Assembly: GCF_947654275.1 (NCBI RefSeq)
Contig: NZ_CANTJS010000009.1
Location: forward strand, 1-64,000
Direction of reading: 5' to 3'
Source of the DNA: an uncultured Oscillibacter sp.
GTDB lineage: Bacteria > Bacillota > Clostridia > Oscillospirales > Oscillospiraceae
Length of the DNA: 64,000 nt
In this document: positions 1 through 64,000 of the stretch, one piece after another
Layout: the number at the start of each line of letters is the position of its first letter
Position numbering within the stretch: the stretch's first letter is position 1
Program-made: the position numbers and the translations under genes
Notes under the pieces: model-generated
Seen by the model: the letters and a program-made list of their open reading frames with translations, nothing else
Told to the model about the DNA's origin: nothing
Databases searched by the model: none

Positions 1-84
1 TCATCCTTCTACTGTTTTCTTCCTTTAATGTCCTACATGTATTGTACTCCTACAACCAGTTTGTGGAAAAGATGGAAGAAGGCA

Positions 85-113
85 TTGACAAACCTGCCGG
101 TTTGTGGTATCAT
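85..113 (+). promoter_or_regulatory. Sigma-A promoter of the first gene
   Basis: TTGACA (85-90), 17-nt spacer, TATCAT (108-113). The spacer holds a short inverted repeat, AAACC-TGCC-GGTTT (90-103), and GTTTGTGG occurs twice (59-66 and 100-107), so a repressor site is possible. It leaves a leader of about 190 nt before the gene at 313. I see no riboswitch or credible small ORF in that leader. Bases 1-84 hold no gene. Confidence 0.65.
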
Positions 114-312
114 CTTCTCACTTTAGGGAAGGAGTGTTGTTTGTTCGCTGAGAGGCCAGGCAAAATCAGGCAAAGGTCAAAAAGCTGAAAAAGTAATTTT
201 GAATATGTGATATGTTTTGGGATGTAGATGACTGTGAATCGCAGGGAGTACTATGTCCTTTTTTGCGTGCTCACAGGTCAAACAAAATTACTTTTGAAAG
301 GCGGACACAATC

Positions 313-693
313 ATGAAAAATCAGAACACTCACAACCCCAATGGCTCCAGGAACACCGAGCGCCCCCAGATTCTCCCCCGTCAGCGCCTGCGGGAGCAGC
401 TGCGGCAGAATGCCAACAGCTGCGCCGAGCGGCTGAGCCGTTCCGTGGGCCGTATGACCTCCTTCGACGCCTTGCCCTGCCCTGAGTACGGGGCCGAGGT
501 GGACCAGGAGCGGGGTATCATTGACGAGCTCCTTTATATTCAGCACTGCCGTTCCGCTCTGGAGCGCTGTCTGGACAGTGGAAGCGCCCGCCTCCACTAC
601 CGGTGGGTGGATGGCCGCGTGACTACCACCAGCTTCCAGCGCATGCGTCAGGGGCGGGTCCGGGTTTTCGGGCTTCAGGCCCCTCGGGCGTGA
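313..693 (+). CDS. Hypothetical protein, 126 aa
   Basis: I do not recognise the family. The product is soluble, basic and arginine-rich, with no signal peptide or membrane segment. The first 20 residues are Asn/Arg/Pro-rich and look disordered; the rest looks mainly helical (QRLREQLRQNA) and ends in an Arg-rich tail. The ATG is 13 nt after a weak AAAGGCGG ribosome-binding site. It is a single-gene unit with its own sigma-A promoter (85-113) and a strong terminator (703-731). The clean transcription unit is the main evidence that it is real. Confidence 0.55.
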   Translation: MKNQNTHNPNGSRNTERPQILPRQRLREQLRQNANSCAERLSRSVGRMTSFDALPCPEYGAEVDQERGIIDELLYIQHCRSALERCLDSGSARLHYRWVDGRVTTTSFQRMRQGRVRVFGLQAPRA

Positions 694-702
694 CGCCGTC
701 AG

Positions 703-731
703 GGCGGAGGGTATTTCCCTCCGCCTTTTTA
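703..731 (+). terminator. Rho-independent terminator
   Basis: Perfect 9-bp stem GGCGGAGGG/CCCTCCGCC (703-711/717-725), 5-nt loop, then a T run. It ends the 313-693 unit. Confidence 0.85.
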
Positions 732-894
732 TATGTCCAAAAGCACGGGCCGGACGGACTGGGAAAACTAGGAAGAAAATCAAAAAACCGGTTTGGCAAT
801 GACAGCGGCGAATCCTCTTGCCATCCTGTGGGAAACCGGATGAAGAACGTCCGCCGCTTTATGAGGCCGGAGGCGGAAGCCGGCACAATTTTGG

Positions 895-923
895 TTGACA
901 AGAGGGGAATCCTCTGATAAAAT
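895..923 (+). promoter_or_regulatory. Sigma-A promoter of the tyrS T-box transcript
   Basis: TTGACA (895-900), exactly 17 nt, TAAAAT (918-923). It is nearly consensus and directly precedes the T-box leader. Transcription should start near 930. Confidence 0.85.
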
Positions 924-929
924 ACCTCA

Positions 930-1205
930 CGTACAGCGATGAAGAGGCCCAGTACCCGCCAGGCCCTCCGCAAAGAGAGCCCCCGTCCGGTGAAAGGGGG
1001 AGGGAGGCAGGCGGCGAATACCCCTCGGAGCCGGCGCCCGAACGGGATTGTTTCCATCCCCAGTAGGCGCGCACCGGGTGCGCCCGTTACCGCGCTGCCG
1101 TGTGCCGGCACGGCCTGAGGCCGCTTTCGTGAGGAGGCGGCGAAGCAGAGGTGGTACCGCGAATGTATTCGCCCTCTGTCCCTTGGGACAGGGGGCTTTT
1201 TCTGT
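930..1205 (+). promoter_or_regulatory. T-box riboswitch, tyrosine specific
   Basis: The conserved T-box AGGTGGTACCGCG lies at 1149-1161. An intrinsic terminator follows: stem 1171-1181/1186-1196, then TTTTT. Stem I is visible: AGTA (951-954) on the 5' side of the specifier loop and GAA-TAC (1016-1021) on the 3' side. The specifier codon is therefore UAC (Tyr, 1019-1021), which agrees with the downstream gene. The antiterminator bulge UGGU would pair with an ACCA tRNA end. Known mechanism: uncharged tRNA-Tyr binds and prevents termination, raising tyrS expression under tyrosine starvation. Confidence 0.93.
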
Positions 1206-1235
1206 CCGGAAACGTATTTGGAAGGAGCAATTAAC

Positions 1236-2462
1236 ATGCAGATTTACGAAGAGCTGAGGGCCCGGGGCCTGATTGCCCAGGTCACGGACGAGGAGGAAAT
1301 CCGGGAGCTGGTGAACAACGGGAAGGCTGTATTCTATATCGGCTTTGATCCCACGGCGGACAGCCTCCATGTGGGACATTTCATGGCGCTGTGCCTGATG
1401 AAGCGGCTGCAAATGGCCGGAAACCGGCCCATCGCCCTGATTGGCGGCGGCACCGGCATGGTGGGAGACCCCTCCGGCCGGTCCGACATGCGGCAGATGA
1501 TGACCACGGAGACCATCGCTCACAATTGTGCCTGCTTCAAAAAACAGATGGAGCGGTTCATTGAGTTTGGAGACGACAAGGCCATTATGGTCAACAACGC
1601 CGACTGGCTGATGAAGCTGAACTATGTGGAGCTGCTGCGGGAGGTGGGGGCCTGCTTCTCCGTGAATAACATGCTCCGGGCGGAGTGCTATAAACAGCGG
1701 ATGGAAAAAGGCCTCAGCTTCCTGGAATTCAACTATATGATTATGCAGTCCTACGACTTCTATCATATGTTCCAGACCCTGGGCTGCAACATGCAGTTCG
1801 GCGGCGACGACCAGTGGAGCAATATGCTGGGGGGCACGGAGCTGATTCGTCGGAAGCTGGGGAAGGACGCCTATGCCATGACCATCACCCTGCTCCTGAA
1901 CTCCGAGGGCAAGAAGATGGGCAAGACTGCCAGCGGCGCGGTGTGGCTGGACCCCGCCAAGACCAGCCCCTTCGACTTCTACCAGTACTGGCGGAACGTG
2001 GGAGACGCCGATGTGCTCAAGTGCATCCGGATGCTGACCTTCCTGCCTCTGGAGGAGATCGACGCCATGGACAAGTGGGAGGGCAGCCAGCTGAACCGGG
2101 CCAAGGAAATCCTGGCCTTTGAGCTGACCAAGCTGGTCCACGGCACAGAGGAGGCGGAAAAGGCCCAGGAGACTGCCCGGGGTCTCTTTGCCGGCGCGGG
2201 CTCCACCGCCAACATGCCTTCTACCGAGCTGCCCGCCGCCAGGTTTGAGGGCGGGAAAATCGGGGCGATTGCCCTGCTGACGGCCTGCGGCCTGTGCTCC
2301 TCCAACAGCGAGGCACGGCGGCTGATCCAGCAGGGGGGCCTGACGGTGAACGAGAAGAAGATCACCGACCTGGAAGCCGCCTTTGACCAGGCGGATTTCC
2401 GGGGTGAGGGCGTTGTGATTAAAAAGGGCAAAAAAGTGTTCCACCGGGCCTATACCAAATAA
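1236..2462 (+). CDS. tyrS: Tyrosyl-tRNA synthetase
   Basis: Class I aminoacyl-tRNA synthetase that charges tRNA-Tyr in the cytoplasm. The product is 408 aa, typical for bacterial TyrRS. The HIGH-type motif is HVGH (residues 45-48) and the KMSKS-type loop is KMGKT (227-231), the usual TyrRS variant. The C-terminal ~70 residues form an S4-like RNA-binding domain (EARRLIQQGGLTVN). The ATG at 1236 is preferred over the in-frame ATG at 1218, because the GGAAGGAG ribosome-binding site lies between them. It is a single-gene unit controlled by the tyrosine T-box. Confidence 0.97.
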   Translation: MQIYEELRARGLIAQVTDEEEIRELVNNGKAVFYIGFDPTADSLHVGHFMALCLMKRLQMAGNRPIALIGGGTGMVGDPSGRSDMRQMMTTETIAHNCACFKKQMERFIEFGDDKAIMVNNADWLMKLNYVELLREVGACFSVNNMLRAECYKQRMEKGLSFLEFNYMIMQSYDFYHMFQTLGCNMQFGGDDQWSNMLGGTELIRRKLGKDAYAMTITLLLNSEGKKMGKTASGAVWLDPAKTSPFDFYQYWRNVGDADVLKCIRMLTFLPLEEIDAMDKWEGSQLNRAKEILAFELTKLVHGTEEAEKAQETARGLFAGAGSTANMPSTELPAARFEGGKIGAIALLTACGLCSSNSEARRLIQQGGLTVNEKKITDLEAAFDQADFRGEGVVIKKGKKVFHRAYTK

Positions 2463-2464
2463 GA

Positions 2465-2512
2465 GAAGGAAGAGGGCGGAAGCTGTAATGTTTCCGCCCT
2501 CTTCCTTCTTTC
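2465..2512 (+). terminator. tyrS terminator
   Basis: A 17-bp perfect stem (2465-2481/2492-2508) with a 10-nt loop, followed by a T-rich tail. It starts 3 nt after the tyrS stop. Confidence 0.88.
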
Positions 2513-2640
2513 ATCGATATAATTGAACAAAAGGAAATTTTTGTGCAATTATGGACCTTCAAAAATATTTTTACTCTATGAGATATTTTTGGATTTCTCC
2601 GGGTATTCCCTGTGAAAGGCCTTTCGAAGGAGAACTGCAT

Positions 2641-3111
2641 ATGCTGACAGAACAACAATTCACAGACGCCGCGGAGCGATATCTGGACATGGTCTACCGC
2701 ATTGCGCTGAACTGGTTCAGGAGCCCCGCCGACGCGGAGGACGCGGCCCAGAACGCCATGCTCCGTCTCTGGCAGACAGACACGGAGTTCCGGCGGGAGG
2801 AGCATCTGCGCTACTGGCTGGTGCGGACGACTCTGAACGAGTGCAAACGGATATCCGGCCACCCCTGGCGGAAACGGATGGTATCTCTGGAGAACTGTCC
2901 GGAGCCGGTATTCTCGGACCCGGCCAGGCAGACCCTGTTTCAGGAGGTTATGGAGCTGCCCATGAAGTACCGCCTGCCGCTGTACCTCTATTATTACGAG
3001 GGTTACTCAGTGGACGAGGTGGGGGAGATGCTGCGCCTCAAGGCGTCTACGGTCCAGACCCGGCTGGCCAGGGGCCGGGCGAAGCTGAGAACACAATTGG
3101 AGGAGGTGTGA
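2641..3111 (+). CDS. ECF-type RNA polymerase sigma factor
   Basis: 156-aa sigma-70 family protein. The N-terminal region 2 helix pattern is RYLDMVYRIALNWF...AEDAAQNAMLRLW (about 15-55). The C-terminal region 4 helix-turn-helix is LPLYLYYYEGYSVDEVGEML (about 108-127), followed by KASTVQTRLARGRAKLR. The ATG at 2641 follows CGAAGGAGA; an upstream in-frame ATG (2551) lies in AT-rich leader and is rejected. A 12-bp palindrome, GAAAGGCCTTTC (2614-2625), abuts the ribosome-binding site. The next gene, 3 nt downstream, encodes the likely membrane partner. Regulon unknown. Confidence 0.88.
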   Translation: MLTEQQFTDAAERYLDMVYRIALNWFRSPADAEDAAQNAMLRLWQTDTEFRREEHLRYWLVRTTLNECKRISGHPWRKRMVSLENCPEPVFSDPARQTLFQEVMELPMKYRLPLYLYYYEGYSVDEVGEMLRLKASTVQTRLARGRAKLRTQLEEV

Positions 3112-3114
3112 GCC

Positions 3115-4206
3115 GTGTTGTATCGAGAGATGTTTGACGAGGTTCATGCCCCCCAGGGATTGAAAGAGGAGGTTTTGAACATGACAAAACAGGATACGGC
3201 CCGCGTGGCCCGGAAGATTTCCACCGCCTTTGTGATCGCGGCAGTGCTGGCGGTGGTGCTGGCCGGAACGGCGCTGGCGGCGGTGGCAGGCGTGCCCCAG
3301 ACCTTGCAGGAGTGGTTTAATCAGCAGTGGACAGAGTCCGGAGGCGAAGGGACGATGCCCAAGGAAGAGGCGGAGGTGATTGAGGGCCTGATCCAGCCGG
3401 TGGGGGTCACCCGCGTCAACAAGGGGATCAGCGTTACCCTGGATTCCGTCACCGCTGGAAAGAACAATATCTGGATGATTCTCAAGGTCAAGGGGGAGCC
3501 GCTGACCGGCGAATGGGAATTCGGGAGAATGAGCTTTGGTGGAAAGCTGATCGAGGAAGCCGAGGCAAAATCGCCGAATCAGGCCACCGTCAGCCAGCAC
3601 AGCATGGATCTGCTGGGCACCATGGAGGACGGGACGGAGGTCTACCTGTTCAAGTACAGCGGCGGACCGGCGGGCGTCAATTACCTGGAGGGCGGCGAAC
3701 TGGAGCTGCGGCTGCAGGATTTCTACCTGGAGGCCTCCATCGACGCCGCCGTGCCGGCGGGCATCCATGAGGACCCGATTCAGGTGTTCCCCGATGTGGA
3801 GGCGAGATGGGTTCTGCCCTTTACCCTGGAGTCCATGAAGGAGATGCCGGCCCTGACGGCGAAAAGCGCCAGCCTGAAGGGGACGGATACGGTATGGAAA
3901 GAGGGGAAGGAGGAACCGGAAAAAATCAGCAAGACCTTCACAGTCCAGAACATCCAGGTGACCTCCATTGGCTACAGCTATACAATTCCAAAGGAAGCCG
4001 CAGACTTCTGGTTTGACAATGTAAGCCTCCGGCTGAAAGGGGATGTGACAATCCAGGGAACGGAGGCCGCCCATGTGACAGTCCAGGGAGCGGAGGACGC
4101 CGCGCTAAAGCGGCAGGGCACCTGGGACCTGCCGGTAGATCTGTCCAAGGTGGAGGCCATCTGCTTCGGTGACGTGGCGATTCCGCTGAAACAGCCGGGA
4201 AAGTAA
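3115..4206 (+). CDS. DUF4179-type membrane protein, probable anti-sigma partner
   Basis: 363 aa from a GTG start (a TTG lies one codon later). The order is a short cytoplasmic N-terminus of about 35 residues, one transmembrane helix (about 38-58, STAFVIAAVLAVVLAGTALA), then a long extracytoplasmic domain with beta-rich repeats. This layout and the immediate ECF neighbour match DUF4179 proteins paired with sigma factors. By analogy it would hold the sigma factor until an envelope signal arrives. The sensing role is inference; no classical zinc anti-sigma motif (HxxxCxxC) is visible. Confidence 0.7.
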   Translation: MLYREMFDEVHAPQGLKEEVLNMTKQDTARVARKISTAFVIAAVLAVVLAGTALAAVAGVPQTLQEWFNQQWTESGGEGTMPKEEAEVIEGLIQPVGVTRVNKGISVTLDSVTAGKNNIWMILKVKGEPLTGEWEFGRMSFGGKLIEEAEAKSPNQATVSQHSMDLLGTMEDGTEVYLFKYSGGPAGVNYLEGGELELRLQDFYLEASIDAAVPAGIHEDPIQVFPDVEARWVLPFTLESMKEMPALTAKSASLKGTDTVWKEGKEEPEKISKTFTVQNIQVTSIGYSYTIPKEAADFWFDNVSLRLKGDVTIQGTEAAHVTVQGAEDAALKRQGTWDLPVDLSKVEAICFGDVAIPLKQPGK

Positions 4207-4261
4207 TGCGCAAAAAAAGTGATGCGTAAAGAAAGTGATGCGCATACGCATAAAAAAGTGA
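4207..4261. repeat. Short 16-bp tandem repeat
   Basis: Units TGCGCAAAAAAAGTGA (4207-4222), TGCGTAAAGAAAGTGA (4223-4238) and ACGCATAAAAAAGTGA (4246-4261), with a 7-nt interruption. It begins directly after the stop codon of the DUF4179 gene. Confidence 0.7.
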
Positions 4262-4271
4262 AGTGTTTAAA

Positions 4272-4308
4272 AAGAAGCGCCTGCCAACAGGGCAGGCGCT
4301 TCTTTTTG
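4272..4308. terminator. Bidirectional terminator between convergent genes
   Basis: 14-bp perfect stem AAGAAGCGCCTGCC/GGCAGGCGCTTCTT (4272-4285/4291-4304). A T run follows on the plus strand, and a run of A precedes it, so it works for both converging units. Confidence 0.88.
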
Positions 4309-4731
4309 TCACATTTCCCTCTGAAACCGGCGGAGCAGAATCGCCTCCAGAACGCCTTTCGCCGCAAACAGGACCCCCGCCGCCGCCGTCACTCCCAACG
4401 GCGCGTCCAGTCCGACGGACAGCCAGAACCACCCCAGCAAAGACCATTGCAGCAGGTCGCCGGACAGGACCTTGGAGCGGTTCCGGAGGGCAGTGTTCCG
4501 CTCGTCCCCGCTCTCGATCTGATTCCGCCGGGCCTCGGAGGGACTGGCCTCCTCGGACCAGAGGGCCAGCAGCCGGGGCACGCCAACGCAGGAGAGGGTG
4601 GTGGCCATGCCGAACAGGGCGGCGTTCACCCGGTAGGGGAGGCCGGAGTTTCTTAGTAGAAACGCTGCACCCACAAGGCAGAGACTGGCCACCAGCAGGA
4701 AGGTATACAATTTTTTTCGCAGACATGACAT
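4309..4731 (-). CDS. Integral membrane protein, paralog of the 4753-5172 gene
   Basis: 140 aa with about four hydrophobic segments (about 7-26, 35-55, 92-110, 113-130) and a central charged loop containing GDERNTALRNRSK. It shares the whole layout with the next gene upstream, including that loop and the ending RFQREM/RYQREM, so the two are tandem duplicates. I do not know the family function. It is last in an operon with the XRE regulator at 5169-5372. The start follows an AAGGAGG ribosome-binding site. Confidence 0.72.
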   Translation of the reverse strand: MSCLRKKLYTFLLVASLCLVGAAFLLRNSGLPYRVNAALFGMATTLSCVGVPRLLALWSEEASPSEARRNQIESGDERNTALRNRSKVLSGDLLQWSLLGWFWLSVGLDAPLGVTAAAGVLFAAKGVLEAILLRRFQREM

Positions 4732-4752
4732 ATCCTCCTTAAAGGTAAAGGC

Positions 4753-5172
4753 CTACATTTCCCGTTGATACCTGAGCAGCAAACACAACTCCAGAATACT
4801 CTTCGCCACAAAAGCAGCGGTTGTCAGCAGCGGAACCCACAACGGCGCATCCAGACCGATTGCCAGCCAGCCCGCCGCCATAACGGTCCATTGCAGGATG
4901 TCCCCGGCCAGAGCTTTGGCACGGCTCCGCAATGCGATGTTTCGTTCGTCATTTCGTGAAATTTCGTTTTGCCGGGCCAGGGCCGGGTTTTTGTACTCCT
5001 GCCGGAACAGCAGAAGCTGAGAAATACTCAGGCCGATCAAGCAGCTTCCAACGCCTGTCAACATCCCGCCAGCGCTGTCTGAGAGGCCGTAGTCCCTTAA
5101 AGCCAGCGCTGCTGCCACAAGGCACAGACCCACAACCAGCAGCACGATGTACAGCTTTTGTTTCCGCTTCAT
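4753..5172 (-). CDS. Integral membrane protein, paralog of the 4309-4731 gene
   Basis: 139 aa with four predicted membrane segments. A hydrophilic loop NDERNIALRSRAKALAGD corresponds to GDERNTALRNRSKVLSGD in the paralog, and it ends LLRYQREM. Its ATG overlaps the stop of the XRE gene (ATGA, 5169-5172), so the two are translationally coupled. This arrangement, a small XRE repressor followed by multispanning proteins with a DERN loop, recurs in Firmicutes. The transported or sensed molecule is unknown. Confidence 0.72.
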   Translation of the reverse strand: MKRKQKLYIVLLVVGLCLVAAALALRDYGLSDSAGGMLTGVGSCLIGLSISQLLLFRQEYKNPALARQNEISRNDERNIALRSRAKALAGDILQWTVMAAGWLAIGLDAPLWVPLLTTAAFVAKSILELCLLLRYQREM

Positions 5173-5372
5173 GTTATGTCCTCCTCGTAAATAAAAATTT
5201 CCTCAATGGTCAGCCCAAAATACCGGGCAATTTTAAAGGCCAACAGAATGGACGGGTTATACCGCCCGTTTTCCAGGGAGCCAATGGTCTGCCGGGAGAC
5301 CTCCAGGGCGTCGGCCAGCTCCTCCTGCCGGAGGCCCCTGGCCTTCCGCAGCTCCTCCAGACGGTTTTTCAT
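5169..5372 (-). CDS. Small XRE-family transcriptional regulator
   Basis: 67 aa, one helix-turn-helix domain: EELRKARGLRQEELADALEV followed by SRQTIGSLENGRYNPS, the stand-alone XRE pattern. The ATG at 5372 has an AGAGGTG ribosome-binding site; longer in-frame versions have none. It is the first gene of a three-gene operon with two membrane proteins, from a near-consensus promoter embedded in inverted repeats (5393-5460). Autorepression is inferred from that layout. Confidence 0.9.
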   Translation of the reverse strand: MKNRLEELRKARGLRQEELADALEVSRQTIGSLENGRYNPSILLAFKIARYFGLTIEEIFIYEEDIT

Positions 5373-5392
5373 GGCAGCACCTCTTTTTTTGA

Positions 5393-5460
5393 TATGGAAA
5401 GTTTGCTTTCCGTTTTCATCATACATCTCTGCAGCCAAAATGTCAAGCACACTTTCCATA
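5393..5460 (-). promoter_or_regulatory. Promoter and candidate operators of the XRE operon
   Basis: On the minus strand TTGACA (5446-5441), 17 nt, TATGAT (5423-5418). Perfect 10-bp arms TATGGAAAGT (5393-5402) and ACTTTCCATA (5451-5460) bracket the promoter. A nested GGAAAG-TTTG-CTTTCC hairpin lies at 5396-5411. The shared GGAAAG half-site suggests operator binding by the XRE protein (inference). Confidence 0.78.
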
Positions 5461-5479
5461 AAATTTTCGCCGGGGAAGG

Positions 5480-5509
5480 GGCATAGAGTGGGACGGGCCC
5501 TCATAGAGT
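5480..5509 (+). promoter_or_regulatory. Sigma-E-type promoter of the spoIIIA operon
   Basis: GGCATAGA (5480-5487), 14 nt, CATAGAGT (5502-5509), compared with the sigma-E consensus GKCATATT-N13/14-CATACAMT. CATAGAGTGG occurs twice at a 20-nt pitch (5482 and 5502), so the -35 is itself a copy of the -10 box. The start codon is 24 nt downstream. Confidence 0.6.
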
Positions 5510-5532
5510 GGAGTAACCAAAGAAAGGGGGCC

Positions 5533-6453
5533 ATGCCCTTGCGAAAAGATGTAAATATCGTGCGCTATGAAGAAGCCGCCGCCATCCTGCCCAGCCGTCT
5601 CCGGAAGCTGGCCCTGACCCTGACCGATGAGGAGAAGGCCGTGGCGGAGGAGCTGCGTCTGCGGGCCGGCCGGCCTTTGACCGTGCTGCTTCCCGCCGGT
5701 GAGGTCTCACTGGAGGTCCGGGTGGAGCCGGAGGAGCTGGAGACCCTTTGCGACATTGCCACTGAGTTTTCCCGTTACGCGGCGGCGGAGACTCTGCGGG
5801 AGGGTTACCTGCCGGTCCGGGGCGGCTTCCGGGTGGGCCTGTGCGGCACGGCGGTGATGAAGGAGGGGAGATGCGGCAATCTGAAAAATCTCTCCTCGGC
5901 TTCCATCCGCATTGCCAGAGAGAGGAAGGGCGTGGGGGACAAGCTGGCCCCGGCCCTGTTCCGGGACGGCGTGTTTCAAAATACCCTGATTCTCTCGCCG
6001 CCGGGAGGGGGCAAAACCACCCTCCTGCGGGACCTGATTCGGAACCTGTCCCAGGGGGCCGGGGACCAGGGGCCCCGGCGGGTGTCCCTCATCGACGAGC
6101 GGGGAGAGGTGGCGGTGATGCACCGGGGGGAGCCGCAGATGGACGTGGGTCCCTATACCGACGTGCTGGACGCCTGTCCCAAGGCCCTGGGCATCCCCAT
6201 AGTCCTCAGGGCCATGAATCCCCAGATCATCGCCGTGGACGAGATTACCGTCCGGGAGGACCTGACCGCCATGAGCATGGCGGCGGGCTGCGGCGTGGGC
6301 CTGCTGGCCACCATTCACGCCGCCGGTACGGCGGAGCTGGTGCAAAAGCCCCTTTACCGCCAGCTGCTGGAATACGGCGTGTTCCGTCTGGCGGTGCGCA
6401 TCGTCCACAGCGAGGGGAGACGGGCCTATGAGCTGGAGGAACTGCCGTGCTGA
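5533..6453 (+). CDS. spoIIIAA: Stage III sporulation protein AA (ATPase)
   Basis: 306 aa, the ATPase of the SpoIIIA-SpoIIQ channel that joins mother cell and forespore. Walker A is PPGGGKTT (156-163), Walker B is IIAVDEI, and the general fold is that of a secretion-type ATPase. The ATG at 5533 follows GAAAGGGGG; longer in-frame versions run back through the promoter. It is the first gene of an eight-gene operon with overlapping or nearly abutting reading frames, transcribed from a sigma-E-like promoter. Length is typical for the family. Confidence 0.95.
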   Translation: MPLRKDVNIVRYEEAAAILPSRLRKLALTLTDEEKAVAEELRLRAGRPLTVLLPAGEVSLEVRVEPEELETLCDIATEFSRYAAAETLREGYLPVRGGFRVGLCGTAVMKEGRCGNLKNLSSASIRIARERKGVGDKLAPALFRDGVFQNTLILSPPGGGKTTLLRDLIRNLSQGAGDQGPRRVSLIDERGEVAVMHRGEPQMDVGPYTDVLDACPKALGIPIVLRAMNPQIIAVDEITVREDLTAMSMAAGCGVGLLATIHAAGTAELVQKPLYRQLLEYGVFRLAVRIVHSEGRRAYELEELPC

Positions 6454-6947
6454 CAAAGCTGCTGGGGGGCCTCTTCGTTTTGCTGGGCGGCGGTCTGGGC
6501 CGCTGGGCCCAGATGGCGGAGCGGCGGCGGAGAAGGGACACGCTTTCCGATTTCATCACCGCCCTCCGGCGGATGGGGGAGTCGGTGCGGATGACCAGAA
6601 CGCCGCTGCCGGTTCTGCTGGAGCGCCTTTCGGCGGACTGCGGGCGGGACGCCGCCGTGTTCCTCCGGGGGGCGGCGGAGGCCGCCCGGCAGGGGGAGGA
6701 CCTGCCTGCCCGGTGGCGGCGGCTGACAGAGGCGCTGCCGCTTGCCGGGGGGGACCGGGCGGCGCTGGCGGGACTGGGGCGCGACCTGCAAGGCGACGAG
6801 GAGAAGGTCTGTAAGGCGATTGCACTTGTCACGATTCGTCTGGAGCAAAGCGCCTCGGAGGCGGAGGGAACCCGCCGGGCGGAGGAACAGCGGGTGTCCG
6901 CCCTGTGGTTTTCCGCCGCGGCGCTGCTGGTGATTTTACTGATTTGA
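6447..6947 (+). CDS. spoIIIAB: Stage III sporulation protein AB
   Basis: 166 aa with a GTG start overlapping the end of spoIIIAA by 7 nt. An N-terminal hydrophobic segment (about 3-20), a cytoplasmic helical core and a C-terminal membrane segment (about 149-166) match the type II secretion GspF-like topology of SpoIIIAB. It is thought to be the membrane platform of the channel. Assignment rests on position, length and topology; sequence identity looks modest, as is usual in this family. Confidence 0.92.
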   Translation: MLTKLLGGLFVLLGGGLGRWAQMAERRRRRDTLSDFITALRRMGESVRMTRTPLPVLLERLSADCGRDAAVFLRGAAEAARQGEDLPARWRRLTEALPLAGGDRAALAGLGRDLQGDEEKVCKAIALVTIRLEQSASEAEGTRRAEEQRVSALWFSAAALLVILLI

Positions 6948-6957
6948 GGACGACGGT

Positions 6958-7152
6958 ATGGATGTAGATTTGATTTTCAAGATTGCCGCCATCGGAATTC
7001 TGGTGGCGGTGCTGAACCAGCTGCTGGTCCGCTCCGGCCGGGAGGAGCAGGCCATGATGACCACTCTGGCGGGGCTGGTGGTGGTGCTGATGATGATGGT
7101 CCGGGAAATCAGCGCCCTTTTTGACCTCATCAAGACGCTGTTCAACTTCTAG
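6958..7152 (+). CDS. spoIIIAC: Stage III sporulation protein AC
   Basis: 64 aa, two transmembrane helices (about 5-22 and 33-52), the canonical SpoIIIAC size. DVDLIFKIAAIGILVAVLNQ is characteristic of the family. Ten nt after spoIIIAB and 2 nt before spoIIIAD. Component of the mother cell-forespore channel. Confidence 0.94.
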   Translation: MDVDLIFKIAAIGILVAVLNQLLVRSGREEQAMMTTLAGLVVVLMMMVREISALFDLIKTLFNF

Positions 7153-7154
7153 CA

Positions 7155-7544
7155 ATGGAACAGGTGATTCAGGCGGCGGTCCTCTGTGTGGTGGCGGCGC
7201 TGCTGGCGCTGGTGCTGAAGAAGGGGACCCCGGAAGCGGCGCTGCTGCTGACGCTGGGGGCTACCACGGTGGTTCTGCTGTCTCTGTCCAGGGACCTGAA
7301 GGCTCTGCTGGGCTTTCTGGAGGAGCTGGTGGAGGAGAGCGGACTGTCCGGCGCGCTGTTTGTGCCCCTTTACAAAACGGTGGGCATTGCCCTGGTGGTG
7401 AAGGTAGGGGGGAACCTCTGCCGGGACGCCGGGGAATCCGCCCTGGCCTCGGCAGTGGAGACGGCGGGGGCGGTGTGCGCTCTGCTGGCGGCCCTGCCGC
7501 TGCTGCGGGCAGTGCTGACCCTTTTACTGGAGCTGATGCAATGA
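7155..7544 (+). CDS. spoIIIAD: Stage III sporulation protein AD
   Basis: 129 aa, four hydrophobic segments and typical SpoIIIAD length. It begins MEQVIQAAVLCVVAALLALV. Its final codons overlap the spoIIIAE start (ATGA, 7541-7544). Integral membrane part of the SpoIIIA channel, same fold family as SpoIIIAC. Confidence 0.94.
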   Translation: MEQVIQAAVLCVVAALLALVLKKGTPEAALLLTLGATTVVLLSLSRDLKALLGFLEELVEESGLSGALFVPLYKTVGIALVVKVGGNLCRDAGESALASAVETAGAVCALLAALPLLRAVLTLLLELMQ

Positions 7545-8725
7545 AATTTCTTTTTTTCCGTACCCTGCTTTCCCGTGCCCGGCTTTTTTGCGCCCGGCTT
7601 TTTTGCGCCCGGCTTTTTTGCGCTCAACTTTTCCGCGCCCGGCTGCTTTGCGTCCTGCTGGGCTGCCTGCTTCCTCTGGCGCTGACGGCGGAGGCCCATG
7701 GGGCCGAGGTGCCCCGGGACTTGCTGGACGCCCTGCCGGAGGCGGCGGAGGACATTCTGGAGATTGGCGGCGCCGGGGCGGGACCGGAGGGCTTTACCGA
7801 TGGAATCCAGGCGATTCTGGACTCTGTGAGCAGCCGGGCCGCCGCCGTCTTCCGGCAGCGCATCCGGGGCGCGGCGTCGATTTTGCTGGTGGTGGTGGCC
7901 TGCGGAGCGGTGGAGGGCTTTGCCCATGGGACCGCAGGGGACAAGGCCACGGTCTTTCTGCCCATGGCGGGGGCTCTGGCAGTGACGCTGCTGACGGCGG
8001 GGAGTCTGGACGACCTCATTGGCCTGGGGGCGGAGACCATCAGGGAACTGAACACCTTTTCAAAGCTGCTGCTGCCCACTCTGGCGGCGGCCACGGCGGC
8101 CTCCGGCGCGGTGACGACGGCCACCTTCCAGCAGGTGACCACCGTGTTCCTGGCGGACCTTCTGATGGAGCTGATCGACGGGCTGCTGATGCCCATGGTC
8201 TATCTGTACATCGGCGTGCTGGCCGCGTCCAGCTGCCTGCCGGAAAACCGTCTGGGGGGTCTGGCGGAGCTTTTGAAGAAGACGGTTACCTGGGTGCTGA
8301 CCTCGGCGCTGCTGCTGTTCACGGTCTATCTCTCCGCTGTGCGGATCATCGCCGGGGCGGCGGACGGCACCACCGTGAAGGTGGCCAAGGCCGCCATCTC
8401 CGGCGCGGTTCCGGTGGTGGGGGGCATCATTGCCGAGGCCACGGAAACCGTGCTGGCCGGGGCGGGGATGCTGAAAAACACCATCGGCGTCGTGGGGATG
8501 CTGGCCATTCTGGCGGCCTGCGCCTATCCCTTTTTGCAGCTGGGGGTCCAATACCTGCTCTACAAGCTGTCGGCCTTCCTGGCTTCCGCCGTGGGGTCGC
8601 CCCACCTCTGCAAGCTCATCGACGGGCTGGGCGGGGCCTTCGGCCTGGTGCTGGGCATGACGGGGAGCTGCGCCCTGCTGCTGCTGATTTCTGTGCTGTC
8701 CTCCGTGGCGGCGGTGACGCCATGA
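7541..8725 (+). CDS. spoIIIAE: Stage III sporulation protein AE, with repeat-bearing signal peptide
   Basis: 394 aa, multispanning membrane protein of the SpoIIIA channel, near the usual ~400 aa. After the signal peptide comes a lumenal segment (EVPRDLLDALPEAAEDILE) and about seven or eight membrane helices. The start is the ATGA overlap with spoIIIAD; earlier in-frame codons lie inside spoIIIAD. The signal region contains five tandem copies of the pentapeptide ARLFC (residues 13-37, two degenerate) from a 15-bp DNA repeat. That is unusual for this gene; the repeat still ends in a hydrophobic stretch (VLLGCLLPLALTAEAHG) with a plausible cleavage site. Confidence 0.94.
   Translation: MKFLFFRTLLSRARLFCARLFCARLFCAQLFRARLLCVLLGCLLPLALTAEAHGAEVPRDLLDALPEAAEDILEIGGAGAGPEGFTDGIQAILDSVSSRAAAVFRQRIRGAASILLVVVACGAVEGFAHGTAGDKATVFLPMAGALAVTLLTAGSLDDLIGLGAETIRELNTFSKLLLPTLAAATAASGAVTTATFQQVTTVFLADLLMELIDGLLMPMVYLYIGVLAASSCLPENRLGGLAELLKKTVTWVLTSALLLFTVYLSAVRIIAGAADGTTVKVAKAAISGAVPVVGGIIAEATETVLAGAGMLKNTIGVVGMLAILAACAYPFLQLGVQYLLYKLSAFLASAVGSPHLCKLIDGLGGAFGLVLGMTGSCALLLLISVLSSVAAVTP
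7577..7651 (+). repeat. 15-bp minisatellite inside spoIIIAE
   Basis: GCCCGGCTTTTTTGC occurs three times perfectly (7577-7591, 7592-7606, 7607-7621), then twice in degenerate form (7622-7636, 7637-7651). The unit length is a multiple of three, so the array stays in frame and encodes ARLFC repeats. Confidence 0.95.
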
Positions 8726-9216
8726 TCGGGGCGGTGGGAAGCTGGCTCCGCTCCGTGGCGGCGGTGACGCTGCTGCTGTCGGTTGTGCAGATTCTGATTC
8801 CGGAGGGGGCTTTGCGGAGGGTAGCCGGCTTTACCGGGGGGCTTCTTCTGCTGGCGGCGCTGCTCCAGCCGCTGCGGCGGGCGGACTTTGGCTGGCTGGG
8901 TCTGGACCTCACGGCGTACAGAGCGGAGATTGAGGCCCGGTCGGCGGAATTGTCCGCCTCGGAAAAAGAAGCCCTGGCGGACATCATAGAGGCGCGGACA
9001 GCCGCATATATATCGGACAAAGCGGACGCGCTGGGATCTCCTGTGGCGGTCCGGGTGGAGACGAGGCCAGGGGAGGACGGCGTTCCCCTGCCCTGGTCGG
9101 CGGAGCTGGAGGGCCCCCGGTCCCAGGCGCTGGCGGCCTGGGTGGAAGGGGAGCTGGGCATCCCGGCAGAGAGGCAGGTATGGCATGAAGGAAAAACAGG
9201 ACAGGAAATCGGTTGA
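8722..9216 (+). CDS. spoIIIAF: Stage III sporulation protein AF
   Basis: 164 aa. Two N-terminal membrane helices (about 10-28 and 34-50) and a C-terminal soluble domain (about 65-164), the SpoIIIAF layout. It starts at the ATGA overlap with spoIIIAE. A 20-bp sequence at the end of spoIIIAE (8701-8720) is repeated exactly in the first codons of this gene (8751-8770), so both proteins contain SVAAVT there. The 3' end overlaps spoIIIAG by 32 nt. Confidence 0.92.
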   Translation: MIGAVGSWLRSVAAVTLLLSVVQILIPEGALRRVAGFTGGLLLLAALLQPLRRADFGWLGLDLTAYRAEIEARSAELSASEKEALADIIEARTAAYISDKADALGSPVAVRVETRPGEDGVPLPWSAELEGPRSQALAAWVEGELGIPAERQVWHEGKTGQEIG

Positions 9217-9727
9217 AGGGGTGCGAAAGATATGGGACAGATACAAATACGCAATCCTGGTGGCTCTGATCGGCGCGGGACTGCTGCTGTGGCCCGGCGG
9301 GGGTCTGCCGGTCCCGGAGGACCAGGCAGATACGGGGCAGGCCGCTTCGGAAAACGCGGAACGGGAGGTGCGGGAGCTTCAGAAGGAGATGGAGGAAATT
9401 CTCGGGACCATGAGCGGCGTGGGGCAGGTTCGGGTGATGCTGACGGTGGACTCCGACGGGGAACGCCAGCTGGCCCAGGACTCTCAGCTGAGCTACAGCG
9501 GCGACACCGCCGCGCCGGAGGACTATTCCCGCAGCTCCGAGGTTGTGTTGACCGGTGGCTCCGGCGGCGGCGCGGTGATTGTCCGGACGCTGTATCCCAC
9601 CTATCGGGGGGCTCTGGTGGTCTGCGGGGGCGGGGACCGGGCGGATGTGCGCCTGGCGGTGACGGAGGCGGTGTCCGCCCTCACCGGGCTTCCCAGCGAC
9701 CGCGTCACCGTGGCAAAATGGCAGTAA
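9185..9727 (+). CDS. spoIIIAG: Stage III sporulation protein AG
   Basis: 180 aa: a short cytoplasmic N-terminus, one transmembrane helix (about 24-36), a helical linker, and a C-terminal ring-building domain (VGQVRVMLTVDSDGE... and ADVRLAVTEAVSALTGLPSDRVTV). SpoIIIAG forms the large ring of the channel in the intermembrane space. The ATG follows a GAGAGGCAGG-type site inside spoIIIAF. Confidence 0.94.
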   Translation: MKEKQDRKSVEGVRKIWDRYKYAILVALIGAGLLLWPGGGLPVPEDQADTGQAASENAEREVRELQKEMEEILGTMSGVGQVRVMLTVDSDGERQLAQDSQLSYSGDTAAPEDYSRSSEVVLTGGSGGGAVIVRTLYPTYRGALVVCGGGDRADVRLAVTEAVSALTGLPSDRVTVAKWQ

Positions 9728-9750
9728 TTATCTGGAGGAGGAAAGGACCC

Positions 9751-10359
9751 ATGAGCGCAAGATGGAAACGGAACACAGTGGTAGCGACAATGGCGGTGCT
9801 GGTCTGCGCAGCGGTGGCGCTGAACTGGCGCTACAGCGGCCAGGAGGCCCTGGACGCGGCGAAGGAGGCCGGAACCAAAATTCTGGGAGAGGCCACCCTG
9901 GTCTCCGACCGGCAGGAGACGGAAAGCGGAGACGCCGGAGAGGCCGCGCAGACCGGAGGGGAAGCGGAGGCCGGTCCGGCGGACGAGGCGGGGGTCTATG
10001 CCGGTTCGGATTATTTCGCCTCCGCCCGTCTGACCCGCCAGCAGGCCAGGGACAACGCCATTTCCCTGCTCCAGGAGGCGGCGGAGCAGGAGAACGCCGC
10101 CCAGGATGTGGCCAATGAGGCCTCCGAGGGCATTCAGGTGCTGGCCTCCTATACGCTGAAGGAAGCCCAGATTGAAAACCTGGTCACAGCCAAGGGATAT
10201 ACCGACTGCGTGGCCTTTATGGGGGACAACAGCATCAGCGTGGTGGTGTCCACCGAGAGCGGAGAGCTGACGGCGGAGGACGTGGCCAAGATCACCGACA
10301 TCGCCATGTCCGAAACCGGCGTGTCCGCCAGCGGAATCAAAATCATGGCGGCAAATTAG
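9751..10359 (+). CDS. spoIIIAH: Stage III sporulation protein AH
   Basis: 202 aa. One N-terminal transmembrane helix (about 10-27), an acidic low-complexity linker (Glu/Ala/Gly-rich, about 50-80), and a C-terminal domain with ARLTRQQARDNAISLLQEAA, typical of SpoIIIAH, the partner of SpoIIQ. The ATG at 9751 has a GGAGGAGG ribosome-binding site. Last gene of the spoIIIA operon; no clear intrinsic terminator follows before the asp23 promoter. Confidence 0.94.
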   Translation: MSARWKRNTVVATMAVLVCAAVALNWRYSGQEALDAAKEAGTKILGEATLVSDRQETESGDAGEAAQTGGEAEAGPADEAGVYAGSDYFASARLTRQQARDNAISLLQEAAEQENAAQDVANEASEGIQVLASYTLKEAQIENLVTAKGYTDCVAFMGDNSISVVVSTESGELTAEDVAKITDIAMSETGVSASGIKIMAAN

Positions 10360-10362
10360 TAG

Positions 10363-10391
10363 TTGTATTTTCCGGGCGGGTATGGTAAAAT
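10363..10391 (+). promoter_or_regulatory. Sigma-A promoter of asp23-nusB
   Basis: TTGTAT (10363-10368), 17 nt, TAAAAT (10386-10391). It starts 4 nt after the spoIIIAH stop and separates vegetative from sporulation expression. Confidence 0.75.
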
Positions 10392-10454
10392 AAACGGGAT
10401 TCCCCGGCATTGGGGCCGGCGGCGCACTAAGGAACAGAGAAGGAGAGTTGCAGA

Positions 10455-10832
10455 ATGGCCGAGAGCAAGGAGTATATGACCCTGCCGGAGGAAAATGGCA
10501 GCATCAATATTGCGGAGGAGGTCATCGCGGCGATTGCTGTGGGGGCCGTCCGGGATGTAGAGGGTGTATCCGGCATGATGACCAACCTGGGCGGCAGCGT
10601 CACGGACCTGGTGACCAACCGGAAAAACGCGCAGAAGGGCGTCAGGGGCGTGAAGATTGACATGACCGGCGCGGCTCTGGTGCTGGACCTGTATCTGACG
10701 GTCCGGTACGGACACCCCATCCCGGAGGTGGCGGGCAATGCCCAAAAGGCCGTCGCGTCCTCGATTGAGGCTATGACCGGCTGCGCCGTGGAGGCTGTGA
10801 ACATTCACGTGTGCGGCGTAAGCCTGGAGTAA
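10455..10832 (+). CDS. Asp23/Gls24 family envelope stress protein
   Basis: 125 aa, soluble. Family pattern: INIAEEVIAAIAVGAVRDVEGVSGM near the N-terminus and a second conserved block VKIDMTGAALVLDLYLTVRYG. Members of the Asp23 family are membrane-associated and linked to cell-envelope homeostasis in Firmicutes. The location directly upstream of nusB is the usual one in Clostridia. Ribosome-binding site AAGGAGA. Confidence 0.9.
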   Translation: MAESKEYMTLPEENGSINIAEEVIAAIAVGAVRDVEGVSGMMTNLGGSVTDLVTNRKNAQKGVRGVKIDMTGAALVLDLYLTVRYGHPIPEVAGNAQKAVASSIEAMTGCAVEAVNIHVCGVSLE

Positions 10833-10895
10833 GCGCCGGAAAAGTCAGACGGGCCTGAAACCCAAAAGGGAACAAACACAAAGGACGGAAGCTGT

Positions 10896-11345
10896 ATGGT
10901 ACGGAATACCGCCCGAGAGATTGCCATTCATCTCTCCTATGAAATGAGTTTTACAGACAAGACCGCCGGGGAGCTGCTGGACCAGCGGCTGACGGCGGAG
11001 GCCTTTTCCGAGCTGGCCGGGGAGGACTCGATCTATGACGAGGTCCCCGGTCCCAAGCAGGCGGACTATATCCGCCGCCTGGTGGGGGGAACGGCGGAGC
11101 ACGCCGCCGAGCTGGACGGGTACATTGCCAAGTACGCCAAGGGCTGGAAGTTTTCCCGCATACCCCTGGTGGCCTCCGCCATTATGCGGGTGGCCATGTA
11201 CGAGGTGCTTTACATGCCGGACATTCCCACCGGGGCCGCCATCAACGAGGCGGTGGAAATCGCCAAGAAATATGAAACGCCGGAGACGGTGAAGTTCATC
11301 AACGGCATCCTGGGCAGCTTCGCCCGGGAGGAGATCACGGAATAA
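10896..11345 (+). CDS. nusB: Transcription antitermination factor NusB
   Basis: 149 aa, all-helical. Binds boxA RNA with NusE (S10) to promote antitermination on rRNA operons. The C-terminal signature is clear: EVLYMPDIPTGAAINEAVEIAKKY followed by FINGILGSFAREE. The start ATG has AAGGACGGA upstream. Co-transcribed with asp23 (63-nt gap); a strong terminator follows. Confidence 0.95.
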   Translation: MVRNTAREIAIHLSYEMSFTDKTAGELLDQRLTAEAFSELAGEDSIYDEVPGPKQADYIRRLVGGTAEHAAELDGYIAKYAKGWKFSRIPLVASAIMRVAMYEVLYMPDIPTGAAINEAVEIAKKYETPETVKFINGILGSFAREEITE

Positions 11346-11353
11346 ATCGGAAC

Positions 11354-11404
11354 AGCAGAGCGGAGGCGGCGCGGAAGCGCCGCCATTCCGGCTCTGCTTT
11401 TTCC
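11354..11404 (+). terminator. nusB terminator
   Basis: Outer stem AGCAGAGC/GCTCTGCT (11354-11361/11391-11398) enclosing an inner GGCGGCGC/GCGCCGCC stem, then TTTTTC. Confidence 0.85.
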
Positions 11405-11415
11405 CGTGGGCGGTC

Positions 11416-11631
11416 CTATTTCAGCGTCATGGAGAGACCTTCTCCGGTCCGCAGGCCCAGGAGAAAGGCCTGAATGGCCGTGAACTCCATGCACTTTTCC
11501 AGAGACCGCTGCTGCGCGGGCACAAGCTCGTTTTTCAGCAGGTCGAAATGGAAGCCGTAATCTCCCGCTTCGGCGGCCCGGAGCTGGGGACGGATGTAGT
11601 TGGCGTAGAGCCACAGAGTAAAGTCTGACAT
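11416..11631 (-). CDS. Hypothetical protein, 71 aa
   Basis: I do not recognise the family. Small, soluble and helical (FTLWLYANYIRPQLRAAEAGD), with no motif for catalysis or metal binding. The ATG at 11631 follows AAAGGTGG at good spacing; the GTG 9 nt upstream overlaps that site and is rejected. It is divergent from the XRE triplet, and the 96-bp gap between them carries inverted repeats, so the two sides may be co-regulated. Confidence 0.6.
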   Translation of the reverse strand: MSDFTLWLYANYIRPQLRAAEAGDYGFHFDLLKNELVPAQQRSLEKCMEFTAIQAFLLGLRTGEGLSMTLK

Positions 11632-11663
11632 AAAAACCACCTTTCTTCAAAATTTAGATGTCG

Positions 11664-11713
11664 TTCTACGAAATGGATTTCGCGTCCATAGAATAACATG
11701 AAACTCATTTCGT
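11664..11713. promoter_or_regulatory. Inverted-repeat control region upstream of the XRE triplet
   Basis: ACGAAATG (11668-11675) and CATTTCGT (11706-11713) form an 8-bp inverted repeat, with a further ATTTCG half-site at 11677-11682. A TAGAAT -10-like hexamer lies at 11689-11694 without a convincing -35. It is probably the operator for one or more of the XRE proteins (inference). Confidence 0.5.
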
Positions 11714-11727
11714 GTCAAGGAGATATT

Positions 11728-11934
11728 ATGGAGTTTTCACAGAGATTGCGGGAGCTGCGGGCTGAGCGAAAGGAAACGCAGGTTCAGGTAGCTCAGGCGA
11801 TTGAGATGACGAGCCGTCAATACCAAGGGCTTGAAGCGGGGACCAGTGTGCCGAATTTCTATAATTTATGCGCCCTGGCAGACCATTTCGGCGTCAGCCT
11901 GGACTATCTGGCAGGCCGGACCGATGTCAGGTGA
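11728..11934 (+). CDS. XRE-family regulator, tandem copy 1
   Basis: 68 aa: one helix-turn-helix (RLRELRAERKETQVQVAQAI...SRQYQGLEAG) plus the short C-terminal piece LADHFGVSLDYLAGRTDVR. The ATG at 11728 follows AAGGAGA. First of three head-to-tail paralogs whose starts are exactly 213 bp apart. It differs from copies 2 and 3 in the recognition region (MTSRQYQGLEAGTSVPNFYN), so operator preference may have diverged. No effector domain is present. Confidence 0.88.
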   Translation: MEFSQRLRELRAERKETQVQVAQAIEMTSRQYQGLEAGTSVPNFYNLCALADHFGVSLDYLAGRTDVR

Positions 11935-11940
11935 GACAGC

Positions 11941-12147
11941 ATGAAATTTCACGAGAGACTGCGGGAGCTGCGGGTCGAACGGAAAGAAACACAGGTCCAG
12001 GTGGCTCGGGCAATCGAGATTACGGACCGTCAGTATCAAAGATTTGAGGCAGGAGAGAATCTTCCTGGATTTGAAAATCTTTGGGCCTTGGCAGACCACT
12101 TCAATGTAAGTATGGATTATCTGACAGGCCGGACTGATATCAGGTGA
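11941..12147 (+). CDS. XRE-family regulator, tandem copy 2
   Basis: 68 aa, the same layout as copy 1: RLRELRVERKETQVQVARAI, then ITDRQYQRFEAGENLPGFEN and LADHFNVSMDYLTGRTDIR. Only 6 nt (GACAGC) separate it from the stop of copy 1. Its ribosome-binding site AGGTGA lies in the last codons of copy 1, so translation is likely coupled. Confidence 0.88.
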   Translation: MKFHERLRELRVERKETQVQVARAIEITDRQYQRFEAGENLPGFENLWALADHFNVSMDYLTGRTDIR

Positions 12148-12153
12148 GACAGT

Positions 12154-12363
12154 ATGAAATTATACGAGAGACTGCGGGAATTGCGCAAGGAACGGAATGA
12201 ATCACAAGTGAAAGTTGCCGAGGCTGTCGGCATTACGCCGCGCCAGTATCAGCGTTTTGAAGCAGGGGAGCAGAAACCCGGTTTCGACAACCTCTGCGCT
12301 TTGGCAGGCCATTTCGGCGTCAGCCTGGATTACTTGGCGGGCCGGACCGACCGGCGGACATGA
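12154..12363 (+). CDS. XRE-family regulator, tandem copy 3
   Basis: 69 aa: RLRELRKERNESQVKVAEAV, ITPRQYQRFEAGEQKPGFDN, LAGHFGVSLDYLAGRTDRRT. It is the most divergent copy at its N-terminus but keeps the LDYLAGRTD ending of copy 1. The spacer after copy 2 is GACAGT. No target gene follows on this strand; a 636-bp hairpin-rich stretch comes next. Confidence 0.88.
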   Translation: MKLYERLRELRKERNESQVKVAEAVGITPRQYQRFEAGEQKPGFDNLCALAGHFGVSLDYLAGRTDRRT

Positions 12364-12999
12364 CTCCATGAGACCCACTGCTGTGGAGACCGCTTTCGCG
12401 GGGAACCAAAGAGGCTTTGCCTCTCTGGACGCTCCACCAGAGGGGGAGACCTCCTCTGGACTCCCCCATTACCGCCTTCTTCGTTAGAAAACGGTAGAGG
12501 CATTAAATTCTTTACTTGGTCTGCACGAACGGCAGAGGAAAGAGAAATACGCCAATTCAGTGACCGCCAGCTCCCGTTGAGCCGGGACGCGGGATAGAGA
12601 CTTGCGTACAAGACTGCCGGCAGCTCTTGTGCGTCCTACATCCCTCATCATGGGGCCCCCGCCGAAACCCAGCGTCAGCGGTTTCGGTGGGGAAAGGAGG
12701 CGCAGCGGAACGGACGAGACCTGTCCCCCGCGAGACAGGGCGAGGGATGTGCAGCCTGCGCCGACGGCATCGGGGGGATTCAGGGGGGGTGTCCCCCCTG
12801 ACGGGGATTCCAAAGGGGCTGGCCCCTTTGGCCCTCCACGGGAGTGGCCCCCCCACGGGAGTGGCTCCCACGGGAGTGGGCCCCCACGGCAGCAGTTTCA
12901 CGCGAAAGCGGCCCGTGCTGTCAGCACAAGAGACTCCCCGCGCTGTCAGCGCGAGAACCGGCCTCACGGTCAAAGACTCCAGGCAAGGAGAGGTGAGCT
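12364..12999. repeat. Hairpin-rich non-coding stretch
   Basis: 636 bp without a credible gene on either strand. It is packed with perfect stems: AGAGGC/GCCTCT (12410-12424), CCAGAGG/CCTCTGG (12437-12459), CAGGGGGG/CCCCCCTG (12781-12800), CCAAAGGGGC/GCCCCTTTGG (12810-12831). Three copies of CCACGGGAGTGG follow (12836, 12853, 12868), then two hairpins sharing a GTC loop (12915-12927 and 12939-12953). It resembles composite intergenic repeats seen in gut Clostridia; I cannot name a family. Confidence 0.7.
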
Positions 13000-14217
13000 A
13001 TGGAACAGCATATTTACGGCGTCACGGAACTGAATCTGCTGGTCAAGCAGAAGCTGGACGGCGTTTCGGAGCTCCGGCGGGTTTTTGTCCGCGGGGAGCT
13101 GTCCAATTATAAAATTCACCCCACCGGACACCATTTTTTCAATCTGAAGGACCCCGACGGCGTGCTGAGCTGCATCATGTACGCCCAGAGCGCCGCCGGA
13201 CTGCGGTTCCGGCCGGAAAACGGGATGCGGGTCATTTTGCAGGGCCGGGTCTCGGTCTTTCCGCGGAACGGCGCTTATCAGCTCTACTGCAATTCCATCA
13301 CGCCGGAGGGGGCGGGGGAGCTGGCCCTGGGGCTGGAGCAGCTGAAGCGGCGGCTTTATGCCGAGGGCCTGTTTGACCCGGCCCACAAAAAGCCCCTGCC
13401 CCGGTTCCCGGAGAAAATTGCCGTCATCACCGCCGCCTCCGGCGACGCGGTCCGGGACATCATCCATATCCTGAAACGCCGCTATCCCTTGGCAAAGGTG
13501 CTGGTTCTGTCCGTCCACGTCCAGGGAGACCGTGCGCCGGCGGAGATCGTCGGGGCCATCCGCTATGCCAACCGCTGGCGGGTGGCGGACCTGATTATCA
13601 CAGGCCGGGGCGGAGGGCCTGCGGAGGATTTATGGGCCTTCAACGATGAGCGGATTATTCGGGCGATTTATGAATCGGAGCTGCCGGTGATTTCCGCCGT
13701 GGGCCACGAGCCGGACGAGACCCTGGCGGACTTCGCTGCGGACGTCCGGGCCTCCACCCCCTCCAACGCGGCGGAGCTGGTGGTCCCCAATCAGGTGGAG
13801 GTGCTGCGCTTCCTGCGGGATACCGGCAGCTGGCTGGAAAAGCAGGAGTCCGCCCGGCTGGCGGCTCTGCGGCAGAGGCTGGATGCGCTGGCCTCCAAGC
13901 GGGTGCTGACGGACCACATGGCCTATATTCAGGACTGCCGCATGAGACTGGTCCATGTCCAGCAGCGGCTGGGGGACCTGGCCGGGGCGCTGGTGGAGCG
14001 GAAGCGCTTCCGGTTCGCCGCCCTGGCGGCGGCGCTGGACGCCATGAGTCCGCTGAAGGTTCTGAGCCGGGGCTATGCCATGGCCCAGGGGGCCGACGGG
14101 CAGATTCTTCGGAGCAGCCGGGACACAGAGCCGGGGGCCGATGTGAAGGTGACATTGGGAGACGGGGGCTTTACCTGCACCGTGAAGAGCCTTTTCGAGA
14201 AGGAGAGACCGATATGA
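13000..14217 (+). CDS. xseA: Exodeoxyribonuclease VII large subunit
   Basis: 405 aa, typical length. An N-terminal OB-fold domain (about 1-105: LRRVFVRGELSNYKIHPTGHHFFNLKD) is followed by the catalytic domain with ITGRGGGPAEDLWAFNDERI and VGHEPDETLADFAADVRASTPS broken over two motifs, and a C-terminal coiled coil. With XseB it degrades single-stranded DNA to oligonucleotides. ATG at 13000 after GGAGAGG. Overlaps xseB by 4 nt. Confidence 0.96.
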   Translation: MEQHIYGVTELNLLVKQKLDGVSELRRVFVRGELSNYKIHPTGHHFFNLKDPDGVLSCIMYAQSAAGLRFRPENGMRVILQGRVSVFPRNGAYQLYCNSITPEGAGELALGLEQLKRRLYAEGLFDPAHKKPLPRFPEKIAVITAASGDAVRDIIHILKRRYPLAKVLVLSVHVQGDRAPAEIVGAIRYANRWRVADLIITGRGGGPAEDLWAFNDERIIRAIYESELPVISAVGHEPDETLADFAADVRASTPSNAAELVVPNQVEVLRFLRDTGSWLEKQESARLAALRQRLDALASKRVLTDHMAYIQDCRMRLVHVQQRLGDLAGALVERKRFRFAALAAALDAMSPLKVLSRGYAMAQGADGQILRSSRDTEPGADVKVTLGDGGFTCTVKSLFEKERPI

Positions 14218-14453
14218 GTGAACAGAAAACCATGACCTTTGAAGAGCAGATCAAGCGCCTGGAGGCCATTGTGGCGGCGCTGGAGAAGGGAGACGTCCAG
14301 CTGGCGGATTCCCTTGCGCTGTTTGAGGAGGGCACAAAGCTGATTGCAGCCTGTTCCAGAGAGCTGGACCAGGCGGAGCAGAGGGTGGTCCAGCTGGTAA
14401 AGGGCGCCGACGGCGCTCCCCAGGAACTGCCCTTTGATGTGCCGGAGGGCTGA
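14214..14453 (+). CDS. xseB: Exodeoxyribonuclease VII small subunit
   Basis: 79 aa, two long helices. The signature FEEQIKRLEAIVAALEKGDV and SLALFEEGTKLI are diagnostic. It coats the coiled coil of XseA. ATGA overlap with xseA indicates coupled translation and supports a complex. Confidence 0.96.
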   Translation: MSEQKTMTFEEQIKRLEAIVAALEKGDVQLADSLALFEEGTKLIAACSRELDQAEQRVVQLVKGADGAPQELPFDVPEG

Positions 14454-14456
14454 GCC

Positions 14457-15353
14457 GTGGAATTTACCAAGGAGATGGAGGTGGCCCGGGCGCTGACGGA
14501 GGCCCGCCTGGCGGAGTTTTTTTCCGGCCGGGGCCTGGAGGAGGCCATGCGCTACAGCCTCCTGGCCGGCGGCAAGCGCATCCGGCCCATTCTGACCATG
14601 AAGTTCTGCGAGGCCGCCGGCGGAACCCTGGAAGAGGCGCTGGACTTTGGGTGTGCAGTAGAAATGCTTCACACATATTCCCTGATTCACGACGACCTGC
14701 CCTGCATGGATAACGACGATCTCCGCCGGGGCAGGCCCACCAGCCACAAGGTATTTGGCGAATGTACGGCGACGCTGGCGGGGGACGCGCTTCAGGCGGC
14801 GGCGTTTCAGACCGTCCTGTCCGCGGAAGGCTCCTGGCGGCACGGCGGGGGAGCCTGTAAGGCCCTGGCGGCGAAGGTTCTGGCGGAGGCTGCAGGCGTT
14901 CAGGGCATGTGCGGCGGCCAGTATTGGGACACCGTAGGCGACGGCCGGCCCCGCACGGTTGAGGAACTGACTGCCATCAACGATCAGAAGACCGGGGCCC
15001 TTCTCCGGGCGGCCTGCATGATGGGCGTCGCCGCCTCTATGGGGCGGCGGGCAGTGGAGGACGCCTGTATGGACGCCGCCCGGGACTACGCATCGAATTT
15101 GGGCCTGGCGTTCCAGATCAGAGACGATATCCTGGATACCACCTCCACCGCCGGCGAGCTGGGAAAGCCCATCGGCTCCGACGCCGCCAACGGCAAGACC
15201 ACCTTTGTGACGCTGCTGGGAGTCCGGGCCTGTGAGAAACAGGTGCTGGACTATACGGAGCGGGCCAAGGAAGCCCTGTGCCGCTGCACCTGGCAGGGAG
15301 ACGCGGAATTCCTTCTGGAGCTGGCGGACAGCCTGGCCCGGCGGGATCATTAA
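14457..15353 (+). CDS. ispA: Farnesyl/geranyl diphosphate synthase
   Basis: 298 aa, GTG start 3 nt after xseB. Chain-length prenyltransferase that condenses isopentenyl diphosphate with allylic diphosphates. The first aspartate-rich motif is DDLPCMDNDD (about 78-87), preceded by LAGGKRIRP; the second is QIRDDILD. Product chain length is most likely C15, from family context. The xseA-xseB-ispA order is standard in Clostridia; dxs, often next, is not here. Confidence 0.95.
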   Translation: MEFTKEMEVARALTEARLAEFFSGRGLEEAMRYSLLAGGKRIRPILTMKFCEAAGGTLEEALDFGCAVEMLHTYSLIHDDLPCMDNDDLRRGRPTSHKVFGECTATLAGDALQAAAFQTVLSAEGSWRHGGGACKALAAKVLAEAAGVQGMCGGQYWDTVGDGRPRTVEELTAINDQKTGALLRAACMMGVAASMGRRAVEDACMDAARDYASNLGLAFQIRDDILDTTSTAGELGKPIGSDAANGKTTFVTLLGVRACEKQVLDYTERAKEALCRCTWQGDAEFLLELADSLARRDH

Positions 15354-15402
15354 AAACCTGATAGGCCGCCCCGGAATCGGGCGGGAGCAGGGGGAACGTA
15401 CT

Positions 15403-16275
15403 GTGGCAAAATGCAAGAACATCATTCACGTCATCCAGAGCAATATGGACGGGTTTTCCAAGGGACAGAAGCGCATAGCGGCCTATATTCTGGAAAACTA
15501 CGATAAGGCCGCCTTTATGACCGCCAGCCGTCTGGGGAGCCTGGCGGGGGTCAGCGAATCCACGGTGGTCCGCTTCGCCTTTGAGCTGGGCTATGACGGC
15601 TATCCCAATATGCAGCGGGCTTTGCAGGAGATGATCCGGAGCCGCCTGACCTCCACCCAGCGCATTCAGGCGGCGGGGGACATTTTTTCCGGACAGGACG
15701 TGCTGCCTGCCGTGATTCAGTCCGACATTGACAAGCTCCGGCTTATGAGCAGTCAGGCCAATCAGAGCGAGTTTGACCGGGTGGTTGACAAGCTGATGGG
15801 CTGCCGGCACATCTACATTTTCGGCGTCCGGTCCTCTTCCTTTGTGGCGGGCTATCTGAATTTTTACATGCACCTGCTGCGGGAAAACGTCACGCTGGTG
15901 CAGTCCAGCGCGGCGGGGGAAATCTTTGAACAGCTTCTGCGCATTGGGCCCGGGGATGTGATGCTGGCCATCAGCTTCCCGCGGTACTCCAAGGTCACCA
16001 TCAATACGGTGAAGTTTGCCCGGGACCGGGGGGCCAGTGTGGTGGCCATTACGGACAATGCTTCCTCTCCCATCTACCAGCTTTCGGACGCGGCGCTGCT
16101 GGCGCCCTGTGAGATGATTTCCTTTGTGGATTCCATGGTGGCCCCCTTGTCCCTGATGAACGCCTTGGTGGTGACCATCTCCAACCGGGTGGAAAAGGAC
16201 ATTTCCACCACCTTCTCGGAGCTGGAGACCATCTGGAACGAATACGGTGTCTTTGGAAGGATGGATGACGAATGA
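15403..16275 (+). CDS. MurR/RpiR-family transcriptional regulator
   Basis: 290 aa with an N-terminal helix-turn-helix (about 1-77, FSKGQKRIAAYILENYDKAAF, ASRLGSLAGVSESTVVRFA) and a C-terminal SIS sugar-phosphate-binding domain (about 125-260, CRHIYIFGVRSSSFVAGYL). GTG start at 15403 after GCAGGGGG. Such proteins respond to phosphosugars; no sugar gene is adjacent, so target and ligand are unknown. Its ATGA overlap with the next gene places it within the operon rather than as a separate unit. Confidence 0.9.
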   Translation: MAKCKNIIHVIQSNMDGFSKGQKRIAAYILENYDKAAFMTASRLGSLAGVSESTVVRFAFELGYDGYPNMQRALQEMIRSRLTSTQRIQAAGDIFSGQDVLPAVIQSDIDKLRLMSSQANQSEFDRVVDKLMGCRHIYIFGVRSSSFVAGYLNFYMHLLRENVTLVQSSAAGEIFEQLLRIGPGDVMLAISFPRYSKVTINTVKFARDRGASVVAITDNASSPIYQLSDAALLAPCEMISFVDSMVAPLSLMNALVVTISNRVEKDISTTFSELETIWNEYGVFGRMDDE

Positions 16276-17510
16276 GGGTGCTTGTAGTGGGCGGGGGAGC
16301 CGCCGGGATGATGGCCGCCGTCTCCGCCGCGGAGGGGGGCGCCGGCGTCACGCTGCTGGAGCCCAACGAACGCCTTGGCAAGAAGCTGAACATTACAGGC
16401 AAGGGACGCTGCAACCTGACCAACAACGCCGGTCTGGAAGAGCTGCTGGCCAATGTCCCCCGGAATGGGAAATTCCTTTACAGTGCTTTTGCCCGCTTCA
16501 ATGCCCAGGATACCATGGCCTTTTTTGAGGAACTGGGCGTTCCGCTGAAAACCGAGCGGGGAAACCGGGTGTTTCCGGTCAGCGACCGGGCCTTTGACGT
16601 CAGCGCCGCCCTGGAACGGCGTCTGAAAAAGCTCCGGGTCCGTCTGGTCCGGGACCGGGCGAAGGCCCTGGAGACAGAGGACGGCGCGGTCCGGGGCGTC
16701 CTGGGAGAAGGGGAGCGTTACCCGGCGGAGGCGGTGATTCTGGCTACCGGCGGCGTGTCCTATCCTGCCACCGGCTCCACCGGAGAGGGCCACCGGCTGG
16801 CGGAGGCCGCCGGGCACACCGTGACGCCCCTCCGGGGCTCTCTGGTGCCCCTGCGGGACTTTGGGCTGGGGAAGACCCTCCAGGGGCTCAGCCTGCGGAA
16901 CGTGGGCCTTACGGTGTTTGAGAACAGCAAAAAAATCTACACGGATTTTGGTGAACTGGTCTTTACCCACTTCGGCGTCAGCGGGCCGCTGATTCTGTCG
17001 GCCTCCGCCCATATGCGGTATTTTGAGGAACGGGCCTATCATCTGGAAATTGACCTGAAGCCCGCCCTGGATGAGCAGGCCCTGGACCGGCGGCTGAGAA
17101 TGGATTTCAAGAAGTACAGCAACCATGATTTCTGCAACGCTTTAAACGACCTGCTTCCTCAAAAGCTGATTTCGGAGATGGTCCGGGTCTCCGGCATCGA
17201 CCCCAGGCAGAAGGTTCACGACGTCACCAAGGAACAGCGCCGGGGCCTGCTCCAGCTGCTGAAGCACTTCCCGGTGGTCATCGCCGGGCCCTGCCCGGTG
17301 GAGGACGCCATCGTCACCTCCGGCGGCGTCAAAGTGGGGGAGGTGGACCCAAGGACCATGGAATCAAAGCTTGTAAAGGGATTATACTTTGCGGGTGAAA
17401 TTTTGGATGCGGACGCTTATACCGGCGGCTTCAACCTTCAGATCGCATGGTCCACCGGCCGTGCGGCGGGGCAGGCGGCGTCGAATTGCTTCGGGCCCCG
17501 AAAGCCGTAA
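16272..17510 (+). CDS. HI0933/BaiN-family FAD-dependent oxidoreductase
   Basis: 412 aa flavoprotein. Rossmann motif VVGGGAAGMMAA (5-16), family motif LGKKLNITGKGRCNLTN (about 36-52), a central insert domain, and C-terminal GGVKVGEVDPRTMESK and LYFAGEILDADAYTGGFNL. Family members are flavoproteins of largely unknown substrate; one in Clostridium acts in bile-acid 7-dehydroxylation (BaiN), but this is the generic chromosomal copy that sits before cmk in many Clostridia. I would not infer bile-acid activity. Confidence 0.88.
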   Translation: MRVLVVGGGAAGMMAAVSAAEGGAGVTLLEPNERLGKKLNITGKGRCNLTNNAGLEELLANVPRNGKFLYSAFARFNAQDTMAFFEELGVPLKTERGNRVFPVSDRAFDVSAALERRLKKLRVRLVRDRAKALETEDGAVRGVLGEGERYPAEAVILATGGVSYPATGSTGEGHRLAEAAGHTVTPLRGSLVPLRDFGLGKTLQGLSLRNVGLTVFENSKKIYTDFGELVFTHFGVSGPLILSASAHMRYFEERAYHLEIDLKPALDEQALDRRLRMDFKKYSNHDFCNALNDLLPQKLISEMVRVSGIDPRQKVHDVTKEQRRGLLQLLKHFPVVIAGPCPVEDAIVTSGGVKVGEVDPRTMESKLVKGLYFAGEILDADAYTGGFNLQIAWSTGRAAGQAASNCFGPRKP

Positions 17511-17548
17511 GGCTTGGATTACAAAAGAAAAACAGGGAGGTTTCCTCT

Positions 17549-18226
17549 ATGAGCACCATTCGCGTTGCCATTGACGGGCCCTCCGGCGCGGGAAAGAGCA
17601 CACTGGCCCGGTCCGCCGCCGGAAAGCTGGGCTTTGTCTACGTGGATACCGGAGCCATCTACCGCACCATCGGCCTGTATGTTTTTCAAAATCACATCGA
17701 CCCGGAGGACGGGGAGGCGGTGTCGGCGGCGTTGGAGTCGATTTACGTGGACCTGCGCTATGACGGAGAGGGGCGGCAGCAGATGCTGCTGAATGGCCGG
17801 GATGTGTCTCAGGACATCCGCCTGCCGGAGATTTCCCGCTTCGCCTCCGCCGTTTCCGCTCTGCCGGCGGTGCGGGCCCATCTGCTGGAGCTGCAGCGGG
17901 CTTTGGGGCGGGTCCACAACGTCATTATGGATGGCCGGGACATCGGCACGGTGGTGCTGCCGGACGCCGAGGTGAAGATTTACCTGACGGCGGCCCCTCA
18001 GGCCCGGGCGGAGCGCCGCTGCCGGGAGCTGGAGCAGCGGGGGACCCCCCAGCCCTTTGAGGAGGTCCTCAGAGATATCGAGGCCCGGGACTGGCGGGAC
18101 ACGCACCGGGCGGCGGCCCCCCTCCGGAAGGCGGAGGACGCGGTGCTGCTGGACACCACCGGGCTGGATTTTCAAGAGAGCGAGGCGGCTCTGCTGGACA
18201 TTATTCGGGAAAGGACGGGCCTGTGA
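17549..18226 (+). CDS. cmk: Cytidylate kinase
   Basis: 225 aa. P-loop GPSGAGKST (10-18), substrate segment DTGAIYRTIGL, NMP-binding region, and DGRDIGTVVLPDA plus the LID region. Phosphorylates CMP and dCMP. ATG at 17549 after AGGGAGG. Followed without a gap by plsC. Confidence 0.96.
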   Translation: MSTIRVAIDGPSGAGKSTLARSAAGKLGFVYVDTGAIYRTIGLYVFQNHIDPEDGEAVSAALESIYVDLRYDGEGRQQMLLNGRDVSQDIRLPEISRFASAVSALPAVRAHLLELQRALGRVHNVIMDGRDIGTVVLPDAEVKIYLTAAPQARAERRCRELEQRGTPQPFEEVLRDIEARDWRDTHRAAAPLRKAEDAVLLDTTGLDFQESEAALLDIIRERTGL

Positions 18227-18862
18227 ATGAAGCCATTTAACCGCGTGTTCGTCGTGATTTATTATGTTGTGGGCTTTATTGCCGGCATTCTGCACCCTGT
18301 CACGGTGGAGGGCATGGACCGCCTGCCGGACAGCGGCGTTCTGCTCTGCCCCAACCACGCCAGCAACTGGGACCCCATTCTGGTGGCGCTGAAGCTGCCC
18401 ATCAACTACCGCCTTCACATTATGGCCAAGGAGGAGCTGTTCAAAAATCCCCTCTTGGGCTGGCTCCTCCGGAAGGTGGGGGCCTTTCCCGTCAGCCGGG
18501 GGAACAATGACATCAACACCATCCGAACGGCCATTCAATCCATCAAGGATGGAGATAATCTGCTGGTTTTCCCGGAGGGCACCACGATTCATGACGGCAT
18601 CGGCTACACGGACGGCCTGCCGGCTCACGCCAAGGCCGGAGTGGCCATGATCGGCGTACGGACCGGGGCAAAGCTGGTGCCGGTGTTTGTGGACGGGGAA
18701 AAGAAGCTGTTTCACCGGACCCGCATTATCTTCGGTGAGCCCTACCAGCCCCATTACACCGGCCGCCGGGGGACCTCCGACGAAATGCAGAAAATTGCCG
18801 ACGATATTTTAGCGGCGGCCTACGCTCTGGGAGGCCAGGCCGTGGGAGGAAAGCCGCTGTGA
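18227..18862 (+). CDS. plsC: 1-acylglycerol-3-phosphate O-acyltransferase
   Basis: 211 aa membrane-associated acyltransferase making phosphatidic acid. N-terminal hydrophobic segment (about 7-24), catalytic NHxxxxD as NHASNWD (43-49), and FPEGT block near 107-111. The start codon directly abuts the cmk stop, and the end overlaps ispH by 4 nt. The cmk-plsC-ispH/rpsA order is a known Clostridia arrangement. Confidence 0.93.
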   Translation: MKPFNRVFVVIYYVVGFIAGILHPVTVEGMDRLPDSGVLLCPNHASNWDPILVALKLPINYRLHIMAKEELFKNPLLGWLLRKVGAFPVSRGNNDINTIRTAIQSIKDGDNLLVFPEGTTIHDGIGYTDGLPAHAKAGVAMIGVRTGAKLVPVFVDGEKKLFHRTRIIFGEPYQPHYTGRRGTSDEMQKIADDILAAAYALGGQAVGGKPL

Positions 18863-20868
18863 TCCCGGCGGGAGCCGGGCCGGGCCGGGAGACACAGGAG
18901 AGGACGGGCGGACGGGTCCTGCTGGCGGAGAGCGCCGGATTCTGCTACGGTGTGCGCCGGGCGGTGGAGCTGGCCCAGGGGACCGCTGCCGGCTCCGGCG
19001 GCTGCTGGATGCTGGGGGATCTGATTCACAATACATATGTGGTGGAGGACCTGGCCCGCCGGGGCATCCGCCGGGCGGAGAGCCCCGACGCCATCAGGCC
19101 GGGGGACACCGTGCTGATTCGGGCCCACGGGGAGCGGAAGGAGGTTCTGGACCGTCTGAGGGCCCGGGGGGCCCGCTGTGTGGACGCCTCCTGCCCCAAT
19201 GTCCGGCGCATCCAGACCCTGGCGGAGGAGGCGGAGGCGGAGGGCCGCCGGCCCGTCATCATCGGTGAGCCCCATCATCCGGAGGTGGCGGGCATTGCCA
19301 GCCGGTGCGTGAACCCGCTGATTTTCCAGGGGCCGGAGGCTGTGAGGGAGTGGCTGGCTCAGGCTCCGGAGCACCGGGAGACGCCTCTGACGGTGGTGGC
19401 GCAGACCACCTGTATTCGTGAACTTTTTGAAACTTCTTGGAAAATCATAAAAAAAGAGTGTACAAACGCAAAAAAATTTGATACAATATGCAATGCTACG
19501 CAAAAGCGTCAGTCCGAGGCGGCGGTCATCGCCTCTCAGGCGGACGTGATGGTTGTGGTGGGAGACCGTAAAAGCGCCAACACCAAACATTTGACAGAGA
19601 TTTGCAGGAGGAGCTGCCCCAGGGTTATTCAGATTGAGACCGTGGACGAGCTCCCGCCGGATTTGTTCGATGATTGCGCTGTTGCCGGTCTTACGGCCGG
19701 TGCCTCCACGCCAGCGTGCATCATTAAGGAGGTATATGCAGCAATGAGTGAAGAAATCAAAGCGGTCGAGAGCAAAGAGGAGTCCTTTGAGGAACTGTTG
19801 AACCAGTCCTTCAAAACTTTAAATACAGGGGAGAAGGTAACCGGCATTGTCACCGCCATCACTCCGACGGAGGTGCAGGTGGATGTGGGCGCCAAGCAGG
19901 CGGCTTACATCAAGTTCAACGAACTCAGCGACGACCCCAGCGCGAAACCCGAGGACATTGTCAAGGTCGGAGACGAAATTGAGACCTACATTGTCCGTGT
20001 CAACGATGTGGAGGGCTACGCCGAGCTCTCCAAGAAGCGGCTGGACGCCGTGAAGGTCTGGGAGAATATCGAGCAGGCCGTTGAGGAGAAGACCGTGCTG
20101 GAGGGCACCGTCACCGAGGAGAACAAGGGCGGCATCGTGGTCTCCGTCAAGGGCGTGCGGGTGTTTGTCCCCGCTTCCCAGAGCGGCCAGCCCCGGGGCG
20201 CCGATCTCTCCGCCATGAAGGGGCAGAAGGTTCAGCTGCGGGTTACCGAGGTGAACCGTGCCCGCCGCCGGGTGGTGGGCTCCATTCGTTCTGTATCCGA
20301 TGAGGCCCGCCGTGCCGCTCAGGAGGAAATCTGGGCCAACATTGAGGCCGGCAAGCGTTATACCGGCACCGTAAAGTCCATGACCAGCTATGGCGTGTTT
20401 GTGGATATCGGCGGTGTGGACGGCATGGTACATATCTCCGAGCTGAGCTGGAGCCGGATTAAAACGCCCTCCGAGATCTGCAAGGTTGGGGACACCATGG
20501 AGGTTTATGTCATCTCCTATGATCCCGAGAAGCGCAAAATCTCCCTGGGCGTCAAGGACCACGACGTGGACCCCTGGCAGGTCTTCATGGACAAGTACGC
20601 CGTGGGCGATGTGGCCTCTGTCCGCGTTGTCAAGCTGATGACCTTCGGCGCCTTTGCCGAAGTGGTCCCCGGTGTGGATGGCCTGATTCACATTTCTCAG
20701 ATTGCCGACCGCCGCATCGAGAAGCCCGAGGATGTGCTGTCCGAGGGTCAGATTGTGGACGCCAAAATTACCGCCGTGGACGAGGAGCGCAAGAAGATTT
20801 CCCTGTCCATCCGCGCCCTGCTGGTGCCCTCTGTGGAGGAGACCGAGGACGACGGGGCGGAGGAGTAA
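18859..20868 (+). CDS. ispH: Bifunctional 4-hydroxy-3-methylbut-2-enyl diphosphate reductase / S1 RNA-binding protein
   Basis: 669 aa fusion. The N-terminal ~290 residues are IspH, the last enzyme of the MEP isoprenoid pathway, with the three Fe-S cysteines C29 (GFCYG), C112 (SCPNV) and C211 (TICNATQ). The C-terminal ~340 residues carry about four S1 domains (e.g. GIVTAITPTEVQVDVGAKQ, TSYGVFVDIGGVDGMVHISE) like ribosomal protein S1. GTG start overlaps plsC. The fusion is known in Clostridia. Oddly, a strong AAGGAGGT (19726-19733) and in-frame ATG (19744) lie exactly at the domain junction, after a very AT-rich stretch. Confidence 0.95.
   Translation: MIPAGAGPGRETQERTGGRVLLAESAGFCYGVRRAVELAQGTAAGSGGCWMLGDLIHNTYVVEDLARRGIRRAESPDAIRPGDTVLIRAHGERKEVLDRLRARGARCVDASCPNVRRIQTLAEEAEAEGRRPVIIGEPHHPEVAGIASRCVNPLIFQGPEAVREWLAQAPEHRETPLTVVAQTTCIRELFETSWKIIKKECTNAKKFDTICNATQKRQSEAAVIASQADVMVVVGDRKSANTKHLTEICRRSCPRVIQIETVDELPPDLFDDCAVAGLTAGASTPACIIKEVYAAMSEEIKAVESKEESFEELLNQSFKTLNTGEKVTGIVTAITPTEVQVDVGAKQAAYIKFNELSDDPSAKPEDIVKVGDEIETYIVRVNDVEGYAELSKKRLDAVKVWENIEQAVEEKTVLEGTVTEENKGGIVVSVKGVRVFVPASQSGQPRGADLSAMKGQKVQLRVTEVNRARRRVVGSIRSVSDEARRAAQEEIWANIEAGKRYTGTVKSMTSYGVFVDIGGVDGMVHISELSWSRIKTPSEICKVGDTMEVYVISYDPEKRKISLGVKDHDVDPWQVFMDKYAVGDVASVRVVKLMTFGAFAEVVPGVDGLIHISQIADRRIEKPEDVLSEGQIVDAKITAVDEERKKISLSIRALLVPSVEETEDDGAEE
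19459..19746 (+). promoter_or_regulatory. Possible internal promoter and start for the S1 half
   Basis: Inside ispH an AT-rich patch (about 19430-19500) contains TGTACA (19459-19464), 17 nt, TACAAT (19482-19487). At the junction AAGGAGGT (19726-19733) sits 10 nt before the in-frame ATG at 19744 (MSEEIKAVESKEES). Together these could give a separate S1 protein of about 374 aa. Inference only. Confidence 0.4.
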
Positions 20869-20901
20869 GCCCTCCGAAGCGCATCCCCCAATAGGTAAAA
20901 G

Positions 20902-20929
20902 GGCAGGCCCTCCGGGCCTGTCTTTTTTC
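20902..20929 (+). terminator. ispH/rpsA terminator
   Basis: Stem CAGGCCC/GGGCCTG (20904-20910/20914-20920), extended by outer pairs, then TTTTTT. Confidence 0.85.
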
Positions 20930-20959
20930 GAAAATCATGTTATTTTTTTCACGTTTGCA

Positions 20960-20988
20960 TTGCAAAGCCGGAAAAAAGCTGTTATACT
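20960..20988 (+). promoter_or_regulatory. Sigma-A promoter of the CoA-transferase
   Basis: TTGCAA (20960-20965), 17 nt, TATACT (20983-20988), in an AT-rich gap of 233 bp. The leader before the start at 21102 is about 105 nt; I see no riboswitch in it. Confidence 0.75.
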
Positions 20989-21101
20989 GAATTTGTATTG
21001 GAAAATATTTGGCATGAACCCCGCGGAACCCCGGAGGACCCGAAGCGATTCCCCCTGAGGGAAGTACATCATTCATATTTAATATATTGGAGGAATTGAA
21101 C

Positions 21102-22448
21102 ATGAGCTATCAGCAGGAATACCGTCAGAAGCTGACCAGCGCTGAGGAGGCGGTGAAGGTCGTTAAATCCGGCGATTGGCTGGATTATGGCTGGAGCGTC
21201 TGTTCCCCGAACGCCCTGGATACAGCCCTGGCCGCCCGAATGGGGGAGCTGACGGACGTGAACATCCGGGGCGGCATCCTGACCCGCCGGCCCGCTATTT
21301 TCGACGTAGCGGACCCCGCCGGTCATTTCGCCTGGAACTCCTGGCATATGAGCGGCGTGGAGCGCAAGGCCATTAAAGAGGGGTTCGCCTATTATATCCC
21401 CCTGCGTTATTCTGAACTGCCCGGCTATTACCGGAACTGCATCAAGACGCTGGACGTAGCCATGTTCCAGGTGGCCCCCATGGACGAACACGGCTGGTTC
21501 AACTTCGGCCCCGGCGGCTCCCACCTGAAGGCGGTCTGCGAGTGCGCCAAGACCATCATTGTTGAGGTCAACAAAAATATGCCCGTGTGCCTGGGCGGCT
21601 TTGAGAACTGCGTCCACATCAGCGACGTGGCCATGATTGTGGAGGGGGAGAATCCCCCCATGGAGACCCTGGGCGGCGCGGGAACGGCTTCCGAGGTGGA
21701 TCTGGCCGTGGCCAATCTGGTGGTTCCGGAGATTGAGGACGGGGCCTGCCTCCAGCTGGGCATTGGCTCCATGCCCAGCGCCATCGGCAAGATGATTGCC
21801 GAGTCCGATTTGAAGAACCTGGGCGTTCATACGGAGATGTATGTGGACGCTTTTGTGGACATGTCCATGGCGGGCCGCATCACCGGAGCCTGCAAGCCCT
21901 TTGACCGGGGCCGGCAGACCTATGCCTTCGCCGCCGGCACCCAGAAGCTCTATGACTTCCTGAACAACAACCCCGAGTGCATGGCCGCTCCGGTGAGCTA
22001 TGTAAACGATATTGCCCGGGTGTCCCAGATTGACAAGTTCACCTCCATCAACGGCGCGGTGGACATCGACCTCTACGGACAGGTGTCCTCCGAATCCTCC
22101 GGCATCAACCACATTTCCGGAGCCGGCGGCCAGCAGGATTTCGTCATGGGCGCATACCTTGCCAGAGGCGGAAAGAGCTTTATCTGCTGCTCCTCCTCCT
22201 TCATGGACAAGAAGACCGGCCAGCTGAAATCCCGCATCCGTCCCACCCTGGTGGAGGGCTCCGTGGTCACGGCTACCCGGACCAATCTCCACTGGATTGT
22301 GACGGAGTACGGCAAGTTCAACGTCAAGGGCAAGTCCACCTGGGAGCGGGCCGAGGGACTGATCTCCATTGCCCATCCGCAGTTCCGGGACGAGCTCATT
22401 GCCGAGGCGGAGAAAATGCACATCTGGCGGCGCTCCAGCAAGCGCTGA
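21102..22448 (+). CDS. Butyryl-CoA:acetate CoA-transferase-type enzyme
   Basis: 448 aa CoA-transferase. Blocks matching But/4-hydroxybutyrate CoA-transferases include SGDWLDYGW (23-31), [44 protein letters not shown] and the C-terminal EKMHIWRR. The catalytic Glu is probably E245 in HTEMYVDAF. The enzyme moves CoA from butyryl-CoA to acetate, the last step of butyrate formation in gut Clostridia. ATG at 21102 after TTGGAGGA. It is a monocistronic gene with its own promoter. Whether acetate, 4-hydroxybutyrate or another acid is preferred cannot be read from sequence. Confidence 0.85.
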
Positions 22449-22743
22449 GCCCCTGGTCCGGAAGCCGCGCCGGCAGCGGTTTGCCGGAGAACCGGCATGA
22501 AGCAAACGCCTGTCCGCCTCTGAGGGCCGTGTATTTAAATCCCGCCTCTCAGCCCCGCGGAGGCGGACAGGGATGGTCAAGAAGCAAACCCACGGAGTTT
22601 CCCCAGTATTTCTTTCCTGGTCTGGCAAAGCGCCTGCCCCACAATTGTGGGGCGGGGGCACGCGAAATCTGTAACCTGGCATGTCCTGTGCGAGAAGCAG
22701 ACGTCTATGGCGGCTAACAGCCGCAGCAGGGAAAGGGGGACCC
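22449..22743 (+). other. Intergenic region with strong inverted repeats
   Basis: 295 bp without a gene. A perfect 12-bp stem CCTGTCCGCCTC/GAGGCGGACAGG (22509-22520/22560-22571) encloses a 39-nt loop that can itself pair (CTGAG/CTCAG). A perfect 18-bp palindrome, GCCCCACAATTGTGGGGC, lies at 22636-22653. Neither has a T run. They could be the 3' end of the CoA-transferase mRNA or a leader structure of carD. Confidence 0.6.
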
Positions 22744-23247
22744 ATGTTTGGAATCGGCGACCTGATCGTGCACCCGATGCACGGCGCCGGCGTCATTGAT
22801 GATGTCATTCAGGAAAAGGTGGCGGGCGTAACCAAGGAATACTATGTCTTTAAGATGCCTGTGGGCGGACTGATTTTGAAAATTCCCACCGCAAATTGTC
22901 AGGCCATAGGAATCCGCTCCATCATCTCCCATGAGGAGGCGGAGGCGTTTTTTGAGGGCCTCGCCTCTCTGGAGGTGGAATCCAACTCCAACTGGAACAA
23001 GCGCTATCAGGAGAATCTGACGCGTCTGAAAAGCGGCGACCTCAACGAGGTGGCCCGGGTCGTCAAGGGTCTGATGCGGCGGGAGTCCCGCCGGGGCCTG
23101 TCCACAGGGGAGAGGAAAATGCTCCACAGCGCCAAGCAGATTATTATTTCGGAGATTGCATTGGTGGAGGGCGGCGACTACCATTCGGTGGAAGCCCGGC
23201 TGGACCGCGCCATTATGCAGCCGGGCAAAATCCGCCAGCCCTCCTGA
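22744..23247 (+). CDS. CarD/CdnL-family transcription regulator
   Basis: 167 aa. The N-terminal Tudor-like RNA polymerase-binding domain is visible (FGIGDLIVHPMHGAGVIDDV, about 2-21, KEYYVFKMPVGGLILKIP), followed by a helical DNA-binding domain (LSTGERKMLHSAKQIIISE). CarD proteins bind the RNA polymerase beta subunit and stabilise open complexes. ATG at 22744 after AAAGGGGG. Proximity to ispD-ispF is common in Clostridia. Confidence 0.9.
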   Translation: MFGIGDLIVHPMHGAGVIDDVIQEKVAGVTKEYYVFKMPVGGLILKIPTANCQAIGIRSIISHEEAEAFFEGLASLEVESNSNWNKRYQENLTRLKSGDLNEVARVVKGLMRRESRRGLSTGERKMLHSAKQIIISEIALVEGGDYHSVEARLDRAIMQPGKIRQPS

Positions 23248-23299
23248 GGCTGGGGGGAGAGGAACAAAAACTGATGGCGGAAAGGCGGGAGAAGCCCAT

Positions 23300-24031
23300 A
23301 TGATTCCATTTTGGAAGAAGATACGGGAGACGAGCCGCCCCGGCTGCGCGGCCCTGGTGGTTGCGGCGGGAAGCTCCCAGCGCATGGGCGGGGTCAATAA
23401 GCTGTTCCAGCCGCTGGACGGCGTGCCGGTTCTGGTCCGGACGCTGACGGCGCTGGAGCGGGCCCGGCGGGTGGACGAGATCATCGTCGCCGCCCGGGAG
23501 GAAGACCTGCTGGAGATTTCCCGGCTTTGCAGGGAGTACGGCATCAGTAAATGTGTCAGAGTGGTGCGGGGAGGAGAAACCCGGGTCCACTCCGCGCTTC
23601 AGGCGGCCCTGGCAGCCTCGCCGGACATGGAGTTTCTGGCGGTGCAGGACGGGGCCCGGCCTCTGGCAACGCCGGAGCTGATCGACCAGGTGATTGCCGC
23701 CGCCGTCCGGTGCGGCGCTGCCGCGCCTGCCGTCGCGGTGAAGGATACCGTGAAAGCCGTCCGGGAGGACGGCGGCGTGACGGAGACCCTGGACCGGGGA
23801 CGGCTGCGGGCGGTTCAGACCCCCCAGGTCTTTGACGCCGGCCTGCTGAAGGCGGCGCTGCAATCCGCTCTGGAGCGGGGCAGTCCGGTGACGGACGACG
23901 CTTCCGCTGTGGAGGAGATGGGGAAGGTCGTTTTCCTGGTGGAGGGCGACGAGGAGAACCTGAAAATCACCACCCCCATGGACTTGATTCTGGCGGAGGC
24001 AATTGTGAAGGCGCGGGAGGACAGACAATGA
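23300..24031 (+). CDS. ispD: 2-C-methyl-D-erythritol 4-phosphate cytidylyltransferase
   Basis: 243 aa. Third enzyme of the MEP isoprenoid pathway: joins CTP and MEP. Nucleotide-binding motif [15 protein letters not shown] (17-31) with downstream K of NKLFQPL, then VQDGARPLA and VKDTVKAV. About 12 extra N-terminal residues precede the usual start. Overlaps ispF by 4 nt. Confidence 0.95.
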
Positions 24032-24528
24032 CGAACCTGCGGATTGGACACGGCTATGACGTCCACCGCCTGACCGAAGGGCGGAAGCTGATTCTGGGCG
24101 GCGTGGAGATTTCCTGGGAAAAGGGCCTGCTGGGCCACTCCGATGCGGACGTGCTGACCCACGCCGTCATGGACGCCCTGACCGGCGCGGCCCGGCTGGG
24201 GGACATCGGGAAACTGTTCCCGGACACAGACCCGGCCTATGAGGGCATTTCCAGCCTGAAGCTGCTGGAGGAAACGGGCCGTCTTCTGGAGAAAAGGAGC
24301 TATGCCGTGGTGAACATCGACGCCGTGCTTCTGGCCCAGGCACCGAAGATTGCCCCCTATAAGGCCCGGATGGCGGAGAATATCGCCGCCGCTCTGGGCA
24401 TTGAGGCGGAGCGGGTCAACGTCAAGGCCACCACCGAGGAGGGCCTGGGCTTCACCGGCGACGGCTCCGGCATGGCGGCCCACGCCGTGGTGCTGGTGGA
24501 AAAAACGGGGGACGATGGGAACTCATAA
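24028..24528 (+). CDS. ispF: 2-C-methyl-D-erythritol 2,4-cyclodiphosphate synthase
   Basis: 166 aa. Follows IspD in the MEP pathway, forming the cyclic diphosphate and releasing CMP. Metal ligands appear as GYDVHR (6-11) and [17 protein letters not shown]-terminal [16 protein letters not shown] is the family signature. ATGA overlap with ispD. A terminator follows. Confidence 0.97.
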
Positions 24529-24549
24529 TACTGCGCAGCTGTACAAATG

Positions 24550-24587
24550 CTGCACGAAAAATTGCACAAAAACTGCGCAAAAATGCG
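24550..24587. repeat. Short iterated TGCRCAAAA motif
   Basis: TGCACGAAAAA, TGCACAAAAA and TGCGCAAAAA follow one another at an 11-12 bp pitch just after ispF. This is close to one helical turn. Confidence 0.5.
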
Positions 24588-24591
24588 ATGA

Positions 24592-24625
24592 AGGCTCTGC
24601 CGCCCGGCAGGGCCTGTTTCTTTTT
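24592..24625 (+). terminator. ispF terminator
   Basis: 11-bp stem AGGCTCTGCCG/CGGCAGGGCCT (24592-24602/24605-24615, one G-T pair), then GTTTCTTTTT. Confidence 0.8.
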
Positions 24626-24990
24626 CCCCATCCCTCCCACCGCCGGGCTTCCGGCTACTCTTGCGCGTCAGTGCTGGGCCGGCGGAACCGCCGGATGAGG
24701 GGCAGCGGAAGGAGAAGCGCCATCCTTTCGTCAACCGCCGGAATCCCCGCCCGCGCCATGCTGCGGGCTGAAGCCCCTGGCAGAATTGTTTTTCTCTTTC
24801 GCCGTGCGCGGTGTGCGCTCTTTTTCCGGAATTAAGAGAGCATGAGGGTAAATGGACCGCCGGTTTCCCGTCCGTCAGGACGAAGCGCGGCCATCTTCAT
24901 GGGTCCTTGCCGGCAGCTCTGCCGGATGCTCTCAGAGCTTTGCTCCTGACACCTTTTCCGGGCCTTCCCATAGAATGGGTAGAAAGGAGG
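24626..24990. other. Intergenic region without a recognisable gene
   Basis: About 365 bp between the ispF terminator and the next ribosome-binding site. Neither strand has an ORF with a ribosome-binding site or familiar sequence. CATAGAAT at 24969-24976 resembles a sporulation -10 box, but no matching -35 is present. Confidence 0.5.
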
Positions 24991-24997
24991 AGTGTCT

Positions 24998-25249
24998 GTG
25001 GAGCACTATATCATCCTGGCCCGCTCTGTGACCTACGCCCAGCGGATGCAGAAATCCCTGAGCCGTGCGGGCATCCGCTGCCAGATTTTCCGGCCCCCCA
25101 GGGACCTGACGAATCTCGGCTGCGCCTACGCTTTGCGTGTCTCGGTCTCCGACCTGACGGCTGCTTTGACGGCCCTGCACAAGGACGGTCTGGACCCTGT
25201 TCAAATATTCCTGTATCAGCGGGGACTGTATCAGGAGGTGAGGTCATGA
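24998..25249 (+). CDS. DUF3343 small protein
   Basis: 83 aa from the GTG at 24998, spaced 7 nt after AAAGGAGG; an earlier GTG (24992) is too close. Family pattern: YIILARSVTYAQRMQKSLSRAGI near the start and CAYALRVS. DUF3343 proteins are described as possible sulfur/selenium carriers; the invariant cysteine before AYALR is C45 here. Overlaps the next gene (ATGA). Pairing with a cysteine-desulfurase-like enzyme supports a persulfide-related role, as inference. Confidence 0.8.
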   Translation: MEHYIILARSVTYAQRMQKSLSRAGIRCQIFRPPRDLTNLGCAYALRVSVSDLTAALTALHKDGLDPVQIFLYQRGLYQEVRS

Positions 25250-26379
25250 TCTACTTTGACAGCGCGGCCACCACCTTCCAGAAGCCCCCGGCGGTGGCCG
25301 CCGCCGTCTGGGACGCCCTGGCGACCATGAGCTCCCCCGGCCGGGGGAGCTACGCCGCCGCGGCGCGGGCCGCCGACACGGCCTTTCAGTGCCGCTGTGA
25401 GCTGGCGGAGCTCTTTCACCTGGCCAGCCCGGAACAGGTGGCGTTTACCATGAACGCCACCCACGCCCTGAACATCGCCATCAAAAGCCTGGTGCCCCCC
25501 GGCGGGAGGGCGGTGATTTCCGGCTATGAGCACAATGCCGTCACCCGGCCCCTGGCGGCGCTTGGGGCCAGCGTGACAGTGGCGGCTGCGCCGCTGTTTC
25601 AGCCGGACCGGGCGGCGGAGGCATTCGACAGGCTGATCGTCCCCGGCGTGGACGCGGTGGTTTGCAACCATGTTTCCAATGTGTTCGGCTTCATTCAGCC
25701 GGTGGAGGCGGTGGCAGCCCTCTGCCGGAGCCGGGGGGTGCCCCTGATTATCGACGCGTCCCAGTCGGCGGGGGCTCTGCCTCTGGATATGACCGCTCTG
25801 GGGGCGGCGTTTGCCGCCATGCCGGGACATAAGGGGCTGTATGGCCCCCAGGGCACCGGCGTTCTGCTCTGCGGCGACGGCGTGCCGGTGCGCCCGCTGC
25901 TGGAGGGGGGGACCGGCAGCCTCTCCATTCAGCAGGAGATGCCGGATTTCCTGCCGGACCGTCTGGAGGCCGGCACCCACAATGTGCCGGGCATCGCCGG
26001 TCTGCTGGCGGGGGTGCGCTATGTCCGCCGCCGGGGACTGGAGAAAATCCTGGACCGGGAGCGCCGCCTGACCCGTCAGATGGCCGGAGGGCTGCGGGAA
26101 ATACCCGGACTGCGGGTTTACGCCGCCGCCAGCCCCTGCCGGCAGGCCGGCGTTCTCTCCCTGACTGCGGAGGGCGTGGACGCCGAAGCCCTGGGAAGCG
26201 CTCTGGCAGAACGGGGAATTGCCGTCCGGGCGGGGCTTCACTGCGCGCCCCTGGCCCACAGAACCGCCGGAACGCTGGACACCGGCACCGTCCGGCTCAG
26301 CTTCTCCGATTTGAATACCCCGGAGGAAGTGGACCGCGTGATTTCAGTGCTCCGGGCCCTGCTGAAGGGGACGAATTAA
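25246..26379 (+). CDS. Cysteine desulfurase-like PLP enzyme (class V aminotransferase)
   Basis: 377 aa. N-terminus IYFDSAATTFQKPP is typical of NifS/SufS proteins. The PLP lysine lies in PGHKGLYGPQGTG (about 199-211). The catalytic cysteine is in RAGLHCAPLAH (about 325-335), the group II (SufS/CsdB) arrangement. Likely removes sulfur, or selenium, from cysteine or selenocysteine. Overlaps the DUF3343 gene, its probable acceptor partner. No sufBCD or iscU is nearby, so a general Fe-S role is less likely. Confidence 0.88.
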   Translation: MIYFDSAATTFQKPPAVAAAVWDALATMSSPGRGSYAAAARAADTAFQCRCELAELFHLASPEQVAFTMNATHALNIAIKSLVPPGGRAVISGYEHNAVTRPLAALGASVTVAAAPLFQPDRAAEAFDRLIVPGVDAVVCNHVSNVFGFIQPVEAVAALCRSRGVPLIIDASQSAGALPLDMTALGAAFAAMPGHKGLYGPQGTGVLLCGDGVPVRPLLEGGTGSLSIQQEMPDFLPDRLEAGTHNVPGIAGLLAGVRYVRRRGLEKILDRERRLTRQMAGGLREIPGLRVYAAASPCRQAGVLSLTAEGVDAEALGSALAERGIAVRAGLHCAPLAHRTAGTLDTGTVRLSFSDLNTPEEVDRVISVLRALLKGTN

Positions 26380-26419
26380 GGCGTCTGTGAATTTTCCGGG
26401 AATTTTCCATTGGTTCACC

Positions 26420-26448
26420 TTGCTTTTTAGCGCCGGATTCTATATAAT
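26420..26448 (+). promoter_or_regulatory. Sigma-A promoter of cdaA
   Basis: TTGCTT (26420-26425), 17 nt, TATAAT (26443-26448). Confidence 0.8.
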
Positions 26449-26569
26449 CTAAAGTATTCATGGCCTGCCGTACCGCCCTGAGCGAATCAGGCGCGGCGGA
26501 AACGGCCTTTGCGTTTGGCGGAACGGAGACAAAAAGCCGCCGGAGGATTGAAGGAATGGAGGCGTCGGA

Positions 26570-27442
26570 ATGAATGTGTCGCTTTCCGAGCTGGCCGCCT
26601 GGGCCGGGCGGTATCTGCTGACCATTGAGGTGGCGGACGTGCTGGACATCGCAATTATGGTGTTCGCGCTCTATAAGGTCCTGACCCTGGTGCAGACCGC
26701 CAAGTCTGCCAGTCTTTTAAAAGGGCTGTTCGTCTTTCTGGGCGTGCTGCTGCTGAGCTACCTGTTCCACCTCAATGGCATCTATTATCTGATGAGCAAG
26801 ATGGTGGAGTGGGGCGTGCTGGCCCTGATTATTCTCTTTCAGCCGGAGCTGCGCCGGATTCTGGAGGAGATGGGAAGCCGCCGCATTCTGGCCTTTTTCG
26901 CCCATACGGAAAACGCCAGCGTACTGGAGCAGACCATCGGACAGACGGTGCTGGCCTGTACGGAGATGTCCCAGTCCCGCACCGGGGCGCTGATTGTCTT
27001 CGAGCGGGAAATCCTGCTGGACGATATGGTCCGCAGCGGGACGGTGCTGGACGCCTCGGTTTCCAGCGAGCTTTTGAAAAACATCTTCTTTGTGAAAGCG
27101 CCCATGCACGACGGCGCGGTGATTATCCGCCACGGGCGGGTGCTGGGAGCGGGCTGCATGCTTCCCCTGAGCAAGAATGTCAATCTCTCCCGGGACCTGG
27201 GCATGCGGCACCGGGCCGGCATCGGCATGAGTGAGAATTCCGACGCGGTGGTGGTCATCGTGTCGGAGGAGACCGGGTCCATCTCTGTGGCCACCGGCGG
27301 CATGCTGAAACGGCATTTGAAGGCGGAGACGTTGGAAAACCTCCTGCGGAACGAGCTGCTTCCGCAGGAGGAGGACGAGGCGGACAAGCAGAAATTCAGT
27401 CTTCTCAGCCTGCTGCGCCCCAGGAAGAACGGAGGTGCGTAA
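26570..27442 (+). CDS. cdaA: Diadenylate cyclase CdaA
   Basis: 290 aa membrane enzyme making cyclic di-AMP from two ATP. Three hydrophobic segments (about 24-40, 52-68, 80-92) precede the DAC domain with the catalytic DGA (181-183) and RHR (213-215). Cyclic di-AMP controls potassium and osmolyte balance in Firmicutes. ATG at 26570 after GGAGGCG. CdaR follows directly; the usual third gene, glmM, is not next. Confidence 0.95.
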   Translation: MNVSLSELAAWAGRYLLTIEVADVLDIAIMVFALYKVLTLVQTAKSASLLKGLFVFLGVLLLSYLFHLNGIYYLMSKMVEWGVLALIILFQPELRRILEEMGSRRILAFFAHTENASVLEQTIGQTVLACTEMSQSRTGALIVFEREILLDDMVRSGTVLDASVSSELLKNIFFVKAPMHDGAVIIRHGRVLGAGCMLPLSKNVNLSRDLGMRHRAGIGMSENSDAVVVIVSEETGSISVATGGMLKRHLKAETLENLLRNELLPQEEDEADKQKFSLLSLLRPRKNGGA

Positions 27443-27443
27443 G

Positions 27444-28787
27444 GTGGAATCGAACAACAACAGCAGCCGGAAAATCATCTATTTTCTGCTGTCCGTCCTG
27501 GTGGCCTGCGGCATCTGGCTCTATGCCGACCTGACCAGCGGGCCCAACGGCGCGCCCCGGACCTGTATCCGGGAGATTACGGATATCCCCATTGAATACA
27601 CCCGGGAAGCCACCCTGACGGACCGGGGGCTGATGCTGGTGGAGGATGGCAGCGATCTCACGGTGGACCTGGAGCTGGAGGGGACCCGAAGCCTGGTGAC
27701 CAAGCTGGACCGGGAGCAGATTCGCTTTGTGGTGGACCTTTCCAATGTGACCAGTGCCGGCGTCCAGAATATTGGATACTCTGTGTCCTATACGGACAAC
27801 GAATTCCGGAACGGAGCCATCAGCACCAAGAATGTCAGCATCGGGGGAGGGGCCACCGTCAATATCAGTGAGCTCTACCGCCGGACCATCGACGTCAGCT
27901 GCGAGCTGGTGGGCAATGTGGCGGAGACCTATACCGCCGGGCAGGTTCAGCTCTCCCATACGGAGATTGAGGTCCGGGGCCTTCAGGAGGATATCGACCC
28001 CATCAGCTATGCGAAAGTGACATTGGACATCGGTGACAGCGTGGAGGAGACCGTCTCCCGGGAACTGGAGCTCCAGTTTTACGACCAGAACGGCAATCTC
28101 CTGGATGACAGCCGCATTCACTCCACGGTGGAGACCATTCAGGCGACGCTGCCGGTGTTTGTCACCAAGGAACTGCGTCTTGTTGTGAACTTCATCGAAG
28201 CGCCCGGCGCGCGGGTGCGGAACACGGACGCCCACATCGAGCCTGAGACCATTACGGTCTCCGGCGACGCGACCCAGCTCAAAAACGTGGAGACTCTGAC
28301 CCTGGACAATCATTTCAATCTGCTGGATCTGGGCACCGCCGCCTCCAGCAATTACACCACCACCTACTATCCCATCATCCCGCCCGAGGGCTGCCAGAAC
28401 CTCAGCGGCGTCACACGGGCGGCGCTGAAGATTCGCTTTGAGGACATGACCAGCGCCTCGGTGCCTACGGAGAACATCACTCTGGTCAATCTGTCGGAGG
28501 GCAGGACCGCCACGCTTCTGACCACGTCGCTGCCGGTGCAAATCTACGGCACGGAGGCGGATGTGTCCGCCGTTGCCGGAGAGGACATTGCCGTTACCGT
28601 GGACCTCAGCGATTATTCCTCTGCCTCCGGCACCTATACGATTCCGGCGGAGGTCCGGGTCTCCGGCGGCGACCTGGGCATCACAGGCGAGTATCAGGTG
28701 CAGGTCACCATCCGGGAGAAGGTGGAGGAGCCGCCGGAGGAACCCACGGAAAATCCTCAGGAACCGGAAGATCCGGCGGAGGAGTAG
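27444..28787 (+). CDS. cdaR: YbbR-domain protein CdaR, regulator of CdaA
   Basis: 447 aa from GTG 27444, spaced 8 nt after GGAGG; the GTG at 27435 overlaps that site. One N-terminal transmembrane helix (about 9-26), then about four extracytoplasmic YbbR repeats (e.g. YTREATLTDRGLMLVE, VDLELEGTRSLV) and an acidic Pro/Glu tail. CdaR modulates CdaA activity at the membrane. Confidence 0.92.
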   Translation: MESNNNSSRKIIYFLLSVLVACGIWLYADLTSGPNGAPRTCIREITDIPIEYTREATLTDRGLMLVEDGSDLTVDLELEGTRSLVTKLDREQIRFVVDLSNVTSAGVQNIGYSVSYTDNEFRNGAISTKNVSIGGGATVNISELYRRTIDVSCELVGNVAETYTAGQVQLSHTEIEVRGLQEDIDPISYAKVTLDIGDSVEETVSRELELQFYDQNGNLLDDSRIHSTVETIQATLPVFVTKELRLVVNFIEAPGARVRNTDAHIEPETITVSGDATQLKNVETLTLDNHFNLLDLGTAASSNYTTTYYPIIPPEGCQNLSGVTRAALKIRFEDMTSASVPTENITLVNLSEGRTATLLTTSLPVQIYGTEADVSAVAGEDIAVTVDLSDYSSASGTYTIPAEVRVSGGDLGITGEYQVQVTIREKVEEPPEEPTENPQEPEDPAEE

Positions 28788-28825
28788 CGGAAACACGCCC
28801 CTGACACAGGGGCGGGGAGGAACTT

Positions 28826-29236
28826 ATGACGCAGATTGCAACAGTTGAACGAATTCTGGACCCGGGACACGCGGAAATCTCCGTACCCCGGAAAAGCGCC
28901 TGCGGCCACGACTGCGAGGAATGCGCCGGCTGCGGCGTCTCCGGGGCGGCGGTTCACGCCCGGGCGAAAAACCCCATTGGCGCCGCGCCGGGGCAGAAGG
29001 TAGTTGTGGAAAGCAGCACGAAAAAAATGCTCTGGATTATCACGCTGGCCTATATGGTGCCTGTGGTGCTGTTTCTGGCGGGCTATCTGGGGGGCGTGCT
29101 GCTCAGCGGCAGCATTGCCGTGCAGTATACACTGGCCGTGGCGGGCTTCGCGCTGGGCCTTCTGATTGCGGTGGGTTATGACCGCCGCCTGCGGCGGCAG
29201 GGCGGACTGTCCTTCACCATTGTGCGGCTGTTCTAG
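28826..29236 (+). CDS. RseC/MucC-family membrane protein
   Basis: 136 aa. A cysteine-rich N-terminal domain with CGHDCEECAGC (C26, C30, C33, C36) is followed by two membrane helices (about 73-92 and 96-115). This is the SoxR-reducing/RseC family, associated elsewhere with Rnf-type electron transfer and flavin proteins. ATG after GGGGAGGA. Its partner here is unknown; no rnf gene is in the window. Confidence 0.85.
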   Translation: MTQIATVERILDPGHAEISVPRKSACGHDCEECAGCGVSGAAVHARAKNPIGAAPGQKVVVESSTKKMLWIITLAYMVPVVLFLAGYLGGVLLSGSIAVQYTLAVAGFALGLLIAVGYDRRLRRQGGLSFTIVRLF

Positions 29237-29238
29237 GT

Positions 29239-30135
29239 ATGTTCGGCTATGTCAGGCCGGAGCTTCCGGAGGAGGAGATGATCCGCTTCCGGCAGGCCTA
29301 CTGCGGATTATGCCATACCCTGGGCAGGCGGTGCGGCCCGGCGGCTCAGTGTATTTTGAATTATGATTTTACGTTTCTTGCCATCCTTCTCTCCGATGGA
29401 GAGGAGGCGGTATGCCGGAGGGGCCGGTGCGCGGTCCACCCGGTCCATGGCCGGGACTATCTGCCCCCAAGCGCCGCGTTGGACCTGGCGGCGGACGAGA
29501 GCGTCATTCTCGCCTACTGGCAGCTGCGGGACGGCGTGGAGGACCACGACTGGTTCCACGGCCTGAAATACCGGGGACTCTCCGGTGTTTTAGAGCCCGC
29601 CTACCGGAGGGCCGCCGCGGCCCTGCCGGACTTTGACAAAAGCACCCGTCGGCAGCTGGCGCTGCTGGCGGAGCTGGAGCGGGAGGGTTGCGATTCCATC
29701 GACCGTCCGGCGGACGCCTTCGCCGTGCTGCTGCGGGAGGCCGCGGCAGCGGTGGACAACCCGGTCCGCCGCCGGGTGCTGGAACAGCTGCTGTACCACC
29801 TGGGCCGCTGGATTTATCTGATTGACGCGGCGGATGACCTGAAGGCGGACGCCGCTTCCGGAAATTACAACCCCGTGGCCCTGCGCTTTGGCCTGAGAGA
29901 CGGCCGGTGGACGGAGGAGAGCCGCCGGGCCTTCGCCCTGACCCTGGACCAGTCCGTCCACATGATGACGACGGCCTTTGAGCTGTGGGAGTTCGGGGTT
30001 TGGGAACCCATTCTGCGGGAAACCCTTTATGGGACCCTGTTTCGGGTGGGCCGGGCGGTGCTGGACGGGGACTTTCACAAATCAGGGCGCCGCCCTCCGG
30101 AGCCTTCCGGAGAGAAACGGAGGGGCGGAGGGTGA
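29239..30135 (+). CDS. DUF5685-family protein
   Basis: 298 aa, predicted helical and soluble. The N-terminus has a cysteine-rich patch (YCGLCHTLGRRCG, then CRRGRCAVH). A later acidic motif, YLIDAADDLKAD, followed by NYNPVALRFG, is reminiscent of aspartate-rich motifs in helical isoprenoid synthases, but this is only a resemblance. Two nt after rseC and upstream of a J-domain gene, a recurring Clostridia neighbourhood. Function unknown. Confidence 0.75.
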   Translation: MFGYVRPELPEEEMIRFRQAYCGLCHTLGRRCGPAAQCILNYDFTFLAILLSDGEEAVCRRGRCAVHPVHGRDYLPPSAALDLAADESVILAYWQLRDGVEDHDWFHGLKYRGLSGVLEPAYRRAAAALPDFDKSTRRQLALLAELEREGCDSIDRPADAFAVLLREAAAAVDNPVRRRVLEQLLYHLGRWIYLIDAADDLKADAASGNYNPVALRFGLRDGRWTEESRRAFALTLDQSVHMMTTAFELWEFGVWEPILRETLYGTLFRVGRAVLDGDFHKSGRRPPEPSGEKRRGGG

Positions 30136-30222
30136 TTCAAACGGTTTCCCAGGCCCTTTCATCGGGACAAAAATTCCCGCAAAAACCTGCGGCACAGCAG
30201 AGAAGGCAGGAGAGAGATACAC

Positions 30223-30813
30223 ATGAACGATCCCTATCAGACCCTGGGCGTCTCAGAAAACGCTACAGATGAAGAAATCAAGCGGGCCTACCGGGAGTTG
30301 GCGCGGAAGTATCATCCGGACAATTACCATGACAATCCTCTGGCGGATCTGGCCCAGGAGAAAATGAAGGAAATCAACGCCGCCTATGAGGAGATTAACA
30401 AGCGCCGGGGCGGCAGGTCCATCGGAAGCCAAAGCGGAGGCTATCACGGGGGCTATCAGCAGCAGTATTCCTCCTCGGTGCTCCAGCAGGTCCGGGCAGC
30501 CATCCAGGTGGGGGATATCGGCCGGGCGGAGGCACTTCTGGCCAACTACGGCGACCATAACGCCGAGTGGAATTTCCTGAAGGGCGCGGTCTGCTACCGC
30601 CGGGGATTTATGGACGAGGCCCGGACCTATTATCAGACCGCCTGCCGGATGGACCCGGCCAATCCGGAGTACCGGCGTACGCTGGACATCATGGAGAACC
30701 GGCAGCCCTACAGCCCCAACGGAGCGCCCTTCGGCACGCTGTGCGGCGGGAATCCCTGCCTGTCGCTGTGCTGCGCCTATGCGCTGTGCAACGGAGGCTT
30801 TTGCTGCTGCTGA
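30223..30813 (+). CDS. J-domain protein with cysteine-rich tail
   Basis: 196 aa. N-terminal J domain (1-65) with the HPD signature in KYHPDNYHD (about 29-37), a Gly/Tyr-rich linker, a TPR-like helical region (about 90-170: GRAEALLANYGDHNAEWNFL), and a C-terminal tail with nine cysteines ending in GGFCCC. It lacks the zinc-finger and peptide-binding domains of true DnaJ. A specialised Hsp70 co-chaperone is likely; the client may be the DUF5685 protein upstream. Confidence 0.88.
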   Translation: MNDPYQTLGVSENATDEEIKRAYRELARKYHPDNYHDNPLADLAQEKMKEINAAYEEINKRRGGRSIGSQSGGYHGGYQQQYSSSVLQQVRAAIQVGDIGRAEALLANYGDHNAEWNFLKGAVCYRRGFMDEARTYYQTACRMDPANPEYRRTLDIMENRQPYSPNGAPFGTLCGGNPCLSLCCAYALCNGGFCCC

Positions 30814-31015
30814 GTCCGTTTGAAGCCGGACCCGCAGGGCGGTTTTCACAGGCGGGCCGCCGCCCAATCGGGGTTTTTGTTGCCGCTGCTGAGTCCGCTT
30901 GAAGCCGGACCCGTATACGGCGGTTTTTCACAAGAGGACTGCCGCCAAAAAAAGGAAGACAGCGCCGTCCCGGCGGGAACAGAGGAGCCGGGACCGGCGT
31001 ATGGGCATTTTTCAA
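30806..31015. repeat. Degenerate tandem repeat downstream of the J-domain gene
   Basis: GCTGCTGAGTCCG recurs at 30806 and 30885 (79-bp offset), each followed by TTGAAGCCGGACCCG and a GGCGGTTTT...CCGCC hairpin. A third, weaker copy starts near 30986 (AGCCGGGACCGGCGTATG). The first copy includes the stop codon of the J-domain gene. No gene is visible here. Confidence 0.75.
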
Positions 31016-31038
31016 ACAAGGCCGAATGATAGGGGGAA

Positions 31039-31926
31039 ATGGATTTGATCAAAAGCATGACCGGCTATGGCCGGGCGAGACAGATGCGGAACAGTCGGGA
31101 TATCACCGTAGAGGTCCGGGCCGTGAACAACCGGTATCTGGACTGCGGGGTGAAAATGCCCCGGCTGTATATCTTTGCGGAGGACGCCATCAAGCAGAGG
31201 GTCCAGCGGGCCGTTTCCAGGGGAAAGGTGGACGTGTTCATCACCGTGGACGCCAGTGCCGCCGACACCACGACGGTGACGGTGAACCGGGAGCTGGCGG
31301 CGCAGTATGCCTCCGCCCTGAAGGAGCTGGCGGAGGTCTGCGGCCCCACGGCCTACAAGGTTACGCCGGAGGTTCTGGCCCGGTTTCCGGACGTGCTCTC
31401 CGTCACCAAGGCGGACGAGGATCTGGAGGCGGTCAGCGCCGACCTCTGCGCCGTGCTGGATGAGGCCCTGGAGGCCTTCAACGCCATGCGGGGGGTGGAG
31501 GGCCGGAAGCTGGCGGAGGACATCGGCGGCCGTCTGACGGCCATCGAGGACTATACCGGCCAGGTGGAGCGGCGCTCGCCGGAGACGGTGGCGGAGTACC
31601 GCAGAAAGCTCACAGCCCGAATGCAGGAGGTGCTGCAAAGCAGCACCGTGGACCCCCAGCGCATCCTGACCGAGGCCGCCATTTATGCCGACAAGGTGGC
31701 CGTGGACGAGGAGACCGTCCGCCTGCGGAGCCATGTGGCCCAGCTTCGGAGCATGCTCCAGTCCGACGAGCCCATGGGCCGGAAGATGGACTTCCTGATT
31801 CAGGAGGTCAACCGGGAGGCCAATACCATCGGCTCCAAATGCGGCGATGTGACCATCGCCCAGGTGGCTGTGAACCTGAAGGCCGAGGTGGAGAAAATGC
31901 GGGAGCAGGTACAAAATATTGAGTGA
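31039..31926 (+). CDS. yicC: YicC/YloC-family endoribonuclease
   Basis: 295 aa. The start [11 protein letters not shown] and the C-terminal block [22 protein letters not shown] are family signatures. YicC proteins are endoribonucleases affecting RNA turnover. ATG at 31039 is close to AGGGGG; the next Met is in MTGYG, too far from it. First gene of the yicC-remA-gmk-rpoZ-priA block that is well conserved in Firmicutes. Confidence 0.9.
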
Positions 31927-31927
31927 T

Positions 31928-32173
31928 ATGGAATTTATTCACATTGGGTACGGGAGCATGGTTTCCCGGGAGCGCGTGGTTGCCATCGTGAGCCCCGATT
32001 CTGCGCCCATCCGCCGCATGACCCAGGAGAGCCGGGAACGGGGGATGCTGATTGACGCCACGTACGGCCGGAAAACCGCCTCAATTTTCATTATGGACAG
32101 CGACCATGTGATTTTGTCGGCGCTGCCGCCGGAGAAGTTCGGCGGACAGCTCCGTGATAAGGAGGACGCATGA
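31928..32173 (+). CDS. remA: Extracellular matrix regulator RemA (DUF370)
   Basis: 81 aa. [30 protein letters not shown] broken by family spacing, then [28 protein letters not shown], is a close RemA match. RemA is a ring-forming DNA-binding activator of biofilm and osmoprotection genes in Bacillus. The ATG at 31928 is preferred to a TTG 9 nt upstream. Starts 1 nt after yicC and overlaps gmk (ATGA). Confidence 0.92.
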
Positions 32174-32763
32174 AAAAGGGAAAGACTTTCATTATTTCCG
32201 GCCCGTCCGGCGTGGGCAAGGGCAGCGTGCTGAAGGTGCTTCTGGAGCGGCGGAGGGACGTGTATGTCTCCGTGTCCGCCACCACCCGGCAGCCCCGGGC
32301 AGGCGAGGAGAACGGCGTGCACTATCATTTCCTGGACGTTGATACCTTCCACGAGTGGATTGCCCAGGATGCCTTTCTGGAGTACGCGGAATACGTGGGC
32401 AATTTCTACGGAACCCCCAAGCGCTTTGTGGATGAAGCCATGGCGGAGGGACGGGACGTGATTCTGGAGATTGATGTGCAGGGAGCCCTGCAAATCGCCC
32501 AGAAGCGTCCGGAGGCCATTTTAATTTTCATCGCGCCCCCCAGCTGGTCGGAACTGGAGCGCCGTCTGACGGCCAGAGGCACTGACAGCACGGAGAAGAT
32601 TCAAAAGCGCCTCCTGCGGGCCAAGGTGGAGTGTCAGACCGCCGGCGCGTATCACTATTTTGTAATCAATGATACCATCGAAAACGCCGCCGGGGAGCTG
32701 GACGCCATTATGACGGCGGAGCACTGCCGGTCCATCGACCGGATGGAGATTATCCGGGACTGA
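32170..32763 (+). CDS. gmk: Guanylate kinase
   Basis: 197 aa. P-loop [10 protein letters not shown] (10-19), GMP-binding region [21 protein letters not shown] in pieces, and [10 protein letters not shown]. Converts GMP to GDP. ATGA overlap with remA. Confidence 0.97.
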
Positions 32764-32888
32764 GGGACCCAATACGGTTACTTTCCGGCCAGAGGGCTGA
32801 TCTATGCCGTGTTTCGCGGCTGCTTTTGAATTGATAGATTGGAAATCATCAAAAGCCGTTTTGTGACGGCGAAGGGAGTCGATTGATT

Positions 32889-33104
32889 ATGATGCTGTAT
32901 CCTGCCATGAGCAAGCTCAATGCCTATATTCCCAACCGCTATATGCTGGTCAACGTAGTGGCCCGCCGGGCCCGGCAGATTGCCGAGGAGGCGGAGAGCG
33001 CCGGCGTCCATCTGGACGACAAGCCTGTTACCATGGCCATTCACGAGGTGGCGGAGGGCCGTCTGGACACCGGCAGTCTGGCCCGGGAAACGGAAGAGGC
33101 CTGA
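32889..33104 (+). CDS. rpoZ: RNA polymerase omega subunit
   Basis: 71 aa from ATG 32889 (a second ATG is adjacent). Core helix: PNRYMLVNVVARRARQIAEE, with DKPVTMAIHEVAEGRL. Position between gmk and priA is canonical. AAGGGAG lies about 12 nt upstream. Confidence 0.92.
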   Translation: MMLYPAMSKLNAYIPNRYMLVNVVARRARQIAEEAESAGVHLDDKPVTMAIHEVAEGRLDTGSLARETEEA

Positions 33105-33143
33105 TCCCGGCTCTTCCCGCCGGAGCAGAAAGGAGGGCGGGAC

Positions 33144-35588
33144 ATGGAGACCGTGACAATCGTTAAGGCTGCGGTCAGCGCCGCGCCCTACTTCATTGAC
33201 AAGCCCTATGATTATCTGGTGCCTGGGGCCATGCTGGAATCGGCGGTCCCCGGCGTGCGGGTAACAGTGCCCTTTGGAAGAGGCAACCGCCTTTCCGAGG
33301 GAATCATCCTGGCCCGGAGGGAAGGGAAGAAGACGCCGGGGCTGAAACCGCTCTCCAGTCTGCTGGACCGGGAACCGGTGCTGGACAGCGCCGGGCTGTC
33401 CCTGGCGGCGTGGATGCGGCAGAGATACTTCTGCACCATGTTTGAGGCGGTGAAAACCATACTGCCCGCCGGGCTGTGGTACCGGATTCAGGAAATCTGG
33501 CGTCTCACGGCAGAGCTGGACCCCGGCGCGGCCCGTGAAGCGGCCCGGGGACTGCGGCACGGACCGGAGCTGCTGGAATTTCTTCAGGAGTCCGGCGGCG
33601 GCGCCGAGCTGGAGCGGATGCGGGAGCTTTTTGGCGCTGAGACCCTCCCGGCGCTCAATGCCCTGCAAAATGCCGGTCTGGTCTGGCAGGAGACCGCCGC
33701 CGCCCGAAAAATCTCCGACAAGACCCGCCGCATGGCGGAGCTGGCCGTCAGCGCCGAGGAGGCTCTGGCGGTCGTTGAGGCAAAAAAGCGGTCTTCATCC
33801 GCCCGCTCCGAGGTGGTCCGGCTGCTGGCGGCCAACGGCAGGACCGCCTGCGCGGACGTCTCCTATTTCACCGGCGCGTCCATGCAGGTGCTGCGGAACA
33901 TGGAAAAGGCGGGCCTTCTGACCTTTTCCGAAATAGAGGAGCTGCGGATTCCCAAGGCCGAGCCCCCGGGCGCAGGCGTGCCCATTGTGCTGAGCGATGA
34001 GCAGCAGGCGGCCTATGAACAGATTCTGGCTCTGACGGAAACCGGACAGGCCTCCGGTGTGCTGCTCCAGGGCGTCACCGGCAGCGGAAAGACGCAGGTC
34101 TATTTGCGTCTGGTTCAGGAAATACTGACCAGAGGCAAAAACGCCATGGTTCTGGTGCCGGAAATTGTGCTGACGCCCCAGATGCTGCGGCTCTTTTCCT
34201 CCTACTTCGGTGAGGATGTGGCCATGCTCCACAGCGCCCTCCGGATGTCGGAGCGCTACGACCAGTGGAAGCGCATCCGCCGGGGAGAGGTGCGGGTGGT
34301 GCTGGGCACCCGCTCCGCCGTGTTCGCGCCCCTTCAAAACCTGGGGCTGCTGATTATGGACGAGGAGCAGGAGGGGAGCTATCAGTCGGAAAATTCCCCC
34401 CGGTATCACACCCGGGACATAGCAAAGTACCTCTGCGGCCGGGATGGGGCGGTTCTGGTTATGGGGTCCGCCACGCCGTCTGTTGAAACGGCCTGGGCCG
34501 CGGAGACGGGGCGCTATCAAAAGGCGCTGCTGCGCCGCCGCTACAACGAACGGGCCCTGCCGCAGGTGCTGATTTCCGATATGAAGGAGGAGATCAAGGC
34601 GGGGAATCCCGGTCTGATTGGCGGGGACCTCCGCCGGGAGCTGGCGGCCAACCTGGAGCGGGGGGAGCAGAGCATCCTCTTTTTAAACCGCCGGGGCAGC
34701 AGCCGGATGCTGCTCTGCGGGGAGTGCGGCCTGGTTCCGGAATGTCCCCGGTGCAGCGCGGCGCTGACCTATCACTCGGTGAACGGCAGGCTGATGTGCC
34801 ACCACTGCGGCCACTCCCAGCGGAGCTATGAGGCCTGTCCCGCCTGCGGCGGCATCATGAAGCAGGTCGGCGCAGGCACGCAGAAGGTGGAGGAGGAACT
34901 CCGCGGCCTGTTTCCGGAGGCGGACATACTGCGCATGGACGCGGACACCACCGCCATGGGACATGAACGGCTTCTGAGCCGCTTTGAAAAAGAACGGATT
35001 CCCATCCTCCTGGGCACCCAGATGGTGGCCAAGGGGCTGGACTTTGAAAACGTCACCCTGGTGGGGGTCCTGGCCGCCGACCTCTCCCTGTATGTGGAGA
35101 GCTTCCGGGCGGCGGAACGGACCTTCAGCCTGCTGACCCAGGTGGTGGGCCGGGCGGGCCGGGGCGGCAAGACCGGCCGGGCCGTGATTCAGACCTATAC
35201 GCCGGGCAGCGACGTGATTCAGTGCGCCGCCTGTCAGGATTACGACCGCTTCTATGCCGGTGAGATTGAGATGCGCCGCCTGCGGCGCAGCCCACCCTTC
35301 GCGGATATGTTCACTATCACGGTTTCCGGGGTGGAGGAGGGTGCGGTCTTCCGGGCGGCTCTGCACGTGCGGGACAGCCTGCGCCGCCTGTTCCCGGGGG
35401 GGGATATCCTGGGTCCCGCTCCGCCGCCGCTTTTGAAGCTGAATGAGCGCTACCGCTACCGGGTGCTGCTGACAGGCAGGAACGACCGGGAGACCAGGGA
35501 GCGGATCAGCCGCCTGCTCAGGGACTTTTCCGCCGCCCGCGAGAACCGGGGACTGCATATTTCCGCGGACTGTAATGCCGCAGACTAA
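33144..35588 (+). CDS. priA: Primosomal replication helicase PriA
   Basis: 814 aa superfamily 2 helicase that restarts stalled forks. An N-terminal 3'-binding domain precedes Walker A GVTGSGKTQVY and the DEEQ box. Eight zinc-binding cysteines sit in the segment CGECGLVPECPRC through CHHCGHSQRSYEACPACGG. C-terminal helicase motifs include LLGTQMVAKGLDFENVTLVG in two parts. Full length. Confidence 0.96.
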   Translation: METVTIVKAAVSAAPYFIDKPYDYLVPGAMLESAVPGVRVTVPFGRGNRLSEGIILARREGKKTPGLKPLSSLLDREPVLDSAGLSLAAWMRQRYFCTMFEAVKTILPAGLWYRIQEIWRLTAELDPGAAREAARGLRHGPELLEFLQESGGGAELERMRELFGAETLPALNALQNAGLVWQETAAARKISDKTRRMAELAVSAEEALAVVEAKKRSSSARSEVVRLLAANGRTACADVSYFTGASMQVLRNMEKAGLLTFSEIEELRIPKAEPPGAGVPIVLSDEQQAAYEQILALTETGQASGVLLQGVTGSGKTQVYLRLVQEILTRGKNAMVLVPEIVLTPQMLRLFSSYFGEDVAMLHSALRMSERYDQWKRIRRGEVRVVLGTRSAVFAPLQNLGLLIMDEEQEGSYQSENSPRYHTRDIAKYLCGRDGAVLVMGSATPSVETAWAAETGRYQKALLRRRYNERALPQVLISDMKEEIKAGNPGLIGGDLRRELAANLERGEQSILFLNRRGSSRMLLCGECGLVPECPRCSAALTYHSVNGRLMCHHCGHSQRSYEACPACGGIMKQVGAGTQKVEEELRGLFPEADILRMDADTTAMGHERLLSRFEKERIPILLGTQMVAKGLDFENVTLVGVLAADLSLYVESFRAAERTFSLLTQVVGRAGRGGKTGRAVIQTYTPGSDVIQCAACQDYDRFYAGEIEMRRLRRSPPFADMFTITVSGVEEGAVFRAALHVRDSLRRLFPGGDILGPAPPPLLKLNERYRYRVLLTGRNDRETRERISRLLRDFSAARENRGLHISADCNAAD

Positions 35589-35604
35589 GGGAGGTACACA
35601 AACA

Positions 35605-36099
35605 ATGGCACTGCGTAAGATTGTGGAGATGGGCGAGGACTGCCTGACAAAGGTCTGCCGCCCGGTGACGGATTTTAACCAGCGTCTGCACACGCTGCTG
35701 GACGATATGACGGAAACGCTGGCGGAGGCCAACGGCGCAGGACTGGCTGCGCCTCAGGTGGGCATCCTCCGGCGGCTTTGCATCGTCATGGACATGGATT
35801 CGGAGGAGTATATTGAGCTGGTGAATCCTGAGATCATTGCCCGGAGCGGCGAGCAGACCGGTTTGGAGGGCTGCCTCAGCGTGCCGGGAAAATGGGGGCT
35901 GGTCACCCGGCCCGGCTATGTCCGGGTGCGGGCTCAGGACCGGGACGGACAGTGGTTTGAGGTGGAGGGCGAGGGCCTGACGGCCCGGTGCTTCTGCCAT
36001 GAGCTGGAGCATCTGGACGGGCGCCTGTACACGGAGCACATCGACCGCTTCCTCACAGAGGAGGAAGTGGAGGAACTGATGAATCAGGAGGACGACTGA
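35605..36099 (+). CDS. def: Peptide deformylase
   Basis: 164 aa. Metal and catalytic motifs: GAGLAAPQ (44-51), EGCLSVP with ligand C90, and CHELEH (131-136) giving the HExxH ligands. Removes the formyl group from nascent proteins. ATG at 35605 after GGGAGG. Stop and start of fmt overlap by one base, pairing the two formyl-cycle enzymes. Confidence 0.96.
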   Translation: MALRKIVEMGEDCLTKVCRPVTDFNQRLHTLLDDMTETLAEANGAGLAAPQVGILRRLCIVMDMDSEEYIELVNPEIIARSGEQTGLEGCLSVPGKWGLVTRPGYVRVRAQDRDGQWFEVEGEGLTARCFCHELEHLDGRLYTEHIDRFLTEEEVEELMNQEDD

Positions 36100-37037
36100 T
36101 GCGCATTTTGTTCATGGGAACGCCGGAATTCGCCGTGGCCTCCCTCCGCCATCTGGTGGAGGACGGCCACGAAATCTGCGGCGTGTTCACTCAGCCGGAT
36201 AAGCCCAAAAACCGGGGGCACAAGCTGGCTTTCTCGCCTGTAAAGGAATATGCCTTAACAAAAAATTTGCCGGTTTTTCAGCCCGTCAGCCTGAAGGGCG
36301 GCGAGGCTCTGGAGCTGCTCCGGTCCCTGGCGCCGGAGCTGACGGTGGTGGCGGCCTATGGACAGCTTCTGCCTGACGATATTTTGAACGTGCCGCCTCT
36401 GGGCTCTGTGAATGTCCACTCGTCCCTGCTGCCCCGGTACCGGGGGGCGGCGCCTATCAACTGGGCCATTCTGAACGGGGAGACGGAGACCGGCGTGACG
36501 ATTATGTATATGGCCAGGGCCCTGGACGCGGGGGACATCATCCTGCAAAAGTCCACTCCCATTGGAGCAGAGGAGGATGCCCAGTCCCTGACGGAGCGCC
36601 TGGCGGAGCTGGGCGCGGAGGCGCTGTCCGAGACCGTCCGGGCCCTGGCGGCGGGGACGGCCGCCCGGACGCCTCAGGACGAGAGCCTGAGCACCTACGC
36701 CCCCAAGCTGGAAAAGGGTCTGTCTCCCATTGACTGGACCCGGTCCGCCCACGAGATTGCCTGCCAGGTCCGGGGCCTGATTCCCTGGCCCTGCGCCACG
36801 ACGGACGTCATCAGCGGCGAGCCCATGAAGCTCTATTCGGTGGAAGAGCTGGACCAGGCAACCGGGCTTCAGCCCGGAGCCAGGGCGGCGGAGGGAAAGC
36901 AGGGAATCGACATCGCCTGCGGCGACGGGAAGCTGCTGCGGGTGCGGGAGCTCCAGGCCCAGGGGGGAAAGCGGATGTCCGCCTGGGCGTATCTGATGGG
37001 GCACCGCCCGCCCAGGCAGACAAATCCCGAATCTTGA
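36099..37037 (+). CDS. fmt: Methionyl-tRNA formyltransferase
   Basis: 312 aa. N-terminal catalytic domain with RILFMGTPEFAV, the folate-site segment VNVHSSLLPRYRGAAPINWA in pieces, and a C-terminal OB-like domain. Formylates initiator Met-tRNA. Directly follows def. Confidence 0.97.
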   Translation: MRILFMGTPEFAVASLRHLVEDGHEICGVFTQPDKPKNRGHKLAFSPVKEYALTKNLPVFQPVSLKGGEALELLRSLAPELTVVAAYGQLLPDDILNVPPLGSVNVHSSLLPRYRGAAPINWAILNGETETGVTIMYMARALDAGDIILQKSTPIGAEEDAQSLTERLAELGAEALSETVRALAAGTAARTPQDESLSTYAPKLEKGLSPIDWTRSAHEIACQVRGLIPWPCATTDVISGEPMKLYSVEELDQATGLQPGARAAEGKQGIDIACGDGKLLRVRELQAQGGKRMSAWAYLMGHRPPRQTNPES

Positions 37038-37053
37038 ATGAGCTGGTGATTTT

Positions 37054-37785
37054 ATGCCTTATTACAACCATTACGGCAGTTTCCTGGCCAATAACCTCTA
37101 TTGTCTGCTGATGATTCCCGTGGTGCTTCTGTCCCTTTGGGCCCAGTTTCAGGTGAGCCACACCTTTCGGAAGTACAGCGGCGGGCGGAACCGGCGCAGT
37201 CTGACCGGAGCCAGGGCGGCGGAGGCCGTCCTGCGGACCCACGGCGTCTACAATGTGCCTGTCCGGCCCTGCCAGGGCAGTCTGACGGACCACTATGACC
37301 CCAGAAGCAACACCATCTATCTCTCCGAGCCGGTCTATGCCGCCGCGACGGTGGCGGCGGTGGGCGTGGCGGCCCACGAGGCGGGCCACGCGGTGCAGTA
37401 CGCCAAGGGCTACGCCCCCATCCGCCTGCGGAGCGCCATCGTGCCGCTGACTCAGCTGGGGTCCCGGTTTTCCTTCTTTCTGCTGCTGATTGGAATGCTG
37501 CTGTACAGCCAGAGCCTGTTTTTCCTGGGCATTCTGCTGTTTTCCCTCACCACGGTGTTCCAGCTGGTGACGCTACCGGTGGAGTTCAACGCGTCCCGCA
37601 GGGCGCTGGAGACCATTGCGGGGGAGGCGCTTCTGGACGGCGACGAGCTGCGGGGGGCCCGGAAGGTGCTGCGGGCGGCAGCGCTGACCTATGTGGCGGC
37701 TCTGCTGATGTCGGCCCTTCAGCTGCTGCGCTATGTGCTGGTCTTCCTGGGCCGGAGCAGCCGCCGGGGCGGAGGCCGCAGATGA
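37054..37785 (+). CDS. YugP-type zinc metallopeptidase, membrane bound
   Basis: 243 aa. Zinc motif HEAGH (108-112), one N-terminal membrane helix (about 13-30) and two to three C-terminal membrane helices (about 138-158, 160-175, 215-232). Matches the neutral zinc metallopeptidase 2 family, which has this place beside fmt and rsmB in many Firmicutes. Substrate unknown. ATGA overlap with rsmB. Confidence 0.92.
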   Translation: MPYYNHYGSFLANNLYCLLMIPVVLLSLWAQFQVSHTFRKYSGGRNRRSLTGARAAEAVLRTHGVYNVPVRPCQGSLTDHYDPRSNTIYLSEPVYAAATVAAVGVAAHEAGHAVQYAKGYAPIRLRSAIVPLTQLGSRFSFFLLLIGMLLYSQSLFFLGILLFSLTTVFQLVTLPVEFNASRRALETIAGEALLDGDELRGARKVLRAAALTYVAALLMSALQLLRYVLVFLGRSSRRGGGRR

Positions 37786-39098
37786 GCGCCCGGGAGCGGG
37801 CCCTGAGGGTCCTGACCGCCTGCCGGACCCGGGGCGCCTGGGCGGACGCAGCCCTGGCCCATGCTCTGGCGGAGCTTACGCCGGCCGACGCCGCTCTGTG
37901 CAGCCGTCTGGTCTATGGCGTTCTCCAGAATGAACTGCTGCTGGATTTCTACCTCTCCGCCTATTGCACCCAGAAGCTGGACCATCTTCAGCCGCCTCTG
38001 GCGGATATCCTGCGGCTGGGCGCTTATCAGATTCTGTTTCTGGACCGGGTGCCGGACAACGCCGCCGTTCATACCTCGGTGGACCTGGCGAAGAGCGCCG
38101 GACGGGGGGCGGCGTCGGGACTGGTGAACGCCGTCCTGCGGAAGCTGTGCCGGGAGCGGGAGACCCTGCCTGCCATTCCGGAGCGGGACGAGGCGAAATA
38201 CCTGTCCATTCGGTACAGCCACCCCAGGTGGATGGTGAAGCGGCTGCTTGCCCTGCTGGGCAGGGAGGAGACGGAGGCGCTTTTAAGCGCCGGCAACAGC
38301 CAGCCTCCTATTGCGGCGCAGGTGAACACCCTCCGCTTTGACACGGACCAGGCGGCTGCCTCCCTGGAGGCCGGGGGCGTTGGAACGAGGGTTCACCCCT
38401 GGCTGCCGGACTGTTTGCTGCTGGAGCGCACAGGCGGGCTGGAACGGCTGGAGGCCTTTCAGGCCGGAGCCTTCTATGTTCAGGACCCGGCGGCCCGGCT
38501 GGCGGTGCTGGCGGCGGGCCTGAAGCCCGGAAGCCGGGTGCTGGACGTCTGCGCCGCCCCCGGCGGAAAATCCTTCGCCGCCGCCATCGCCATGAGGGAC
38601 CAGGGGGAAATCATCTCCTGCGACCTCCATGAAAACAAGCTCACGCGCATCCGGGCGGGGGCGGAGCGGCTGGGTCTGACCTCTATCCAAACCGCCGCGG
38701 CCGACGGGCGCGTCCGCCGGGCGGAGTGGCGGAACGGCTTTGACGCCGTACTGGTGGACGCCCCCTGCTCCGGCCTGGGCATTTTGCGGAAAAAGCCGGA
38801 CATCCGCCGGAAGCGAGCGGACGATCTCTTTACGCTGCCGGTGATTCAGAGCGCCATTCTGGACAACGCCGCCGAATATGTCCGGCCCGGCGGCGTGCTG
38901 ATTTACTCCACATGCACCATCCTGCCGGAGGAAAACGAGGATGTGACGAGGGCCTTCCTCGGCGCGCACCCTGACTTTTTCCAGGAGGGCTTCAGACTGC
39001 CGGAGCCCATCGGGGAGACGGAGGGCCAGATGACTCTGTGGCCCCACCGCCACGGCACCGACGGCTTTTACATCTGCCGCATGACGCGGCGCGGTTGA
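37782..39098 (+). CDS. rsmB: 16S rRNA (cytosine967-C5)-methyltransferase
   Basis: 438 aa. NusB-like N-terminal RNA-binding domain (about 1-135), then a SAM-dependent methyltransferase with VLDVCAAPGGKS, and the catalytic cysteines in DAPCSGLG and YSTCTILPEENE. Modifies 16S rRNA C967. Confidence 0.96.
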   Translation: MSARERALRVLTACRTRGAWADAALAHALAELTPADAALCSRLVYGVLQNELLLDFYLSAYCTQKLDHLQPPLADILRLGAYQILFLDRVPDNAAVHTSVDLAKSAGRGAASGLVNAVLRKLCRERETLPAIPERDEAKYLSIRYSHPRWMVKRLLALLGREETEALLSAGNSQPPIAAQVNTLRFDTDQAAASLEAGGVGTRVHPWLPDCLLLERTGGLERLEAFQAGAFYVQDPAARLAVLAAGLKPGSRVLDVCAAPGGKSFAAAIAMRDQGEIISCDLHENKLTRIRAGAERLGLTSIQTAAADGRVRRAEWRNGFDAVLVDAPCSGLGILRKKPDIRRKRADDLFTLPVIQSAILDNAAEYVRPGGVLIYSTCTILPEENEDVTRAFLGAHPDFFQEGFRLPEPIGETEGQMTLWPHRHGTDGFYICRMTRRG

Positions 39099-39112
39099 AT
39101 ACGAGGCTCTTT

Positions 39113-40144
39113 ATGATTGATTTGAAATCCATGACCCTCCCGGAGCTGACGGAGTTTCTGGGGGAGCTGGGGGAACCGGCCTTTCGGGGGAAGCAGGTCT
39201 TCTCCTGGCTGAACCGGGGCGCGGAGTCCTTCGAGGAGATGGCCAATATCCCCCTGACGCTTCGGCGGCGGCTGGAGGAGCTCTGCGTGCTGACGCCGCC
39301 CAGGGCAGCCCGGAAACAGGTCTCCGCCAGAGACGGTACCATCAAATATCTCTGGGAGCTGGGAGACGGCAACTGCGTGGAATCCGTCCTCATGCGCTAC
39401 CGCCACGGAAACACCGTGTGCATTTCCTCTCAGGTGGGCTGCTGTATGGGCTGCTTCTTCTGCGCGTCCACCATTGCCGGAAAGGTCCGGGACCTGACGC
39501 CGGGGGAGATGCTGGACCAGGTACTGTTCACACAGAAGGACTCCGGCGCACCTGTCTCCAACATCGTGCTGATGGGCATTGGCGAGCCTATGGACAACCT
39601 GGACAATGTGCTGAAATTTCTGGAGATTGTCAACCACCCCGACGGCATGAACATCGGGATGCGGCATATCTCCCTCTCCACCTGCGGCGTGATTCCCGGA
39701 ATCAAGCGCCTGGCGGAGCTGGGATTGCAGCTGACACTGTCCGTGTCCCTCCACGCGCCGGACAGCCCCACCCGTTCGCGGCTGATGCCCATTAACCGCG
39801 CCTATGGGGTGGAGGCGCTGTTCGCCGCCTGCCACGCGTATTTCAAAAAGACGGGCCGCCGGATTTCCTTTGAGTACGCCATGATTGACGGCGTGAATGA
39901 CCACGACTGGCAGGCGGACCTGATTGCCAAACGGCTGAAGGGGATGCCGGGCCATGTGAATCTGATTCCGCTGAACGATGTGGAGGAGCGGCCTTTCAAG
40001 CCCTCCCGGCGGACGGCGGCGTTTCAGAAGCGGCTGGAGAGCCACGGCGTGACCGCCACCGTCCGCAGGAGCCTGGGCGGCGACATTGACGCCGCCTGCG
40101 GCCAGCTCCGCCGGAAGACACAGAAGGAGGGGAGTCCTCAATGA
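39113..40144 (+). CDS. rlmN: Dual-specificity 23S rRNA/tRNA adenosine C2-methyltransferase
   Basis: 343 aa radical SAM enzyme. CX3CX2C cluster at C110, C114, C117 (GCCMGCFFCAS), GIGEPMDNLDN, and LSTCGVIPGI. Methylates A2503 of 23S rRNA and A37 of some tRNAs. ATG at 39113 has only a weak ribosome-binding site (GAGG). Overlaps prpC by 4 nt. Confidence 0.96.
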   Translation: MIDLKSMTLPELTEFLGELGEPAFRGKQVFSWLNRGAESFEEMANIPLTLRRRLEELCVLTPPRAARKQVSARDGTIKYLWELGDGNCVESVLMRYRHGNTVCISSQVGCCMGCFFCASTIAGKVRDLTPGEMLDQVLFTQKDSGAPVSNIVLMGIGEPMDNLDNVLKFLEIVNHPDGMNIGMRHISLSTCGVIPGIKRLAELGLQLTLSVSLHAPDSPTRSRLMPINRAYGVEALFAACHAYFKKTGRRISFEYAMIDGVNDHDWQADLIAKRLKGMPGHVNLIPLNDVEERPFKPSRRTAAFQKRLESHGVTATVRRSLGGDIDAACGQLRRKTQKEGSPQ

Positions 40145-40878
40145 TCGACATTTTGGGCATGACGGACGTGGGTCTTGTCCGCCGGGAAAACCAGGACGCT
40201 TACGCGGTGCGGGAGCGGACGGAATCCGGCCACAGCGTCTGCGTCGTCTGCGACGGAATGGGCGGCTATGCCGGGGGCAGGCTGGCCAGCAGCATCGCCG
40301 CGGAGACCTTTATGGCGGAGCTGGAAAAGCGGCTTCGGCCGGACATGACGGCGGAGGCGCTGCAAACGGCCTCGGCGCAGGCGATTTCCATGGCCGACGG
40401 GGCCATTCGTGAGGCCGCCGGACGCCTGCCGGAATACCAGAGCATGGGGACCACCCTGGTCTCCGCCATTGTCTTTGACGGCGGGGCGGTGGTGGCCAAT
40501 GTGGGAGACAGTCGGGCCTATCACATCACGCCCCGGGGTATCACCCAGGTGACCCGTGACCACTCCCTGGTGGAGGACCTGATGGCCCGGGGAGGCATCA
40601 CCGCCGAGGAGGCCCGCCGCCACCCGAAACGGAAGTATGTTACCCGGGCCCTGGGGCCGGACGCGGACACCCAGTGCGACTGCTTCGTCTGCCCGTGGCT
40701 GCCGGGGGACTGCCTGCTGCTGTGCACCGACGGGCTGGTCAATACCGTGACAGATCAGGAGATGTGGGAGGAAGTCCTCCGCGGAGAACCGGAGACCTGT
40801 CTGGACCGTCTGCTGCATATCTCCAAAAGCCGGGGCGCCTCGGACAATGTAACCGTTGTCCTGATGCGGAATCTGTAA
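40141..40878 (+). CDS. prpC: PP2C-type serine/threonine phosphatase
   Basis: 245 aa. PP2C metal-binding motifs RRENQDAY, VCDGMGGYAGG, VGDSRAYHI and TDGLVN are intact. Dephosphorylates targets of the adjacent kinase PrkC. ATGA overlap with rlmN. Confidence 0.95.
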   Translation: MIDILGMTDVGLVRRENQDAYAVRERTESGHSVCVVCDGMGGYAGGRLASSIAAETFMAELEKRLRPDMTAEALQTASAQAISMADGAIREAAGRLPEYQSMGTTLVSAIVFDGGAVVANVGDSRAYHITPRGITQVTRDHSLVEDLMARGGITAEEARRHPKRKYVTRALGPDADTQCDCFVCPWLPGDCLLLCTDGLVNTVTDQEMWEEVLRGEPETCLDRLLHISKSRGASDNVTVVLMRNL

Positions 40879-40893
40879 GGGAGGCGGGACTGT

Positions 40894-42849
40894 ATGAACC
40901 AATACATCGGAAAAGTACTGGATAGCCGATATGAGATTCTGGAGTGTATCGGCACCGGCGGCATGGCGGTGGTCTATAAAACCAGGGACCAGCGGCTGAA
41001 CCGTCTGGTGGCGGTCAAGGTCCTGAAGCCCGACCTGGCGCAGGACGCGGATTTCCGCCGCCGGTTCAACGCGGAGTCTCAGGCGGTGGCCCAGCTGTCC
41101 CACCCCAACATTGTTTCGGTCTATGATGTGAGCCGGGGGGGCGACACGGAATATATCGTCATGGAGCTGATTGACGGCATCACCCTCAAGCAGTATATGG
41201 AGAAGCGGGGCCAGCTGAACTGGCGGGAATCCCTCCATTTCATCACCCAGATCATGCGGGGACTCAGCCACGCCCACAGCCGGGGCATCGTCCACCGGGA
41301 CATCAAGCCTCAGAATATCATGGTCCTGCGGGACGGCAGCGTGAAGGTGGCCGATTTCGGCATCGCGTGCCTTGAAAACTCCGCCCAGACCCTGACTCAG
41401 GAGGCGCTGGGCTCCGTCCACTATATTTCCCCGGAGCAGGCCAGAGGGGACCGCACCGATGCCCGGTCGGACATCTATTCCGCCGGTGTGGTGATGTACG
41501 AAATGCTGACGGGCCGGCTGCCCTTTGAGGGGGATTCCGCCGTCTCTGTGGCCATTCAGCACCTCAGCGCCGTGCCTCTGGCGCCCCGGGAGGTCAACCC
41601 CGAGATTCCGCCTCAGCTGGAGCTGATCTGCATGAAGGCCATGACGCCGGACCTGGACCGGCGCTACCCCTGTGCCGACGCCATGATTGCCGACCTGGAG
41701 AACTTCCGGAAAAATCCCAGCGTGGACCTGGACTTTTCTCTGGTGGACCTTCGTCCGGAGGAGCCCAACGACCCCACCCAGCGCATCCGCCCGGTCCGGG
41801 AGAGGGAGAAGCGCCGCAGGGAAGAGGTTTACGAGGACGACGACTATGGCCGGTCCTCCGGCGGCGCGGCCCAGAAGGTTCTGATTGCCGTGGCGCTGGT
41901 GCTGGCCGCCACGCTGGCGGTGGTGTTGTTCCGGACGGTCTCCGACTCCTTTGAGCCGGAGCCTGTGCCGGAATCCTACGTGGTTCCCAGCGTTGTGGGC
42001 TATACGCTGGAGGATGCCGGCAGGCTGGAGAGCGTCAACGGCGTTTTCGAGCTGAGGAATATGGGCAATGAGTACAGCGACAAGCCGGTGGGCACCATCG
42101 TCCGGCAGAATCCCCAGCCGGACGACTACCGCAAGGGGAACAACCTGTATATTGAGGTCTGGATCAGCGCCGGGGAGGAAACGGCCAATATGCCCGGGGT
42201 GGTAAACCATACCGTTTCCCAGGCGCGGTCCGCCCTGAAGAGCCTGATTGAAAAGTACGATCTGGAGATCATCGCAGACGAGGCGGAACAGGAGTTTAAC
42301 GACCAGGTCACCAAGGGTTATATCATCCGCAGCGAGCCGGCGGAGGGCGAGCCTCTGAAGCAGGGGGACACCATCCGGCTGATTGTCAGCAAGGGGCCGG
42401 AGCTGAAGGAATTCCCCATGCCCCTGTGCGTCAACCAGAGCATCGACGTAATCCGGCCTCAGCTGGCGGAGACCTATAAGCTGGTCTGCACCGACGCCGA
42501 CATCGAGTATGTGGAGAGCGAGGAGGAGCCGGGGACCATCCTCTGGCAGAGCATTGAGGCCACCACCATGGTCAAGGAGGGCGACACCGTCAAATTGCGG
42601 GTCAGCAAGGGCCTGACGAAAAACACCGTGAATGTGGGCATTGACCTTCCTCAGGACGACCGCAGCACAGTGTCCGTGCAGATCTATGTAGGCGACGAGG
42701 TGGAAGCCCAGTACGACGAACGGGTCAGCTGCGCCCAGGGGTCCATCAATCCTCCGCTGACCGGCTCCGGCATCCAGAATTTCCGGGTGCTGTTCGACGG
42801 TGTGCTGGACCCGATGCAGAGCGGCTCGGTGGACTTTAATCTGTCATGA
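40894..42849 (+). CDS. prkC: PASTA-domain serine/threonine kinase
   Basis: 651 aa. Kinase domain 1-275 with glycine loop GTGGMAVVYK (20-29), catalytic K42, HRD (134-136) and DFG (154-156). One transmembrane helix (about 329-348) and three PASTA repeats outside the cell (about 360-425, 426-495, 496-567) end in an extra beta domain. PASTA kinases sense muropeptides and lipid II and control growth, wall synthesis and spore germination. Overlaps rsgA by 4 nt. Confidence 0.96.
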   Translation: MNQYIGKVLDSRYEILECIGTGGMAVVYKTRDQRLNRLVAVKVLKPDLAQDADFRRRFNAESQAVAQLSHPNIVSVYDVSRGGDTEYIVMELIDGITLKQYMEKRGQLNWRESLHFITQIMRGLSHAHSRGIVHRDIKPQNIMVLRDGSVKVADFGIACLENSAQTLTQEALGSVHYISPEQARGDRTDARSDIYSAGVVMYEMLTGRLPFEGDSAVSVAIQHLSAVPLAPREVNPEIPPQLELICMKAMTPDLDRRYPCADAMIADLENFRKNPSVDLDFSLVDLRPEEPNDPTQRIRPVREREKRRREEVYEDDDYGRSSGGAAQKVLIAVALVLAATLAVVLFRTVSDSFEPEPVPESYVVPSVVGYTLEDAGRLESVNGVFELRNMGNEYSDKPVGTIVRQNPQPDDYRKGNNLYIEVWISAGEETANMPGVVNHTVSQARSALKSLIEKYDLEIIADEAEQEFNDQVTKGYIIRSEPAEGEPLKQGDTIRLIVSKGPELKEFPMPLCVNQSIDVIRPQLAETYKLVCTDADIEYVESEEEPGTILWQSIEATTMVKEGDTVKLRVSKGLTKNTVNVGIDLPQDDRSTVSVQIYVGDEVEAQYDERVSCAQGSINPPLTGSGIQNFRVLFDGVLDPMQSGSVDFNLS

Positions 42850-43730
42850 CGGGCCGGATTCAAAAAGCCCTCAGCGGCTTCTATTACGTGGACACCGGCG
42901 CAGAGGTCCTGCGATGCCGGGCCCGGGGGAAGTTCCGGAAGGAGGGCGTCTCCCCGCTGGTGGGGGACCAGGTGGAACTCCGGGCCCTGGGAAACGGCGA
43001 GGGCTTCGTGGAGCGGATTCTGCCCCGGCGGAACGCCTTCACCCGGCCCGCCGTGGCCAATATCGATCAGCTGGTGGTGATTGCCTCCGGCGCCATTCCC
43101 AAAACGGACCCCTTCCTCATCGACCGGGTGGCGTCCATCGCCGCTCTGAAGGACTGCCGGGTGATGGTCCTGCTGAACAAGTGCGACCTGGACCGGGCGG
43201 ATGAACTCTATGCCATCTATCAGTCTTCCGGCTTTCCCACTCTCCGCGTCAGCGCGGAGACAGGGGAGGGCCTGGAGGATCTGAAAGGGCTGATTGCCGG
43301 GAAGCTGTCTGCCTTTACAGGGAACTCCGGTGTTGGAAAATCCAGCATTTTAAATGCGCTGGACCCTGATTTTCAGCTCCAGGTGGGGGAGGTCAGCACC
43401 GCCCTGGGGCGGGGGCGTCATACCACCCGTCATGTGGAGCTCCACCGCCTGTCCTGCGGGGCGGAGGTGGTGGATACTCCCGGCTTCTCCTCCTTTGAGG
43501 CGGAGGAGCTGAACCTGGAGCTCAAACGCCGTCTGCCGGAGACCTTTTTGGAATTCCGGCCCTATCTGGGACAGTGCAGATTTGTGGGCTGCGCCCACAC
43601 CAGGGAGCAGGGCTGCGCCGTGCTGGAGGCTCTGGAACAGGGCGGCATCCGGAAGAGCCGCCATCAAAGCTATCTCCGCCTGTATGAGGAGCTGAAGCCT
43701 CTTCAGGACTGGCAGGAGAAAAAGAAATAG
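42846..43730 (+). CDS. rsgA: Ribosome small subunit-dependent GTPase A
   Basis: 294 aa. OB-fold N-terminus, circularly permuted GTPase in order NKCD (G4), GNSGVGKSS (G1), DTPGF (G3), then a zinc-binding tail (CRFVGCAHTREQGC). Helps 30S maturation. Same block prpC-prkC-rsgA as in Bacillus, though rpe is not next here. Confidence 0.96.
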   Translation: MTGRIQKALSGFYYVDTGAEVLRCRARGKFRKEGVSPLVGDQVELRALGNGEGFVERILPRRNAFTRPAVANIDQLVVIASGAIPKTDPFLIDRVASIAALKDCRVMVLLNKCDLDRADELYAIYQSSGFPTLRVSAETGEGLEDLKGLIAGKLSAFTGNSGVGKSSILNALDPDFQLQVGEVSTALGRGRHTTRHVELHRLSCGAEVVDTPGFSSFEAEELNLELKRRLPETFLEFRPYLGQCRFVGCAHTREQGCAVLEALEQGGIRKSRHQSYLRLYEELKPLQDWQEKKK

Positions 43731-43738
43731 GACAGAAG

Positions 43739-43765
43739 AGTCCGCCCGTTGGGCGGACTTTTTCT
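43739..43765 (+). terminator. rsgA terminator
   Basis: 9-bp stem AGTCCGCCC/GGGCGGACT (43739-43747/43751-43759), then TTTTTC. Confidence 0.88.
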
Positions 43766-43822
43766 GCACCAGGGACAATCACCGCTGTATATACTGAACC
43801 AGAGGGAAGGAGGTGTGGCGTC

Positions 43823-43981
43823 ATGTGCCGGAGAGATTGGGGCGGCTGTCACCTGTTGGGTATCTGCGCCGCGGCGCTGGGAACCGGGATATTGATTACC
43901 GCGATTTTCCCGGTAGGGGCGCTGCTGTTCCTGGTGGCCTTTCTGCTGATTGCCTGCGGCTGCGCATGCTGCAGGCGGTGA
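43823..43981 (+). CDS. Very small membrane protein, 52 aa
   Basis: 52 codons from the ATG at 43823, 7 nt after a strong GGAAGGAGG. MCRRDWGGCHLLGIC, then a hydrophobic stretch of about 33 residues broken by FPVG (two helices), ends in ACGCACCRR. Eight cysteines in all, five of them in the last nine residues or so. I do not recognise the family. Sits between the rsgA terminator and spoVM; the 44-bp upstream gap holds only a weak TATACT box (43790-43795). Confidence 0.65.
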   Translation: MCRRDWGGCHLLGICAAALGTGILITAIFPVGALLFLVAFLLIACGCACCRR

Positions 43982-44012
43982 ATTCCTTTACTTAAATTTA
44001 GGAGGCGGCTTT

Positions 44013-44087
44013 ATGAACATCGTGGTTTGGAAATCCCCTAAAATGCTTCGCGGAATTCTGCGGAAATTGTTCAAGGTGAAGGAATAA
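44013..44087 (+). CDS. spoVM: Stage V sporulation protein M
   Basis: 24-aa amphipathic peptide MNIVVWKSPKMLRGILRKLF plus KVKE. Layout and residues match SpoVM (26 aa in Bacillus): hydrophobic start, the key helix-breaking Pro at position 9, then a cationic amphipathic helix. Strong AGGAGG ribosome-binding site. It lies downstream of rsgA, as in Bacillus. SpoVM binds the positively curved forespore membrane and anchors SpoIVA, whose gene is also in this window (48939-50414). Confidence 0.85.
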   Translation: MNIVVWKSPKMLRGILRKLFKVKE

Positions 44088-44110
44088 GCCTGCCGGGCAG
44101 TTCATAGAGT
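44081..44110 (+). promoter_or_regulatory. Candidate sigma-E-type promoter of the SPOCS/LysM gene
   Basis: GGAATAAG (44081-44088), 14 nt, CATAGAGT (44103-44110). The -10 box equals that of spoIIIAA; the -35 is weak (5 of 8). GGCAGTTC (44096-44103) and GAACTGCC (44128-44135) form an inverted repeat around the expected start site. Confidence 0.45.
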
Positions 44111-44156
44111 AGGACAGGAATACGATGGAACTGCCTGGAAAGGAAGGACGGAGTTC

Positions 44157-45695
44157 ATGGAACTGGAACTGAAAAAAACGTCTCTGGACACCTATGAGAC
44201 GGGGGGCGAGCTGACCCTGACCCAGGAGGAAACGGCGGAAACCATTGTGCCGGACTACTGCCCCGATATTGCCCGCATCATCGAAACCGTGGGGAAGGTC
44301 TATCTCCACAGCCGGGAGCTGCGGGACGGGAAGGCGGAGCTCTCCGGCACCGTGCGGGTGACGGTGCTCTACACCCCTGACGGAGAGCCGGGCGTCCGGA
44401 CGCTGGAATTCGCCATGCCCTTTACCGTTGAGAGCGACAACCGGAGCCTGTCGGGCTGCCAGTACCTGACAGCGGAGACAGAACCGGAATTTCTGGAGAC
44501 CCGGATGCTGAACCCCCGCAAGATTTTTACACACTGCAAGCTGGTCACACATATCACCGCCTATCAGCGGACGCCCCTCAGCTTCTGCACCGACGTGGAG
44601 GCCGAAGAGGGCTTCTGTGTGGAGAAGCGCCAGGAGCAGCAGCACGCAATCCTTTTAACACACATTGCTGAAAAGGATTTTACCTTTACGGAGGAGGTCA
44701 ATCTCTCACCGGGCCGGGAGGGAGCGGCGGAGCTGCTGACCAACCAGGTTTCCAGCACCGTCACCGAGGCGAAAATCGTGGGGAGCAAGTTGATTTTCAA
44801 GGGGATTTTTTCCGTCAGCCTGCTCTACCGTGACAGCGAAGGAACCTGCGGCTCCATGGCGGCGGAACTGCCCTTTTCCCAAATCATGGAGGTGGAGGGC
44901 GTCACCGAGGGCGCTGCCGCGGCCATGCAGCTGCAATTGACGGGGACGGATTTCCAGATTGACGGAGACGACCCCGAGGGCCGGCAGATTGCCGTGACAC
45001 TGTACCTGCACGCCACCGCCCTGATGCGGGAGGAACAGGACCTGACTCTGCTCAGCGATCTCTATTCCACGGCCTATGATATGACCTATGAGGCCGCGCC
45101 GCTGTCCCTCACCAGCTTCTGCGAGGCCATGAACCGCCGTCAGACGGTGCGGGAGGTGCTGGAGATTGGCGTGGTGGCCAATGCCATTCTGGCGCTGTCG
45201 GCCCAGTGCGGAGCAGTTTCCGTCAGCCGGGAGGGGAACATGGCCGTGCTGCGCACCGGCGTAACCGTCCGGGCCATGTATCTGGACGAGGGCGGCGTGC
45301 CCCTGGTGGCGGAGCGCTGCATCGACGCCAGCTGCCAGCTGGAGCTGCCGGAGGACTGCCGGATCACCGCACGGGCGGTCTGCCCGGAGGAGGTCCAGGG
45401 CTCCCTGGGAGACCGAGGAATCGAGGTCCGCTTCCCGGTGGATTTCCGGGTGGAGGCGGCCTCCCGGGTCAAAAAGGTCTGCGTCTCCGCCGCCAAGCTG
45501 GATGCGGAGTCTCCCAAGGACCTGACAGGGGCGCCCTCTCTGGTGCTGCGCTGTATGGGACGGCAGGAGAGTGCCTGGGACCTGGCAAAGAAATACAACA
45601 CCACCATTGACTCCATTCTTTCCGCCAACCAGCTGGAGGGAGAGGAGGACCTGCCCCGGGAAAAGCTGCTGCTGATTCCCAGGAAGCGGGCGTGA
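44157..45695 (+). CDS. SPOCS (DUF3794) domain protein with LysM
   Basis: 512 aa. SPOCS/DUF3794 regions cover most of the chain (about 10-450; DYCPDIARIIETVGKVYL is typical), ending in a LysM module (about 465-510: ESAWDLAKKYNTTIDSILSAN). This architecture is found in sporulation proteins that bind cortex or coat, similar in principle to SpoVID/SafA. Its proximity to spoVM and a CATAGAGT -10 box support mother-cell expression. Precise coat role is inference. Confidence 0.88.
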   Translation: MELELKKTSLDTYETGGELTLTQEETAETIVPDYCPDIARIIETVGKVYLHSRELRDGKAELSGTVRVTVLYTPDGEPGVRTLEFAMPFTVESDNRSLSGCQYLTAETEPEFLETRMLNPRKIFTHCKLVTHITAYQRTPLSFCTDVEAEEGFCVEKRQEQQHAILLTHIAEKDFTFTEEVNLSPGREGAAELLTNQVSSTVTEAKIVGSKLIFKGIFSVSLLYRDSEGTCGSMAAELPFSQIMEVEGVTEGAAAAMQLQLTGTDFQIDGDDPEGRQIAVTLYLHATALMREEQDLTLLSDLYSTAYDMTYEAAPLSLTSFCEAMNRRQTVREVLEIGVVANAILALSAQCGAVSVSREGNMAVLRTGVTVRAMYLDEGGVPLVAERCIDASCQLELPEDCRITARAVCPEEVQGSLGDRGIEVRFPVDFRVEAASRVKKVCVSAAKLDAESPKDLTGAPSLVLRCMGRQESAWDLAKKYNTTIDSILSANQLEGEEDLPREKLLLIPRKRA

Positions 45696-45710
45696 TGAGC
45701 GAATGAAAAC

Positions 45711-45742
45711 AGCGGACGTTTCCCGTCTTGGAAACGTCCGCT
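45711..45742. terminator. Bidirectional terminator
   Basis: 11-bp stem AGCGGACGTTT/AAACGTCCGCT (45711-45721/45732-45742), T-rich on the plus side, with GTTTTC on the minus side. It lies between convergent genes. Confidence 0.8.
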
Positions 45743-45746
45743 TGCT

Positions 45747-46190
45747 TTATTTCCATAATTCCTGATTCATCAGGCTTTCATAGCTGATACCAGGGGTGTG
45801 TGGATAGTCCTCCGGATCCCGGCGGTGCTTTTTGGCCCAGGCGTTTGCGAGAAGATAGAGCACCGACTCAAATTCCAGGTCAGGCTTCAGTCTGGTACTT
45901 CCGCTGCGAACGGCCTCATAATAGGCCCGCCCATTGACCACAGCCACGCACCGCTGATAGAGGAACAGGTCAGCGGACATACTGTTTGTGTCTTTATAAA
46001 GGCTCTGAGCAATCTTTCGGCTGTCCAGATTGTGCAGCAGACGGGCCATAGTGTCCTCAAAGGCAAAAATCTCCTCGTCCGACCGCCGGGCCAGAAAACG
46101 CAGCGCCGGCGCAAGGACCTGACTGTCGTCGCCTGCACAGTTCCAGTTCAGCAGGTCCATGACTCTCCAGAAGAATGCTTCATTCTCCAC
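45747..46190 (-). CDS. DUF4240-family protein
   Basis: 147 aa, soluble. N-terminal pattern FWRVMDLLNW...VLAPALRFLARRSDEEIFAFED, with ADLFLYQRCVAVVNGRAYYEAV, fits DUF4240. GTG start at 46190, 8 nt after TAGGAGG. It begins 12 nt after the ABC ATPase stop on the same strand, so it is the last gene of the transporter operon. Family function is unknown; members are common in immunity-like accessory loci. Confidence 0.75.
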   Translation of the reverse strand: MENEAFFWRVMDLLNWNCAGDDSQVLAPALRFLARRSDEEIFAFEDTMARLLHNLDSRKIAQSLYKDTNSMSADLFLYQRCVAVVNGRAYYEAVRSGSTRLKPDLEFESVLYLLANAWAKKHRRDPEDYPHTPGISYESLMNQELWK

Positions 46191-46202
46191 GGGATGCGCC
46201 TC

Positions 46203-46970
46203 CTAATTCTCCGTGTACCGAGCCAGGAACTGCCGGGTCCGTTCCTCCCTGGGGTGGTCGATGACCTCTCGGGGATCGCCCTGCTCCACGATGACGCCGC
46301 CGTCCATGAAAATCACCTGGTCCGCCACGTCCCGGGCAAAGGCCATCTCGTGGGTGACGATAATCATGGTCGTTTTCTGCTCCGCCAGAGAGCGGATGAC
46401 CCGCAGGACCTCGCCGGTGAGCTCCGGGTCCAGGGCGGAGGTGGGCTCGTCAAAGCACAGGATGTCGGGCTGTAAAGCCAATGCCCTTGCTATCGCTACC
46501 CGCTGCTGCTGTCCGCCGGAAAGCTGGTGGGGATAATGGTCCGCCCGGTCCGCCAGACCCATCCGCGCCAGCAGCTCCCGGCCCGTCTTGACAATAGCTT
46601 CTTTACTCTCGCCGCCCCGTTCCTTGGACAGCAGCTCCCGGGCCAGGGTGACGTTTTGCAGCGCCGTGTACTGGGGGAAGAGATTGAAATTCTGAAACAC
46701 CAGACCGAAGTGAAGCCGCTTCTGCCGGATGTCCTTTTCCGACTGGGTGGAGGGGTCCGACGCGTCAAAAATCACGCCGCCCTTTACGGCAATGGAGCCG
46801 TGGTCCGGCCGCTCCAGAAAGTTCAGGCAGCGGAGCAGGGTGGTCTTTCCGGAGCCGGAGGAACCGATGATGGACAGGGCCTGTCCCTCCTCCAGGGAAA
46901 AACTGATATCGCTGAGAACCTGGGTATTGCCGAAGTGCTTTTCAATATTCCGTACCTCTAAGATTGCCAT
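46203..46970 (-). CDS. Polar amino-acid ABC transporter, ATP-binding protein
   Basis: 255 aa. Walker A GSSGSGKTT, Q-loop, signature LSGGQQQR, Walker B LCFDEPTSALDP. The GlnQ/HisP-type family powers uptake of polar amino acids. ATG after AAAGGAG. Middle gene of a minus-strand operon: binding protein, permease, ATPase, DUF4240. Confidence 0.95.
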   Translation of the reverse strand: MAILEVRNIEKHFGNTQVLSDISFSLEEGQALSIIGSSGSGKTTLLRCLNFLERPDHGSIAVKGGVIFDASDPSTQSEKDIRQKRLHFGLVFQNFNLFPQYTALQNVTLARELLSKERGGESKEAIVKTGRELLARMGLADRADHYPHQLSGGQQQRVAIARALALQPDILCFDEPTSALDPELTGEVLRVIRSLAEQKTTMIIVTHEMAFARDVADQVIFMDGGVIVEQGDPREVIDHPREERTRQFLARYTEN

Positions 46971-46981
46971 ACGTTTCTCCT

Positions 46982-47632
46982 TTAACGGAAATAGTCCAGC
47001 TTCCGTTCAAACCAGCCAAACAGCAGGGTCAGGACGCCTACAAACACCAGAAAGAAAATCGCCGTAGAAAACAGGGGCCAGATCAGGCCCTTGGCCGCGT
47101 ATTCATTGGCGGTCATAATGATTTCCTTGTTGGAGATGATGCGGGCCAGGGAAGTATCCTTGACCAGGGTGATGATTTCGTTGCCCATGGGGGGAACGAT
47201 GCGCTTCACCAGCTGAAGAAGCGTGACCTTGAAGAAAATCTGGGGCTTCGTCATGCCCAGCACCTGTCCGGCCTCATACTGTCCCCGGGGAACCGACTCA
47301 ATGCCGCCCCGGAAAATTTCGGAGAAGTAGCAGGCGTAATTGATTACAAAGGCCACCACCGCCGCCATCAGCCGCCCACTGTTTCCGGCGGGCCAGGGCG
47401 TTCCCCAGCCCAGGAGACCCGGCCCCAGGAAGATGACCAGCAGCTGGAGCATCAGGGGAGTGCCCCGGATGATCCAGACAAAGGTCTTGACCAGCCAGGA
47501 CAGGGGTTTGAAACGGCTCATGGAGCCAAAGCAGACCAGAAGCCCCAGAGGAATCGAGAAAATCAAGGTCAATCCGAAAATCTGGCAGTTGATGATAAAG
47601 CCCTCACACAGGCGGCCCAGGATTACACTCAT
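46982..47632 (-). CDS. Amino-acid ABC transporter permease
   Basis: 216 aa from ATG 47632 after GAGGTG. About five transmembrane helices and the permease coupling motif region (GGIESVPRGQYEAGQVLGMT). His/Glu/Gln/Arg/opine family. Eleven nt upstream of the ATPase gene. Confidence 0.93.
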   Translation of the reverse strand: MSVILGRLCEGFIINCQIFGLTLIFSIPLGLLVCFGSMSRFKPLSWLVKTFVWIIRGTPLMLQLLVIFLGPGLLGWGTPWPAGNSGRLMAAVVAFVINYACYFSEIFRGGIESVPRGQYEAGQVLGMTKPQIFFKVTLLQLVKRIVPPMGNEIITLVKDTSLARIISNKEIIMTANEYAAKGLIWPLFSTAIFFLVFVGVLTLLFGWFERKLDYFR

Positions 47633-47657
47633 ATGTTCACACCTCAAAAAACTCCCT

Positions 47658-47688
47658 GTGGGACAAGGGAAAAATTCCCCTGTCCCAC
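47658..47688 (-). promoter_or_regulatory. Stem-loop between binding-protein and permease genes
   Basis: GTGGGACAAGGG/CCCCTGTCCCAC (47658-47669/47677-47688, one mismatch). On the minus strand a TTTTTT run follows about 9 nt later. It is probably a leaky terminator or mRNA stabiliser that raises binding protein over permease. Confidence 0.6.
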
Positions 47689-47705
47689 GGAAGATTGTAT
47701 GTTTC

Positions 47706-48590
47706 TTATTCAGCCAGCTCCAGGTTGTACTGGCCGGCCAGGGCCTTCAGAGAACCGTCAGCCACCATCTCCGCGAAGATATCATTGACGGCGTCCCGGA
47801 TATCAGAGCCTTTGCGGAAGGCGACGCCATAGTTCTCAACGGCCAGCTCATCCACAATCTCCAGATCGGCGTAGTCCGTGCCCTCACCGGTCATGGCGTT
47901 CGCCAGGGTCAGGTCCAGAACAGCGGCGTCGGCAGTGCCGGCCTTGACCTCCATCAGGCAGTCGGTCTGAACGCTTTTGCCCACATAATCCGCCTGGGCC
48001 AGGCCGGCGTCGGGCTCGGAGTCCTCCGTGCCGATGATTTGTGCCTCACCGGCGGAGCCAACCTCCGCCACCACAGTCTTTCCCGCCAGGGAAGAGGTAC
48101 CGGCATAGTCCGTTCCGGACTTGACCACCACCACCTGGGCGTTCTTCACATAGGGAACCGTGCAGTTCATGTTGGCCTCCCGCTCGGCATCCAGGGTCAG
48201 GCCGTTCCAGATGCAGTCAATGGACTTGCCGGCCAGCTCCACTTCCTTGGTCTCCCAGATAATCTCCTGGAATTCCGGCTCCACGCCCAGCTTTTCACAG
48301 ACGGCCCGGGCCAGCTCCGTGTCAAAGCCGGTGAAGTTTCCGTCGGCGTCGGTGTAGTTCATGGGCTCATAGACCGTGTAGCCAATCACCATTTTCCCGT
48401 TTCCCTGAACATAGGCCAGGTCGCTGTCTGCCTGACCGCTTCCGGCGTCTCCGGCGGGCTGGTTCTCCGGAGGGGCCGCAGGGGAGTCGCTGCCGGCGGT
48501 GCCGCCGGAGTCCTTGCCGCCGCAGGCCGCCAGGCTCAGGACCATCACAAGGGCCAGCAGAAGGGCCCGAAGTTTCTTGCTTTTCATCAT
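47706..48590 (-). CDS. Amino-acid ABC transporter substrate-binding lipoprotein
   Basis: 294 aa. N-terminal lipoprotein signal with lipobox LAAC (about residue 22), a Gly/Ser/Pro-rich linker (about 23-53), then the type 2 periplasmic fold with GYTVYEPMNYTDADGNFTGF broken over the ligand cleft and AVCEKLGVEPEFQEIIWE. Cystine or another polar amino acid is plausible; the ligand cannot be fixed. ATG at 48590 is 8 nt after GGAGG. Confidence 0.93.
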   Translation of the reverse strand: MMKSKKLRALLLALVMVLSLAACGGKDSGGTAGSDSPAAPPENQPAGDAGSGQADSDLAYVQGNGKMVIGYTVYEPMNYTDADGNFTGFDTELARAVCEKLGVEPEFQEIIWETKEVELAGKSIDCIWNGLTLDAEREANMNCTVPYVKNAQVVVVKSGTDYAGTSSLAGKTVVAEVGSAGEAQIIGTEDSEPDAGLAQADYVGKSVQTDCLMEVKAGTADAAVLDLTLANAMTGEGTDYADLEIVDELAVENYGVAFRKGSDIRDAVNDIFAEMVADGSLKALAGQYNLELAE

Positions 48591-48641
48591 GTTTTCATCC
48601 TCCAAATTTGAACGGGCTGCCCGTTCGTTTAATACACTAAC

Positions 48642-48670
48642 AGTTTACCATATGAAAGAACAGCTGTAAA
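48642..48670 (-). promoter_or_regulatory. Sigma-A promoter of the amino-acid ABC operon
   Basis: On the minus strand TTTACA (48670-48665), 17 nt, TAAACT (48647-48642). An AACGGGC-TG-CCCGTT inverted repeat (48611-48626) between promoter and start could be an operator. Confidence 0.7.
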
Positions 48671-48735
48671 GCATGAATTCGACCAAATCACCCCTTTGAC
48701 AGAGGAGGGTTCTTTGTGTGCTTTCTCCAAAATCA

Positions 48736-48860
48736 GAACCTGTATTCATAGCCGGGGGGAGCTGCATGGGCGAGGATTTTTCCTGTTGCAAGGGAAATTG
48801 ACGCAGTATGGCAGGAAAAAGACCGTTCAGACAGCGTTCAGCGGTTGTGAACGCAGGTTC
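48736..48860 (-). mobile_element. MITE-like element, copy B (125 bp)
   Basis: Starts GAACCTGTATTCA and ends TGAACGCAGGTTC, so 11 of 13 terminal bases are inverted repeats. Flanked by direct TCA (48733-48735 and 48861-48863). Its interior matches copy A (61918-62078) in reverse orientation, e.g. GACGCAGTATGGCAGGAAAA here and its counterpart there, but lacks about 36 bp. It has no coding capacity. TNA duplications are a feature of the IS1031 group of IS5-family elements, so it is probably a non-autonomous relative. Confidence 0.8.
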
Positions 48861-48871
48861 TCAGGCAAGCC

Positions 48872-48901
48872 GTCATACTTTCATGGGGACGGGCATAGAT
48901 T
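48872..48901 (+). promoter_or_regulatory. Sigma-E-type promoter of spoIVA
   Basis: GTCATACT (48872-48879), 14 nt, CATAGATT (48894-48901). This is 7 of 8 on the -35 consensus GKCATATT and close on the -10. It lies 11 bp after the end of MITE copy B. Confidence 0.75.
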
Positions 48902-48938
48902 GGAACATGAATATGGAGCGGAAAAAGGACGGGATGCT

Positions 48939-50414
48939 ATGAACACGACCATCTATCAGAATATCGCCACCCGCACCGCGGGAGATATCTACATCGGCGT
49001 GGTGGGCCCGGTGCGGACCGGCAAGTCCACCTTTATCAAGCGCTTTATGGAAACCCAGGTGATTCCCAACATTGAAAATGTGTACCGCAAGGAGCGGGCC
49101 AGGGATGAACTGCCCCAGAGCGGTTCCGGCCGGACCATCATGACGGCGGAGCCCAAATTTGTGCCGGAGGAAGCGGCTCAGGTTCAGCTGGAGGGCGGCG
49201 CGTCCTTCTCCGTGCGGCTGATTGACTGCGTGGGCTACATGGTCCGGGGAGCCATCGGCCAGTATGAGGACGACACGCCCCGGATGGTGACGACGCCCTG
49301 GTACGACCACGAAATTCCCATGACGGAGGCGGCGGAAATCGGCACCCGGAAGGTGATTTCCGAGCACTCCACCATCGGCATCGTCATCACCACCGACGGA
49401 ACGGTGGCCGATATTCCCCGAGAGGACTATCTGGAGGCGGAGGAGCGGGTCATCCGGGAGCTCCAGGAGCTGGGGAAGCCCTTCATCGTCCTCTTGAACT
49501 CCGCCGATCCCAGGTCCGACCGGGCCGCCGCCATCGCCAGAGACATCGCCTCACGCTATGAGGTGAACTGCGTTCCGGTGAACTGCCTGGAGCTGGGGGA
49601 GGAGGACGTGGCGGACATCCTCAAGGCTGTCCTCTACGAATTTCCCATGCAGGAGCTGGACCTGTTCCTGCCTCCCTGGGTGGACGCTCTGCCGTCGGCG
49701 CACCCCATTAAGGCAAACCTTTACGAGGCGGTCCGGCAGAGCACCTCGCAGCTCCAGCATATCCGGGAGGTGGACGGCGTCATCGCCGCCCTGGGAAGCT
49801 GTGAGAATATCAGTGAGGCGGCCATCACGGCCATTGACCTGGGCACCGGCGTGGCCGCCGCCCGGCTGGGTCTGCCCCGTGAACTGTTTTACCGGACGCT
49901 GTCGGAGCAGTCCGGATTTGAGGTGGGGGACGACGGCGACCTCATGAGCCTGCTGACCCGTCTGGCGGCGGTGAAAGCGGAATATGACAAGGTGGCCGGG
50001 GCGCTGAAGGACGTGAAGGAAACGGGGTATGGCATCGTGGTCCCCGGCATTGACGAGCTGACCCTGGAGGAGCCGGAAATCATGAAGCAGGGAGGCCGCT
50101 ACGGCGTGAGGCTGAAGGCCAGCGCTCCCAGCATCCATATGATTCGGGCGGACATCGAGACCGCCGTCTCGCCCATCGTGGGCAACGAGAAGCAGTCCGA
50201 GGATATGGTGAACTACCTGCTTCAGGAGTTCGAGGGAGACACGGGGAAAATCTGGCAATCCAATATTTTTGGCCGCAGCTTCCACGAGCTGGTCAGCGAC
50301 GACCTTCAGGGCAAGCTGAAGCGGATGCCGGACGACGCCCGGAAGAAGCTTCAGGAAACCCTGACCCGCATCATCAACGAGGGCAGCGGGGGGCTGATCT
50401 GCATTATCCTGTGA
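48939..50414 (+). CDS. spoIVA: Stage IV sporulation protein A (coat basement ATPase)
   Basis: 491 aa, the family length. N-terminal TRAFAC-like NTPase domain with Walker A GPVRTGKST (23-31), then middle and C-terminal polymerisation domains ending in GGLICIIL. SpoIVA hydrolyses ATP to polymerise on the forespore surface, anchored by SpoVM, and carries the coat. ATG at 48939; a weak AAAAAGGA site precedes it. Monocistronic. Confidence 0.97.
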   Translation: MNTTIYQNIATRTAGDIYIGVVGPVRTGKSTFIKRFMETQVIPNIENVYRKERARDELPQSGSGRTIMTAEPKFVPEEAAQVQLEGGASFSVRLIDCVGYMVRGAIGQYEDDTPRMVTTPWYDHEIPMTEAAEIGTRKVISEHSTIGIVITTDGTVADIPREDYLEAEERVIRELQELGKPFIVLLNSADPRSDRAAAIARDIASRYEVNCVPVNCLELGEEDVADILKAVLYEFPMQELDLFLPPWVDALPSAHPIKANLYEAVRQSTSQLQHIREVDGVIAALGSCENISEAAITAIDLGTGVAAARLGLPRELFYRTLSEQSGFEVGDDGDLMSLLTRLAAVKAEYDKVAGALKDVKETGYGIVVPGIDELTLEEPEIMKQGGRYGVRLKASAPSIHMIRADIETAVSPIVGNEKQSEDMVNYLLQEFEGDTGKIWQSNIFGRSFHELVSDDLQGKLKRMPDDARKKLQETLTRIINEGSGGLICIIL

Positions 50415-50418
50415 GAGA

Positions 50419-50452
50419 GACGGGCGGGCGCCGGGAACGGCGTCCGCCTGTC
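50419..50452 (+). terminator. Possible terminator hairpin after spoIVA
   Basis: GACGGGCGGGCGCC / GGCGTCCGCCTGTC stem around a 6-nt loop, with G-T pairs. There is no T run, so it may be an mRNA end without intrinsic termination. The remaining gap to 50569 shows nothing. Confidence 0.4.
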
Positions 50453-50569
50453 CCCATGCCGGCTGCGTCCCATCCCATTCGGAGTTTTTTTGCAGGGAAC
50501 GGGCTGTGTCCCGTTTTCCGGGAGTCTGGCACAATTGGGAGAACAGACACGCCCCGCGCTTCCATGTAC

Positions 50570-50598
50570 TTGAACCCCCTTCCGTGATGTGATATGAT
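50570..50598 (+). promoter_or_regulatory. Sigma-A promoter
   Basis: TTGAAC (50570-50575), 17 nt, TATGAT (50593-50598). Drives the orphan gene at 50635. Confidence 0.75.
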
Positions 50599-50634
50599 CG
50601 GTTCATCAGAATCAGCGCAGGGGAGGGGACGGCA

Positions 50635-51006
50635 GTGGAACGCGGCGGCTTTATTTCATACGGAACGAGCGAAAAAGAGATCATTCGGATGGGGCTTCCG
50701 GCTATCCGGGCCATTCTTCTGGGCCCTGATGCCGGCGCAAAAAGAAGACTGCTGCTGGCCCTGGACTGGTTCATGGACCCCTATTACAAGCAGGACATCT
50801 CGGACATTCACGACGGGCTGGTGGAGCTGCTGCAAAGGGTGGCGGTTTCCTCAGATGACATTGATGCGGCGGAGGATGCCCTGGGGCTTTTGGGCGATTA
50901 TGAATGGCCGCCCTTTCCAATCCTGGAACAGAATTTCGACCACATACCGGACCCGTTAAAATCCTGCGCACGGTCCGTAATCAGCATGGACAGGGATTTG
51001 GACTGA
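50635..51006 (+). CDS. Hypothetical protein, 123 aa
   Basis: I do not recognise the family. Soluble and acidic, largely helical: IIRMGLPAIRAILLGPDAGA, then LLALDWFMDPYYKQDISDIHDGL and a C-terminal WPPFPILEQNFDHIPDPLKS (read as separate pieces). It resembles small orphan proteins near immunity-type genes, without a clear match. GTG start 7 nt after GGGGAGGGG. Monocistronic with promoter and terminator, next to the CPCC and ogt genes on the opposite strand. Confidence 0.6.
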   Translation: MERGGFISYGTSEKEIIRMGLPAIRAILLGPDAGAKRRLLLALDWFMDPYYKQDISDIHDGLVELLQRVAVSSDDIDAAEDALGLLGDYEWPPFPILEQNFDHIPDPLKSCARSVISMDRDLD

Positions 51007-51013
51007 CAGGAGA

Positions 51014-51050
51014 AAGCCGCCGCAGACCCTTCCGGCCGCGGCGGTTTTTT
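51014..51050 (+). terminator. Rho-independent terminator
   Basis: CCGCCGC/GCGGCGG stem (51017-51023 with its partner near 51038-51044), followed by TTTTTT. Confidence 0.78.
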
Positions 51051-51140
51051 CCATTTTTCCTGTTTTTCCTGCGGCGCTTTCCTCAGGGGAGGTTTTTTCC
51101 GCTCTCTCTTATGTGCCTGTCTTGGGAGGTCCGCATCCTC

Positions 51141-51485
51141 TTACGGAATTTCCTCCGGGAGGGGCTTTCGTGCGTATTGGACAAGATCCTCCCGCACGGC
51201 GCCCAGTCTCCGGTAGGCCGCCCGGCCTTCCGCCAGGGTCATGCCCCGGTTTTCGTCGCTGGGCTGGTCCTCGCCGGGGTCGAACACATCGTTCTCCCAG
51301 AAGCACACCGGACAGATGAAGGCCACGGCCTCCTCCTTCGGAACCGGGAACGTCCGACAGCCGCAGCAGGGGCAGGGAAATTTTCCTGGCGCAGGCGGCT
51401 GCTCCGCCGGGCCCGGCGGCGTTTGCTCCGGAGCGGAGGCCTGTCCATTGACCGCCGCCGGACAGAACATCTGTTTCACGCTCAC
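51141..51485 (-). CDS. Cysteine-rich CPCC-type protein
   Basis: 114 aa from a GTG that overlaps the ogt stop (GTGA). A Pro/Gln/Ala linker (about 15-34) leads to FPCPCCGCRTFP (36-47) and ICPVCFWENDVFDPGEDQPS in two blocks, the CPCC zinc-ribbon-like pattern. The rest is helical. Function unknown; CPCC proteins often occur among accessory or immunity genes. The ATG at 51470 is an alternative start. Confidence 0.75.
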   Translation of the reverse strand: MSVKQMFCPAAVNGQASAPEQTPPGPAEQPPAPGKFPCPCCGCRTFPVPKEEAVAFICPVCFWENDVFDPGEDQPSDENRGMTLAEGRAAYRRLGAVREDLVQYARKPLPEEIP

Positions 51486-52012
51486 AGCGCCGTCCCTTTT
51501 TTCGGCGTATGAAGCCGGAACAGGTCCGCGCCTTCCAGCTCCAGCAGGAAGCGCTTTTTCTCCACGCCGCCGGCGTAGCCTGTCAGACTGCCGTTGGTCC
51601 CCACAACCCGGTGGCAGGGAACGAGGATGGAGATGGGATTGTGTCCCACCGCGCCGCCGACGGCCTGGGGAGAGGCGGAGACTCCGGCGGCTTTCAGCTT
51701 CTCCGCCAGCGCGCCGTAGGTGGACGTTTCTCCGCAGGGGATTTCCAAAAGCAGCTTCCACACCGCCTGCCGGAACGCGCTTCCCTGAGGGGCCAGAGGC
51801 GGCAGGGAAGGGAGAGGCTTTTTCCCGAAATAGGCCTCCAGCCAGGCCGCTGTCTGATGGAACACCGGCAGGTCCGGACGTTCCTCCGCCTCGGCCTCCA
51901 GGCCGGCGGCAAAGTATTTCTGGCCCTCCAGCCACACTCCGGCCAGGGCCTCCCCGTCGGAGGCCAGGGTCAGGGAACCCAGGGGGGAGGCCAGTTTCGT
52001 CAGATAAGTCAT
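51482..52012 (-). CDS. ogt: Methylated-DNA-protein cysteine methyltransferase
   Basis: 176 aa. C-terminal active-site motif VPCHRVV with acceptor C133, preceded by SPQAVGGAVGHNPISILV in pieces and the winged-helix segment FRQAVWKLLLEIPCGET. It repairs O6-alkylguanine by suicidal transfer. No AdaA-type domain. Translationally coupled to the downstream CPCC gene. Promoter not clear. Confidence 0.94.
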   Translation of the reverse strand: MTYLTKLASPLGSLTLASDGEALAGVWLEGQKYFAAGLEAEAEERPDLPVFHQTAAWLEAYFGKKPLPSLPPLAPQGSAFRQAVWKLLLEIPCGETSTYGALAEKLKAAGVSASPQAVGGAVGHNPISILVPCHRVVGTNGSLTGYAGGVEKKRFLLELEGADLFRLHTPKKGTAL

Positions 52013-52249
52013 AGGCGACGCCTTCCTCTCATAGTGATGCTTTTATGATACCAGAACAAACGTATGATTTCAACCCCAGCCCGCAAAAAAGGGATATCCG
52101 ATTGGGAGATTTTTCGCAGGGGCCCTGTCCCGGCCCGTCTGCCGGAAAACTCCGTATCATTGGGAGAGCGGGCGGGCGCAGGGGCCCGCCCCTACACCGT
52201 ATCCTCCTGAAAAAATGCGAAAAAGGACAGTTCCTTCCCGATAATCCCC

Positions 52250-52278
52250 TTGTCAAACGGGCCGGCTCGTGTTAGGAT
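52250..52278 (+). promoter_or_regulatory. Sigma-A promoter
   Basis: TTGTCA (52250-52255), 17 nt, TAGGAT (52273-52278). Upstream of the membrane protein at 52319 and coaX. Confidence 0.65.
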
Positions 52279-52318
52279 ACAGATAGCATCTGCCGGCGGC
52301 GGAGAGGAAGGGAGTCCG

Positions 52319-52693
52319 GTGTTTGACACGATTCTTTTTTTGATGTTCGGGACCTTGCTGTACTGGGGCGTCTGCCAGATGTTCACTGTATACGAGCCCA
52401 GGACCCTCAGCCATAAGCTGTTTTTCACCGTCAAAAGCAGGCTCCTCTGGCTGCTGCTGGTGGGACGGTACCGGGGAAGGCGCAGGATGCCGGAGGAGAG
52501 CCGGTACAAGCTCAGCGGAGCGGGGATCGCCACTTACATCGCCCTGCTGCCGGTGCTGCTGGCGTGGTACTGCCTGGTGCTGGAGCGGGTCCCGCCGTGG
52601 ATGCCCTCCGGAATCTGCTGGGCCGTCTATTTTTTCGCCGTCGTTTTTCTCAACATCTTCGACGAGCTTCTGGGAAGCTGCGTCAACCGATGA
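52319..52693 (+). CDS. Hypothetical membrane protein, 124 aa
   Basis: Unrecognised family. Hydrophobic N-terminus (FDTILFLMFGTLLYWGVCQ, about 2-20) and two further membrane segments (about 70-90 and 98-115), with a basic loop RYRGRRRMPEESRYK between. GTG at 52319, 7 nt after GGAAGGGA. It precedes coaX by 22 nt and probably shares its transcript. Confidence 0.65.
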   Translation: MFDTILFLMFGTLLYWGVCQMFTVYEPRTLSHKLFFTVKSRLLWLLLVGRYRGRRRMPEESRYKLSGAGIATYIALLPVLLAWYCLVLERVPPWMPSGICWAVYFFAVVFLNIFDELLGSCVNR

Positions 52694-52715
52694 TTTTTGA
52701 AAGGGGGGATCTTCC

Positions 52716-53486
52716 ATGCTGCTGGCCATTGACGTGGGCAACTCCAACACTTCTGTGGGACTGTTCGACAAGGACAAGAACCTGCGCTTTCTGGCGTCCC
52801 TGGACACGGACAGCCGAAAGACCGCCGACCAGATCAGCATCGACCTGATGAATCTCTTTACCCTCTATCATTTCAGCTATAAGGACGTCACCGGGGCCAT
52901 TCTGTGCAGCGTGGTCCCGCCGCTGAATTTCATGATGGAGAAGGCCCTGACCCGCCTGCTGGGCAGACCCCCCATGGTGGTGGGGCCCGGCGTGAAAACC
53001 GGACTGAACATCCGATTGACGGTACAGACGCAGGTGGGGGCGGATATCGTTACGGACGCGGTGGCGGCGCTGGAGAAGTTCACGCCGCCTATTATCACCA
53101 TAGACATGGGCACGGCCACCACCATCGGCGTCATCTCCGAGGGCCGGACCTATGAGGGGGGACTCCTCCTGCCGGGGGTCAACGTCTCTTTGGAGGCGCT
53201 GAGCCGCCGGGCGGCCCAGCTGCCGGACATCTCCCTCCAGCACCCCAAGTCCCTGATCGGGAAAAACACCGAGGACTGTATGCGTTCCGGCATCGTCTAT
53301 GGCACCGCCGGAATGCTGGACGGCATCATCGACCGCATCCGGGAGGAATTCCCGGGCCGGGAGGTGAGCGTGGTGGCCACGGGGGGAAACGCCCCGGTGA
53401 TTGTGCGCTACTGCCGGAACCAGGTCACCTATGACAAGTTCCTGCTGATGGACGGACTCTGGACCATCTACCAGAAGAACCGCTGA
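52716..53486 (+). CDS. coaX: Type III pantothenate kinase
   Basis: 256 aa. ASKHA-fold N-terminus LAIDVGNSNTSVGLF (3-17), plus IDMGTATTIGVI and GGLLLPGV. First step of coenzyme A synthesis, the CoaX form that is not feedback-inhibited by CoA and needs a monovalent cation. ATG after AAAGGGGGG. Confidence 0.95.
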   Translation: MLLAIDVGNSNTSVGLFDKDKNLRFLASLDTDSRKTADQISIDLMNLFTLYHFSYKDVTGAILCSVVPPLNFMMEKALTRLLGRPPMVVGPGVKTGLNIRLTVQTQVGADIVTDAVAALEKFTPPIITIDMGTATTIGVISEGRTYEGGLLLPGVNVSLEALSRRAAQLPDISLQHPKSLIGKNTEDCMRSGIVYGTAGMLDGIIDRIREEFPGREVSVVATGGNAPVIVRYCRNQVTYDKFLLMDGLWTIYQKNR

Positions 53487-53505
53487 GGGAAGAGGCCCCA
53501 ACAAG

Positions 53506-53534
53506 CGCCTGCCGGAAAACCGGCGGGCGTTTTT
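53506..53534 (+). terminator. coaX terminator
   Basis: 10-bp stem CGCCTGCCGG/CCGGCGGGCG around AAAA (53506-53515/53520-53529), then TTTTTA. Confidence 0.88.
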
Positions 53535-53580
53535 AATATCACAAAGAAACCAAAAAATTTCAAAAAAATTGGATTGACCG

Positions 53581-53608
53581 GGAACGCCGGACCACCGTTG
53601 CTGTCTAT
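53581..53608 (+). promoter_or_regulatory. Candidate ECF-type promoter
   Basis: GGAAC (53581-53585), 17 nt, GTCTA (53603-53607), about 42 nt before the sigma factor start. Matches the GGAAC/GTC pattern of ECF promoters; suggests autoregulation. Confidence 0.45.
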
Positions 53609-53648
53609 ACCAGTGTGGGCCCACAACACGGAGAAAGGAGAGAGGCAG

Positions 53649-54203
53649 ATGGAAGATCAATCCATTGTAGACCTGTACTGGCGGCGGGACCCGGACTCTA
53701 TCCGGCGGACCGATGAGAAATATGGGAATTACTGCCGGACCATTGTCCGAAATATTCTGCCGGATGGCCGGGACCAGGAGGAATGCGTCAACGACACCTG
53801 GATGAAGGCCTGGAACGCCATGCCGGATCAAAGACCCAGCCTGCTGGGGCCCTTCCTGGGAAAGATTGCCCGGAATCTGGCCTTCAACCGCTGGCGGGCA
53901 GGCCATGCGGAGAAACGGGGCGGGGGAGAGCTGCCCCTGATTCTGGAGGAGCTGGCAGAGTGCATCTCGCCCGACGACACATCCCGGACCGTAGAGACGG
54001 CGGAGCTGGAGGAGGCGGTGAACCGCTTTCTCCGGGCTCTGCCGGAGCGGGACTGCAATGTGTTTCTGCGGCGCTTCTGGTTTTCGGAGCCTGCGGCGGA
54101 CATCGCCCGGCGCTATGGAATGAAGGAGGCCACGGTGCGGACCAGCCTGTTCCGCAGCCGGGCGAAGCTGCGGAATTTTTTGGAAAAGGAGGATCTGTTA
54201 TGA
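53649..54203 (+). CDS. ECF-type RNA polymerase sigma factor
   Basis: 184 aa. Region 2 with QEECVNDTWMKAWNAMP and FLGKIARNLAFNRWR; region 4 helix-turn-helix AADIARRYGMKEATVRTSLFRSRAKLRNFL in pieces. ATG at 53649 after AAAGGAG. A candidate ECF promoter (53581-53608) lies upstream. Overlaps the partner gene by 4 nt (ATGA). Only distantly like the other ECF factor at 2641-3111, so separate regulons are likely. Confidence 0.9.
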   Translation: MEDQSIVDLYWRRDPDSIRRTDEKYGNYCRTIVRNILPDGRDQEECVNDTWMKAWNAMPDQRPSLLGPFLGKIARNLAFNRWRAGHAEKRGGGELPLILEELAECISPDDTSRTVETAELEEAVNRFLRALPERDCNVFLRRFWFSEPAADIARRYGMKEATVRTSLFRSRAKLRNFLEKEDLL

Positions 54204-55258
54204 ACAAGCAGGAACGGCTGTTCCTTGCCATCGGCGGAGCGGACCCGGAGCTGGTGGCCCGCAGTGAACAAAGAAGGCGGAACCACTGGCTCAGGTACGC
54301 TCCGGCCATCGCGGCCTGCCTGCTGATGGTGCTGACGGTATTCCAGATCAAACCCCTTTGGGCAGCAACCCCCGACATCGTTTCTCCGGGAACGCCGGGG
54401 CCCGGTGTGTGGAATCCGCCGGAGGATGAGGAGCCGGGCAGGCAGGAGCTCATTCTGCCGGAGGGGGGCGGCGAAATCGGGACCCTGCGGCTGCTGAGCT
54501 GGGCGCCTCAGTCTCAGGATGAGGCGGTGGATTTCCTGATTTATGTCAACGAAGAGCAGTTTGCTATCTGTGAAGAAGATGGGCTTTACAGCATCAGAAG
54601 CATCAGCCCTCTGCCGGAGGATTTCCCGGTCTGCGGCCTGGATATCCGCCATCTTCCCGGAACAGCGCCCCAGGAGGCCAGGGAGGAGGCGGAGGCGGCT
54701 TTGGAGTATTCGGACATGACTCACGAGGAGCTCTCCGCCGCTCTGCCGGGCAGTCTTTATCTGCGGTCCGGCGGGGGGACGGACTGGGACTCGGAGCAGG
54801 CGGAGCTCTGGTTTGTGGAGGACGGACAGGGGGGGACCTTCGTCCTCATGGCCCGGTATTTTCTGGAGGCTGAGGAGGGATTGGGACAGCGTTTCCGGGA
54901 CATGGTTTCCAGCTTCCGGGTGGTCTCTCTGAACGAGACCGTGCCCGAGTGGATGCGCTCTCTTTATGAGACAACAGAACGCCTGTTCCCGGCGCTGCTG
55001 TCCGGCGACCTCTCCGGCGTCTCCGATTTGCTGGCGGAGGATGCCGATGCGGACGCTTACGGGGAAAATGTCTGGGAGAACATCAGCATTGCTTCCGTGG
55101 ACTACGCGCCGGATGACGACCGGGACCCCCATTCCGCGATTGTGTCCGTCAAGCACCGGCTGAATCTGGAGGAAGGGGAAAGCTTCAGCTATCTGACCAT
55201 GGAGCTGGTCCGTCAGGACGGACAGTGGCGGCTCTCCTGGTCCGGCATCGAGAAATAA
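54200..55258 (+). CDS. Membrane protein, probable anti-sigma partner
   Basis: 352 aa. A cytoplasmic N-terminus (about 1-29, NKQERLFLAIGGADPELV, the pattern of proteins paired with ECF factors), one transmembrane helix (about 31-50), then a long extracytoplasmic part with two domains (about 85-250 and 265-350, the latter NTF2-like in feel). Overlap with the sigma gene implies co-translation. Sensing role is inferred. Confidence 0.75.
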   Translation: MNKQERLFLAIGGADPELVARSEQRRRNHWLRYAPAIAACLLMVLTVFQIKPLWAATPDIVSPGTPGPGVWNPPEDEEPGRQELILPEGGGEIGTLRLLSWAPQSQDEAVDFLIYVNEEQFAICEEDGLYSIRSISPLPEDFPVCGLDIRHLPGTAPQEAREEAEAALEYSDMTHEELSAALPGSLYLRSGGGTDWDSEQAELWFVEDGQGGTFVLMARYFLEAEEGLGQRFRDMVSSFRVVSLNETVPEWMRSLYETTERLFPALLSGDLSGVSDLLAEDADADAYGENVWENISIASVDYAPDDDRDPHSAIVSVKHRLNLEEGESFSYLTMELVRQDGQWRLSWSGIEK

Positions 55259-55262
55259 AGAA

Positions 55263-55296
55263 AACCGTGCCCCGCTCTGTGGAACGGGGCACGGTT
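55263..55296. terminator. Terminator between convergent genes
   Basis: 12-bp stem AACCGTGCCCCG/CGGGGCACGGTT (55263-55274/55285-55296). The tail is best on the minus strand (TTTTCTTTA), serving the 55302-55730 gene. Confidence 0.75.
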
Positions 55297-55301
55297 CCTG
55301 T

Positions 55302-55730
55302 TCAGGTGTTCATCTCAATGCCCCGGTCCCGGAACGGGGCCAGAACATCGGGGGTGCACATGGAGCTCCAGAAAACCGAATACAGATTTTTCAGCCGTTC
55401 CCATCCCTGCACACTGGTGACGTCGAAAATGTCCTCCTCGCCGTCCCAGTCCGGCTTCAGCAGAAAATAGATACAATTTCCGCCGTCAAACTCCAGCTCC
55501 AAAACCTTGTCCAGGTCTTCCTCTGTCAGCCGCAGCTTCTGAAAATAGGACACCATCTCCGGCACCGGTTCCTCCAGGTAACAAAAATGATCCACTGGCT
55601 CCAAATACCGCCGTTTCATCTCCGCCAGCTCCGATTCAAAGCTGGGGCTTTGATCTAAAATGCTGTCAATGACCACCAGCTTGAAATTGAAATCCGCGAA
55701 CATGCCGCTTTCATCTGTAAAACGGGACAT
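55302..55730 (-). CDS. DUF6892-like protein
   Basis: 142 aa from ATG 55730 after GGGAGGGG (an adjacent GTG is possible). Acidic, soluble. The pattern FNFKLVVIDSILDQ near the start, LTEEDLDKVLELEFDGGN and FLLKPDWDGEEDIFDVTSV resemble DUF6892 as I recall it. Function unknown. Monocistronic, between the ECF module and pfp. Confidence 0.6.
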   Translation of the reverse strand: MSRFTDESGMFADFNFKLVVIDSILDQSPSFESELAEMKRRYLEPVDHFCYLEEPVPEMVSYFQKLRLTEEDLDKVLELEFDGGNCIYFLLKPDWDGEEDIFDVTSVQGWERLKNLYSVFWSSMCTPDVLAPFRDRGIEMNT

Positions 55731-55759
55731 CACGGTCCCCTCCCTTCATGTCATGGAAA

Positions 55760-55790
55760 TGCCGGACAAACACAAAAGGTCTGTCCGGCA
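55760..55790 (-). terminator. Possible pfp terminator
   Basis: TGCCGGACA/TGTCCGGCA stem (55760-55768/55782-55790) with TTTCC after it on the minus strand. The T run is short. Confidence 0.5.
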
Positions 55791-55806
55791 CTCCGTCCAA
55801 AGTACT

Positions 55807-57045
55807 TTATTTCGCCAGAACCTTCTTCAGCTTGGCAAAGCGGGGCAGGGAATCCTGCTTGGGCAGCTTGGGTTCGCCCTGAATCAGGGGCAGGGCATAG
55901 TCCACAAAGTCCCGGGTCACGTTGTCGTGGCTGGGGGTGATCCACTCCAGAGGCACCTTCTTCTCGGTGTTGGCCACGTCGGTCAGACCCAGCAGTCTGG
56001 TTTTGCAGACATATTTCCCATCCTCATAGGTCCGCTCGAAGCCAACCATCTTGTCGGTGATGCCCGCCACGGCATTTTCCACGGCGGCCTTGCCGGACAT
56101 ATAGGACTCCTCGATGTCGGTCTCAGAGGCCAGATGGGCGCCGCAGCGCTGGAGCAGGCTCAGCTCGATGCCCCGGACCTTGGCTCCGGTCTTCTGCTTG
56201 CAGGCCTCGGCCAGCAGAGCGGCCAGGCCGCCCAACTGGGCGTGACCGAAGCCGTCGGTGGCGGAGGTCTTCGCCTCGGAGACAAAGGAGCCGTCGGCAT
56301 AGTGGATGCCCTCGGAGACGGCCACCATGCAGTTGCCCTTTTCCTTATAGATGCGGTCCACCTCGTTCAGGAACTGGTCCATGTCGAAGTCCACTTCGGG
56401 GAGGTATACCAGGTCGGGGCCCGCGCCGTAAGCGGAGGCCAGGGAGGCGGCGCCGGCCAGCCAGCCGGCGTGGCGGCCCATGATCTCGATGATGCAGACC
56501 ATGCCGGTGTCATAGACCCGGGCGTCCTGATAGACCTCCATGCAGCTGGTGGCAATATACTTGGCGGCGGAGGCGAAGCCGGGGCAGTGGTCGGTTCCGA
56601 AAAGGTCGTTGTCGATGGTCTTGGGTACGCCCATCACCCGGCACTCATAGCCCACCTTCTGCATATACTTGGAAATCTTGTTGCAGGTGTCCATGGAGTC
56701 GTTTCCGCCGTTATAGAAGAAATAACGGACATCGTATTTCTTGAAGATTTCCAGGATGCGCTTGTAGTCGGTGTCATCCACATCGGGGTCCTTCATTTTG
56801 TAGCGGCAGGAGCCCAGGGCGGAAGAGGGGGTGTACTTCAGCAGTTCCAGCTCGGCGGGGTCCTCCTGGCCCATGTCGAACAGCCGGTCGTTCAGCACGC
56901 CCTTGATGCCATGCTCCGCGCCCAGCACCCGGGTGATGTTGGGATTTTTCAGGGCGGTATCAATGACACCGTATACACTGGCATTGATGACAGAGGTGGG
57001 GCCGCCGGACTGGCCCACAATGCACGCGCCTTTCAATTCGCTCAT
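55807..57045 (-). CDS. pfp: Pyrophosphate-dependent 6-phosphofructokinase
   Basis: 412 aa. PPi-type signatures: GGNDS (113-117), where Asp replaces the Gly of ATP enzymes, and PKTIDND (141-147). Reversibly phosphorylates fructose 6-phosphate with PPi, allowing glycolytic and gluconeogenic flux. ATG after AAAGGAGG. Divergent from fba, across a shared AT-rich promoter region. Confidence 0.95.
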   Translation of the reverse strand: MSELKGACIVGQSGGPTSVINASVYGVIDTALKNPNITRVLGAEHGIKGVLNDRLFDMGQEDPAELELLKYTPSSALGSCRYKMKDPDVDDTDYKRILEIFKKYDVRYFFYNGGNDSMDTCNKISKYMQKVGYECRVMGVPKTIDNDLFGTDHCPGFASAAKYIATSCMEVYQDARVYDTGMVCIIEIMGRHAGWLAGAASLASAYGAGPDLVYLPEVDFDMDQFLNEVDRIYKEKGNCMVAVSEGIHYADGSFVSEAKTSATDGFGHAQLGGLAALLAEACKQKTGAKVRGIELSLLQRCGAHLASETDIEESYMSGKAAVENAVAGITDKMVGFERTYEDGKYVCKTRLLGLTDVANTEKKVPLEWITPSHDNVTRDFVDYALPLIQGEPKLPKQDSLPRFAKLKKVLAK

Positions 57046-57105
57046 ATGAAAAGCCTCCTTTAAATACTATGTGGCGCCTCAGTTTGGACAAACCACGGTA
57101 TTTCT

Positions 57106-57134
57106 ATCATAGCATTCAAAAAAAGAATTGTAAA
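57106..57134 (-). promoter_or_regulatory. Sigma-A promoter of pfp
   Basis: Minus strand TTTACA (57134-57129), 17 nt, TATGAT (57111-57106). Confidence 0.75.
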
Positions 57135-57137
57135 TAC

Positions 57138-57165
57138 TTGCATTTTATTTTTTTTGTGATATTAT
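57138..57165 (+). promoter_or_regulatory. Sigma-A promoter of fba
   Basis: TTGCAT (57138-57143), 16 nt, TATTAT (57160-57165). Its -35 starts 4 bp from the pfp -35, back to back. Confidence 0.6.
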
Positions 57166-57257
57166 CATAGGAGAAAATCGTTTTCGTCTTCCCGATGCGG
57201 CAAATCCACGCCGCGGAAGGAGCGGCGGAACAAATAAACTGTCAGGAGATGATTGTT

Positions 57258-58229
57258 ATGGCACTGGTCACTTCCACTGAGATGTTCAAAAAGGCCTATA
57301 ACGGAGGCTACGCCATCGGAGCCTTCAACGTCAACAACATGGAGATCATCCAGGGTATCACCGAGGCCTGCCGCGAGGAAAAGGCGCCTGTGATCCTTCA
57401 GGTCTCCAAGGGCGCACGCGCTTATGCCAACCGCACCTATCTGGTGAAGCTGGTGGAAGCCGCTGTCATTGAGTGCCCCGAAATTCCCATTGTGCTCCAT
57501 CTGGACCACGGCGACAGCTTCGAGACCTGCAAATCCTGCATTGACGACGGTTTCACCTCTGTCATGATCGACCTCTCCTCCAAGTCCTTCGCTGAAAACA
57601 TCGAGGGAACGAAGAAGGTCGTCGAGTATGCCCACGACCACGGCGTGGTGGTCGAAGCCGAGCTGGGCGCTCTGGCCGGCGTGGAGGACGACGTCAACGT
57701 TTCCGCCGAGGAATCCCACTACACCCGTCCCGAGGAAGTGGAGGAGTTCGTCTCCAAAACCGGCTGCGACTCCCTGGCCATCGCCATCGGCACCAGCCAC
57801 GGCGCTTACAAGTTCACCGCCGCGCAGTGCACCCGTGACCCCGCCACCGGCGAGCTGGTTCCGCCTCCGCTGCGCTTTGACATTCTGGAGGAGGTTGTCA
57901 AGCGTCTGCCCGGCTTCCCCATCGTGCTCCATGGCTCCTCTTCCGTGCCCCAGGAGTTCGTGAAGATGATCAACGCGAATGGCGGCAAGATGCCCGACGC
58001 CGTGGGTATCCCCGAAGCGCAGCTGCGCAAGGCCGCTGAGAGCGCTGTCTGCAAAATCAACATCGACTCCGACCTGCGGCTGGCCCTGACCGGCACCGTC
58101 CGGCAGTACTTCAATGAGCATCCCGACCATTTCGACCCCCGCCAGTATCTGAAGCCTGCCCGCGCCAACATCAAGGAGCTGGTTCGCCACAAGCTGGTGA
58201 ACGTTCTGGGCTGCAACGGCAAGGCATAA
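57258..58229 (+). CDS. fba: Class II fructose-bisphosphate aldolase
   Basis: 323 aa. Zinc and substrate motifs: LDHGDS (82-87, ligand H84), VEAELGALAG, GTSHG and LHGSSS. Cleaves fructose 1,6-bisphosphate. ATG at 57258 after CAGGAGA; the ATG 9 nt upstream is too near that site. Codon use is strongly biased (TCC, ATC, AAG), as expected for high expression. Confidence 0.96.
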   Translation: MALVTSTEMFKKAYNGGYAIGAFNVNNMEIIQGITEACREEKAPVILQVSKGARAYANRTYLVKLVEAAVIECPEIPIVLHLDHGDSFETCKSCIDDGFTSVMIDLSSKSFAENIEGTKKVVEYAHDHGVVVEAELGALAGVEDDVNVSAEESHYTRPEEVEEFVSKTGCDSLAIAIGTSHGAYKFTAAQCTRDPATGELVPPPLRFDILEEVVKRLPGFPIVLHGSSSVPQEFVKMINANGGKMPDAVGIPEAQLRKAAESAVCKINIDSDLRLALTGTVRQYFNEHPDHFDPRQYLKPARANIKELVRHKLVNVLGCNGKA

Positions 58230-58242
58230 TCACAGGCAATCA

Positions 58243-58272
58243 AAAGGGAGCGTTTCGGCGCTCCCTTTCTCT
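58243..58272 (+). terminator. fba terminator
   Basis: 10-bp stem AAAGGGAGCG/CGCTCCCTTT (58243-58252/58259-58268), then CTCTC. Confidence 0.8.
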
Positions 58273-58371
58273 CATCTTATGCATGAAAAAAGAGAGGATA
58301 AACGGAACGGTCTGTGTTATATTGTCAGCACACTTGAAATAGGACCATAGAATTTGAGCCGGGGAGGAAAC

Positions 58372-59220
58372 ATGATGGATTGGCTGAACAACTGGAACGC
58401 GGCGCTGGATGATCTGGAGCTGCATCTTGACGGAGAAATTGATCTGGAAAAAACAGGGCGGATTGCAGGCTGCACGGCCTACCATTTTCAGCGAATGTTT
58501 TCCTACCTGGCAGGTGTGCCTCTGAGCGAGTATGTCCGGCGGCGGCGAATGACCCGGGCGGCGGCAGATCTTCAAAAAGGGGATAAGGTGCTGGATGTGG
58601 CGCTTCGGTATGGCTATGAGTCGCCCACCGCCTTTAACAGAGCCTTTCGCGCCGTCCATGGCATCGCGCCCTCTGCCGCAAAACAGGAGTGTGTAAGGCT
58701 AAAAGCCTTTCCAAGGATACGCTTTAAATTGGTTCTGAAAGGAGATACTGAGATGGAATATCAGATTGTGAAAAAGGAGGCGTTCCGCATCGTGGGTTTT
58801 CGGACCCGCATCCCCAAAGACCAGGATGAGAGCTTTCGGGTGGTCCCTGAGTTCTGGGCGGAGACGGGTCCCCGGCTGGGGGAACTGATTCCCCTGATGA
58901 GCCCTGATATGGAAGGGGTGTTAGGCGTTTGTACTTGTCACCTGGAGGAAAACTTTTACTATATCGCCGTGGCCTCCTCCGAGCCTGTTCCGGCGGGACT
59001 GTGCGAGTGGACCGTGCCAGCCGCCACATGGGCGGTATTCTCCGGCTGCGGCAGACTGCCTATGGACATTCAAAATCTGCAAAAACGGATTGTGACAGAG
59101 TGGCTGCCCGATTCCGGATATGAGTGGGCACAGGCTCCCGACATTGAAATCTATCTGGACCCGCCGGGGGTGGAGGACGGACGCTTTCAGGTGTGGCTTC
59201 CCATTGTCAAAAACCAATAA
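58372..59220 (+). CDS. AraC-family regulator with GyrI-like effector domain
   Basis: 282 aa. The N-terminal half (about 1-105) is a double helix-turn-helix (GRIAGCTAYHFQRMFSYLAG and VLDVALRYGYESPTAFNRAF); the C-terminal half (about 125-282) is a GyrI/SOUL-like ligand domain. Similar proteins sense hydrophobic drugs. ATG at 58372 after GGGGAGGA. CATAGAAT (58346-58353), 14 nt after GTCAGCAC, may be a promoter. No obvious target gene beside it. Confidence 0.88.
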   Translation: MMDWLNNWNAALDDLELHLDGEIDLEKTGRIAGCTAYHFQRMFSYLAGVPLSEYVRRRRMTRAAADLQKGDKVLDVALRYGYESPTAFNRAFRAVHGIAPSAAKQECVRLKAFPRIRFKLVLKGDTEMEYQIVKKEAFRIVGFRTRIPKDQDESFRVVPEFWAETGPRLGELIPLMSPDMEGVLGVCTCHLEENFYYIAVASSEPVPAGLCEWTVPAATWAVFSGCGRLPMDIQNLQKRIVTEWLPDSGYEWAQAPDIEIYLDPPGVEDGRFQVWLPIVKNQ

Positions 59221-59359
59221 AGAGAATGCCGGCCAATCCGCAGCTTTGCGAATGTATTCCGGCGGGGCGTTCCGACAGGGCCTGTGAGGCTTGACGGCGG
59301 GAAATAAGACGCACCCTTTTGCCGGCGCCGCATAAGCTGGACGGAGAGGGGGAGAGGCC

Positions 59360-59866
59360 ATGATTCCTCAGCTGCGTCCATATGACCGGGAAGCCGCCGT
59401 TCTGTATGCCCATCAGTGGGCCTACGGACGAAATCCGCTCTTTTATGACTATGAATATCTGGGCGGCGACTGCACAAACTTTGCGTCTCAATGTCTCTAT
59501 GCCGGAAGCGGCATCATGAATTACACGCCTACCTATGGATGGTATTATATCAGTCCCAACCAGAAAGCGCCGGCCTGGACCGGCGTGCCGTACCTGTACA
59601 ATTTCCTGACCCGGAACCAGCGCTCCGTCGGCCCGGCAGGGGAGCCCTGCGGCATAGAGGAGCTTCTGCCCGGTGACCTGATTCAGCTCTCTTTCAAGGG
59701 GGAGAGCTTCCAGCACTCGCCCATTGTCGTTTCGGTGGGTACACCGGCGACGCCGGAAAATGTGCTGATTGCCGCCCATAGCTACGACGCCGACTACAGG
59801 CCTCTGTCGACCTATGAATACCGGGCCATCCGTATGCTGCATATCATCGGCGTTTTCCGTCCATAA
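59360..59866 (+). CDS. Amidase-domain protein (Amidase_6 type)
   Basis: 168 aa. Nucleophile Cys38 in GGDCTNFASQC, His119 in FQHSPIVV, and a later acidic residue, matching the NlpC/P60-like amidase fold found in sporulation and wall hydrolases. No signal peptide, so it acts in the cytoplasm or mother cell, or leaves by lysis. Possible peptidoglycan or polyglutamate amidase. GGAGAGG before ATG 59360. Confidence 0.85.
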   Translation: MIPQLRPYDREAAVLYAHQWAYGRNPLFYDYEYLGGDCTNFASQCLYAGSGIMNYTPTYGWYYISPNQKAPAWTGVPYLYNFLTRNQRSVGPAGEPCGIEELLPGDLIQLSFKGESFQHSPIVVSVGTPATPENVLIAAHSYDADYRPLSTYEYRAIRMLHIIGVFRP

Positions 59867-59940
59867 AACAGCAGCGCACCCATGAAAGGGACGTGTTTTT
59901 CATCCTCCTGCCGCGTCAAAACCGTTTAAGCGTTTACTTG

Positions 59941-59966
59941 AAGGAACCCGTAAAGGGTTCCTTTTC
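59941..59966 (+). terminator. Rho-independent terminator
   Basis: AAGGAACCC/GGGTTCCTT stem (59941-59949/59955-59963), then TTCC. It ends the amidase transcript. Confidence 0.8.
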
Positions 59967-60051
59967 CATGTCCCGGCGGAAGCGCGGCGCAGGAAGCCGG
60001 CATAAATCTGCTGGTATGCCTGCCGGTTTCAACTTTTGCCGGAACGACTGT

Positions 60052-60080
60052 GGGCGGTTATCCATCATGGATAACCGCCC
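60052..60080 (-). terminator. Perfect 13-bp hairpin after the DUF5713 gene
   Basis: GGGCGGTTATCCA/TGGATAACCGCCC with a TCA loop. No T run follows on either strand, so termination is uncertain. Confidence 0.5.
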
Positions 60081-60098
60081 TGCCTGCCTGAAGGCAGC

Positions 60099-60425
60099 TT
60101 ACCAGTCCCGCTCCCGAATCGCCTCCTCCACGTCAATGGGAATGCCGAACCACTCCAGAAGATAGCCGACGGTTTCCCCAATACAGTCCCGGGCCACCGT
60201 TTCAAGCTCACTGCCGTTCTCGTCGAATTCCTCCTGAAGGTCGTTGATGGCGCAGACCACTCCGTCCAGCCTGGCCTGAATGGCCTCGGTATCGGTTTCG
60301 CCGGTCTCCAGCAGGTCAATCACCGTTTGAAGTGCGGCCTTCACCTTGTCCACCAGAAAATCGGGGTAGTACTCGTCCCGGTACATCTCGCTCAGCAGCT
60401 GATAGTCTCTGTCAAATGCTTTCAT
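60099..60425 (-). CDS. DUF5713-family protein
   Basis: 108 aa, acidic, helical. EMYRDEYYPDFLVDKVKAAL and INDLQEEFDENGSELETVAR fit DUF5713 as I recall it. Soluble, no catalytic motif. Weak ribosome-binding site (GAGAGGAG) before ATG 60425. Monocistronic, just upstream of and divergent from ruvC. Confidence 0.7.
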   Translation of the reverse strand: MKAFDRDYQLLSEMYRDEYYPDFLVDKVKAALQTVIDLLETGETDTEAIQARLDGVVCAINDLQEEFDENGSELETVARDCIGETVGYLLEWFGIPIDVEEAIRERDW

Positions 60426-60461
60426 CCTGTGCTCCTCTCAAACTAAGATTTGTTGAAATGA

Positions 60462-60490
60462 AGTGTATCACAGCCGGTGTCCGGATTCAA
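60462..60490 (-). promoter_or_regulatory. Sigma-A promoter of the DUF5713 gene
   Basis: Minus strand TTGAAT (60490-60485), 17 nt, TACACT (60467-60462), with an upstream TGTGA. Confidence 0.6.
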
Positions 60491-60671
60491 GCGGCTGCCG
60501 TCGCCGGGGCTGAAAAGAGGCAGGCACGTCCGTTCCGCCCTGGGGCATGAACAGGCCGCGGCCATGGGACAGACGCCGGCAGGCGGGGAAATCCCGCCGC
60601 TGCCTGAAGAACCTCCGGCGCGTAAACGCCTGGCGCAAGGAAAAAGTAAAAAAGAAGCTCCGATTTTGCGG

Positions 60672-60700
60672 TTGCGCATGACACTGAAATTTGATATACT
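60672..60700 (+). promoter_or_regulatory. Sigma-A promoter of ruvC
   Basis: TTGCGC (60672-60677), 17 nt, TATACT (60695-60700). No LexA/DinR-type box (CGAAC-N4-GTTCG) is visible. Confidence 0.7.
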
Positions 60701-60749
60701 AATAAAGATTGTAAAAATCAACAGGGAAAACCGCCGAAAGGAGAGGGGC

Positions 60750-61259
60750 ATGCGAATCTTAGGCATTGATCCCGGCTTTGCCACCATCGGCTTCGGCCTG
60801 GTGGAAGCCGAGCGGGGACAGGTACATATGAAAACCTACGGCACCGTCACCACCCCGGCGGGACTGCCCCTCAGCCGGCGGCTCTACCAGATCGGCACAG
60901 ATATGGAGGACCTGATCGGCCAGCTGAAGCCCCATGTGATTTCCATTGAAGAGCTGTTTTTCAATACCAATATCACCACCGGCATCGCCGTGGCCCACGG
61001 GCGGGGCGTGATTCTCTACGCCGCGGAAAGATGCGGCGTCCCCCTGTACGAATATACGCCCTCGCAGGTAAAGCTGTCGGTGACGGGCTACGGCAAGGCG
61101 GAAAAACGGCAGGTGATGGACATGACACGGCGGCTGTTGAAGCTGAACGCCATTCCCCGGCCCGACGATGCCGCCGACGCCCTGGCTCTGGCAATCTGCC
61201 ACGCCAGAAGCGCGACGTCCCGGCTTCCCAGAACGGGGGACGTGAAGGAGACCATCTGA
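60750..61259 (+). CDS. ruvC: Holliday junction resolvase RuvC
   Basis: 169 aa. RNase H-like fold with catalytic acids in ILGIDPG (D7), IEELFF and RPDDAADAL. Cuts Holliday junctions located by RuvAB. ATG at 60750 after AAAGGAGAGG. First gene of the ruv unit. Confidence 0.96.
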   Translation: MRILGIDPGFATIGFGLVEAERGQVHMKTYGTVTTPAGLPLSRRLYQIGTDMEDLIGQLKPHVISIEELFFNTNITTGIAVAHGRGVILYAAERCGVPLYEYTPSQVKLSVTGYGKAEKRQVMDMTRRLLKLNAIPRPDDAADALALAICHARSATSRLPRTGDVKETI

Positions 61260-61308
61260 GAACTGAAGAGGAAGTCCGGCTTTGCCGGGCGGAGAAAGAG
61301 GAGTTGCG

Positions 61309-61917
61309 ATGTTTTACTATCTGGAGGGCACGGTGGCGGAGCTGCTGCCCTATCTGGCGGTGATTGACTGCGGCGGCGTGGGCTACGCCTGCAAAACCAC
61401 CAACAACACCCTGTCGGCCCTGAAAAAGGGCCAGAGGGGAAAGCTCTACACCTATCTGAACGTAGGCGACGGCATTTTTGAGCTGTACGGCTTCGCCACG
61501 CAGAGAGAGCTGAACAGCTTCCGGCTGCTGATTGGCGTTTCCGGCGTGGGCCCCAAGGCGGCGCTGGCTATTTTGTCCGTGGGAACGCCGGAGACCCTGG
61601 CCATGGCCATTGTCACCGGCGATGAGAAGAGCCTGACGGCGGCCCCGGGCATCGGCAAGAAAATTGCCCAGCGTATCATTCTGGAGCTGAAGGACAAAAT
61701 GGCTAAGGAGACCGGCGGCAGTCTGGATTTCTCCGGCGGCAAGGGCGGACCCGCTCCCGCCATGTTCGCCAGCAAGGCCGCCGAGGCCGCCCAGGCCCTG
61801 GCGGTGCTGGGATATACCAGCCAGGAGGTCTCGGCAGCCCTGAAGGGGCTGGATGTGGAACAGCTGCCCCTGGAGGAAATTGTCCGGCAGGGCTTGAAGC
61901 GGATGGCAAAGTTGTAA
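61309..61917 (+). CDS. ruvA: Holliday junction DNA helicase subunit RuvA
   Basis: 202 aa. N-terminal OB-fold (YYLEGTVAELLPYLAVIDCGG), helix-hairpin-helix motifs (LIGVSGVGPKAALAIL, LTAAPGIGKKIAQRI) and C-terminal domain III for RuvB contact. ATG at 61309 after GAGGAG. The TAA stop is also the left target duplication of the MITE that follows. Confidence 0.96.
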   Translation: MFYYLEGTVAELLPYLAVIDCGGVGYACKTTNNTLSALKKGQRGKLYTYLNVGDGIFELYGFATQRELNSFRLLIGVSGVGPKAALAILSVGTPETLAMAIVTGDEKSLTAAPGIGKKIAQRIILELKDKMAKETGGSLDFSGGKGGPAPAMFASKAAEAAQALAVLGYTSQEVSAALKGLDVEQLPLEEIVRQGLKRMAKL

Positions 61918-62078
61918 GAACCTGTATTCACAATCGCTGCACGCCGTTTGGCCGGTCTTTTTCCCGTCATACTGCGTCGATTTTCCTTGCCATACGTCAG
62001 TATGGCTGCGAAAAATCTCCTTGCCTGACGGCAAAAATCCTCACCCATCCGGCATCCCCCGGCTATGAATACAGGTTC
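61918..62078 (+). mobile_element. MITE-like element, copy A (161 bp)
   Basis: Perfect terminal inverted repeats GAACCTGTATTCA/TGAATACAGGTTC (61918-61930/62066-62078), flanked by direct TAA (61915-61917 and 62079-62081). Non-coding. Interior shares long blocks with copy B (48736-48860), inverted relative to it. A GCAAGG...GCAAGG repeat inside (as read on the minus strand) brackets most of the segment missing from copy B. IS5/IS1031-type relationship is inferred from GA-start ends and the TNA duplication. Confidence 0.85.
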
Positions 62079-62109
62079 TAAGCAGAAACAGGGAAGGGAG
62101 CATCGAGAA

Positions 62110-62778
62110 ATGGACCCATTGGACGTATTTCATGAAACCCCCAAACAGAGCGCCGGCCCGTCCGGCGGCGAGGAGATCTCCGCCCCCGGCTGGGACGCCA
62201 TTACGGAGGCGTTCCAAACGCTCTATCCTGGCCAGGAGCATCCCCTTCACTTCGGGGTCCTGATTCCCTGGCAGCTGGGAGGGCCAAACCCTTTACAGGG
62301 CGTCAGCGCCTACGACGGCGGGGATTTCTTCCACCTTGTTACCTACGGGCTGACGGACCTCTATGAGAAAGAGGGAACGGACCCGGACTACAGCGGCTAC
62401 GGCTATGAATTTACCATGAAGCTCCGCAAGGCGGGGCTGGAGGACGTTCATGCCGAGCTGCACTGTGCCGCCGGAATTTTGCAGGACCTGGCGAAGCTGA
62501 CCTTTGAGAAGGGCGAGCAGTTCTATCCCAATGAGTATATCTACACCGGCCAGACTACCGGGATGGACGTGAGGCAGGTCTCGAAGCTCACCGGCTTCAT
62601 CACCGCATGGGATGAGGCGGGGACCATCGAGACCCCCAACGGGAAGGTGGACTTCGTGCAGCTGATCGGCGCGACAGACCCGGAGCTGCGGGCCGTTATG
62701 GACGGAACGCTCCGGGTGGCGGAGCTGGCGGAACGGCTGGGCGGCTGGACAGACTACACAAGAGACAGCACGGTTTGA
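62110..62778 (+). CDS. Suppressor of fused (SUFU) domain protein
   Basis: 222 aa. GWDAITEAFQTLYPGQEHPLHFG, FFHLVTYGLTDLYEKE and SGYGYEFTMKLRKAG (as separate blocks) are bacterial SUFU signatures. These proteins are thought to act as immunity proteins in polymorphic-toxin systems. ATG at 62110 after AAGGGAG, only 29 nt after the MITE. First of three genes placed between ruvA and ruvB. Confidence 0.88.
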   Translation: MDPLDVFHETPKQSAGPSGGEEISAPGWDAITEAFQTLYPGQEHPLHFGVLIPWQLGGPNPLQGVSAYDGGDFFHLVTYGLTDLYEKEGTDPDYSGYGYEFTMKLRKAGLEDVHAELHCAAGILQDLAKLTFEKGEQFYPNEYIYTGQTTGMDVRQVSKLTGFITAWDEAGTIETPNGKVDFVQLIGATDPELRAVMDGTLRVAELAERLGGWTDYTRDSTV

Positions 62779-62815
62779 GCCGCTGTCTCCACGACAGGGA
62801 AGGGAGCGAACGCAG

Positions 62816-63148
62816 ATGGCAAAATATGAACGCAGGTTTCAGGGAGACTTTGACGGGGTTCTCCACCGGCTGCACGAGGGCATTTTAAGCGGGAGCGCGT
62901 CTGCCAGCTTCGAGAACGGCAGCGATTACGCCGCCGGAAACGTCCGCTGCGCGGTCCGGGTCTATGAGCGGTACAGCGTTGCCGGGGGCAACCGGCTCAG
63001 TGTCAGCGTGACGCTGGTGGGGCAGGACAGGGATCTGTTCCTGTCCGCCATCACAGCCGGCGGAAGTCAGGCTATGTTTTTTAAAATCAACACATGGGGT
63101 GAGGAGGCCTTTCTGGAGAAGGTCCGGAATATTGCCGAAACACTCTGA
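62816..63148 (+). CDS. DUF6054-like protein
   Basis: 110 aa. Beta-rich, with FDGVLHRLHEGILSGSASAS near the start, then repeated Tyr/Val strands (VRCAVRVYERYSVAGGNRLS) and FFKINTWGEEAFLEKV. Fits DUF6054 as I recall it. Function unknown. ATG after AGGGAG; 37 nt after the SUFU gene. Confidence 0.7.
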   Translation: MAKYERRFQGDFDGVLHRLHEGILSGSASASFENGSDYAAGNVRCAVRVYERYSVAGGNRLSVSVTLVGQDRDLFLSAITAGGSQAMFFKINTWGEEAFLEKVRNIAETL

Positions 63149-63169
63149 AGAAAAAGGGAGGGGAGAGCC

Positions 63170-63385
63170 ATGCTGCTTTCTTCGCTGGCTGCCCTGGGGT
63201 TTCTCGGCAGCATATTGATGATGTTCCGCTTTTCCAAGTACTGCCGCCTGCTCAATAAGCGCTGGGAGCTGGACCGGGAGACGGCGGACCGCTATCAGGC
63301 GGGGGCCCAGCGCAGTCTGGCGGCTATGGGCGCTTTGCTGGGCGGCTGCGTGGCCGCGATTATTCTGAAGGCTCTGATTTCCTGA
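63170..63385 (+). CDS. Small membrane protein, 71 aa
   Basis: Two hydrophobic helices (about 2-20 and 48-68) around a basic/acidic hairpin ([20 protein letters not shown]). Unrecognised. Strong GGAGGGGAG before ATG 63170. Lies between the DUF6054-like gene and ruvB. Confidence 0.65.
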
Positions 63386-63444
63386 ATGGGCGCTCCCGGC
63401 TATCAAGAAGCCCCGGAGAGGGGACAGGACGAGGAAGTGAGTAT

Positions 63445-64000
63445 GTGAGCATCGACTTTGGAAACGATATTTATGAGGAGCCCATTGTAGCGAAGACCTT
63501 CCTTCAGGAGGACGCCCAGGAGGGCTCTTTGCGCCCCAGGACGCTCCGGGAGTACATCGGTCAGGAGAAGGCCAAGGAGAATCTCTCCATTTTCATTCAG
63601 GCCGCCCGGAAGCGGGAGGAATCCCTGGATCATGTGCTGCTCCACGGTCCTCCGGGCCTGGGCAAAACCACGCTGGCGGGCATCATTGCTCAGGAGATGG
63701 GGGTGAACATCCGCATCACCTCCGGCCCCGCCATAGAGAAGCCCGGCGACCTGGCGGCCCTGCTGACGAATCTGAACGAGGGAGACATTCTCTTTGTGGA
63801 TGAAATCCACCGGCTGAACCGCTCCGTGGAGGAAATTCTGTACCCCGCCATGGAGGACTATGTGCTGGACATTATTGTGGGGAAAGGGCCCTCTGCCAAC
63901 TCCATCCGGCTGGACCTGTCCCGGTTCACCCTGATCGGGGCTACCACCCGGGCGGGCCAGCTCTCCGCGCCTCTGCGGGACCGTTTCGGCGTAACGCTGC
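63445..64000 (+). CDS. ruvB: Holliday junction DNA helicase subunit RuvB (partial)
   Basis: First 185 codons of the gene; the rest lies beyond the window. GTG at 63445 after AGGAAG. RuvB signatures: [19 protein letters not shown], Walker [10 protein letters not shown], Walker [11 protein letters not shown], and sensor [18 protein letters not shown] (as separate blocks). AAA+ motor for branch migration with RuvA. Confidence 0.96.

Follow-up and report, generated by a model that had tools for sequence, protein, structure and literature searches.

MITEs, small non-autonomous transposable elements, are usually viewed as transposon ends that flank dispensable filler. Of the known systems closest to the one considered here, ERIC and Correia/NEMIS each have one end type per family and reside in other hosts. 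The parts of the literature available to us describe these repeats as 100-200 bp long with a long stem-loop, a likeness to the family analyzed below, and report that transcripts are affected via RNase III or RNase E (PMC10969869, PMC2229807); they differ from it in having TA at the termini (PMC2229807). The bcr1-bcr18 repeats of the Bacillus cereus group are likewise small, partly MITE-like (bcr1-bcr3) and partly structured (bcr10 and bcr18, with conserved secondary structures), and about half of them occur in transcripts; in the accessible part of that description they belong to one species group, whereas here one core is found order-wide in elements with many end types (PMC3446304). Finally, MITEAba12 (90 copies, 40% with duplications) has been attributed to an insertion sequence (IS) with matching ends and thus resembles the present case as a MITE tied to an IS by its ends, but its duplications are 9-bp, and a structured core is absent from its description in the portion of the source at hand (PMC6382973).

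In the window, that is, the whole stretch of 64,000 nucleotides of Oscillibacter DNA analyzed here, two copies of such an element are present, one upstream of spoIVA and the other immediately after ruvA. The principal features are as follows.

48733-48735, unstranded: left target-site duplication TCA, corresponding to a single TCA at the empty site of relative G048
48736-48860, plus strand (the canonical, hairpin strand): spoIVA-side MITE copy, 125 bp, internally deleted; of the elements compared, copy L026 is the closest, with 92.8% identity over 125 bp
48736-48748, plus strand: left terminal inverted repeat GAACCTGTATTCA of the 125-bp copy
48767-48829, plus strand: core remainder in the 125-bp copy, covariance-model match of 38.0 bits, E 2.4e-10
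48848-48860, minus strand: right terminal inverted repeat GAACCTGCGTTCA of the 125-bp copy, with two changes
48861-48863, unstranded: right target-site duplication TCA, a repeat of the left triplet
48873-48901, plus strand: sigma-E-like promoter of spoIVA (TCATACT, 14 nt, CATAGATT), 9 bp past the right TCA duplication
48939-50414, plus strand: spoIVA (PF09547, E 5e-117)
61306-61917, plus strand: ruvA (RuvA_N, HHH_5 and RuvA_C domains)
61915-61917, unstranded: target-site duplication TAA, which doubles as the ruvA stop codon
61918-62078, minus strand: full-length MITE copy, 161 bp, with two perfect 13-bp terminal repeats and TAA/TAA duplications
61949-62047, minus strand: complete structured core of the 161-bp copy, 101.2 bits, E 2.8e-32
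62079-62081, unstranded: target-site duplication TAA

The segment 48736-48860 is an internally deleted insertion of a MITE. An earlier note on this DNA, made from the sequence alone, had described 48733-48863 as a deleted 125-bp copy that is oriented opposite to the other copy, has a TCA duplication of its own and is changed at two positions of one terminal repeat. All of this holds: the interval is the 125-bp element together with its duplications, GAACCTGCGTTCA differs from GAACCTGTATTCA at two positions, and the block common to the two copies, GACGCAGTATG, lies on opposite strands (two occurrences in the window against 0.01 expected from shuffles). The 125-bp copy is 36 bp shorter than the 161-bp one and lacks the middle of the hairpin described below; its deletion junction was found at two of 374 loci (L003 and L144), both of which are that very copy. 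We interpret it, with a probability of about 0.8, as a deleted MITE insertion, moved by an IS5-type transposase, that carries a hairpin of about 100 nt, conserved mainly on one strand, which is common to elements of many end types and would act as RNA. The gene after ruvA (62110-62778) encodes a SUFU-domain protein (PF05076).

The genome-wide copy count, which the earlier note had suggested as a check, yielded 16 occurrences of GACGCAGTATG against one for a reversed-pattern control, and the 13-bp terminal repeat occurs 106 times with at most one mismatch, against zero in the control. A BLAST search of the genome with a 165-bp query gave at least 44 matches (40 of 87 candidates scored). Two terminal repeats 100-240 bp apart were detected at 53 of the 65 own-genome loci examined, although the weaker of these pairs have up to 5 mismatches and a few could be coincidental; loci with no pair within these limits (12 of the 65 own loci and 5 of the 87 loci of relatives) were left out. 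The commonest lengths among the 53 own copies are 161 bp (21 copies) and 167 bp (13 copies). Identical TNA duplications flank 32 of the 53, whereas in the other 21 the triplets differ, with TNA on both sides in 9 and on one side in 12; the 82 copies from relatives comprise 47 with identical TNA, one with another identical triplet and 34 with differing triplets. The target around TNA is AT-rich on both flanks. BLAST matches were found in 32 of 86 genomes of the genus and in 26 of 200 genomes of the family sample, the copy numbers in both being lower bounds. The family is short and non-coding, with 13-bp terminal inverted repeats, a TNA duplication, many copies, and presence or absence among relatives, as expected of a MITE. 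A search of plasmids with the 131-bp copy (element plus duplications) yielded no match, and a phage search with the 165-bp copy yielded one partial match (MT835573.1:653-768, a phage record from human faeces). In addition, a putative viral contig (L288:4522-4604) ends within a copy of the element, the core of which scores 74.7 bits. In another genome (L061:2287-2613, G049), a variant of 327 bp is located downstream of an IS5-type transposase gene; its 13-bp repeats are perfect, and its hairpin contains additional sequence.

Both window copies are missing at the orthologous sites of the close relative G048. Upstream of spoIVA, the G048 sequence aligns straight through a single TCA (96.9% identity over 192 bases), and at ruvA the alignment (94.5% over 237 bases, with one 1-base gap near the junction) crosses a single TAA and reaches into the following gene. 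A family-wide common flank is lacking among the 53 own copies, whose flanks give only seven alignments between five pairs. The empty sites with single triplets, the unshared flanks and the identical TNA duplications (32 of 53 and 47 of 82) show independent insertion, as the earlier note had proposed for these two copies. Segmental duplication instead of transposition draws on nothing beyond the identity of the repeats; with empty sites that retain a single target triplet and no common flank block, it is refuted for both window copies, and we consider it practically excluded.

With respect to the enzyme that moves the element, the earlier note had postulated an IS5-type transposase encoded outside the window. 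An intact IS5-family element was indeed identified, in another genome of the genus (L115, in G012) rather than in the same genome: it is 825 bp long, contains a 256-aa transposase ORF that matches NF033580 (IS5 family), PF13340 and PF01609, is flanked by TTA/TTA, and has the ends GAATCTGTATTCA / GAAGCTGTATTCA, near-identical to those of the MITE, with one mismatch per end. A related 823-bp element in G075, of the same genus, has a TGA duplication and a transposase split into two ORFs; these two are the elements with similar ends, at one or two mismatches per end, among 30 loci tested. The MITE therefore shares with this IS5 family (NF033580) the GAACCTGTATTCA-like terminal repeats and a TNA-type duplication (TTA and TGA in the two elements of the genus) and differs in that the IS encodes the 256-aa transposase. 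Among 80 loci in named records that encode relatives of this transposase, 32 have a repeat pair at IS length, and 18 of these have identical flanking triplets, in a ranking of the pairs that favoured identical triplets. The exact GAACCTGTATTCA sequence at both ends was found in five distant IS (L290, L331, L349, L350 and L364), the flanking triplets of which are not identical. Most IS elements of the close group continue with CACAA after the left end and with CATAAGCG after the right end; the MITE ends run on as CACAA and CATA. In its own draft genome, which is 93% complete, a matching IS was not found: the relatives of the transposase there are only about 30% identical, and the DDE_Tnp_1 and DUF4096 searches gave three matches each, all of the loci taken from them having at least two end mismatches to the MITE repeat. 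The two elements of the genus and the more distant IS with such ends provide good support for the inference that an IS5-family DDE transposase, encoded by elements of approximately 824 bp with nearly the same ends, mobilises the MITE in trans; the lack of a matching IS in the own genome and the unequal triplets of the five distant IS count against it. A truncated core match (36.5 bits) at a contig end of a Moraxella metagenome-assembled genome (MAG; L322:4780-4870), which also contains a related IS5 element, could reflect either transfer or misbinning.

The interior of the element folds preferentially on one strand. The full-length family consensus folds with -96 kcal/mol on one strand and -54 kcal/mol on the other, and this sense strand is the more stable in all 53 own copies and in 81 of the 82 from relatives, although these copies share ancestry. 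In the 161-bp copy, the covariance model scores the antisense of the core at just 15.4 bits, against 101.2 bits for the sense. We aligned 32 of 52 cores, which similarity searches had yielded from elements with several end types, using MAFFT, on sequence alone (near-duplicates and decayed copies were dropped by choice). RNAalifold, run on the alignment on which the changes were then counted, predicted 32 pairs, of which 26 show compensatory changes on both sides. Paired cells amount to 92.9%, compared with 74.4% in shuffles, none of 500 shuffles being as high on any of five measures; when the partner was slid by 1-3 columns, pairing fell to 34-48%. A second alignment, comprising 34 of 113 model matches from places unused in the model (near-duplicates and decayed copies again dropped), produced the same fold when it was predicted afresh, with 33 of 37 pairs changed on both sides and 91.8% paired against 65.1% in shuffles (for covariation, 0 of 500 shuffles were as high), although these matches were found with a fold-rewarding model and so lean towards the fold, and prediction and counting again used a single alignment. 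The consensus energies of sense and antisense are -31.7 and -8.8 kcal/mol in the first alignment and -45.4 and -23.1 kcal/mol in the second, and the sense strand gives the more stable fold for all 32 and all 34 core sequences, respectively. While the core helices vary by compensatory substitution, the internal loops CAAG and CGCAG are nearly constant. That the core folds as an RNA under selection is, on these alignments, well supported by covariation. Accordingly, of the reading in the earlier note, the deleted mobile insertion stands, but its treatment of the interior as filler does not, the interior being the conserved structured part (26 of 32 and 33 of 37 covarying pairs). Six loci (L378, L437, L438, L455, L463 and L472) have an extra CAAGAG / CCGCAG pair immediately beyond the modelled core, which suggests that the hairpin extends further there with the same loop motif.

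The same fold might alternatively belong to an ordinary MITE, the hairpin being a decaying palindrome that is kept complementary by DNA processes, such as cruciform or template-switch repair of one arm by the other, with no selection at the RNA level. Long stem-loops are common in MITEs, as far as the accessible part of one description goes (PMC2229807), and single-copy changes in the window's family are near even between G-U and A-C (44:31, 49:54 and 52:41 at three clustering thresholds). Conserved mismatches and G-U pairs, however, would not survive arm repair, whereas the internal loops are nearly constant, and the ratio of G-U to A-C is 90:19 and 92:13 in the sense structure of the two alignments but 14:16 and 35:46 in the structure predicted for the antisense as a control, so that the G-U excess belongs to one strand. 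Moreover, the CAAGG and CGCAG loops are each present as two direct copies instead of reverse complements, so they are not remains of a palindrome, and folding is weaker on the opposite strand. We therefore regard the palindrome as an improbable account of the core. Within the window's family, from the alignment of which 9 of the 135 elements were left out as falling outside 156-170 bp, changes of Watson-Crick pairs to G-U and to A-C in the outer stem number 33:14 on internal branches and 156:135 on terminal ones (p 0.04), and those in the whole hairpin 46:28 and 204:190 (p 0.13), both with a strand-neutral definition of pairs; pairs of the sense fold gave 47:22 on internal branches. The RNA signal inside this single MITE family is weak, so the RNA claim rests on the cross-family alignments. 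Further purine-purine mismatch sites in the window's family are located at positions 20-21, 30-31 and 40-41, approximately ten apart, and one could guess that these spaced mismatches form a protein-binding face.

Searches for a described RNA of this kind were negative. None of the Rfam 15 families reached its gathering score in the window, and relaxed searches (E up to 1) of 61900-62100 and seven loci returned only chance-level matches far below the thresholds. The candidates rejected in this way were RT-17 (E 0.22), mir-725 (E 0.037 and 0.4) and sR23 (E 0.17), the last three matches being outside the core. The core accordingly matches no description in Rfam 15, where tested, or in the literature searched.

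A survey with the covariance model (E 0.001; at most ten candidates per genome were scored, with stricter filters) detected the core in 158 of the 394 genomes sampled from the order and in 77 of 168 genera, a count that, like the second alignment, leans towards the fold that the model rewards. Family-level BLAST revealed genomes that match only the interior of the element, and at 20 chosen places from the genus and family searches the same interior is found in elements with other, or undefinable, ends. We then scanned 100 loci, hand-picked and largely the best-scoring matches, which contained 113 matches, 110 of them distinct and 101 with enough flanking sequence (the flanks of the other 9 being too short); in a scan of 81 other loci, the named carriers of the core include the genome of an Anaerotruncus sp. 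and a MAG of Intestinimonas. Terminal repeats located 25-34 nt from the core, with matches at 12 or more of 16 bases, were present in 60 of the 101 distinct copies, compared with one of 1010 shuffled controls, and clustering of the 60 gave 16-23 sequence types, depending on the threshold. It is from these copies that a constant middle with variable ends is apparent. A fixed pattern search of viral contigs for the core yielded nothing.

These observations suggest that what unites these small parasites is the hairpin and not their ends. The finding of a MITE is in itself ordinary; the widespread, conserved RNA-like structure of its core is not. Judging from the sequences compared, the core lacks a matching Rfam family and occurs in MITEs whose ends are of many kinds, such that conservation, with strong covariation, is seen in the supposed filler and variation in the ends. 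Under our preferred reading of the element as an IS5-moved MITE with an RNA hairpin, the hairpin would be the constant, inherited part of a large group of parasites, around which the ends, and so presumably the transposases, would have changed repeatedly; it would act as RNA once the element is transcribed, and the conserved loops would most likely bind a protein of the host or of the element. Some end types are similar to one another, so that the ends may instead have diverged slowly and not been swapped. A more far-reaching proposal, which we advance tentatively and to which we assign slightly less than even odds, is that one conserved RNA, and not the transposon ends, is the hereditary unit, which has moved under many transposases by exchange of terminal repeats and persists because the folded RNA aids its own spread, for example, through binding of a host protein by the loops. 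If confirmed, this structured RNA, for which no Rfam family was found, would be present in the above 158 sampled genomes and would account for many interspersed repeats of the order; it also makes testable whether bacterial MITEs have a function of their own.

Terminal repeats were absent, in the same test, from 41 of the 101 copies, 24 of which are in loci with two back-to-back cores in opposite orientation. In 11 loci (L410, L412, L414, L421, L431, L432, L465, L466, L468, L470 and L485), opposite core pairs without terminal repeats in this test are separated by 10-20 nt, an arrangement that resembles REP pairs. The similarity to REPIN/BIME, the oppositely oriented core pairs in some genomes, is offset by the size of the units, which are about 100 nt here and not 20-40, and by the terminal repeats of the 60 copies. 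REP hairpins have conserved mismatches. This shared property and the opposite pairs without terminal repeats in several genomes would fit a hairpin that is read as single-stranded DNA by an HUH-type enzyme (REP/RAYT or IS200-like), as in REPINs. Against such a role, the ends of the window's family are of the DDE type, its duplications are TNA and its counterpart belongs to the IS5 family, and the sense-strand G-U excess favours RNA, making recognition by an HUH-type enzyme about as unlikely as the palindrome.

The placement of the copies among genes bears on yet another possibility, namely, that the core has been domesticated as a regulatory RNA of the host, for example, a terminator or mRNA stabiliser, and is kept for the host. 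Of 135 copies, 38 are between convergent genes and 11 between divergent ones, which agrees with such a role but is also as expected if insertions into promoters are lost. Under a simple ORF model, 36 of the 135 are located exactly on a stop codon, 28 in antisense and 8 in sense (p 0.001); this set was obtained with custom ORF scoring and includes two TAG cases without intact TNA. In a looser test on 91 order-wide loci, the orientations are 45 and 54, with no bias, and the two empty sites in G048 together with the 236 of 394 genomes that lack a match at the threshold used also speak against a host function, which we rate as slightly less probable still than reading by an HUH-type enzyme. The orientation bias at stops could be caused by target preference: in the 98 copies off stops, left flanks are more AT-rich than right ones (p 0.004). 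Because of the ORF scoring, the lack of an order-wide repeat of the bias and this asymmetry of the flanks, we draw no mechanism from it. A TNA duplication at a stop codon can preserve the stop, and at ruvA the target was the stop codon itself, which the TAA duplication keeps intact.

The 125-bp copy retains the outer helices of the core and the CAAGG / GACGCAG internal loop, with the distal part deleted; having lost the distal half of the hairpin, it is probably inert as RNA. The ATG of spoIVA (48939) is 78 bp after the element, and the sequence at 48873-48901 is one that we take to be a sigma-E-like promoter by the full sigma-E consensus. A similar sequence is present in the 13 relatives, of 29, that aligned in the right orientation, which were the only ones read, and the insertion leaves this core promoter of spoIVA intact. 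The accessible part of a study of Clostridioides difficile gives ATA in the sigma-E -35 element and reports a sigma-E promoter upstream of spoIVA (PMC3789822). Beside the insertion and upstream of the spoIVA promoter, positions 48864-48869 read GGCAAG, compared with GACGGG in all 13 aligned relatives, a difference of three substitutions.
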